Assembly (NCBI GenBank): GCA_011042225.1
Contig: DQXT01000136.1
Location: forward strand, 1-42,832
Direction: 5' to 3'
Source: Deltaproteobacteria bacterium
Lineage (GTDB): Bacteria; Desulfobacterota; Dissulfuribacteria; Dissulfuribacterales; UBA3076
Length of the DNA stretch: 42,832 bases
The notes below the pieces were generated by a model. That model did not search any database, was not told the origin of the DNA, and was given only the letters and a program-made list of their open reading frames with translations. Of this stretch, positions 1 through 42,832 are shown one piece after another. Each line of letters begins with the position of its first letter. Within the stretch, counting starts at the first letter, position 1. The position numbers and the translations under genes are program-made.

Positions 1-81
1 AAATGCGGCCTTTCCTGTTATTTCTAAAATGTGCGCCGTTTTTGGATCGTAGCCTGCAATACATCTTTCAATTCTTCTCAT
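1..81 (-). CDS. Partial CDS running off the left edge (N-terminus MRRIERCIAGYDPKTAHILEITGKAAF)
   Basis: Open minus-strand frame from an ATG at 81-79 to the window edge; too short to assign. Confidence 0.3.
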   Translation of the reverse strand, partial: MRRIERCIAGYDPKTAHILEITGKAAF

Positions 82-204
82 ATGTTTTCTTCTAATGAGG
101 CTTGATACGCGCTACTGTTTGTTTGCGGGTCCTTATCGTCGTTCGGGTTATAAAAATTATTGATATCTGAAGACTGAAAATGAATTATGAATTTTATAAG
201 GTTC

Positions 205-699
205 TTAGGATTGTTTGCCGGTAATTCGTAGAAAATGCCATGCCAAGAGAACCCCGCCGATGGTTATGGCAGAATCTGCGAGGTTGAAGGCCGGCCAGTG
301 ATATGAACCTAAAAAAAAGTCTAAAAAGTCAATAACAGATCTATGGCGTATTCTGTCTATAAGGTTTCCCAGTGCCCCTCCGAACACCAAAGAAGTTCCC
401 CAAAAAAGTTGATGGCCGCGACTCCGCGAGCTTTTATAGAGATAAAGGAGGGCTGCGAGGGCGACCACGCTTATTACCTGGAAAAATATGTGACGCCATT
501 TATCAGAACCTGCCAGAAATCCAAATGCCGCTCCAGTGTTGGTTATGTATGTAATATTAAAAAATCCTTGGAAAACCGGTCTTGTTTCATGGAGGTTAAG
601 GTTGGAGACTATAATGGCCTTGGTGGTCTGATCTGAAAGCACGATCAGGAAAGCAACGAATAAAAAGGATTTTATTGAAAAAGGTTTAGACAGGGTCAT
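205..699 (-). CDS. lspA: Lipoprotein signal peptidase (SPase II)
   Basis: 164 aa with NTGAAFG, GGALGNLIDRIRHRSVIDFLDF and FNLADSAI motifs typical of LspA; multiple TM segments. Confidence 0.96.
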   Translation of the reverse strand: MTLSKPFSIKSFLFVAFLIVLSDQTTKAIIVSNLNLHETRPVFQGFFNITYITNTGAAFGFLAGSDKWRHIFFQVISVVALAALLYLYKSSRSRGHQLFWGTSLVFGGALGNLIDRIRHRSVIDFLDFFLGSYHWPAFNLADSAITIGGVLLAWHFLRITGKQS

Positions 700-2081
700 G
701 GTTTGGAGCCTTCCTGATTTTTGTCCTTTTTAAGGTCTTTATATGATTCGCTGTCCGGTGAAAGCAGCTTCATGGCCTTATCTTTGTGATATTGGGCGGA
801 TTGCTGATTTCCAATGGCCTTATAGTGACGATAGAAATACTCATGTGCCTCCCCATGTCTTTCGAGGGCGGCGAAACATCTTCCCATCTGCAGGTAAATA
901 CTTGCAGGATCAGGCCAGGATTTTTTCAGTGTTTTAAGTATGGGTAGTGCCTCAGACGGCTTTCCCAGCTCAAGGTAGGCCCTGGCCAAAAAGAACTTGG
1001 CGGTTGAATCTCCAGGATGTCTTTTGCTGTATGGACCCAATATAGAGGCGGCCTTTTTATATTTTCCTGCTGCAAAGTAAGCCCTTCCCTGATCTACCTT
1101 AAATCCAGATTTTTCCGGGGCTGAAGACACAAGGTTATCAAATGCCTTAATGGCTTTATCATATTCTCTGGCGGCGAGGAGTGATTGGGCAAGACCATAA
1201 AGGAGAAGTATATCATTTGGACTGGTATTGAGTTCTTGCTGATAATATTTCATCATGACCATCGGATCATGAGTTAAGATCCTGGTTTTGACCTGTAGCT
1301 TTCTTAATTCGAACCGGTCTTCCTGGAATTTTTGTATGCATCGCTCTCGTTCCCAAAGGTCCTCCAGATAGGTTATCCTCTCGCCGGCTCCCGGGTGGGT
1401 GGAAAGATAACTAGGTATGGCGCTTGTCCCAAGCCAGCGATATTTCTGCATTTTCTTTAAGACGGTAAGCAGCCCACGAAAATCATATCCGGCCTTGCAT
1501 AACCATTGGCATGCTCTTCTATCCGCCTCTTCTTCATCTGTGCGGCTGTATTTAAGGGCGATAGACATATTTATGGCACCCGAGGTTGCAAATATGGCGG
1601 AACCCGCCTGTCCTTGTCCCAAAAATAGTCCTGCTATAGCAATTGCGGCGGTCGCTATGTTTATTCGCTGCATTCGATCCATGCGCCTGGCTATATGTCT
1701 ACCCTGAACGTGGCCTATCTCATGGGCCAAAACGCACACAAGTTCATTTTCAGTATCGATTACCTCAAGCAGACCCGTATGCACGAATACGAGTCCTCCG
1801 GGCATGGCAAAGGCATTTAGGCCATCATCCTGTATGACGAAAAACTCATAATCAAAAAATTTGCCATCAACTTGGTCAAGCACCTTTTGGCCTACACGGG
1901 ACACATATCCTACAATTTCCGGATCCTTTATCAGGGGGACCCGGGACTCAACCTGGTGCAGCAATCTATTCCTAAGTTCCCGTTCTTTCTCAACAGACAT
2001 CATTGCGGAAAGGGGCGAGGCCCAAATCATATAGGCCAAGGCGAAAATAAAAAGAAGAGAAAGGCGATTACACATAAACAT
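696..2081 (-). CDS. bepA: M48 family metalloprotease with TPR repeats (BepA/YfgC-like)
   Basis: Signal peptide, HExxH in VLAHEIGHVQGRH, C-terminal TPR-like repeats; overlaps lspA by 4 nt. Confidence 0.88.
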   Translation of the reverse strand: MFMCNRLSLLFIFALAYMIWASPLSAMMSVEKERELRNRLLHQVESRVPLIKDPEIVGYVSRVGQKVLDQVDGKFFDYEFFVIQDDGLNAFAMPGGLVFVHTGLLEVIDTENELVCVLAHEIGHVQGRHIARRMDRMQRINIATAAIAIAGLFLGQGQAGSAIFATSGAINMSIALKYSRTDEEEADRRACQWLCKAGYDFRGLLTVLKKMQKYRWLGTSAIPSYLSTHPGAGERITYLEDLWERERCIQKFQEDRFELRKLQVKTRILTHDPMVMMKYYQQELNTSPNDILLLYGLAQSLLAAREYDKAIKAFDNLVSSAPEKSGFKVDQGRAYFAAGKYKKAASILGPYSKRHPGDSTAKFFLARAYLELGKPSEALPILKTLKKSWPDPASIYLQMGRCFAALERHGEAHEYFYRHYKAIGNQQSAQYHKDKAMKLLSPDSESYKDLKKDKNQEGSKP

Positions 2082-2238
2082 ATGGTTGATTCGACCGAAA
2101 AATTCGATCTGCTGCGTTGCTTCAATTTTTCATCGGCTGCGATATGTGCGCAAAATAGAGTAAGTCCTTTATAATATATACGTTATTATAATAGTCAAAT
2201 CGCTTTAATTAAAAAATCGGGTTTACTTGATTATTGAA

Positions 2239-3051
2239 TTATGTAGTTCTTTTGTTTTTTGCACCTTTCTTTCTACCGGCTCCGGTCTTTTTCCATGCAT
2301 GGTCGCGGTCGCCGAATTTCCCTTTTCTGTTTTTTTTGTCAAGCCCAGATGAAATTATGTGAGAAGGTGTGTCACGGAGTACAAAAGCCCCAATTTTTTC
2401 AAGCAGTGGGGCATCGCCCCCTGGAATTTTTCTGCTGTCAGGCCTTGCCTTGCTCAATTTGGATTTTTTGCGCTTGTCTTTTTCTTTAACAGGGGGAGGT
2501 GCTGGTATTTTCATCCATTGAACATCCATGCCTTCAACAAGATATATAGCCTTGCCGGCCCTTCTAAAGACCACACCTGCCTCATTACTCTTAAGAGCGG
2601 ATATTTCCGCTATAATTGGGTGTTTGTCTCGGCGCTTTCCGATTTTTAAAGCCATTTCCTTTTCTGTGGATAATACAATCCACTTCTTGTTAACACTTGA
2701 TTGCAGACCGTGAGCCATGACGTGCCCATGGGCTTTTGGTCTTATGCTGACGTAAAGCAATTCAGGGGGTTTGGCTTCATTGTATATCGTAAGATCAGGG
2801 CGTTGTGATTCCGGTCTAACCCTGACATAGTTTTCCTGATATTCGAATTTTTCCGGCTTGTAGAGAGAAAGGAATTGTATTAACCCCCTCGGGGTAATGT
2901 GGGACATCCCGGTCTCTTCATCAAGTGCCCGATGGAGTTCTTTGATGGAAAGCCATCCGCCTTTATCCAAGACTATGCCAAAGGCATCCGGACGTCGCCC
3001 CAGCATGACAAAAAGGATCTTCTCCAACCGTTTTAATGCTCGCTTGTCCAT
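2239..3051 (-). CDS. Divergent KptA/Tpt1-like (RNA 2'-phosphotransferase fold) protein with Lys-rich C-terminal tail
   Basis: N-terminus RLEKILFVMLGRRPDAFGIVLDKGGWLSIKEL resembles the KptA LSKxLSxxLRHxPxxxGLxLDxxGW block; later segments align by eye to the KptA core, but catalytic motifs look substituted. Confidence 0.55.
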   Translation of the reverse strand: MDKRALKRLEKILFVMLGRRPDAFGIVLDKGGWLSIKELHRALDEETGMSHITPRGLIQFLSLYKPEKFEYQENYVRVRPESQRPDLTIYNEAKPPELLYVSIRPKAHGHVMAHGLQSSVNKKWIVLSTEKEMALKIGKRRDKHPIIAEISALKSNEAGVVFRRAGKAIYLVEGMDVQWMKIPAPPPVKEKDKRKKSKLSKARPDSRKIPGGDAPLLEKIGAFVLRDTPSHIISSGLDKKNRKGKFGDRDHAWKKTGAGRKKGAKNKRTT

Positions 3052-3185
3052 AACCCTTGCTTTTAATGATCAATTTAATGCGGTTCCGGCATTCTCCTGC
3101 TTTGAAGAAAGCAGGTATTTATATTATGGTTTGTATGATAAAATAAATACAAAGAGGTTCTGTTATATATTTTATAGAAAAGAGC

Positions 3186-3494
3186 ATGAAAGATAAAGAG
3201 ACCTTTCTGTTTTCGGCACTTGTTGCCGAAGAAGATATTAAGAGGGAAAAAACCAAGGCCAGAGAGATCAGGCGCAGCCGGTGGTGGCGCCAAAAGTGTG
3301 CTCAAGGGGTTTGTTTTTACTGTGGGAGCCGTGTGGGGTCCGCTAATCTTACAATGGATCATGTGGTTCCGCTGGTTCGCGGCGGTCTAAGCATTAAGAA
3401 CAACTTGGTGCCGGCCTGTAAGGAATGCAATAACAACAAAAAATATCTGCTACCCATGGAGTGGGAAGAATATATTAAGAGCCGAAAGGAGTAA
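3186..3494 (+). CDS. HNH endonuclease
   Basis: CFYCG...TMDHVVPLVRGG...NLVPACKECNNNK: CxxC / DH / CxxC HNH signature. Confidence 0.9.
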   Translation: MKDKETFLFSALVAEEDIKREKTKAREIRRSRWWRQKCAQGVCFYCGSRVGSANLTMDHVVPLVRGGLSIKNNLVPACKECNNNKKYLLPMEWEEYIKSRKE

Positions 3495-3500
3495 AGCATA

Positions 3501-4130
3501 GTGAAAAGTGACCTGTTTTTTCGGTCTTTAGTTAGTTTAAGAAAAGGGATAACTTTTATTATGTTGATTGCCGGTGTTGTTTTTTGTCCCTTATGGCAGG
3601 CTGTTGCGGCAACTGACGACACCGAAGCGGAGAAAGCCCCTGTGGGAGACGAGTACCTAATTGGTCCCACAGACATTCTAGAGATTCATATTTGGAGAGA
3701 ACCCGATCTCTCCCGCACGATACCCGTGCGCCCTGATGGTAAGATAACCTTGCCTCTATTGAACGATGTGCAGGCCTCCGGACTCACTCCCATGGAGCTA
3801 AAGGCCGGAATTGAAAAGGGGTTGGCCAAGTTTATAGAATCCCCTGTAGTGTCGGTCGCTGTCCAGGAAATACACAGCAAGAACATATTTGTATTGGGAC
3901 AGGTTGAATCTCCAGGCCAGTATCCACTTCAGCAGGATCTGACAGTAGTTCAGGCACTTTCCTTGGCAGGAGGTCTTGCAGAGTGGGCGGACCAGAGTGG
4001 TATTGTTATCCTGCGCAAGGAAAATGGAAAGCAAAGGCGAATCAAGTTTAATTACAAGGATGTTTCAAAGGGTAAACACCTAGAGGAAAATATAGTCTTA
4101 AAGGCAGGTGATACCATTATAGTGCCCTAG
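3501..4130 (+). CDS. Polysaccharide export protein (Wza/SLBB type)
   Basis: GTG start; signal peptide; YLIGPTDILEIHIWREPDLSRTIPVRPDGKITLPLLNDVQASGLTP and SLBB-like FVLGQVESPGQYPL. Confidence 0.92.
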   Translation: MKSDLFFRSLVSLRKGITFIMLIAGVVFCPLWQAVAATDDTEAEKAPVGDEYLIGPTDILEIHIWREPDLSRTIPVRPDGKITLPLLNDVQASGLTPMELKAGIEKGLAKFIESPVVSVAVQEIHSKNIFVLGQVESPGQYPLQQDLTVVQALSLAGGLAEWADQSGIVILRKENGKQRRIKFNYKDVSKGKHLEENIVLKAGDTIIVP

Positions 4131-4155
4131 CTTCTATATCGCGAGGTAAATCGAT

Positions 4156-5442
4156 ATGCAACCATTCGGTTTTTACCATTTGTGTTTTTTAAAACGAGTT
4201 TCTATCTTGGTTTTAATTGCTGTCTTGTTTGTCGGTAATTCATGGGCCGAATGGCATTTTTTGCCGGCACTCGATCTGGAAGAGCGTTATGACAGCAATA
4301 TGTATTTGAGTTCCGACAACGAGACCTCTGATTTTATAACCCGACTCAGTCCTGAATTAAGACTGGAAGATGTCAGTGCAACCAGGACCTTTGCTGCCAG
4401 CTATATCATGCATATGTATCATTTTGATCGTCATGATGAGAACAATTATATCGGGCACTCGGCCGAATTAAGCTGGGATCAAAGGCTAAGCCGGAATCTG
4501 TCCTGGCATATAATGAATAGTTACACCAGATCCGAGGAACCCCTGGAAGAGGATCCTGAGTATACCGGGGTAAGAGAGACCAGGAATATGTATACCAGAA
4601 ACTCAGTAGATACTGGATTTACTTATCGGTTCGGCCAAGAGGACAGGGTAACCATATCTTATCTTGACAGCCGTCTTCAAAACAGAGATCCGGATATTGA
4701 AGATGATGTTGAATATGGTCCCGGCCTGGAGCTGGAATATTGGCTTACCCAGCGTCACGGTCTACTGCTGGATTATTCCTGGAGCAGAATAGATTATGAA
4801 CACGATCCATCCGACCAAATGGATGAGATGGTTTTTGTCTATCAGTGGCGGCGGTCTCCACACACTACGCTGCATGTGGACTATGGGCTTGTGCTTTTTT
4901 CCTCTAAGGCCCTGGCGGCAGAAGAAGGGAACGACGACTATAATGTGCAGAGTATAGCCGCGGGTTTTGGTCATGATTTTGGGCCATTATGGAACCTGAC
5001 AGGATCTTTTGGTTACTTTTTCTTTAATCCTAAGGAATCAGAGTCAGGTGATGGACCTGTATATCATCTCTCTTTGGGGCGCAGTTTTGCCAGGGGCTCT
5101 GTAACTCTCACTGGTGACGGTGGCTACAGGTTGGATTATTCCGGCGCGGATGCCGAGGGTTTTACAGAGTACAGAGGTCTGTCTCTTTCATCTGCCTATA
5201 CCGTGTCTCCAAGGACCGAGCTGTATACAACCGCTTCATACATGTATGAGAAGGCCGAGGAAGAAGAGCGCACAAGAGATGAAACCTGGGGTGTCTCGGC
5301 AGGCATATCCTACGAGATATCTTCCTGGCTCACCGGGGCTGTCGAGTTGACACAGCGGGAGAGAAACTCTTCCGATGAAGAGGATGAATACAGAGACAGC
5401 CTTATGCTCTTAAGACTCAGAGGCACCTATGAATGGAGATAG
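4156..5442 (+). CDS. Outer-membrane beta-barrel protein of EPS locus
   Basis: Signal peptide then alternating aromatic beta-strand pattern; position between Wza and Wzz homologues. Confidence 0.75.
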   Translation: MQPFGFYHLCFLKRVSILVLIAVLFVGNSWAEWHFLPALDLEERYDSNMYLSSDNETSDFITRLSPELRLEDVSATRTFAASYIMHMYHFDRHDENNYIGHSAELSWDQRLSRNLSWHIMNSYTRSEEPLEEDPEYTGVRETRNMYTRNSVDTGFTYRFGQEDRVTISYLDSRLQNRDPDIEDDVEYGPGLELEYWLTQRHGLLLDYSWSRIDYEHDPSDQMDEMVFVYQWRRSPHTTLHVDYGLVLFSSKALAAEEGNDDYNVQSIAAGFGHDFGPLWNLTGSFGYFFFNPKESESGDGPVYHLSLGRSFARGSVTLTGDGGYRLDYSGADAEGFTEYRGLSLSSAYTVSPRTELYTTASYMYEKAEEEERTRDETWGVSAGISYEISSWLTGAVELTQRERNSSDEEDEYRDSLMLLRLRGTYEWR

Positions 5443-7127
5443 TCGCCGACAAGGGCATATACAAAGAAGTCCATACCTGGGAATTTTATAGAAGAGGCTT
5501 AAGACTGAAAGCCATGGCGGCCATACAGAGCGGACAAAAGTCCATAGATATTTATCTATATCTTTCCCTGCTTTTTCGCAGGAAGTGGGAAATCGTCTTC
5601 GGTATGATCCCGTTTCTGTTGGCAGGTGTGATATACTGCCTTTTGGCCACCAAGATTTATAGTACCAGCACTACCATAGTAGTTGTGCCACAACGGGTCC
5701 CGGAGGCATATATACGGTCTACAGTGACCGGAGATATTGATGAGCGCATCAGAGGTATATGGCAAAAGGTCACCAGCCGGACAAGTCTTGAGCGAATTAT
5801 TGAGCAGTTTGACCTCTATGCCGAGGCCAGAGAGGGGCTTCCGATGGAGACGGTTGTAGAGGTAATGAGAAGTAAGATCAAAATAGACAGTCCCAGAACA
5901 GCCCGCACAAACGCATTTATTCTGTCTTATGAGGGGAAGGATCCTATTGCCGTTACGAGGGTAGTCAATGCCCTGGCCAACATGTTTATTGAAGAAAATC
6001 TTAAATTAAGGGAGACGCAGGCCAAGGGCACTGCAGAGTTTCTATCCGAGGAGCTGGAGAAGGTCTATAGTGAGTTGAAGCGCCGAGAAGAGGCACTTAA
6101 AGAGTATAAGATGGAACACATGGGTGAGCTTCCCGAGCAGAGGGACAGCAACCTGGCGATGCTCCAGCGTCTTCAGGAAGAAGTTGAGACGCTGCAAGAA
6201 AATATCAGGAGAGCTGAAGACAGAAAGTTGTTATTACAGCGCCAAATTGCAGAAGAGCGGAGTAACCTGAGTTTAGCCTCTGATCTTTCCGGTTCTCAAG
6301 AGGGTGGTGTCACTCAGGCCCCGACTACCCTGGAAGGCCTGAGGGAAAGGCTTAAATCCCTTAGAATCCGGTATACCGATACCCATCCGGATGTTGTGAG
6401 TGTCAGAAATCTTATTGCCAAGCTTGAGAAGGAGCAGAATATGCAAAGCCCGGCATCGGATAGTGAAGAAACGGAAGAAGAAGAGGAAAGCGGCGCTATG
6501 GTTGATGCCGGAAGCCCTGCGAACTCCGTCATCGTGGGGCTTCAGTATCAGGTGAAGGGTTTGGACTTTGATATTAAGGCATCAAGGGAGGCATGTGATA
6601 AGATCCGGAAACAGATAGTTGTGTATCAGTCGCGTATTGAAAATACGCCCCGGAGAGAACAGGAGCTGCTTGATCTATCGCGCGATTATGAAAATCTGAG
6701 GACCTCCTATGAAAACTTGTTGAATCGCAAGATAGAGGCCGAGCAGGCAGCAGCTCTGGAAAGGAGACAAAAGGGTGAGCAGTTCAGGGTGATTGATCCG
6801 GCTAGAGTACCGGAAACATATATCAAGCCCGATGTAAAAAAGATTTTAGCCATGGCCCTTGTCCTGGCCGCAGGCGCAGGTCTGGGATTGGCCTTGGGCC
6901 GGGAGTATCTAAGTAATGTATTTTATGATCCAGGAGATGTTAAAAAGGCCTTAGACATCCCTGTTCTGGCCTGTGTACCCCTTCTTTTGACTGATGCCGA
7001 ACGTCGGAAAAAGAGGCTCGCCGCCTTTTTTTTCGGTACTTTAGCAGTGGCTGGTTATGCAGTGATAACAGTCCTTTTATTTATTCTATGGAGCAGGGGC
7101 CCCGGTGCCCTTGAAGGACTTTTCTAA
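5433..7127 (+). CDS. Chain-length determinant (Wzz/GNVR) family protein; true start possibly at MAAIQ, nt 5514
   Basis: Two TM segments flanking a long coiled coil; C-terminal RREQELLDLSRDYENLRTSYENLLNRKIEAEQA block and PARVPETYIKPD. Confidence 0.9.
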   Translation: MEIVADKGIYKEVHTWEFYRRGLRLKAMAAIQSGQKSIDIYLYLSLLFRRKWEIVFGMIPFLLAGVIYCLLATKIYSTSTTIVVVPQRVPEAYIRSTVTGDIDERIRGIWQKVTSRTSLERIIEQFDLYAEAREGLPMETVVEVMRSKIKIDSPRTARTNAFILSYEGKDPIAVTRVVNALANMFIEENLKLRETQAKGTAEFLSEELEKVYSELKRREEALKEYKMEHMGELPEQRDSNLAMLQRLQEEVETLQENIRRAEDRKLLLQRQIAEERSNLSLASDLSGSQEGGVTQAPTTLEGLRERLKSLRIRYTDTHPDVVSVRNLIAKLEKEQNMQSPASDSEETEEEEESGAMVDAGSPANSVIVGLQYQVKGLDFDIKASREACDKIRKQIVVYQSRIENTPRREQELLDLSRDYENLRTSYENLLNRKIEAEQAAALERRQKGEQFRVIDPARVPETYIKPDVKKILAMALVLAAGAGLGLALGREYLSNVFYDPGDVKKALDIPVLACVPLLLTDAERRKKRLAAFFFGTLAVAGYAVITVLLFILWSRGPGALEGLF

Positions 7128-7132
7128 ATCTT

Positions 7133-8158
7133 ATGTATCTCAGTTATTATGGATTAAATGAACACCCCTTTTCCATCTCGCCTGATCCAAACTTTTTATA
7201 TCTCAGCGATATCCATCGCGAGGGACTGGCCAATCTGACCTATGGAATTGCTCAAAGAAAAGGCTTTGTATTAATCACTGGTGATGTGGGTACCGGTAAA
7301 ACCACCTTAATATATGCCCTTCTTGCGCAAGTTCCACAGAAAGTGAGGGTTGCTTTCATATCCAGCCCTACTCTTACAAGAGAAGAGTTTTTTTATCTTT
7401 TAGCAGATGCATATAAATTGGGGGCGATTGAACACAAGGCCCACTTTCTCGTCAGATTTACACAGTTTTTAGAAAAGGCTTATGGCCGTGATGAAAACGT
7501 TGTGTTGATCGTGGACGAGGCACATTCTCTAACTCTCGAATTATTGGAGGAGATAAGGCTTCTTTCCAATCTGGAGAATTACTCTTACAAGCTTGTAAAC
7601 ATAATCCTGGTTGGGCAGCCCGAACTCAATGACAAACTATCCGGTCCTGAGATGAGGCCGCTGACACAGCGTATAACCCTAAAGTATCATTTGTCTTCCA
7701 TGACCTTCAATGATACGGCTAAATATATAGAGACACGTTTGATCAGGTCCGGAGCTAAAGACATAGGTATTTTTACTGAATCTGCAATACAAAGCCTTTA
7801 TGAATATGCCGGAGGCATTCCGAGATTAACAAATATCTTTGCAGACCACGCGCTTCTTACAGGTTATGTCAGGGGCCTGAAACGGATTGACAATAGAGTA
7901 ATAGAGGAGTGTGCAGCAGAACTCGGATTATCCGGCAGCAAAGAGGAGAAAGATAAAGACTGCACAAGGATTCCGCCTTATCTCAGATACAGAGGCCTCA
8001 TCAAAGCCGTTTTGATTATATGTATATCATTGGGGTTACTCGTTCTGTGGTGGGACGTACTGATGAATGAGGGTATTCTAACTAGTAGTATTTACAATAT
8101 TTTTGATGAAGATAATCCCATGGCTGGTCATGAATTGACTGTGAACGGCCTGGAATAA
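7133..8158 (+). CDS. XrtA-associated-type AAA ATPase (ExeA/GspA-like) with C-terminal TM
   Basis: MYLSYYGLNEHPFSISPDPNFLYLS; Walker A GDVGTGKTT; Walker B VVLIVDEAH. Confidence 0.9.
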   Translation: MYLSYYGLNEHPFSISPDPNFLYLSDIHREGLANLTYGIAQRKGFVLITGDVGTGKTTLIYALLAQVPQKVRVAFISSPTLTREEFFYLLADAYKLGAIEHKAHFLVRFTQFLEKAYGRDENVVLIVDEAHSLTLELLEEIRLLSNLENYSYKLVNIILVGQPELNDKLSGPEMRPLTQRITLKYHLSSMTFNDTAKYIETRLIRSGAKDIGIFTESAIQSLYEYAGGIPRLTNIFADHALLTGYVRGLKRIDNRVIEECAAELGLSGSKEEKDKDCTRIPPYLRYRGLIKAVLIICISLGLLVLWWDVLMNEGILTSSIYNIFDEDNPMAGHELTVNGLE

Positions 8159-8189
8159 AGAGTAAAATAGTTAAAAGGTAAAGAAAAAA

Positions 8190-9041
8190 ATGGGTAAGAT
8201 TGCCGATGCCCTGGAGAAGGCAGGGAAAGAGCAGGTACCAATTCGACATGAGAGGGATATCAAGCCGGTCTGTCAAGACAGGATTGACTCCGGGACGGAT
8301 TTTCAGGCTAAAGAAGAGGCGGTATCTGAAACAAAGGCCTTACAGGGTCCGGTTGATCCTAAGCTCGTGGTATTTCGAGATCCTTTTTCTCCTGCTTCGG
8401 AGCACTTTAAGATGCTTCGGTCCCAAATCCTTTATCCCAAGGACGGTAAGCGTCGCCGGCTTATACTTGTGACATCTGCCATGGAGGGTGCCGGCAAGAC
8501 CACAGTAGCATGTAACCTTTCAGTAAGCATTGCACAGAGTGTAGATCCTTATGTTCTCTTGATAGACGCCGACATCAGGAGATCATCTGTATGTAGTATG
8601 CTGGGCCTGGAGCCGGCCGAAGGGCTTTCAGAATATCTTCAGAGGAACGCGAACTTGTCCAAATACCTTATCAGGACCCCTATGACAAAGTTGACAGTTC
8701 TTCCCGCCGGCCGTTCAGTGACGAATCCTGCTGAACTTCTGACTTCCGCTAAAATGAGACATCTCTTTGAAGAGGCACGGGAGAGATATTCGGATCGTTT
8801 TATCATCGTGGATTCTCCTCCTGTCAACCTTGCTGCCGAGACCTTGAGTCTTTCTCAAAATGTCGATGCCGTGGTTTTTGTGGTTCGTTACGGTTTTACC
8901 GATAAGGATTTGATAGAAGAGGCCATAACAAAAGTGGGTGAGGACAAGATACTTGGAATTGTCTTTAACTGTTTTGAAAGTCCGCCCGGAAGGTATTCCT
9001 ATTATAAAAAGAGATATCCTTATTATAGTTCAAAATCATAA
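8190..9041 (+). CDS. CpsD/CapB-type BY-kinase (tyrosine autokinase)
   Basis: Walker A SAMEGAGKTT, Walker A' VLLIDADIRR, Walker B FIIVDSPP, Tyr-rich tail PGRYSYYKKRYPYYSSKS. Confidence 0.92.
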   Translation: MGKIADALEKAGKEQVPIRHERDIKPVCQDRIDSGTDFQAKEEAVSETKALQGPVDPKLVVFRDPFSPASEHFKMLRSQILYPKDGKRRRLILVTSAMEGAGKTTVACNLSVSIAQSVDPYVLLIDADIRRSSVCSMLGLEPAEGLSEYLQRNANLSKYLIRTPMTKLTVLPAGRSVTNPAELLTSAKMRHLFEEARERYSDRFIIVDSPPVNLAAETLSLSQNVDAVVFVVRYGFTDKDLIEEAITKVGEDKILGIVFNCFESPPGRYSYYKKRYPYYSSKS

Positions 9042-9113
9042 GCCAAATGAGCAAAGCCGGCTTAAAATAAGGAGTCTGTTTATTGGTGATTATTCTGTCT
9101 TGCCGGTTGTTCT

Positions 9114-10502
9114 ATGATCAGAGTTTTTGGGAAACAATATTCCATTAGAAGATTGTTTTTTTTTGGTGGGGAAGGCCTTTTTCTATTCTTATCCCTGGTT
9201 ACAGTTGTGGCCTATCGCAATGGTGGAGCAATTTCCGCATCCGATATATTGTCCCTTTGGCCCAGGTTGTTTCTGATAGTTTCTGTCTGCCTGTTGTCTC
9301 TTTACTACTATGATCTATATACTTTCAGGTCCGGTTTCAATTATCTAGAGATGACCATACGCCTGCTTCAGGCCCTTGGTAGCGCCTCAATTTTTTTGGG
9401 ATTTCTTTATTTTGTCTTTCCGGTCCTTTTGCCCGGTCGGTGGGTCTTTTTGGGTAGCCTGCTCGTCTTTATATTGTTAAGCAGTCTTTGGAGATATGTC
9501 TATTGCTGGATGCTTAGAAAAGAATGGTGGACTATTCCTGTCTTGGTTGTGGGGTCCGGCAACTTTCCTGAAGAGATAATCCGAGAAGTCAAGGATAAGA
9601 GTGACTGCGGTTTCAGGATTGCGGGTGCAGTCCTGGACACATTGCCGGTTCAGGATGACGCCTATAGTGACATAAGGGTCTTTAATTCTTTTTCTGATTT
9701 GTCTCAGCGTGTACGAGATACTGGAGCGGAAGAAATTATTGTTGCCATGGATCAGCGGAGAGGCAGGATCCCCCTGGATGAACTCCTGGACTGTAAGATG
9801 AAGGGGCTGCCTGTTCTTGAAGGAGAGACCTTTTATGAAGAGCTTACGGGTAGATTGCTGGTTGACATGATAAATCCCAGTTGGCTGATTTTTCGCAAGG
9901 GTTTTCAAAAGTCGTGGTTAATGATGACAACAAAGCGACTTATTGGTACATGCATATCAGCTATTGGCCTTTTATTTACATTTCCGATTATTGTGCTGAC
10001 TTCCATATGTATTAAGCTGGATTCCCCAGGTCCTATATTCTATAGGCAGGAGAGGGTTGGCAGGGGAGGCAAGACCTTTATTTTGATTAAATTTCGTTCT
10101 ATGCGACAGGACGCGGAACGTGGAGTGGCTAAATGGGCAAAAAGGGATGACGCAAGGGTTACCCGGGTCGGTCGAATAATTCGCAAACTCAGGATAGACG
10201 AGATCCCACAGATGTGGAATGTTCTTAAAGGCGAAATGAGTTTCGTTGGACCCAGACCTGAGAGGCCACAATTTGTAAGCGAGCTGACAAAGAAGATCCG
10301 GTATTATAATCAACGCAGCACCGTTCACCCGGGGATTACAGGGTGGGCTCAGATCAGCTATCCCTATGGGGCCTCAGAGGAAGATGCCAAAAAGAAGCTT
10401 GAATACGACCTTTTCTATATAAAACATATGTCTATAATACTGGATCTTTATATAATACTTAAGACTGTTAAGACAATCCTTTTCAGAGAGGGGTCTCGTT
10501 AG
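9114..10502 (+). CDS. Undecaprenyl-phosphate sugar phosphotransferase (bacterial sugar transferase, EpsB-like)
   Basis: N-terminal TM helices; KLDSPGPIFYRQERVGRGGKTFILIKFRSMR...LRIDEIPQMWNVLKGEMSFVGPRPERP. Confidence 0.94.
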   Translation: MIRVFGKQYSIRRLFFFGGEGLFLFLSLVTVVAYRNGGAISASDILSLWPRLFLIVSVCLLSLYYYDLYTFRSGFNYLEMTIRLLQALGSASIFLGFLYFVFPVLLPGRWVFLGSLLVFILLSSLWRYVYCWMLRKEWWTIPVLVVGSGNFPEEIIREVKDKSDCGFRIAGAVLDTLPVQDDAYSDIRVFNSFSDLSQRVRDTGAEEIIVAMDQRRGRIPLDELLDCKMKGLPVLEGETFYEELTGRLLVDMINPSWLIFRKGFQKSWLMMTTKRLIGTCISAIGLLFTFPIIVLTSICIKLDSPGPIFYRQERVGRGGKTFILIKFRSMRQDAERGVAKWAKRDDARVTRVGRIIRKLRIDEIPQMWNVLKGEMSFVGPRPERPQFVSELTKKIRYYNQRSTVHPGITGWAQISYPYGASEEDAKKKLEYDLFYIKHMSIILDLYIILKTVKTILFREGSR

Positions 10503-10597
10503 CCTGGAAAGAGAGTTTTCAAAGGTAAGAAAGAGACTTCATATTATTAAGGCATTGATTGTAGTATGTTTAAGAGCACTAATTTTGGGGAGAATAT

Positions 10598-12439
10598 ATG
10601 TGCGGCATAGTAGGGTATATTGGTCACAGGTGCGTATTGCCGGTACTCCTAGATGGCCTCAGGAGGCTGGAGTACAGGGGCTATGATTCAGCCGGGGTGG
10701 CCTATATCCACAAGAGGTCTGTCTTTCGCATCAGAAGCGAAGGTAAGCTGGACAAGCTAGACCTGTTATTAGACGGTATCCGCGATCTACCAAGTTCCAT
10801 TGGTGTGGGCCATACACGCTGGGCTACTCATGGGGAGCCCAATGAGTCTAACGCCCATCCACACACAGACTGTACAGGAAATCTGGTTGTAGTTCACAAT
10901 GGTATTATTGAAAATTATTATACCCTTCGCCAACAGCTCCAGTACGAGGGCCATGTCTTCAAATCAGAGACAGATACTGAGGTCCTGGCACACCTTGTGG
11001 AAAAATATTTGAAGGGAGATCTGGTTCAGGCTGTCAGGGACGCCCTGATGGAAGTTGAAGGCGCCTATGCTATCGGCGTGTTGTGGCAGGGCAATCCCGA
11101 TATATTGGTTGCCGCGCGAAAGCAGAGCCCCATGGTCTTGGGGCTTGCCGATAACGAGAGCTTTCTGGCCTCGGATATACCCGCCCTTTTGCCCTATACG
11201 CGCGAGGTAATCTTTCTGGATGACGGGGAGATGGCCGTCCTTTCCAGGAGGGATATCGAAGTGAGACGTATAGATAACGGTAAGTATATATCAAGAATTC
11301 CTCAAACCATTTCCTGGGATGCTACCATGGCGGAAAAGGCCGGATATAAGCATTTTATGTTAAAGGAAATATATGAGCAGCCTCAGGCCGTGCTCAACAC
11401 CTCTCGCGGTCGCGTGTTGCCCGAGTTCGGAAGAGTGAGCCTGCCGGAAATTGAACTGTCTCCAGATTTAATAAAGGGCTTCAGGAGGGTCGTGCTTCTT
11501 GCCTGCGGCACATCCTGGCATGCAGGCCTTGTAGCAAAATATTGGATAGAGAAATGGGCGCGTCTTCCTGTGGAAGTGGAGCTCGCTTCTGAATTTCGTT
11601 ACAGACATCTTATACTGGATAAGACCGTGCTCACAGTTCCCATTTCCCAGTCAGGAGAGACGGCCGATACCTTGGCCGGGCTGCGGATGGCAAAAAAGCT
11701 GGGTTCAGTTGTAATAGCTATCTGCAATGTGGTGGGGAGCACCATAACCAGAGAGTCAGACGGTACGGTTTATACCCATGCCGGACCTGAAATAGGGGTT
11801 GCCTCAACTAAGGCCTTTACCAGTCAGCTTTCAGCCCTTTATGTACTTGCACTTTATTTAAGCCAGGCAAGAAACAGCCTTGCCAGGGAAGATGTTAGAG
11901 GCAAGATTTCAGCTCTCATAAGTGTTCCCAGGTTACTGGAAGAAGGTCTCGTGTCATGGCATAAACAGACCATGGAGTTGGCGGATATCTTTTACAATTA
12001 CAGGGATTTTTTATATCTTGGCAGGGACATTCATTTTCCTGTCGCCCTTGAAGGGGCCCTGAAGCTTAAGGAGATTTCATACATCCATGCGGAGGGATAT
12101 GCGGCAGGGGAAATGAAACACGGTCCAATCGCCTTGATTGACAAGAATATGCCGGTGGTAGCCCTGGCCCCCCGTGATCATGTTTATGATAAGGTGCTTA
12201 GTAATGTGGAAGAGGTGAAATCCAGACGCGGTATCGTGATAGTTGTTGGGGAAGAGGCCGATGAGGCCATTTCCAGGATCGCAAAACATGTTGTGTCAGT
12301 CTCCAGACCGGAAGACCCTGACGTCAATCCATTTCTTTATACTATTCCTTTACAGTTATTGGCCTATGAAATAGCAGTGGCCCGTGGATGTGATGTGGAT
12401 CAGCCACGCAATCTGGCAAAGAGCGTGACGGTTGAATAG
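10598..12439 (+). CDS. glmS: Glutamine--fructose-6-phosphate aminotransferase (isomerizing)
   Basis: MCGIVGYIGHR N-terminal nucleophile, HTRWATHGEP, two SIS domains, C-terminal PRNLAKSVTVE. Confidence 0.98.
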   Translation: MCGIVGYIGHRCVLPVLLDGLRRLEYRGYDSAGVAYIHKRSVFRIRSEGKLDKLDLLLDGIRDLPSSIGVGHTRWATHGEPNESNAHPHTDCTGNLVVVHNGIIENYYTLRQQLQYEGHVFKSETDTEVLAHLVEKYLKGDLVQAVRDALMEVEGAYAIGVLWQGNPDILVAARKQSPMVLGLADNESFLASDIPALLPYTREVIFLDDGEMAVLSRRDIEVRRIDNGKYISRIPQTISWDATMAEKAGYKHFMLKEIYEQPQAVLNTSRGRVLPEFGRVSLPEIELSPDLIKGFRRVVLLACGTSWHAGLVAKYWIEKWARLPVEVELASEFRYRHLILDKTVLTVPISQSGETADTLAGLRMAKKLGSVVIAICNVVGSTITRESDGTVYTHAGPEIGVASTKAFTSQLSALYVLALYLSQARNSLAREDVRGKISALISVPRLLEEGLVSWHKQTMELADIFYNYRDFLYLGRDIHFPVALEGALKLKEISYIHAEGYAAGEMKHGPIALIDKNMPVVALAPRDHVYDKVLSNVEEVKSRRGIVIVVGEEADEAISRIAKHVVSVSRPEDPDVNPFLYTIPLQLLAYEIAVARGCDVDQPRNLAKSVTVE

Positions 12440-12490
12440 CGGTCTTTCTGGTGTGAACAGTTGCCCGGCATGAATAAGGAGAATTATTGA

Positions 12491-13522
12491 ATGATTGCTG
12501 AATCATCTAATACAATAAAAAAAATACTGGTTACAGGTGCTGCCGGATTCATAGGATATCACCTTTCCAGACGACTTCTGGAAGAGGGAAGAGAGGTCGT
12601 GGGTCTTGATAACATGAATAACTATTATGATCCGGGTCTCAAAGAGGCACGCCTTTCCAGGCTTATACCATATGTGAATTTCAAATCAGTGCGAAAGGAC
12701 TTGTCAGACAGGGCGGCAATGGAAGAACTCTTTGCGGCCGAGATGTTTGACGGAGTGATCAACCTGGCGGCCCAGGCAGGCGTGCGCTATTCCATAATAA
12801 ACCCCCATTCCTACGTGGATTCAAACCTTGTAGGCTTTATGAACGTCCTTGAGGGCTGCCGGCATAATAAAGTCAGGCATTTGGTCTTTGCTTCATCAAG
12901 TTCTGTATACGGGGCAAATACAAAAATGCCTTTTAGTGTCCATGATAATGTGGATCATCCGGTATCCATCTATGCCGCTACCAAAAAGGCCAACGAGTTA
13001 ATGGCACATACTTACAGCCATCTATACGGCATGCACTGTACGGGCCTGCGCTTTTTTACCGTTTACGGTCCCTGGGGAAGACCAGATATGGCACTTTTTT
13101 TGTTTACAAAGGCCATATTAAAAGATCGTCCTATAGATGTATTTAATAATGGTAAAATGCGCAGGGACTTTACATACATAGATGACATTGTTGAAGGCGT
13201 GCTAAGGGTCTTGGACAAGCCAGCGACTCCCGGTCCCGGCTGGTCCGGTGACGCACCAGATCCCGGTTCGAGCTATGTACCCTACAAGCTCTATAATATT
13301 GGCAACAATCAGCCGGTGGAGTTGTTACACTTCATTGAGATAATAGAAACATGCTTGGGAAAGAAGGCCCGGAAGAATCTGTTGCCTATGCAGCCGGGAG
13401 ACGTTCCGGCCACTTACGCAAATATTGATGACATAATGAGAGATGTAGGATTTAAGCCAAGCACCACTTTAGAAGAAGGGGTTCCCAGGTTCATTTCCTG
13501 GTATAGGGATTATTATAAGTAG
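12491..13522 (+). CDS. NAD-dependent UDP-sugar epimerase (UDP-glucuronate 4-epimerase-like)
   Basis: TGAAGFIGYHLSRRLL, YxxxK in SIYAATKKANE, FFTVYGPWGRPDMALFLFT. Confidence 0.93.
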   Translation: MIAESSNTIKKILVTGAAGFIGYHLSRRLLEEGREVVGLDNMNNYYDPGLKEARLSRLIPYVNFKSVRKDLSDRAAMEELFAAEMFDGVINLAAQAGVRYSIINPHSYVDSNLVGFMNVLEGCRHNKVRHLVFASSSSVYGANTKMPFSVHDNVDHPVSIYAATKKANELMAHTYSHLYGMHCTGLRFFTVYGPWGRPDMALFLFTKAILKDRPIDVFNNGKMRRDFTYIDDIVEGVLRVLDKPATPGPGWSGDAPDPGSSYVPYKLYNIGNNQPVELLHFIEIIETCLGKKARKNLLPMQPGDVPATYANIDDIMRDVGFKPSTTLEEGVPRFISWYRDYYK

Positions 13523-13835
13523 TTACGTCCTAGCCTTGCCGCGGGTAAAGATCCGCTTCTTTATACAGCCGCTGCACTGTAACATAATACACCCTTGCCC
13601 TTTCAAGACCGCGAACTGCCTTTATGTATTTATTCTTTTTCTGAAGGCCCTTGCATCTACCCCTGAAAAGCAATAACACCATACTTATTTTCGATCCTGA
13701 CTGTACACAACCTGGATACCATTCGTCTCATTTATAGTACATGTTAATTGTTCGCCACATTGAAAATCTTAAGTCTTGGCATAGAGAAAAGCATCATGCT
13801 ACAATGAGATCGCAGATCCAAAGGAGGCTAAAGGA

Positions 13836-15986
13836 ATGAGAGTGTGGCCGGGAAAGCCCTATCCCTTAGGCACTACATGGGATGGAATGGGGGTAAATTT
13901 TGCCCTGTTCTCAGAGCATGCCGAGAGTGTAGAGCTCTGTCTCTTAGATTCTGTCAACGCGGAGCAGGAGAGTCATCGCATCGTTCTTCCGGAATACACG
14001 GATCATGTCTGGCATGGATATCTCCCGGACGCACGACCGGGGCAGATTTATGGCTACAGGGTCTATGGGCCTTATCTCCCGGAAGCCGGGCACCGGTTCA
14101 ACTCAAACAAAATGCTTCTCGACCCCTATGCCAAGGCGGTGATCCGTCCGATTCACTGGTGTCCGGCTATGTATGGATATCGGATCGAGGACCCAGATGC
14201 AGATCTATCTTTTGACCACGAAGACAATATCAGATATGCTCCTCTCGCTGCGGTGATCGACCCTGCCTTTGTCTGGGGAGACGATCGTCCTCCTTCTGTT
14301 CCGTGGCACAAAACCGTCATTTACGAAGCCCACGTAAAGGGTATGACCGCCCGTCATCCCGATGTCCCCCCAGAGCTTCGCGGCACTTATGCCGGATTCG
14401 CCAGCGAGCCTGTCATCCGTCATCTTAAAAGCCTCGGGGTCACCGCCGTAGAGCTAATGCCCATCCATCATTCGGTAAACGATGAGCGATTGGTAAATAT
14501 CGGCCTGGTAAACTACTGGGGCTACAACACCATTGGGTACTTTGCCCCGGACCCCCGCTTCACCTCTCAGGGTAGCCGGCAGTCCCCGGTGACTGAGTTC
14601 AAGACGATGGTCCGGACCTTACATGCGGCCGGGATAGAAGTCATCCTGGATGTTGTATATAACCATACGGCTGAGGGGAACAGCTTCGGTCCGACCATTT
14701 CCTTTCGGGGTATCGACAACGCTTCATACTATCGCCTTGCCGCATACGACAAGAGCAAGTATATGGACTTCACCGGTTGCGGAAATACCCTGAACATGAT
14801 GCACCCCAGAGTACTTCAACTCATAATGGACAGCCTCCGGTACTGGATTCTCGAAATGCACGTGGACGGTTTTCGTTTCGACCTTGCCAGCGCCCTTGCC
14901 AGAGAGCTATATGAGGTGGAAAAGCTGGGGGCGTTTTTCGACATCATTCATCAGGACCCGGTGATCTCTCAGGTGAAGCTCATCGCCGAGCCATGGGACC
15001 TCGGACAAGGGGGATATCAGGTAGGTAATTTCCCGGTACTCTGGACCGAATGGAATGCAAAATACAGGGATTTGGTCAGGCGGTTATGGAATACCGGTTG
15101 CCTCGAGGTGAGTGAACTCGCGACCCGTATATCCGGGAGTAGTGATCTTTATGAGACCAGCGGGCGCAAGCCTTATGCAAGCATAAATTTTGTCACCTGC
15201 CATGACGGTTTCACCCTTGAGGATCTCGTGAGCTACAATGAAAAACACAACGAGGCCAACGGCGAAGAAAACCGGGACGGGGAAAACAACAACATAAGCT
15301 TCAACTACGGCGTAGAAGGACCCAGTGATAATCCGGCGATCAGGAGCCTGCGGTTTCGGCAGAAACGGAATTTCATGGCCACTCTCCTGTTTTCCCTCGG
15401 TGTCCCCATGATATCCGGAGGGGATGAGCTGTCCCGGACCCAGCAAGGAAACAACAACGGTTACTGCCAGGACAATGAACTGAGTTGGTATCCCTGGGAG
15501 CTCGGGAAGGAAGAGAAGCAGTTCCTTGAGTTTGTGAAACGCGTAGTCGCCATCAGAAAGAGCCAACCGGTCTTTCTGCGCCGGAACTTCTTTCAGGGTC
15601 GTCCGATTCGCGGTACTGGAATAAAGGATATCGCTTGGCTAGGCCCGGATGGAAGCGAAATGACCGACGAGGACTGGGAAAATCCCTCTGTTTGTTCCCT
15701 GGGTATTCTGCTTGGAGGAGAGGCGCTCAACGAGATTGATGAGATGGGACGGTCTATTCGCGGTGAGACTCTGCTCCTGCTATTCAATTCAAGTACCGAG
15801 ACGGTCCCGTTCGTCCTGCCTTCTCATAACGAGGGTGGATACTGGAAGCTCATGCTGGATACCACCACAGAGGAATCGGTGCCCGAGCGGCGGGGATTTC
15901 GGGAGTCCGGAACCGCTTATCCTCTCAGAGACCGGAGTGTTGCCCTGTTTCGCCTTTACCATCCGGACCAATATATGGAAAACTAG
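13836..15986 (+). CDS. glgX: Glycogen debranching enzyme
   Basis: GH13 motifs DVVYNHTAEGN, VDGFRFDLAS, LIAEPWD, VTCHDGFTLEDLVSYNEKHNEANGE; typical GlgX architecture. Confidence 0.95.
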   Translation: MRVWPGKPYPLGTTWDGMGVNFALFSEHAESVELCLLDSVNAEQESHRIVLPEYTDHVWHGYLPDARPGQIYGYRVYGPYLPEAGHRFNSNKMLLDPYAKAVIRPIHWCPAMYGYRIEDPDADLSFDHEDNIRYAPLAAVIDPAFVWGDDRPPSVPWHKTVIYEAHVKGMTARHPDVPPELRGTYAGFASEPVIRHLKSLGVTAVELMPIHHSVNDERLVNIGLVNYWGYNTIGYFAPDPRFTSQGSRQSPVTEFKTMVRTLHAAGIEVILDVVYNHTAEGNSFGPTISFRGIDNASYYRLAAYDKSKYMDFTGCGNTLNMMHPRVLQLIMDSLRYWILEMHVDGFRFDLASALARELYEVEKLGAFFDIIHQDPVISQVKLIAEPWDLGQGGYQVGNFPVLWTEWNAKYRDLVRRLWNTGCLEVSELATRISGSSDLYETSGRKPYASINFVTCHDGFTLEDLVSYNEKHNEANGEENRDGENNNISFNYGVEGPSDNPAIRSLRFRQKRNFMATLLFSLGVPMISGGDELSRTQQGNNNGYCQDNELSWYPWELGKEEKQFLEFVKRVVAIRKSQPVFLRRNFFQGRPIRGTGIKDIAWLGPDGSEMTDEDWENPSVCSLGILLGGEALNEIDEMGRSIRGETLLLLFNSSTETVPFVLPSHNEGGYWKLMLDTTTEESVPERRGFRESGTAYPLRDRSVALFRLYHPDQYMEN

Positions 15987-16017
15987 CGATCCTGAACTAC
16001 GATGAAGAGAGTATAAT

Positions 16018-17444
16018 GTGAAAATCGTATATATGACCCGCGAATATCCACCCAATGTCTATGGAGGCGCCGGGGTACATGTGGAACATCTGGCCAGGGA
16101 GGTCGCCCGTCACGCCACAGTGGAGGTCAAATGCTTTGACGGCCGGCGAGCGACATCCGGGAATCCTTCAGTGACGGGATATGCTTTCAGAGAAGATATG
16201 TTCGAAGGGATCCCCGGCGTGTCCGGCAGGCCTTAATGGCCCTTCAGACCTGTATGTATTTTAACGCGGCACCCATTGAGGCTGATATAGTCCACTGTCA
16301 TACGTGGTATTCCATGTGGGGAGGTATCCTGGCGAAGATCGCCTATGGTATTCCCCTCGTGGCTACTGTTCATTCTCTCGAACCCATGCGGCCGTGGAAA
16401 AGGGAGCAGCTGGGCAGGGGTTACGATCTGTCCAGCTGGGTGGAGCGAACGGCTCTGGAGATGGCCGATGCGGTCATAGCCGATTCTTCAAGTGACCGGG
16501 AGCAGATTCTTTTGCGTTTTGCGGTAAACCCTGAAAAGATATCGGTTATTCCAAATGGTGTCGATACACAGGTGTACAGGCCGGTCAGGACCACTGCCTT
16601 TCTTGATCGTTATGGTATCGATACAGAGAGGCCTTACGTGCTTTTCCTCGGGATGGTGAGCAGACAAAAGGGTATAGACCATTTCCTCATAGGGGCCTAT
16701 CTTATGGCGGTGGAGAAACTCGGACGCAGAACGGCCGGGTTTCATCGCGCCCTCTGTCCTAAGGGAGGGGATAGGGCCTTCAGGCCGGAACCTATGCGGA
16801 GCGAGGATGTCGAGGCCATGGCAGAAAGTTTCGTCAGGAAGGCTCGGCATTCCATGGAACTGCTATCATATCGAATTCATGAGTTAAATGAAGACAGCCG
16901 TGTCCTTGCCGATAAAGTGCTTACTGCGGCCTCTCTCCTGATCAACCGTTTCCGGGATCCGGCCCAGCTCAGAAGCCGTCCGGCCCGAATACGCTGTCAT
17001 GGCGACTATCACCTGGGCCAGGTCCTGTGGACCGGAAACGATTTCGTGCTCCTGGATTTCGAGGGAGAGCCCCTTAAGACCCTTGAAGAGAGGAGGCAGA
17101 AACATTCCGCGTTAAAGGATGTGGCGGGCATGCTGCGTTCTTTCAGCTATGCCGCCCAGACCAAACGAGGGAAGTTCGTTCTGCGGGCAGCGGAGGATAG
17201 GGAAATCTTGGAACAATGGTTTTTGCTTTGGGAGCGCTGGGTGACGACGGCCTTTGTCCAGAGCTATCTAGCCGAAGCCGGAAGAGAGCCCTTTGTCCCC
17301 GGAAATTTCAAGGATATTCAGCTTTTGCTGCAGGCCTTCGTGTTGGACAAGGCATTTTACGAACTTACATATGAGCTCAACAACCGTCCGGATTGGGTGT
17401 ATATCCCGCTGAAGGGAATCCTGCTCCTTGTCGGAGATGTGTGA
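16018..17444 (+). pseudogene. Frameshifted chimera: GlgA (GT-B glycogen synthase) N-terminal domain joined to the C-terminal lobe of a TreS-type maltokinase
   Basis: GTG start; KIVYMTREYPPNVYGGAGVHVEHL ... frame change near 16204-16211 ... MALQTCMYFNAAPIEADIVHCHTWYS...VSRQKGIDHFL (GlgA), then LMAVEKLGRRTAGFH...IRCHGDYHLGQVLWTGNDFVLLDFEGEP...KDVAGMLRSFSYAA...[21 protein letters not shown] (maltokinase C-lobe). Confidence 0.85.
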
Positions 17445-17457
17445 GGAAACAAAATAT

Positions 17458-19374
17458 ATGAATAAAGAACAGGAATACTTTCTTACCGACTATGACATCC
17501 ATCTTCTTATTGAAGGGAGCCATTATCGTGCATGGGAAAAGCTGGGTGCCCATCCCGCCGAGGTGGGCGGCAAAAAAGGAACCCGGTTCGCAGTGTGGGC
17601 TCCCAATGCCCGTGACGTGTCCGTCATCGGCGATTTCAATGGCTGGAAGGCCGGGACTCATTTTTTAAAAAATCGCGGTGACTGCGGCATCTGGGAGGGT
17701 TTTATTCCCGGAGTGGATAAAGGGGACCTCTATAAGTACACAATTGTTTCCAATGTCAAGGGATATCGGGAAGACAAGGCGGATCCTTATGCCTTTGCCT
17801 GTGAGATAAGGCCGCAAAGTTCCTCGATGGTGTGGGATTTATCTGGTTATGAGTGGGGCGATCAGGACTGGCTGGCGCAACGCGGGCGTCGCCATAGGGC
17901 TGATGCAGCGATGGCGATTTATGAAGTCCATCTCGGTTCATGGATGCGGAATCCAGAGGAAGGAAACCGCTGGCTGACATACCGGGAGCTTGCTCCAAAA
18001 CTCTCAGAATACGTGAAGGAGATGGGTTTTACCCACGTAGAGCTCCTTCCGGTAAGCGAGTACCCCCTGGATGAATCCTGGGGCTATCAGACAATCGGGT
18101 ATTTCGCCCCTACAAGTCGGTTTGGAACCCCTCAAGACTTTATGTATTTTATTGATGTCCTCCACCAGAGCGGTATCGGAGTGATTCTTGATTGGGTACC
18201 GGCCCATTTCCCCAAGGATGCGCACGGTCTTGGATTCTTTGATGGCACACACCTTTACGAGCATGCCGATCCACGAAAGGGAGAGCATCGGGACTGGGGA
18301 ACGTTCATCTTCAACTATGGCCGTCGGGAAGTAAGCAATTTTTTGCTTACGAATGCCCTTTTCTGGCTCGAAATCTATCATATCGACGGGCTTCGGGTGG
18401 ATGCCGTGGCCTCCATGTTATACCTAGATTATTCTAGGGAAGAGGGAGAGTGGATACCAAACGAATACGGCGGCCGGGAAAACCTGGAAGCCGTGGCCTT
18501 TCTCAAGCGGTTCAACGAGCTTGTATACGAGCGTTATCCCGACGTCATCACCGTGGCCGAGGAGTCGACCGCATGGCCCATGGTATCCAGGCCGACCTAT
18601 CTCGGAGGTCTCGGGTTCGGGTTTAAGTGGAATATGGGATGGATGCATGATACACTCCTTTATCTTTCCAAGGATCCGCTCTACCGGAAGTATCATCACA
18701 ACACCCTCACCTTCAGCCTCCTCTATGCCTTTCATGAAAATTTCATATTGCCTTTTTCCCATGATGAAGTCGTCCATGGCAAAGGATCCATGATCGGAAA
18801 GATGCCGGGGGACGACTGGCAAAAATTTGCAAATCTGCGGCTGCTTTATGGTTACATGTATCTGCATCCGGGCAAAAAGCTTCTCTTTATGGGGGATGAA
18901 ATCGGTCAGTGGGCAGAGTGGAACCACGACTCCAGCCTGGAATGGCATCTCCTTCAGCATGACCCCCACCGGGGACTCCAGCGATGGGTGCAGGATCTGA
19001 ACAACCTGCTCAAGGAAAAGCGGGCCTTGTTTGAACAGGATTTCGAACCGGCTGGCTTTGCCTGGATTGACTGCCATGACAGCCAGCAGAGTGTTTTGAG
19101 CTTTCTCCGGCAGGGCAGGAATGCAGAAGATGTCGTTGTCTGCGCCTGCAACTTCACCCCCGTACCGCGTTATAACTACCGGCTCGGAGTGCCTCTGGCT
19201 GGTTGGTGGAAGGAGGCCCTCAACAGTGACGCGCCCCTGTATGCAGGCAGCGGACAGGGAAACATGGGAGGGGTCCCGGCCAGTCCCGTGGCCTCTCATG
19301 GTCACTATCATTCACTGAACATCACGCTTCCTCCTCTGGGAATAGTTGTATTTTATCCTGCCGATGAAGGTTGA
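17458..19374 (+). CDS. glgB: 1,4-alpha-glucan branching enzyme
   Basis: CBM48 [58 protein letters not shown]. The ORF track starts at 17428; 17458 (MNKEQEYFL) is a plausible alternative start. Confidence 0.96.
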
Positions 19375-19609
19375 ACTCCAGATTTTCAGTGCCGTCCCGC
19401 ATCCTTTGGTGCCGGGTTCAGAGAGATATACACGATTTGTTTTTCTCTCCGGGCCTCGATTTGAGGTCGTCCTCTGCAATGTTAAAAGACCTTAATTTCG
19501 ACAAATACAGGAATCTTTTAATGCGCTTTTTGTCATTTACAGGTTCTCTAAAGGGGAATTCTTTGATCAGAGACGTTTTAAAGATCAGAAATTAAAAAGG
19601 GAAAAGGCC

Positions 19610-22366
19610 ATGATGCCCGGTAAAAAGTACTACCAGGTGGACGCAAAAAAGGTGCTGGAAGATCTGAACACAGGTGATGACGGGCTTTCCGACGCCGAAG
19701 CAAAAAAGCGCCTTCAAAGATACGGAAAAAACGAACTCAGGGCAAAAATAAGAGTCCCCCTGTGGTTGCTGTTTTTGTCGCAATTCAGAGAACTTCTCAT
19801 TCTGATACTGATTCTCGGAGGGTTGGTATCCTACTTCATTGGTAACTACCGGGACGGTTCGATTATTTTTATTATTGTTTTTGTCAATGCGATAATCGGC
19901 TTTGTGCATGAACACAAGGCAGGCAAAATAATTGATAAGTTGAAAGCCTTGATCAGATCTCCGGCCAAGGTCATGCGGAATGGCAAATTGATCGAAGTTT
20001 CACAGGAAAACCTGGTTCCCGGAGACATTTTGCAGATAGAGGCAGGAGACAAACTGCCAGCAGACATCCGGCTTATTGAGGCGAATGGTTTTATGACCAA
20101 CGATTTTGCCCTGACCGGAGAGTCGGTACCCCGCGAAAAGCAGCCTGATACAATAATTGAAGAGGTTTCATTGGCCGACAGGGACAACATGGCATATGCC
20201 GGCACCATAGTGGCAACCGGAAGTGCGACCGGTATAGTCGTGGCGACCGGTATGGATACGGAGACAGGGAGAATTGCGGGCTTGACGGAAGAGACGGGCG
20301 ATATAAAAACCCCTCTCCAGAGAGAATTCCGTCGACTGGCGAACCAGTTGTCCGCGGCAGTGGGCATAATTAGTGTCGCGCTCTTTGTGTTAGGGATAGC
20401 CCAGGATTTTTCCATGCACATGAGTCTGGTGTATGCCCTTGGTGTTGCCATGGCCATGGTACCGCAGGCACTCCCCGCCCAGGTAACAGTCGCTCTTTCC
20501 GTGGGAAGCAATCAGTTGGCGGACAGAAATGCTGTGGTGAAGAACCTGCCCTCTGTGGAGACCCTGGGGTCGACGACCGTAATATGCACTGACAAAACGG
20601 GAACTCTGACGAAAAACGAGATGACCGTGCAGTCAGTGTGGTTCAATGGGAAAAAATATAAGATCACCGGAATCGGGTATAAGCCCGAGGGTGAAATCCT
20701 GGATGAGAATGGAACTCCCTTAGATAAGGATCATATTGAGGATATAGAAGTCTTAATGGACGCGGCTACCATGTCGTCAAACGCGGAAATACACGCACCG
20801 GACGCGGAGCATGCTACCTGGTATTCCGTAGGCGATCCTACTGAAGCGGCTCTTATAACGATGTCAACGAAACTTGGTACCCGCTCTCCCAGAGAAGACA
20901 AGGAAAATCCTGAACTCCAGGAGTTCTCTTTTGATTCCGAGCTGATGAGAATGAGCTCGGTGCGGCAGTTCGGCAAAGACGTAAAGCTTGCCGTTAAGGG
21001 GTCTACCTTCAGTCTTCTTTCCATCAGTACTTACATCTACAAAGACGGGAAAGATGTACCCATAACCGAGGAAGATAAAAAAAACATCGAGTCGGTCAAT
21101 GAGGAATACGCCAGCAACGGCATGAGGGTTCTGGCGATTGCACATCGACCCCTGGGTTCCAGGCAAGATGAATATAGAAGAGAAGATGCTGAGAAGGACC
21201 TCATATTCCTGGGCATGATGGCCATGATAGATCCCCCTAAGGAAGGGGTGAAGCAGGCGATCGCAGACGCCAGGAAAGCACATATCAGGGTATTTATTCT
21301 TACCGGGGACCATCCGGAAACCGCCCGGGCCGTGGGTCAGGAGGTCGGTCTGTCGGAACCAGGAAAAACAACGCCGGTGATTACAGGCGCAGAACTGAAA
21401 GAGATGGATGAAGAAAAGCTGAAAAAGGTATTACAGGAAAATCAGTCCATAATATTTGCCCGCGTCGACCCTGAAGATAAGCTGCATATAGTGAAGGTAC
21501 TGGAGGAACAGGGTGAAATCGTCGCGGTTACAGGAGACGGAGTAAATGATGCCCCTGCCCTCAGGCGGGCACATATCGGCGTTGCCATGGGACAGAAGGG
21601 TAATGACGTGGCGAAAGAGGCGTCTAAACTCGTTTTGCTGGATGACAACTTTTCCACGCTGTTTCACGCGGTACAGGGCGGAAGAACAATCTACAATAAT
21701 CTGAAAAAAACGGTGGTCGCCTCTCTGACCACCAACATAGGAGAACTGGCATTGGTATTACTGGGCCTGCTGGCAGCCGCCTTGTGGAATTATCCCATAC
21801 CAATACTGGCCGGTCAGATACTGGCAATCGATCTGCTGGGAGAGATCGGGCCGCTCACCCTTCTCACCCTGGACCCTCCGGACAGAGACGTGATGACCAA
21901 GCCCCCCAGGAAACCCGGGGAACATATGATCAACATATTCTCTGGTGCTGAGATCGTGCTTCTGGGAACAGTCATAGGAGGATTGGCCTTCCTGAACTTC
22001 TTCTTATTTATGGACCGAGAAGGATTAACTCTGACGGTTGATAGCGTAACTACCATCGATTACTTTAAGGCCACTGCATTGAGTTATTTGACCATCGTAT
22101 TTTGCCAGTTTTTCAACATCCTTCAGAGGAGATATGAACACGTCTCCCTGTTCAATCAAAATTTCTTTACAAACAAAATACTGCTTATCTCTATCGTCTT
22201 TTCCATCGGGTTAGTGTTACTTATAATTTACGGACCTTATATTAGTGATTTCCTGAGCTTCGGCCCGGTCGGTTTCGCTGACTGGCTGTTTGTCCTCGGT
22301 GCAGCAGCTGTATTTTTAGGGATATTTGAAGTACTTAAGTTCTTCAAACGAATCCATCACAGATAA
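19610..22366 (+). CDS. Cation-transporting P-type ATPase
   Basis: ICTDKTGTLT phosphorylation motif, ALTGESVP, TGDGVNDAPALRRAHIGVAMG hinge, about 10 TM helices. Confidence 0.95.
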   Translation: MMPGKKYYQVDAKKVLEDLNTGDDGLSDAEAKKRLQRYGKNELRAKIRVPLWLLFLSQFRELLILILILGGLVSYFIGNYRDGSIIFIIVFVNAIIGFVHEHKAGKIIDKLKALIRSPAKVMRNGKLIEVSQENLVPGDILQIEAGDKLPADIRLIEANGFMTNDFALTGESVPREKQPDTIIEEVSLADRDNMAYAGTIVATGSATGIVVATGMDTETGRIAGLTEETGDIKTPLQREFRRLANQLSAAVGIISVALFVLGIAQDFSMHMSLVYALGVAMAMVPQALPAQVTVALSVGSNQLADRNAVVKNLPSVETLGSTTVICTDKTGTLTKNEMTVQSVWFNGKKYKITGIGYKPEGEILDENGTPLDKDHIEDIEVLMDAATMSSNAEIHAPDAEHATWYSVGDPTEAALITMSTKLGTRSPREDKENPELQEFSFDSELMRMSSVRQFGKDVKLAVKGSTFSLLSISTYIYKDGKDVPITEEDKKNIESVNEEYASNGMRVLAIAHRPLGSRQDEYRREDAEKDLIFLGMMAMIDPPKEGVKQAIADARKAHIRVFILTGDHPETARAVGQEVGLSEPGKTTPVITGAELKEMDEEKLKKVLQENQSIIFARVDPEDKLHIVKVLEEQGEIVAVTGDGVNDAPALRRAHIGVAMGQKGNDVAKEASKLVLLDDNFSTLFHAVQGGRTIYNNLKKTVVASLTTNIGELALVLLGLLAAALWNYPIPILAGQILAIDLLGEIGPLTLLTLDPPDRDVMTKPPRKPGEHMINIFSGAEIVLLGTVIGGLAFLNFFLFMDREGLTLTVDSVTTIDYFKATALSYLTIVFCQFFNILQRRYEHVSLFNQNFFTNKILLISIVFSIGLVLLIIYGPYISDFLSFGPVGFADWLFVLGAAAVFLGIFEVLKFFKRIHHR

Positions 22367-22566
22367 CATAATTCATTTACCTCATTACTCCTTATTTCAC
22401 TGTTCTCTTGCAGTCGGTAAGGTCGTGCCATAATGCAAAAATTCTAACATGGAACAAGATATCAAGGGTTAATCTCTATTTTACCCCCTTTATTCCCGTT
22501 TCTGCCCCTGCAGGTCTTTTGCAGCAGAATATTTGGTCTAATTTTTTCTTGATATATCTGATTAAT

Positions 22567-22584
22567 TGTACAATATAATGTACA
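22567..22584 (+). promoter_or_regulatory. YefM-type operator: two TGTACA hexamers (22567-22572, 22579-22584) around a TATAAT -10-like box (22574-22579)
   Basis: TTGTACAATATAATGTACA read directly; the hexamers have 12 bp centre-to-centre spacing. Confidence 0.75.
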
Positions 22585-22601
22585 TATATAGGAGATATAT
22601 C

Positions 22602-22853
22602 ATGAAAGCTATCACATACACTGCCGCCCGGCAAAATCTTGCAAAGACCATAGAAAATGTGTGTAAAGACCATGCACCGGTTATAATTACACGTAAAACA
22701 ACTGATTCCGTGGTCATAATGTCTCTTGAAGACTATGAAGCCCTTGAAGAAACGGCCTACCTTTTACGTTCTCCCAAAAATACAAGGCGACTTATTGAGT
22801 CCATCGCACAGCTCGAAAAAGGGCAAGGACCAGAAAGAGAGCTTATAGAATGA
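22602..22853 (+). CDS. yefM: Type II antitoxin, YefM/Phd family
   Basis: MKAITYTAARQNLAKTIENVCKDHAPVIITRKTTDSVVIMSLEDYEALEETAYLLRSP; GGAG RBS upstream. The ORF track starts at an upstream ATG (22566). Confidence 0.93.
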   Translation: MKAITYTAARQNLAKTIENVCKDHAPVIITRKTTDSVVIMSLEDYEALEETAYLLRSPKNTRRLIESIAQLEKGQGPERELIE

Positions 22854-23104
22854 AGCTCATTTTTTCTGACAATGCCTGGGAGGATTACCTGTACTGACAA
22901 AAAATTGACAAAAAAATCCTTCAGAGAATCAATAGCCTTATCAAGGAGATCAGACGTAATCCATTTGAAGGTATTGGAAAACCCGAACCGCTCAAACACG
23001 CCTTATCAGGGTACTGGTCTCGAAGAATCAATGATGAGCACAGAATAGTCTATAAAGCCTCATACGATGCCATCCTTATAGCCCAACTTCGATATCACTA
23101 TTAA
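22850..23104 (+). pseudogene. yoeB: YoeB/Txe toxin interrupted by an in-frame TGA
   Basis: ATGA overlap with yef[87 protein letters not shown] at 22895-22897 where a Trp codon is expected. Confidence 0.93.
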
Positions 23105-23175
23105 TATCATATTGAGACTAATGCTGCGCCTGACTAGCAGGCGTTATTTTGCCTGTCTGGTCCAGACGCATGATG

Positions 23176-23436
23176 TTATGCTACGGCTTCTTTCGGAAGC
23201 TCCCATCCCGGAAAAACCAGAACTCCTGGATGAACCTTCAACGCAGTGGCTAAAACCTTGGCGCGCTCGACCCCCAATTTGACGCGATCATTCTCGATTG
23301 CGGAAATAGTCGCCTGGGAAATGCCTGTCATTGCAGACAGTTGATTCTGGCTTAATTCCTGGAGTTCGCGGAGGATCCGAACAGATTCACCCACGGAAAC
23401 CTCGATATGCTTTTTGGCAAGATGATAATCATTCAT
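23176..23436 (-). CDS. XRE-family HTH antitoxin (HigA-like)
   Basis: VRILRELQELSQNQLSAMTGISQATISAIENDRVKLGVERAKVLATAL: HTH_3 signature; directly downstream of the toxin ORF. Confidence 0.9.
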   Translation of the reverse strand: MNDYHLAKKHIEVSVGESVRILRELQELSQNQLSAMTGISQATISAIENDRVKLGVERAKVLATALKVHPGVLVFPGWELPKEAVA

Positions 23437-23748
23437 TTAAGACCTCCGATAGTCATGTGCGGTTATCGAAGCGACCTGAAACAGCAACACTTCAGGGACG
23501 GTTCGGTATATCACGCGCCACTGGAGCTCAAGCCGGGAAGAGCGGTATCCCTTCCACTTGCCAACCAAGGCCTCGTCATGAAAGCCCTTGATCAATCGCA
23601 ACCCCGATGGGCCGGAAATTGTGGCGATGTCTTTCCATTTTTCATATCGCTTAAGTATCTCAATCGGAATCGAACCGATTTGGTTATCAATCCGTCTATG
23701 TTCTTCGATCCGCCACATACCATATATAATATATAACCTTTTTGACAT
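23437..23748 (-). CDS. RelE/HigB-type mRNA interferase toxin
   Basis: GLRLIKGFHDEALVGKWKGYRSSRLELQWRVIYRTVPEVLLFQVASITAHDYRRS; operonic with the XRE antitoxin (toxin first). Confidence 0.82.
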   Translation of the reverse strand: MSKRLYIIYGMWRIEEHRRIDNQIGSIPIEILKRYEKWKDIATISGPSGLRLIKGFHDEALVGKWKGYRSSRLELQWRVIYRTVPEVLLFQVASITAHDYRRS

Positions 23749-23795
23749 GTAAAGCCCATTTTTTCAAGAACGGAGCCCTTCTTTGGAATATTGCT

Positions 23796-23960
23796 TTAGG
23801 TAAGCGCGGTCTTGAAGGTCTTTTGAAGCGTACTCTTTGAGATGTGATCAGGCCCCGTGTCGGCCAGGAAGAGATAGGGCTTAGGACGCTTCTGTGCCCA
23901 ATAGGAACGCAGCAGCTCAAGAGTCCTCATATCGATTTCATAATCGGCACTGCCCTGGCT
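23796..23960 (-). pseudogene. Tyrosine-recombinase (phage integrase) C-terminal fragment
   Basis: Translation MRTLELLRSYWAQKRPKPYLFLADTGPDHISKSTLQKTFKTALT* resembles integrases of IS91-type elements; ORF does not continue into an HxxR/Tyr active site. Confidence 0.65.
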
Positions 23961-24012
23961 GTTACCTGAACTGACATGTTCGGCAAAGCCGATTTGGATA
24001 TATATTTTCGGG

Positions 24013-24315
24013 TTAATTGTGAAATTCAGAAAGAACTTCTTTTAATATTTCATCAACCTTTCGAATATTCTCTAAAACCTCTTGTGGCGCTTTGCCTTGC
24101 AAACACAAATTTCGGATGATTAAAAGAAGCGGTGGCATTCGTTTCAGGTTCCGAACACTTTCCCAACTCATCGCTTCATCGATATGAAATATTGCTCGAT
24201 CCCAGCCTTTAAACCCTGCCTCCTCAACTATGGAATCTCTCAATAAACTCCATGCACCCTGAAGGTCGGAAAGGATTGTTTTTTCATATCCTGTTGACTC
24301 CTCGATAAAAGGCAT
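24013..24315 (-). CDS. Hypothetical protein
   Basis: 100 aa ORF with ATG; helical, no recognised motif. Confidence 0.45.
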   Translation of the reverse strand: MPFIEESTGYEKTILSDLQGAWSLLRDSIVEEAGFKGWDRAIFHIDEAMSWESVRNLKRMPPLLLIIRNLCLQGKAPQEVLENIRKVDEILKEVLSEFHN

Positions 24316-24436
24316 TATTTTTGTCCTTTTTCAGTGCCGAACGTGTGCCTTACCGGACGCTGGAGGCAATGGTTCGACGGCCTCGTCTTTGTCCTTTGAA
24401 AGAAAAAGTGGGACGTTGGTTCTAAAGCATTTTATT

Positions 24437-25084
24437 TCAGAGATACCCGCTAATTTCCGGGATTTCCTCGGAAGCTGCCAGTCGGTTTACACATGAAGTT
24501 GTCACGCCCAGAAACCTCGCAACCAACCTCTTTCTGGTACCTGACCGAAGTAATGCCTCATCTATGCCTTCACCCTTTGCAATGCATACGGCCAAGAAAG
24601 CAAGATCAGGTATCCTGGTTATCAGACGAAGACTCTGCTTTTCCTTCTCCCCGGCTTCAGAAAGAAGTTTTTGTACAAAATCACTGCTGCCCAGTACTCG
24701 CTCATCATAGGCAACCCTTCTTCCCTTTCTTCTCAAGCTGAGTACCGCTGACCATCCTCCTGCCTCCAAGACACGCATATGGAATTGAAAGAGGGAGCGC
24801 GACAGATTTTGGTCGAAGGCAAAGATCTCCTTTTGGAGCACGTGATATAGCCATGCGGGCGGATACAACGGCGGATCAATTTTGACCTTATTGGCCCCTC
24901 CAAGCACGTTTGCCCATCCAGTCAACATTTTCTCCATTGAATTCAATTCGAGCAGAAGGCCTTGCGCTACGTTTCGGCGGCGCTGCGCCTCCTGCGCTTT
25001 CCAGATAGCGCGTGCTGACAGGAAACCGATTAAACCGCCTGCGAGCGCGGTCAATACAGGTGTGAGAGCGTTTATTAGATCCAC
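24437..25084 (-). CDS. Chimeric ORF: N-terminal TM protein fused to C-terminal part of a REP-associated (Y1/RAYT) transposase
   Basis: N-term MDLINALTPVLTALAGGLIGFLSARAIWKAQEAQ (TM plus charged helix); from about residue 107 AGGWSAVLSLRRKGRRVAYDERVLGSSDFVQKLLSEA...FLGVTTSCVNRLAASEEI matches the RAYT tail and HTH-like end. Confidence 0.72.
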   Translation of the reverse strand: MDLINALTPVLTALAGGLIGFLSARAIWKAQEAQRRRNVAQGLLLELNSMEKMLTGWANVLGGANKVKIDPPLYPPAWLYHVLQKEIFAFDQNLSRSLFQFHMRVLEAGGWSAVLSLRRKGRRVAYDERVLGSSDFVQKLLSEAGEKEKQSLRLITRIPDLAFLAVCIAKGEGIDEALLRSGTRKRLVARFLGVTTSCVNRLAASEEIPEISGYL

Positions 25085-25436
25085 AATTTTCTCAAGCCCA
25101 CCTAATAGTTAACGCATAACGAAATAAGAGTTTTTGCGGCGCAAAGCCGACGCCAAAACTCATGTTGAACTGAACCGCCCTGATCTGGGTCATCCTGGAA
25201 TTTTCTCAACGCTGTTCGGCCGCCTGCAGTATTCTATGACGGTATTTGGCAGAGAGTCAAGAAAGTAATGCTTGGTTTCCGGCGCAATATGGAATGGTTC
25301 TTTGCAGGCACCGGCTGGATTTTTGGTGGAGCAGAGGGATATATCCGGTATGTGGGCGCACCTTGAGGATGCCGCAGAGACTGCGGTTGTCTTTGTTCAT
25401 ATATTGCGTGTGAGCCCGGCTTGACGACGGTGGAAT

Positions 25437-25866
25437 TCATGGAGGACCCCTCCGTTTTGGAGAAAGAATTGAGACCAGGACCATATAGCCGATGTGGCAG
25501 CAAGGGCACCGAAGGCTGGAAGTGTGAGTGATGGCCTTGGCTATCTCCTTATCCTCGGTCTCAGTATCGCTTTCGACAGATAGATTCAGCTCTTCCTGTA
25601 ATCGTCTGAGCTTTGCCCTGTTGGCGGGGTGCAGCAGGCCGTAATGGCGCACCTTGTGGAAACCCCCGGGCAGGACGTGTTGGAAGGAAGCGCCGTATGA
25701 ACTCGGTAGTGGAGAGAGTCATAGTCCGCCATCTATGTTCCTGGGAGTCTTTGTGTTGGTAGAAAAACTTGATCCCGTAGAGATAGACCCTGAGAGCGTT
25801 GCATGCAGCTTTCTTCTCATTGACTAGATAAAGACAAAACTCCCTGATTTCCTCGTCGGAAGATCG
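25437..25866 (-). pseudogene. Degenerate mobile element: integrase SAM-like N-terminal piece joined to IS91-like transposase C-terminal piece
   Basis: Frame 1: SDEEIREFCLYLVNEKKAACNALRVYLYGIKFFYQHKDSQEHRWRTMTLSTTEFIRRFL; +1 shift near 25683; frame 2: QHVLPGGFHKVRHYGLLHPANRAKLRRLQEEL...RCPCCHIGYMVLV. Confidence 0.75.
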
Positions 25867-25884
25867 GCTTTACTGTAATATAAT

Positions 25885-26892
25885 TCATTTGCCCTCATTC
25901 GCAGAAGGTAAAGGGGAAGAGTCGCCAGTCGCCTTTTCCGCCTGCAGTTCTCTGATGACCTCCCGAACGATTTCCCTGAGACCTTCTTTTTGGGTATCCT
26001 GAAATTCAAGCTTGAAAGGGCGGCTAACCTCACCGAAGTACAAGGTGTGATGGGGGAACGGGATCTCGATTCCGAGTTCATCGAACCGCTTCTTGAAGCG
26101 CCGGTTGAGTTCGCGGCCCACCATCCACTGCTTTATGGGTTCTGTCTTTATCCTTGCCTTTATTATTACTGCCGAATCCGCAAACTTATCCACACCCAGC
26201 ACCTCAATGGGCTCTGTTATAAAGGGTGCGTATTCTGGATCGTTGAGCATGGTAGCTCCCACCTCTTTGATAACCTCTACAACCCGATCCGTGTCTTCCT
26301 TGTATGCAACGCCGAGATCGAAAACGTAGTAAGAAAACTGTCTCGTCATGTTGGAAAGTGTATTGATAGCGCCGTTGGGAAATATGTGCACTGTTCCGTC
26401 CAGGCTGCGAAGCACTGTTGTGCGGAGATTAACTTCTTCAACCAGGCCGCCGGTACCGTTGATGACAGCTACGTCGTTTTCTCTGACTTGGTTTTCGATG
26501 ATGAGAAAAAGTCCACTGATAATGTCACGCACCAGGTTCTGTGCACCAAAACCGACAGCCAAACCCACTATACCGGCTCCAGCCAGTATGGGACCGATAT
26601 CAAAGCCGAGTTCCCGAAGCACCATCATGACGACCACTACCCACAAAGTGGCGGCACTTGCCTTATATAAGACGTCGCTTATGGTCTTGCCGCGCTTTTC
26701 GATTTCTATATCCGGCCCTGCATGTCGAGACTTCATTCGTTTGACGATCTCGCGGCGCATTTTTTGAATTACGGCCTTAAGGAGGCGTATCAAAATATAA
26801 GCGCCGACGATAATCAGGGGGATACGAACGATTCTCAAAATGGCAGGCAAAAACTCATGAACTGTGCTAAGGTCTGGCATATCTTTCTCCAC
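25885..26892 (-). CDS. Small-conductance mechanosensitive channel, MscS family
   Basis: GPILAGAGIVGLAVGFGAQNLVRDIISGLFLIIENQVRENDVAVING is the MscS TM3/beta-domain signature. Confidence 0.94.
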   Translation of the reverse strand: MEKDMPDLSTVHEFLPAILRIVRIPLIIVGAYILIRLLKAVIQKMRREIVKRMKSRHAGPDIEIEKRGKTISDVLYKASAATLWVVVVMMVLRELGFDIGPILAGAGIVGLAVGFGAQNLVRDIISGLFLIIENQVRENDVAVINGTGGLVEEVNLRTTVLRSLDGTVHIFPNGAINTLSNMTRQFSYYVFDLGVAYKEDTDRVVEVIKEVGATMLNDPEYAPFITEPIEVLGVDKFADSAVIIKARIKTEPIKQWMVGRELNRRFKKRFDELGIEIPFPHHTLYFGEVSRPFKLEFQDTQKEGLREIVREVIRELQAEKATGDSSPLPSANEGK

Positions 26893-27335
26893 TTATTGAC
26901 TTGGAGTCCAGCGAACAAAGGTTTGCGCCTCTAAGTCAACAGTCTCTTTTCTTGTAGCTCGAGGTCAAAGCAAAAAAATATTTGTTCGTATCGGACTTGC
27001 TTAATGAGTGACATACTGGACAAACAAAAATCTTTTATTAGGGTATGTATTATTCAATTTCATTGCAAGTCCCAAAAATTATAAAAAATAATAAGTAGTT
27101 AGTTATATCTTCTCGACTGTCTTCAGTCGAATCTGAACAGAGGCCTGCTTGATTACAAGCGTCAAAGGATTCAGTATGTAGTCTCTTTGGGGGCCGCTTT
27201 TTTGTTAAAAGGCCATACTTATGAGAATAAGGCACTTTGCTGTGGATCGTTATAGAATAATATCTAATAATATCTGCATAGAAATAAAAATTATAAACTC
27301 CAGGTGCACTTTATTACTGATTAATTGATGAAGTT

Positions 27336-28346
27336 ATGAAAACAGCTGTTTTTTGTATATTGGTGTCAGGGCTTATGTCGTACGAGGTTGCGTATGCCGA
27401 CTGGGTTGAGATGAAGAATGGTGATCGTATAAGCGGGATCATCACCGGCACTGAAAACGATAAATTAATTATTAATACCCCGTATGCAGGCAGCATTGCC
27501 CTGTCCTGGAAGGAGGTCAAGACCTTTGAGACCGACTCACCGGTAGTGGTATCTCTAAGTGATGAAACAACCTTGAAAGGCACGGTTACTCCTGCTGAGG
27601 ATGGCCGTATCAGTCTGCGAATCGGCGAAATTCTGGAAACGGTCTCCTTCCCCCTGGAGGAGGTGAGGTCAATCAATTTCAAGCCGGCGCCTCCAGTACA
27701 GACAAGGGGCCGCATTAACGCGGGTGTAAATATATCGGAAGGAAATACGCAGACCAAGACTTACCACCTGGATGCGGAGGCGGTTGTCCGTACGGTAAAG
27801 AGCCGGTACACCATCGGGGGTGAACTCAACCATAAAGAGGATGAAGGCGAGGAAACGGTCGATGATGCCCTGGCGTATCTGAAATACGACTACTTTCTCA
27901 ATGGAAAATGGTATCTGTTTAACAATCTCACCCTGGAGAAAGATGAATTTAAGGACCTCGGACTGCGGAGTTTTGCAGGAGCAGGTGTAGGCTATCAATT
28001 CTGGGAGAGTGAATTGTCAAATCTTGGAATTGAGCTCGGCGTCAGCTATGTGAATGAAGATTTTGAAGAGGCGAATGACGAGAATTATGCCGCAGGTCGC
28101 TGGGCCGTGAACTATGATCGGTATTTACTGGAAAAGATTATTCAGTTTTTTCATTATCACGAAGGGCTTATGGGATTCGAGGACACAAATGATATTGTAA
28201 TCAGAAGCAGGACCGGGTTTCGCCTGCCTCTGAGCAATAACTTTCTTGCAGGCGCACAGTTCCATTATGACTGGGATAACAGTCCTGCTCCTGGAATGGA
28301 AAGGGAAGACAAAAAATATCTATTAACTATTGGATACTCCTGGTAA
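27336..28346 (+). CDS. DUF481 family outer-membrane beta-barrel protein
   Basis: Signal peptide; N-terminal WVEMKNGDRISGIITG module; GRINAGVNISEGNTQTKTYHLDAEAVVRT; ends YLLTIGYSW. Confidence 0.88.
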   Translation: MKTAVFCILVSGLMSYEVAYADWVEMKNGDRISGIITGTENDKLIINTPYAGSIALSWKEVKTFETDSPVVVSLSDETTLKGTVTPAEDGRISLRIGEILETVSFPLEEVRSINFKPAPPVQTRGRINAGVNISEGNTQTKTYHLDAEAVVRTVKSRYTIGGELNHKEDEGEETVDDALAYLKYDYFLNGKWYLFNNLTLEKDEFKDLGLRSFAGAGVGYQFWESELSNLGIELGVSYVNEDFEEANDENYAAGRWAVNYDRYLLEKIIQFFHYHEGLMGFEDTNDIVIRSRTGFRLPLSNNFLAGAQFHYDWDNSPAPGMEREDKKYLLTIGYSW

Positions 28347-28621
28347 TTTTAGATATTTATGTCAGAATTTGGAATTCTTTTGCGCCATATATATCGAATA
28401 TTGAGCCAAAAAAAGAACGGATATTATACAACCGAATCTTGACAAACACATTTGAAAATGTCCAGAAAGGGCACATGGACCTGGTTAACCATGAACGACA
28501 GAATTTCCAAAAAAGAGCTGTATGCCATATAATATAATCAGCTTGGAGACAAACCAGTGCGGAAAATCATGAAACCCGATCAATGGTCAGATTGCTATTA
28601 AGGAAACGGGAGAAATGGCTC

Positions 28622-28843
28622 ATGAATTACAAACTGATCTTCACTCTTGTTCTAATCGGCCTGATGGTCATTTTCATCGTGCAAAACGTTGCTGTAATGG
28701 AGATACGGTTCCTGTTCTGGAAGGTCTCGATGTCCCGTTCCATTATGATCTTTTTAGTGCTTGCCACGGGAATCGTAACCGGCTGGATTCTAAGAAGCTA
28801 TTTTGGAGGAAGTGAAAAATCTTCGGATGTGTCTTCAGAGTGA
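28622..28843 (+). CDS. LapA domain-containing inner-membrane protein
   Basis: MNYKLIFTLVLIGLMVIFIVQNVAVMEIRFLFWKVSMSRSIMIFLVLATGIVTGWILRSYF: LapA/YciS hallmark. ORF track start is 28583. Confidence 0.85.
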   Translation: MNYKLIFTLVLIGLMVIFIVQNVAVMEIRFLFWKVSMSRSIMIFLVLATGIVTGWILRSYFGGSEKSSDVSSE

Positions 28844-28977
28844 CAAGTTCATATCTTTGCCCAGGATCAATTTTCACCCCGCTGAAACCGGTTTACAGTG
28901 AGAAGATTTGCAAGGCCGGTAGACATGGAATCCTGAAGGTATCATTATGATTAAAGGCAACATGACTGATCGTTCCC

Positions 28978-30042
28978 TTATAGCCACCTCTTTTTTCTGA
29001 AATAGATAATCATTCCGCTTATAATCACCACCATGCCTATCCAAACGCCGAAATATCCCCAACGCCACTCAAGCTCCGGCATGTACTTAAAATTCATTCC
29101 GTAAATACCAGTTATGAAAGTTAAAGGAATAAAGATGGTAGCAATGATTGTCAATACTTTCATTATTTCATTCATCTTATTGCTGACACTGGAAAGATAA
29201 ATATCTACCATACCGGAAATGAGATCCCTAAATGTCTCCATTGTATCAATCACCTGGATGGTGTGGTCATAAACATCCCTGAAATATATTCCAGTGGAAT
29301 CACTAATAAGAGATGACTCTCCTCGCTCCAGAGCGCTGATTAACTCCCTCAGCGGCCAAATCGATTTACGTAAAAATATAATCTCTTGTTTTAATTTCTG
29401 GATCTCATGGAAGGCCTCAGGTGTGGGAGTCGTTATCAGGTCTTCATAGAGGCCTTCTATTCTTTCTCCGAGTTGCTCGAAGATTATGAAATAGTTGTCA
29501 ATAATTATATCGATCAAACAATACGCCAGATAATCAGTCCCCCTTTTTCTAACGCGTCCCTTACCACCTCTGATCCTTTTCCTTAGCGGATTAAGCACAT
29601 CACCTTCACGCTCCTGAAATGATATAACGAAATTATGGCCAAGAATAATACTGACCTGCTCCGCGTTTATTTCATTAGTTTTTCCATCATAGGAAAACAT
29701 TTTTAAGACCACAAAGATATGATCCTCTAAGTCTTCCATTTTAGGTCGCTGGCCGGTGTGGACAATATCTTCTATGATAAGATGGTGTATATTGAAATGC
29801 CTGCCGATGGTTTCTATAATCTCAGGTCTATGAATGCCGTCTATATTTATCCACGTGACGGTTGGTGTATCTTTAAAGGGAAAACACTCTTGAATCGTTG
29901 ACACCTCTTTTGCCTGAAAGGTCGCCTCATCATAATCTATAACTCTTATCTTTATGTCTTCAGCCTTTTTTTCTCCAATATAAACGGCACTACCGGGCGG
30001 AAGACCGGCTTTTTTTGATGTCACCTTATGGATTTTACGCAT
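28978..30042 (-). CDS. corA: Magnesium/cobalt transporter CorA
   Basis: C-terminal YGMNFKYMPEL (GMN motif) and two TM helices. Confidence 0.95.
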   Translation of the reverse strand: MRKIHKVTSKKAGLPPGSAVYIGEKKAEDIKIRVIDYDEATFQAKEVSTIQECFPFKDTPTVTWINIDGIHRPEIIETIGRHFNIHHLIIEDIVHTGQRPKMEDLEDHIFVVLKMFSYDGKTNEINAEQVSIILGHNFVISFQEREGDVLNPLRKRIRGGKGRVRKRGTDYLAYCLIDIIIDNYFIIFEQLGERIEGLYEDLITTPTPEAFHEIQKLKQEIIFLRKSIWPLRELISALERGESSLISDSTGIYFRDVYDHTIQVIDTMETFRDLISGMVDIYLSSVSNKMNEIMKVLTIIATIFIPLTFITGIYGMNFKYMPELEWRWGYFGVWIGMVVIISGMIIYFRKKRWL

Positions 30043-30223
30043 TAAACCCCCTCCCTCCCCCTTCCCAATCTTTCTAAAAGAAATTCTTCTGATTCATAAA
30101 TATAGAAACCCGGGATATATAGAAGGAATCTAGAGGATATCTTTATGTTTTTCACTTTAACCGCTTCAACTTCTTGAATTCTTTACCAAAACGCTTCTTT
30201 CTGCCTGAATTGACAAAGAATTC

Positions 30224-31426
30224 TCAGGTACGATAATCCGCGTTGATACGCACATAATCAGTTGAGAGGTCGCTGGTCAAAATACTGGCCTCTTCCGGTC
30301 CGAGACCCAGGTCCAGAACCACCCTGAACTCTCCGGCAGCCATGACCCTTTTGGCCTCGTGCTCAGCCTCTTTACCAATGCCTATACCCATTCTTACGAT
30401 TTCGATCTCATCAAAGAACAGACTGATCAGGCCTTGATCCAGAGGAAAACCGGCACGGCCTGCCGCTGCAAGTATTCGACCCCAGTTAGGGTCTTCACCG
30501 AAAAAGGCCGTCTTAACGAGTGGAGATTCAGCAATAGTCCTGGCTATTCTGTCGGCTTCTTTCCGGCTCCTTGCCCCTTTTACAATCAAGGTCACACACT
30601 TGGTAACACCTTCGCCGTCCTTAATAATCTGCCGGGCCAGATCCTGCAGCAGATCTTTGAGTATGTACTCAAAGTCTTCCCCGTAGCGAACCGCGTTAAT
30701 TTCCGTATTTCCGGCGAGACCATTGGCCAGGGCCAGGACAGTGTCATTCGTACTGGTGTCTCCGTCTATAGTAATTCGGTTAAACGTTTGCGATACGGTC
30801 CTTTCAAGCGCGCCCTGCCACCAGACTTGATCCACTTTTGCGTCTGACAGGACAAAGGAGAGCAATGTGGCCTGAGGTGGACCGATATTCGGCCCTATCA
30901 TTCCGGCGCCCTTTGCCATGCCTGCAACAGTCACTTTCACACCCCCCACATCAATGCGCCTGATTGCTGTCTTCCGCACTGTGTCCGTAGTGAGAATGGC
31001 GTCTGCTACGGCTTCCAGCCCATTTTCAGAAAGGCCGCTCACAAGTGCCGGTATGGCATTCTTTATCCGACTGATGGGGAGAGGTTGACCGATCACGCCG
31101 GTTGACGCGACCATCACATCTTCAGGGGTTATGCACATTTCTCCGGCCACGGAAGAACAGATCTGGTGTACATGGATTACTCCATCATGACCCGTGCAGG
31201 CATTCGCATTACCACTATTTACCGCAACGGCCCTGGCATAAGACTCACCTCTGCTGAGGCGATCAAGCCCTGCAATGACCGGGGCGGCCTTTATCTCGTT
31301 TCTGGTAAATACTGCTGCCAGCGATGCGGGCACATCAGAGACTATCAGACCCAGGTCAAGGCGTCCTTTGTACTTGATATTGGCTGAAACCGCTGAACCA
31401 CTGAAACCATTTATTAATAAGTGCAT
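30224..31426 (-). CDS. argJ: Bifunctional glutamate N-acetyltransferase / N-acetylglutamate synthase
   Basis: GVTVAGMAKGAGMIGPN-like block, ATLLSFVLSDA autoprocessing site, TIDGDTSTNDT. Confidence 0.97.
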   Translation of the reverse strand: MHLLINGFSGSAVSANIKYKGRLDLGLIVSDVPASLAAVFTRNEIKAAPVIAGLDRLSRGESYARAVAVNSGNANACTGHDGVIHVHQICSSVAGEMCITPEDVMVASTGVIGQPLPISRIKNAIPALVSGLSENGLEAVADAILTTDTVRKTAIRRIDVGGVKVTVAGMAKGAGMIGPNIGPPQATLLSFVLSDAKVDQVWWQGALERTVSQTFNRITIDGDTSTNDTVLALANGLAGNTEINAVRYGEDFEYILKDLLQDLARQIIKDGEGVTKCVTLIVKGARSRKEADRIARTIAESPLVKTAFFGEDPNWGRILAAAGRAGFPLDQGLISLFFDEIEIVRMGIGIGKEAEHEAKRVMAAGEFRVVLDLGLGPEEASILTSDLSTDYVRINADYRT

Positions 31427-31515
31427 AATATAATTTTTGGGTTCATGGATTAGGACAGCATAATCAGGAAAAATCGTGGCATAAATTTTTTAAATTGGTC
31501 CAGGGCCTGCTGAAT

Positions 31516-34053
31516 TCATTTCCTTCCGCAACATTTCTTATATTTTTTTCCGCTGCCGCAGGGACAGGGGTCATTTCGACCTACTTTTTGTCCCTTGCGC
31601 TTAACAGTCTTTGGCTTGTCATCTCCATCGTCTCCGCGTCCATAAGTTATGCGTTGCTGTTGCTTTCTGCGGCGGGCCTCCAGTTCTTCCGTCTCTCTTT
31701 CCCGCATGGGACGGATCCTGAGCAGGAGGCTTATGGCCTCTTCTCTGAAACGCTGGATCATGGCCATAAACATGTCATAACCCTCACGTCTGTATTCCTG
31801 AAGCGGATCTTTCTGCCCGTAGCCCCTCAAGCCTATGCCCTCTCTTAAATGATCCATATTGAGAAGATGATCTTTCCATAAGTTGTCCAGGGTCTGAAGA
31901 ACTATGAACCTCTCCACCCTGGCCATTTCATCATCTCCAAACAGGGCTGTCTGATTCTCATAGGCGTGTGTTGCAGCCGCAGCTATCTTTTTTTCCAGTG
32001 CATCCCTATCAAGATCCTTTCTCTCTTCCCGGGGGATATCCAGACGAACAGAAAAGTGGCCGAGCAGACGTTCTTCCAGGGCCTCCCAGTCCCACTCTTC
32101 CGAAGGCCCTTTTTCATCTGTATAGGTGTCCACCAGCTCTGCTGCTATATCATCAATAAAACCATAGAGTTCCTTGCGCATATCTACGCCGGCAAGGATT
32201 TGTCTCCGCTGGCTGTAAATCACCTCTCTCTGCTTGTTCATTACATCATCGTAATCAAGAAGGTGCTTTCTGATCTCAAAGTTATGGGCTTCAACTTTTC
32301 GCTGGGCATTCTCTATGGCCTTGCTCAGCATGGAATGTTCAATGGGCTCTCCTTCATTCATGCCGAGTTTATTCATTATTCCGGAAATGCGGTCTGATCC
32401 AAAGATGCGCAACAGATCATCCTCCAAAGATAAGTAAAATCTGGAAGAACCAAGGTCGCCCTGGCGGCCGGAACGCCCTCTGAGCTGATTGTCTATACGC
32501 CTCGACTCATGGCGCTCTATACTGAGAATGTGCAGCCCTCCCATATCGGCCACCCCTTCACCCAGGACTATATCTGTACCCCGACCCGCCATATTGGTGG
32601 CAATGGTAATCCGCCCCTTTTCCCCGGCATGAGCCACGATTTCCGCCTCCCTTTCGTGATGCTTTGCATTCAGGACTTCATGCTTAACTCCCTGGCGCTT
32701 CAACATCTTTGAAAGCCTTTCCGAATTATCCACGCTGGAGCTGCCCACCAGTACAGGTCGGCCTTTATCATGAAGGGATTTGATTTCCTTGGCGGCGGCT
32801 TCGAATTTTTCGTTCTCTGTTCTAAAGACCACATCCGGATAGTCCTTGCGAATCATTGGCATGTGTGTAGGGATTACCACGACATCCAGATTGTAAATCT
32901 TCTGGAATTCTGCTGCTTCTGTATCGGCAGTGCCTGTCATACCGGCGAGTTTTTCATACATGCGGAAAAAGTTCTGAAAGGTTATAGAGGCCAGAGTCTG
33001 GTTTTCGCTCTCTATCTTTACCCCTTCCTTGGCCTCAAGGGCCTGGTGCAGCCCTTCACTATAACGTCTTCCAGGCATCAGACGGCCGGTGAATTCGTCA
33101 ACTATTAACACCTGTCCGTCTTTGACCAGATAATCTACATCCCTCTTGAACAGAGCATGGGCCTTGAGGGCCTGTTGCACGTGGTGAAGAAGTTCAGCCT
33201 GGGCAGGATCATAGAGGTTTTTCACTCTCAGGAGCTTTTCGCATTTTGCTACACCCTCTTCAGTGAGACTGACAGCCCTGGCCTTTTCATCCACTGTAAA
33301 ATCAATGTCCTTTTGTAGATGTGGACTAATTTGGTTGACCTTATAGTACAGATCCGTAGAGTCTTCTGATGGACCGGAAATAATCAGTGGTGTCCGGGCT
33401 TCATCAATGAGTATGCTGTCCACCTCGTCTACTATGGCATAGTAAAATTCTCTCTGGACCATGTCCTCCAGGGAGTATTTCATGTTGTCTCTAAGGTAAT
33501 CGAATCCAAACTCGTTATTGGTGCCGTAGGTCACATCTGCCCTATAGGATGATTTGCGTTCTGTATCCTCCAGACCATGGACTATTACTCCAACGTCAAG
33601 ACCGAGAAAGCGGTACACCTGCCCCATCCATTCCGAGTCGCGGGTCGCAAGATAGTCATTAACAGTAACTACATGGACCCCCCGGCCGGTAAGCGCATTC
33701 AGATAAACCGGCATTGTGGCAACTAAAGTCTTTCCTTCACCGGTCTTCATCTCAGCGATTTTGCCCTGATGCAGCACAATCCCACCCATCAGCTGCACAT
33801 CAAAGGGCCTGAGCCCCAATACCCTCAAAGCTACCTCTCTGACAACTGCAAATGTCTCCGGAAGCAATTCATCCAGAGACTCTCCACGTTCCAGCCGTTC
33901 CCTGAATTCAGGGGTCTTTGCCTTGAGTTGCTGATCATGCAGGGCCTTTATCTCTGACTCCAGAGAATTTATACGATCCACAAGAGGCTGTAGCTTCTTG
34001 ACCTCCCTGTCGTGTTTGGTGCCGAAAACCTTTGCGACTAAATTCCCAATCAT
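31516..34053 (-). CDS. secA: Preprotein translocase ATPase SecA with C-terminal SEC-C zinc motif
   Basis: [81 protein letters not shown]. Start set at [11 protein letters not shown] rather than the ORF-track ATG at 34089. Confidence 0.98.
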
Positions 34054-34057
34054 ATAA

Positions 34058-34522
34058 TCAAAGCTCCAGCAATAGTGCTGTTTCGTCACAATCAGGAAAT
34101 TTCGGGCATTTCAAACAGTCTGCCCAAATTTTGTGGGGAAGTAAACTTTTGTCCACCAATTTGAACCCAAGATTCTCAAAGAATTTTTGTTGATATGTGA
34201 GGGTAAAAACACGACAAATTCCAAGCACAGCGGCCTCTGCAAGACACTGTTTCACAAGTTGTTTCCCCAGACCCTTTGCCTGATAATCTTCACTTACGGC
34301 CAAAGATTTGACCTCGGCCAAATCTTCCCAGCATATATTAAGGGCTACAACACCAACGATATTATCAGCAGATGTCTCAATAACGGTATAATCCCGTAAA
34401 TGATCATATATCTCACTGAGAGAACGCGGCAATAACAGGCCCTGGCTTGCAAAGTGTGCAAGTAGGTTCTGAATGGATCTTACATCTGAAGTTTTGGCTT
34501 TCCGTATCGTGATCTTAATCAT
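34058..34522 (-). CDS. GNAT N-acetyltransferase (short ArgA-like N-acetylglutamate synthase)
   Basis: [24 protein letters not shown] acetyl-CoA motif; [16 protein letters not shown] tail; next to argJ and argS. Confidence 0.85.
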
Positions 34523-35177
34523 TTATGGGTACAATATAAGACTGTAAATTATACTTTTGGGCCAGTTTTTTCGCAGAGCTGGTGGCCTCCTCAACAGAAG
34601 AGTACTCCCCAAGATGGACCCGGTAGAAGATCTCCTTTTTAGAGCCGAGTTCGACTCTTCTGATTACAGTTCGATAGCCCTTGTCTCTCCACCTTCCGGC
34701 CTCTTTATCTGCTCGCTCTTTCTCTCTATAAGAAGCTACTTGCAATGCAAAGTATCGGCCATCCTTTGTTTTTCGGATTTGATGATCATGCCTTTTAATA
34801 TCAACTGTATCACGCACATCTTTTTTAATTGACCCAAGCCTTGGTTCTGGTTGCTCGTCTTTCTTGGTATTCGGTGTGGCCGGTGGAGCCGATTTTTCCC
34901 ACTTTGTAGTTTGTTGGTTAATCTCCTTATCAGGCTCTGAAACCTCTACTTTTTCCGGAATCAGGGAAATAATTTTCTGTTCTTCAGGCAATGACCTCGG
35001 GATAGCCCGGGCCCTAAGTGGCTCATCTAAAGTGCGTCCAACCAGCTTCTGACCAACCCAGAAACCTAAGATAAACATCCACAGAAAGACACAAATAGTA
35101 GCCATGGTCAGGGCGATAAGCCCTCCCCAACCTATCTGAAACTGTATTTTCCGACTTTTTCCCCCAATTTTAGCCAT
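34515..35177 (-). CDS. SPOR domain-containing membrane protein
   Basis: One TM near the N-terminus; C-terminal YFALQVASYREKERADKEAGRWRDKGYRTVIRRVE...YRVHLGEYSSVEEATSSAKKL. Confidence 0.9.
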   Translation of the reverse strand: MAKIGGKSRKIQFQIGWGGLIALTMATICVFLWMFILGFWVGQKLVGRTLDEPLRARAIPRSLPEEQKIISLIPEKVEVSEPDKEINQQTTKWEKSAPPATPNTKKDEQPEPRLGSIKKDVRDTVDIKRHDHQIRKTKDGRYFALQVASYREKERADKEAGRWRDKGYRTVIRRVELGSKKEIFYRVHLGEYSSVEEATSSAKKLAQKYNLQSYIVPIND

Positions 35178-35229
35178 CTCTAAACCTCAAGCTCCGTCCA
35201 TGTGTCTCAGATTTAACTTAATCCAAAGA

Positions 35230-36897
35230 CTACATTTTTTCAGGTGCCGATACTCCTAGCAACTCCAGGCCCTTGCGAAAAACTATTCTAGTCACATGTG
35301 CCAGGAGAAGTCTGGCCTGAGTTAAATCAGGATTATCGGTGATAAAACGATGTCTGGTATAATAGCCATGCAGTTGACCCGCCAACTTGGTAAGATAATA
35401 ACTGACACGATACGGTTCAAGGGCCAGGGCGGCGTCGGCTACAAGACAGGGCAACGCATCCAGTTGCTTTAAAAGCTTAATGTCCTCCGGGGTATTGAGA
35501 AGTGAGATATCAATATCCTGTGGCTCTGCGAGAGAGATGCCCTGCTCAACAGCATTTCTGAAAACACTTGAAAGTCTGGCATGGGCATATTGTACATAAT
35601 AAACAGGGTTTTCCTGGCTCTGGCGTTTGGCAAGGTCCAGGTCAAAATCCAGGTGACTGTCACATCTTCGGGTCAAGAATATGAAGCGCGCAGCATCGCT
35701 ACCCACGTCATCGAGCACTTCCCTCAAAGTAACAAACTCACCGGCCCTGGTTGACATGGCTCTAATCTTTCCGCCTTCCAGAAGATTGACAAGTTGTACA
35801 AGAAGGACTTGCAATTTATCTTCCTGATAACCCAGTGCCTTTATTATCGCCTTCACTCTTGCCACATATCCATGATGATCAGCACCCCAGATATCGACCA
35901 AAAGGTCATATCCCCTTTCCAGTTTGTGTCTGTGATAGGCTATGTCTGATGCAAAATAGGTTAGGACTCCATTTGAACGCTTAACTACTCTGTCTTTTTC
36001 ATCTCCCAGAGCCGTGGCCTTGAACCACAACGCCCCTTCTTCCTCGAACATGTAGCCTTTATCCTGTAACTCGGAAATGGTTTTGTCAACCAGCCCGCTG
36101 TCATGCAGGGTCCTTTCACTAAACCAATTATCATAATGGACCCTGAATTCTTCGAGATCTTTGCGGATATCAGAGGATATAATCTCGACAGCCGTATCAA
36201 TAAAGGACGTCAGACAGGATTCCAAGGGTGTGTCTAAATATTTGTTTCCTTCTCTAGAGACAATAATTGATGCAATATCATGGATATAGTCCCCTTGATA
36301 ATAATCTTTGGGAAACTCGACATCATGTCCAAAATGTTCTAAATATCGTAAATAAACAGAGGTCCCGAGAGTCCTCATCTGATTTCCTATATCGTTGATA
36401 TAATACTCGGTTTCCACACTAAATCCGGCGGCTTTTAAGACCCTTGCCAGAGAGTCGCCAACCGCCGCACCTCTGCCGTGGCCAACATGTAACGGCCCCG
36501 TCGGATTGGCACTGACAAACTCCAAATGAACCAACTGGCCGTTACCAGTCAGTGACTCGCCGTAAGAATCCCCTGCCCCCCAGATTGTTCGCAGGTTCTC
36601 CTGCCACCACGTGGCAGCTACAAAAAAATTGAGAAAGCCTGGTCCCGCTACCTCAACTTTATGAAATAAAGGGTTGACCTCTAATATTTTGGCCAGACAA
36701 CCAGCCAGATCCCGAGGTGACCTCTTGGCCTCTGAGGCGGTTATCAGCGCCAAATTGCTGGCGAAATCGCCGTGGACCTCCTGTTTTGGAGATACAACCT
36801 GGTGTGATGCCGGTATAGGCACATCAGGAAGCACTCCCTCGGCAATCCCCTGTCTGAATGCCTCCTCTATGACTTTCTGTATATTATTGCGTAACAC
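35230..36897 (-). CDS. argS: Arginine--tRNA ligase
   Basis: SANPTGPLHVGHGRGAAVGD (HIGH motif), MSTRAGEFVTLREV, C-terminal DALB anticodon-binding domain. Confidence 0.98.
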   Translation of the reverse strand: MLRNNIQKVIEEAFRQGIAEGVLPDVPIPASHQVVSPKQEVHGDFASNLALITASEAKRSPRDLAGCLAKILEVNPLFHKVEVAGPGFLNFFVAATWWQENLRTIWGAGDSYGESLTGNGQLVHLEFVSANPTGPLHVGHGRGAAVGDSLARVLKAAGFSVETEYYINDIGNQMRTLGTSVYLRYLEHFGHDVEFPKDYYQGDYIHDIASIIVSREGNKYLDTPLESCLTSFIDTAVEIISSDIRKDLEEFRVHYDNWFSERTLHDSGLVDKTISELQDKGYMFEEEGALWFKATALGDEKDRVVKRSNGVLTYFASDIAYHRHKLERGYDLLVDIWGADHHGYVARVKAIIKALGYQEDKLQVLLVQLVNLLEGGKIRAMSTRAGEFVTLREVLDDVGSDAARFIFLTRRCDSHLDFDLDLAKRQSQENPVYYVQYAHARLSSVFRNAVEQGISLAEPQDIDISLLNTPEDIKLLKQLDALPCLVADAALALEPYRVSYYLTKLAGQLHGYYTRHRFITDNPDLTQARLLLAHVTRIVFRKGLELLGVSAPEKM

Positions 36898-37303
36898 CTT
36901 TTCCTCTTTTTCCCTGGATCGCTTTCCTGTTCTTGCTTCTGCTTACAACATATCACAAATCTTAGCTATTTATAAAATCATAATAACAACATATTATGTT
37001 TGCATGCGTCCCGGAGTTCAGAGCCTCCTTTATTTCGTTGCTTTGTGATAAAAAACATGACGGGAAATCTCAAAATATGATTGTTCGAACTATTTTGTTC
37101 ATATCAGTCTATTATCTCTAGCACAAAACAGATAATAGGCCACGCAAAAAACACTGATTACAGAGTCGGTTTTTAAATAGCAGGAAAATTCACCGGTGAT
37201 AAAAAACAGTGATATTAACTTATGGGAATAATTTATACAGGAAAAACAAACGGCTGAATTTTTTCAATATTTTCGGTAGATTATGTAATAAATCCCGGCT
37301 TTT

Positions 37304-37582
37304 TTATTTGTTGCTGAGTTTATTGCAGTATATGCCATAAAGAAGGGGGGAATAGATACCGACATACGGACAATTTGCTAAAGGACAGGTATACCCCTTT
37401 TGACCGTCTATCCAGAAAGTTGCATACTTGCAAAAGCTGTAAATGTTTCCGGGAATAACAGGCTCAAAGTCTGGACAAATTTCTCCATATGATTCTTGTT
37501 CTTGATCAACAAAAGCAGGGGCCATACCAAATTGTTTTTTACAATCATTTTTTATCACTTTATCTATCATTTTCCCTGACAA
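37304..37582 (-). CDS. Small Cys-rich hypothetical protein
   Basis: 92 aa ORF with six Cys (ICPDF, SFCKY, YTCPLANCPY, IYCNK). Confidence 0.5.
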   Translation of the reverse strand: MSGKMIDKVIKNDCKKQFGMAPAFVDQEQESYGEICPDFEPVIPGNIYSFCKYATFWIDGQKGYTCPLANCPYVGIYSPLLYGIYCNKLSNK

Positions 37583-37831
37583 ACCAAACTTTAAGTATTA
37601 AGCTACAAGCATTTTAACGGATATCTTTGTCTAGTTAATATGCAAAAATCATTCCAATATTTAATACCGTATTAATCTTCTTGCGAAAGATATATAAAAG
37701 AAACAAGTTGTCATTGCAAGGATTTTTCTTGATTTTTATATCTGATTTTAGTTCTTGCGAGTAAGGATTCTTCAGGCATGTATATAAGATCGATATTGAC
37801 GTTGTTATAATTTCAGAAAAACCGTTTAATT

Positions 37832-38746
37832 ATGGAAGCAAAAACAAAATACAAAATACAAAGAGATATGGATGATAAAATAGGTCGAAATGATCCCTGT
37901 CCCTGTGGAAGCGGGAAAAAGTATAAAAAATGTTGTCTCCTCAAGAAGGGCCCAAAACTTAATGATTATAAAGATCTATATCTGCAGACATACAGAATTC
38001 GACTCAAGGAAAACAGGGATATTGAGGGCATAAAGAAGACTGGGCAGTTGGTCCTGGAACTCCTGCAATTGGTGAAGAATGAGATTAAGCCAGGGATAAG
38101 CACGGATTATATTAATACGCTGGTTCATGAATTCACCATTAAAAATAATGCCGTCTCTGCCCCTTTAAATTACCGGGGTTTTCCCAAAAGCGTTTGTGTT
38201 TCGGTAAATGAAGTCGTCTGTCACGGAATCCCCGGCAAACGCATCTTGAGAGACGGGGATATAGTGAATGTGGACGTAACACCGATCTTGAATGGATATT
38301 ATGCAGATGCAAATCAGACTTTTTTCGTTGGCTCCCCCGGTTCCGAGGCCCAAAAAATTGTCAGGGTTGCCCGTGAAAGTCTAAAGATCGGCAGATCAAT
38401 GGTGCGCCCGGGAAATACAATAGGAGATATTGGATGGGCCATACAGAAATATGCTGAAGGCGAAGGTTGCTCAGTGGTCAGAGAATTTGTTGGTCATGGT
38501 GTTGGGTTTGAATTCCATGAACCCCCAGAGGTCCCACATTATGGTATAAAAGGAAAGGGTATACGCCTGATTCCCGGCATGGTCTTTACAATTGAACCCA
38601 TGATAAATCTGGGAAGAAAAGAAGTTATTATATTAGAAGACAATTGGACAGTGGTAACCGCAGACGGATCGCTTTCTGCCCAATTTGAACAGACACTCGT
38701 TGTCACCCAAAATGGTTATGAGAGCCTAACACCTTTTGACTTGTAA
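37832..38746 (+). CDS. map: Type I methionine aminopeptidase with N-terminal SEC-C motif
   Basis: [19 protein letters not shown] then MAP core [66 protein letters not shown]. Confidence 0.97.
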
Positions 38747-38788
38747 ACCGGATTTATTATCATCAGAAATAATACGGTTCATTTTATA

Positions 38789-38836
38789 TAATTCATGGCT
38801 GGTAACCATTGTTCTTCAGCTACCAGCCATGAATTA
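38789..38836. terminator. Long perfect inverted repeat (16 bp arms, 16 nt loop) between convergent genes; possible bidirectional terminator or mRNA 3'-end hairpin
   Basis: TAATTCATGGCTGGTA (38789-38804) / TACCAGCCATGAATTA (38821-38836). Confidence 0.6.
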
Positions 38837-38905
38837 ATCCAATTAATAATTTTGAATACAAAAAAACTCTAACCTGAAAAGAATTCCTTTAAAAAGCCCT
38901 CGTGC

Positions 38906-39226
38906 TCAGGCAACCGATCGAATGCTCTTGCCAGCAAGAGGATTGTAAAGTTTGGTTATAGCAACCTTCATAACGTCCAGAGTTCCCATGTCCTGTATAA
39001 TACCAATCAGGGTATTTTCTGCATCTTCCGGAAGAACACAGGCATCTGCAGAATCAAAAGTCAAATCAGGAAAACCCTTACAGAGTTTCTTTTTATCTTT
39101 CTTGTTCATTCCTACCTGGACTGCCTTTTTGCCGTCAATTTCCTGAATTTGATCAGCCAATCCGGCAGCTTCAATCTTTTTGAGTTTTTCATCATCCATA
39201 ATGATATTAATGTAAAAATCAGCCAT
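38906..39226 (-). CDS. Hypothetical protein
   Basis: MADFYINIIMDDEKLKKIEAAGL...; strong AGAGGAGG RBS directly upstream of ATG at 39226 (ORF track starts at 39247). Confidence 0.75.
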   Translation of the reverse strand: MADFYINIIMDDEKLKKIEAAGLADQIQEIDGKKAVQVGMNKKDKKKLCKGFPDLTFDSADACVLPEDAENTLIGIIQDMGTLDVMKVAITKLYNPLAGKSIRSVA

Positions 39227-39748
39227 AAACAACCTCCTCTTAGTCAATTACTTAGGATATGATTTTGGTTGGAAAACATATGCATATTTTTTGCATAAAG
39301 TACGCGACTTCCTGATTTTCCTTCAAAAATTATCGCATACACAGCGAAATTTTATATCACGGTGCTTGTTTTATGTCAAGCAGCGTGCCTGTTTTTGTGC
39401 AGTGTTTCCGTCTCACTAAATCCGAGCAGGCATTTCTAAAAACATTTGCATTAAATCAAAAAGCTCTAATCAATAATCTTGAGCGGGCAAATGAGTAAAG
39501 ATCTACAATGGGTCAAATCGGTTATTGAGCAAAAAGCGATAAAGACTTTAATGAATAGTTGACTTTCTCATAATTGTCATTACATCTGTATCTTTTCACA
39601 GTATTTTCCGGAGCAGCCTTGCCAAAAAAAGCTGGAAAAGGACACATATACCCCAAACTTTATCGGCAGGCAATTCAAGGTTTTTTAGCAAAAATGTCGT
39701 ATAATATTATTATAAACGTTAAATACATTCAAAAAAGCATTAAGTAAA

Positions 39749-41085
39749 ATGGAAGCTGAACATTCTGCCCTAGAAAGAAAAATAAGGGAATTAACCGTGC
39801 TCTACGAAATCAGCCAATTGCTGGTCTCTATCCCTGATCCAAAAGAGGCATTAGGTCCTGTTTTGGATATTCTCCATTATAAAATGGGTATGAAGAGAGG
39901 CACCATCACTCTATTAGACACTGTTACGCAAGAATTGGGTATAAAGGCGGCTCACGGTTTGACCGATCAAGAAAGGCAGAGGGGACATTATCAAATAGGC
40001 GAGGGTATTACGGGAAAGGTGGTGGAAACTGGAGAACCCGTCATTGTTCCGCATATAGGGGAAGAGCCTTTATTTTTAAACCGCACAAAGGCCCGAGGGA
40101 ATATCCAGAAGAGCCATATATCCTTTATTTGCGTACCTATCAAAATAGGTGCCTTTACTTATGGGACACTCAGTGCGGATCGACTCTTCAGCGAGGAGAT
40201 TTCTTTTGAGGAAGACCTGAGATTACTGACCATTATCGCTTCCAATGTAGCCCAGGCCATAAAAATCAGTCGCATGATGGAGGAAGAAAAGGACCGCCTG
40301 CGTCATGAGAATATTACATTGCGGGAGCAACTCAAAGAACGCTATAGCTTTTACAATATTGTGGGCAGAAGCAACAAAATGAGAGATGTCTTCGAAATGA
40401 TAGATAAGGTCTCGGCAAGTGACGCCTCCGTGCTTATTCGAGGTGAGAGCGGGACCGGTAAAGAGCTTGTGGCTAACGCCATCCACTACAACAGCTTGAG
40501 GGCAAAAGAACCCTTTATCAAGGTAAACTGTGCCGCCCTTCCTGAAACACTTATGGAAAGCGAGTTGTTCGGCATGAAAAAGGGGCTTTCACCGGCGCAA
40601 CACAAAGAAGGATAGGCAAATTTGAACGTGCCCATGGAGGTACCCTGTTTCTGGACGAGATCGGGACCCTTAATCTCGCTGCTCAGGCGAAAATTCTGAG
40701 GGTTCTTCAGGAAAAAGAACTGGAAAGGGTTGGAGGAGATGATACTATAAAAGTTGATGTCCGAATCATTACAGCGACCAATAAGCCCCTGGAAAAGGCC
40801 CTTGAGAAAGGAGACTTTAGAGAAGATCTTTATTACCGTCTAAACATATTTCCAATCTACTTACCGCCTTTACGGGAGAGAAAAACAGATATTCTCCTGT
40901 TAGCGGATTTTTTCCTTAAAAAGTACAGGGGAAAATACAAAAAGGACGTGAAAAGGATCACCACCCCTGCCATTGATATGCTCATGCGCTATCACTGGCC
41001 CGGAAATGTCAGGGAACTTGAAAATTGCATAGAGCGGGCCATATTCAGACCAAACAATTCCGTTAGACTCCATTTTTATCGATAA
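39749..41085 (+). pseudogene. NifA-like sigma-54-dependent activator (GAF + AAA+), frameshifted at GAFTGA and lacking the HTH domain
   Basis: GAF domain, IVGRSNKMRDVFEMIDKVSASDASVLIRGESGTGKELVANAIH; after a one-base shift at about 40573 the frame reads [49 protein letters not shown]...[32 protein letters not shown]. Confidence 0.93.
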
Positions 41086-41300
41086 ATTGAGGCTAGATAT
41101 CTTTACGGACAGGATCCAGAACAGTGCCTGCCTCACAAAATAGAGACCGGTTTTTGCCACTTTCTGCAGATCAGAGAGACCGGTTCCTACTCAGATTTTC
41201 AGTGCTTTTTGATTTTCGCTGAAAATATCAATAATGTCCGTTTATGCCGGGTCAACCAAAATCATAAAATTAGAATTATCAACCGAGTAAAAAGACAAGG

Positions 41301-41330
41301 GGCTACAATCGCCTTAGGCGATTGTATGCC
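41301..41330. repeat. Hairpin-forming inverted repeat with 3 nt loop
   Basis: GGC-TACAATCGCC-TTA-GGCGATTGTA-T-GCC; 10 bp perfect core stem plus 3 bp across a one-base bulge. Confidence 0.6.
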
Positions 41331-41711
41331 ATAATAACTTGACACCCAATCTCAACAGGGAAATTATATATATGATGAAACTCTTTAATCCAGATGAACT
41401 TATCAACAGCAGGGGCGATTGCTGAAAGGCCCTTGCGGGCGTAGGGTTGCGCCTGAGGAATCCAGCCACTCCAAAGGGCTATCAGTTGGAAGTTCTTTTT
41501 GATTTGGATATAATGCCTAAGATGAACAAGCTTCTTGCAATAGTAGGTGGGAAGATCCTTCTCAAGGAAATACATAAGACCTATATAAGGCTTATCATAG
41601 AAAAAAATGCGGGTTAACGCCTTTTTCTTTATAATTTTAGTTACTTTTGCATTATAGTTAACTTAAACCGGATTTAAAAACCATTAAATAATAAATAGGG
41701 AGGAGACTAAC

Positions 41712-41933
41712 ATGCCACGAGGAGATGGAACAGGCCCTGGAGGTCGGGGGCGGGGAACTGGCAGAGGCATGGGACCAAGTGGTAGTGGACGTGGCAGATC
41801 AGGCGGATCTGCTGCGGGCCCTGGGGGAAACTGCATTTGTCCCAACTGTGGTGAACGCCTCGCACATCAAACTGCAACCCCTTGTTTTGAGCGTAAATGT
41901 CCCAAGTGCGGGGCCGTGATGATGAGAGAGTAA
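41712..41933 (+). CDS. Small Gly/Arg-rich protein with C-terminal double CxxC zinc ribbon (DUF5320-like N-terminus)
   Basis: MPRGDGTGPGGRGRGTGRGMGPSGSGRGRSGG...CICPNCGERLAHQTATPCFERKCPKCGAVMMRE; AGGGAGGAG RBS upstream. Confidence 0.82.
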   Translation: MPRGDGTGPGGRGRGTGRGMGPSGSGRGRSGGSAAGPGGNCICPNCGERLAHQTATPCFERKCPKCGAVMMRE

Positions 41934-42268
41934 ACATTCCGGTCTGGTGCCGCTGCTGTTGATCGTTCAATTGCTTTGACTGAATTTAGTGCCTTCGACA
42001 TTGACTAATTTATTTCAGTCATAGAATTCCGTTAAGAGGTTCACGATTTCAGTGGTTAACTCGTTTTCGTTGAACTTGCGAGTTGGCCTGAGCATGAACT
42101 GCCACCCCTTAAAATAGATAAATAAAATACATAAATGGAGGTTGGGCACGGTCCTCTTCATTCTATTTTTATTTCCTCTCAATTCAGAACCCAAGAATCA
42201 AGGGTTATGAATTTCGTTGAACCATGAACTATTGGACCCCAAAACCTTAAGCGCGTACATAAACATCC

Positions 42269-42311
42269 TACAAATTTGTAACAACACAGATCCTATCTTA
42301 CAAAAATGTAA
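42269..42311. promoter_or_regulatory. Two operator-like palindromes of form TACA-N4-TGTA, centres 30 bp apart
   Basis: TACAAATTTGTA (42269-42280) and TTACAAAAATGTAA (42298-42311). Confidence 0.5.
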
Positions 42312-42596
42312 TGATAATCAAATAGCTTCTCTTATTTTTCTCATCATCTTTATTTCTAAGCTATTATTTTAACAGCAAAAATTTTTAAAGACCTCTTGTG
42401 GCATCAATATTGATTATAGATCAGGAATATCACACATCTTGCGTAATTGTCGGCAGCATTTTGTAACTGCAAGTCCATAATCAACAGGGAAGGGCAAGAG
42501 ACAGTTGTTTAACTGCTCGTTCCTGAATAGAACCGCTTTAACTTATTGATTCTATTGTCTGTTTAAGGACATTCAAAAATAAAGAGAGGGAATTAG

Positions 42597-42832
42597 ATGA
42601 AGAGAGAAAGGATCTTGGGTTTTACAAAGATAATTTTGGTTGTGCTGGTCTGTTGCATGGTTACTGCGGGTTTTGCCAGGGCCGAAGAAGAGGAAAAGCC
42701 TGCTGCCGACCTGACCGTGAGCGTTCTTAGTCAGTATATCTGGCGCGGATTTGCGTTAAGTGATGACGGTGTAGTAATTCAGCCATCGATGACAATAGGC
42801 TATAAGGGATTCGCCTTCAACCTCTGGGGCAA
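42597..42832 (+). CDS. Partial outer-membrane protein (TorF-like putative porin), runs off the right edge
   Basis: MKRERILGFTKIILVVLVCCMVTAGFARAEEEEKPAADLTVSVLSQYIWRGFALSDDGVVIQPSMTIGYKGFAFNLWG; signal peptide and SQYIWRGF start of barrel. Confidence 0.7.
   Translation, partial: MKRERILGFTKIILVVLVCCMVTAGFARAEEEEKPAADLTVSVLSQYIWRGFALSDDGVVIQPSMTIGYKGFAFNLWG

Follow-up and report, generated by a model that had tools for sequence, protein, structure and literature searches.

The locus and its kinship

The window, i.e. the whole 42,832-nucleotide stretch of DNA that was analysed, encodes on its minus strand a 270 aa protein related to Tpt1/KptA. The gene and the parts of its product are the following:

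2239..3051, minus strand: putative pseudo-Tpt1 gene including the stop codon, 270 aa, ATG start (open reading frame and translation, PF01885 match)
2773..3051, minus strand: predicted N-terminal winged-helix (RNA) lobe, residues 1-93 (AlphaFold2, pLDDT mostly 81-93; lobe division as in Tpt1, PMC6333775)
2503..2772, minus strand: predicted ART (NAD+) lobe, residues 94-183 (AlphaFold2; Tpt1 proteins as Foldseek hits)
2242..2502, minus strand: basic C-terminal tail, residues 184-270, predicted to be disordered (pLDDT 31-43 over residues 191-270)

It had been noticed from the letters alone that the protein begins with a KptA/Tpt1-like block. This is borne out by a significant match to PF01885 (Tpt1/KptA; E=1.6e-6, 28.8 bits against a curated cut-off of 26) and by the match to the CthTpt1 structures 6ede/6e3a (E=1e-13). 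No other gene of the source genome matches PF01885. NCBIfam PRK00819 is hit at E=3e-19 and 69.6 bits; the equivalog cut-off of 239 for RNA 2'-phosphotransferase is not reached. Because the Pfam score lies just over its cut-off, CthTpt1 is matched clearly and the NCBIfam score falls far under the equivalog level, kinship with Tpt1/KptA as judged by sequence is secure, whereas membership as an enzyme is not.

Replacement of active-site and NAD+-binding residues

The essential tetrad of CthTpt1 comprises Arg18, His19, Arg68 and Arg121. In the same enzyme, Tyr80 is in contact with the phosphate to be transferred. NAD+ is bound at its adenosine ribose by His101 and Thr103 (HGT motif) and at its diphosphate by Arg121, Arg139 and Arg140 (PMC6333775). 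Numbers of the replaced residues are those of CthTpt1; R121, for example, corresponds to K122 of the window protein. Alignment with CthTpt1 and with the degenerate family members yielded the following features:

2995..3000, minus strand: G18-R19 in place of tetrad Arg18-His19 (LRH to LGR; CthTpt1 alignment)
2848..2850, minus strand: K68 in place of tetrad Arg68 (alignment)
2821..2823, minus strand: R77, a basic residue that is kept (Arg in 87% of the degenerate members; 95% with Lys included)
2803..2814, minus strand: PESQ where CthTpt1 has YGHS (residues 80-83; alignment)
2743..2751, minus strand: V101-S102-I103 instead of the HGT that binds NAD+ (CthTpt1 alignment)
2686..2688, minus strand: K122 in place of tetrad Arg121 (RQYVHLS to KKWIVLS; alignment)
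2674..2676, minus strand: V126 at the site of the conserved HVHLS histidine (Cth His125; alignment)
2629..2634, minus strand: R140-R141, kept as equivalents of the diphosphate-binding Arg139-Arg140 (alignment)

In the window protein, all four tetrad residues (now G18, R19, K68 and K122) and the HGT motif are replaced, and both diphosphate arginines are kept. The catalytic residues are thus not retained. The sequence-only reading had described LRH as LGR, the IRAxQGHS region as VRVRPESQ and the R-x-H-V-H-L-S region as KKWIVLS. These assignments hold in the alignment, in which R18 has become G18, H19 R19, YGHS PESQ, R121 K122 and H125 V126. It had also placed the Arg-His-Arg-Arg set of Tpt1 in these motifs. 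The replacement of the tetrad was correctly recognized, but the Arg of 'IRA' (R77) is kept and does not belong to the tetrad. The exchange of R68, the fourth tetrad residue, for K68 and that of H101-G-T103 for V-S-I had not been listed.

In Runella Tpt1, an alanine exchange of the Arg18 equivalent reduced the rate of step 1 380-fold and that of step 2 710-fold; for the equivalent of the second tetrad arginine, such an exchange reduced the rate of step 2 210-fold (PMC6333775). Since mutations at tetrad arginines impair catalysis so strongly, loss of activity is to be expected in the window protein, which is very probably not a Tpt1 2'-phosphotransferase.

Predicted structure

An AlphaFold2 model of the window protein was built with eight sequences. 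Secondary structure is confident for residues 1-183, and the tail is disordered from residue 190 on. In a Foldseek search against the PDB, hits 1 to 21 are all Tpt1 proteins. Across both lobes, the model fits Tpt1 poorly (rmsd about 11 A); how the two lobes are oriented towards each other is therefore not well fixed in the model. The N-terminal lobe of Tpt1 resembles the RNA-binding winged helix of La-module proteins (PMC6333775). Foldseek matches of the model to La/LARP are weak (E about 0.5-1.3) and not significant.

Distribution in the phylum

Homologues were found by protein search in 52 of 99 relatives; the named ones among them are a Thermodesulfobacteriaceae bacterium and Deltaproteobacteria assembled from metagenomes. 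When 296 genomes from the phylum, each at least 90% complete, were searched with a profile, the Tpt1-like family was present in 101 (about one third), with exactly one copy each. One genome counted among these 101 (G138) has a weak partial match only. As each of the 101 genomes carries exactly one copy, the degenerate gene is not a spare duplicate beside an active one, and duplication followed by decay alongside an active copy is ruled out.

From both searches, 125 sequences were read, aligned and scored at R18, H19, R68, R121, H101 and T103. They fall into two classes: 117 retain at most two of the six key residues, 8 retain all six, and none is intermediate. Among the 117 degenerate sequences, 63 retain none of the residues, 41 one and 13 two. 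R18 is absent in 115 of them, and position 139 is Arg in 86% of the degenerate members. Chance is excluded as an explanation, since the same substitution pattern recurs in 117 sequences from the window's and other genomes. With PF01885, 123 and 134 bits were obtained for two tailed intact members, and 26-38 bits or no match for the degenerate members scanned.

The 8 intact sequences comprise one short protein and seven with a tail (genomes G049, G055, G082, G092, G120, G127 and G145; loci L027, L028, L033, L039, L104, L111 and L123). The seven loci provide a natural set for experimental comparison. A highly divergent subgroup that has lost R139, too, is found at L053 and L170-L174 (family f39, genomes of 1.6-1.8 Mb). 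The single f39 member scanned was not recognized by Pfam.

Phylogeny and the C-terminal tail

A tree was calculated from 156 core columns after removal of the catalytic, NAD+ and related positions, so that the catalytic trait could not drive it. The root was set by the canonical Tpt1 proteins and not inferred by the tree method. All 80 degenerate rows lie on one side of a branch with a support of 95/89 that occurs in 96% of the bootstrap trees. The canonical short Tpt1 proteins lie on one side of another branch (100/99), and the tailed intact proteins fall between canonical and degenerate forms. A conserved clade with the same substitutions, for which the sequence-only reading had suggested a search, does exist and spans the phylum. 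Together with the PF01885 match and the non-retained catalytic residues, this clade supports the pseudoenzyme proposed in that reading.

Canonical Tpt1 proteins terminate about 2-19 residues past the domain. The degenerate forms and the seven intact Tpt1 proteins of the phylum have in common a homologous basic tail with the motif PGSF...WK..RR, which other Tpt1 proteins lack. The window protein carries its own version of this motif:

2383..2391, minus strand: G-A-F, corresponding to PGSF (alignment of the degenerate family)

G221 of the motif is present in 92% of the degenerate members and in six of the seven tailed intact ones. With a profile built from degenerate tails, scores of 22-37 bits were obtained for the seven intact tails (best of 1400 shuffled tails: 13.6) and of 32.4 bits for the window tail. 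The Lys-rich tail noted earlier is real: it is rich in Lys/Arg, its homology extends throughout the family, and other Tpt1 proteins do not have it. When 26 genomes were searched with the tail profile, no other protein family matched, and a docking module shared with other proteins was rejected on this basis. In addition to this gene family, only a 66-residue frame in G016 (C92:2959-3144) was found, which matches the tail alone. G016 has no full-length copy by protein search, and the short frame is possibly a remnant or a contig artefact.

As the tail is common to intact and degenerate forms, the simplest order of events is a tail that preceded the catalytic loss. From the sequences, the basic tail was probably gained first, and catalysis was lost later, probably in a single event.

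Selection and conservation

Synonymous and non-synonymous substitution rates were calculated by the method of Nei and Gojobori with our own script, comparing the window gene with those of three congeners. The core has a dN of 0.09-0.14 and a dS of 0.37-0.56, i.e. a ratio of about 0.25; for the tail, dN/dS is 0.32-0.37. Selection on the degenerate gene is purifying. In the degenerate clade, basic residues are kept at positions 11 (98% K/R), 37, 77 (95%), 104, 106, 138 and 139, and a conserved glycine has been gained at Cth 165 (87%). The loss of the catalytic residues might be expected of a gene that decays without a function. Against this, the frame is open in about 100 species and single-copy, dN/dS is low, and new conserved positions such as the glycine at 165 have arisen. 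The dN/dS values and the retention across the phylum refute decay, to which we assign hardly any probability at all.

Genomic neighbourhood

Downstream of pseudo-Tpt1, the window encodes an M48 peptidase and then LspA. Before the gene, on the other strand, lie the gene for a small HNH protein and a gene set of exopolysaccharide type. The divergently oriented HNH endonuclease-like gene (3186-3491, plus strand; PF01844, 45.8 bits) is found beside pseudo-Tpt1 in about a dozen relatives, too (cluster c6). It is followed at 3501-9038 (plus strand) by a putative polysaccharide export/chain-length run, judged by eye to encode export, outer-membrane and chain-length proteins and an ATPase. A frequent arrangement in the window's order is HDOD - pseudo-Tpt1 - M48 peptidase - LspA. 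The HDOD-domain gene lies directly upstream of pseudo-Tpt1 at L066:6679-7557 and about 24 other loci in much of this order. Since it is missing in the window's genus and neighbours differ in other orders, no partner is claimed. Across the phylum, no conserved genomic partner was found; neighbours change between orders, and the neighbourhood was rejected as a guide to function. In G003 (L007:416-2644), the pseudo-Tpt1 frame continues without a stop into the M48 peptidase (743 aa), which is either a true fusion or an assembly error.

Other leads were not productive. RtcB is near-universal (258 of 296 genomes of the phylum), so its co-occurrence is uninformative. A 2H phosphoesterase gene is present in the source genome; it has no link to pseudo-Tpt1 and was rejected as a partner. 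A phage origin was dismissed, as the best phage matches are Tpt1 homologues with 21-28% identity, and cellular homologues are at least as close. Rfam models gave no match in window positions 1-8000.

Proposed function and alternatives

The branch, which very probably dropped the chemistry, kept fold, copy number and tail over the phylum, and this suggests that the protein is valuable apart from catalysis. The degenerate protein probably does a job different from Tpt1 chemistry, e.g. binding RNA. That it works by binding RNA we consider slightly better than an even guess. The ancestor would have been a Tpt1/KptA that already carried the basic C-terminal tail. The catalytic loss would have followed within the phylum, probably as one event in an ancestor, and the fold, the single-copy state and the tail would have been kept. 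The La-like winged helix and a basic face (positions 11, 77, 104, 106, 138 and 139) may grip RNA. The disordered Lys/Arg tail might add affinity or dock the protein to a ribonucleoprotein, e.g. tRNA or the ribosome. Any RNA binding would need another mode than that of Tpt1, because the residues with which Tpt1 touches the 2'- and 3'-phosphates of RNA are those that were lost. Absence of activity, RNA binding and an RNA target are what we infer, and the same applies to NAD+ binding and any partner. In its most specific form, the proposal is tentative and rather doubtful: a phylum-wide single-copy factor derived from a dead Tpt1 would bind structured RNA (tRNA/rRNA) via the La-like lobe and the tail, and the tail would have recruited the still-active ancestor to this RNA.

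Winged helix and Lys/Arg tail would suit DNA as well as RNA, and a DNA-binding or transcription-related role could be read from a sigma-70 type gene (cluster c11, recognized by eye) that adjoins pseudo-Tpt1 in some families and from the HDOD gene alongside in much of the window's order. The ancestor and the closest relatives, however, act on RNA, and neighbours are inconsistent over the phylum; we regard this role as unlikely. The protein might instead bind the ancestral ligand without turnover, as a reader of ADP-ribose, NAD+ or 2'-phospho-RNA that signals or protects. The La-like RNA lobe is kept in the AlphaFold2 model, as are R139, basic 138 and often 140, and CthTpt1 uses 139 and 140 to hold the NAD+ diphosphate (PMC6333775). 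In a reader, H101 and T103, which contact the adenosine, should have been preserved as well, but they are lost or variable, and so are the 2'-phosphate contacts R18, Y80 and, mostly, R68. As the adenosine-half contacts are gone in almost all members, binding of NAD+ or ADP-ribose is less likely, and we deem a reader decidedly improbable. Conservation of PGSF...WK..RR over the phylum, in this family only, and the disorder of the tail would fit a protein-interaction scaffold, e.g. a factor for ribosome assembly or RNase docking, with the tail doing the work and the Tpt1 domain as an inert platform. Core residues are conserved, too, and the tail evolves faster than the core, which makes a scaffold quite improbable. 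Catalytic residues vary among ART families and the ART lobe fold is retained, so that an ADP-ribosyltransferase with changed chemistry or substrate and another catalytic set might be imagined. The former catalytic positions are mostly V, I, L, A, P, G or variable, and no alternative polar set is conserved; an altered transferase is therefore very unlikely.

What bacterial Tpt1/KptA acts on in nature has long been a puzzle. The enzyme has been retained in bacteria although, to our knowledge, no natural 2'-phosphorylated substrate was known, and it is inessential where tested. A binding partner of pseudo-Tpt1 would directly hint at where the active tailed forms work. If pseudo-Tpt1 is indeed an RNA-binding factor, its target would also reveal the natural substrate of bacterial Tpt1. 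For annotation, the family is a trap: automated pipelines may label the degenerate proteins RNA 2'-phosphotransferase.

Comparison with known systems

In the open PMC literature, outside of which most subscription papers and preprints lie, our searches brought up no paper that describes an inactive clade of Tpt1/KptA. Archaeal KptA erases 2'-phosphouridine-47 of tRNA (PMC9095486), for which reason the archaeal tRNA U47 kinase ArkI would be a conceivable partner. For ARTC3, ARTC4 and possibly inactive PARPs, the ART fold is thought to have lost catalysis (PMC10789625). These pseudo-ARTs share this presumed loss with pseudo-Tpt1, but are eukaryotic and stand outside the Tpt1 family. La and LARP1 have a winged helix like that of the N-terminal Tpt1 lobe; no sequence relation to them was found, and La has no ART lobe. 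With Tpt1/KptA (PF01885; CthTpt1 6e3a, RslTpt1 7kw8 from Runella slithyformis, TkoKptA 9ld4), the window protein has in common the two-lobe fold, the sequence family, the motif order, R77 and R139. It differs from them in the replacement of tetrad, YGHS and HGT and in the addition of a C-terminal tail of about 60-90 residues. The tailed intact Tpt1 proteins of the phylum have the same domain and the homologous GPP...PGS[FV]...basic tail as the window protein, but, in contrast to it, all six catalytic and NAD+ residues intact.
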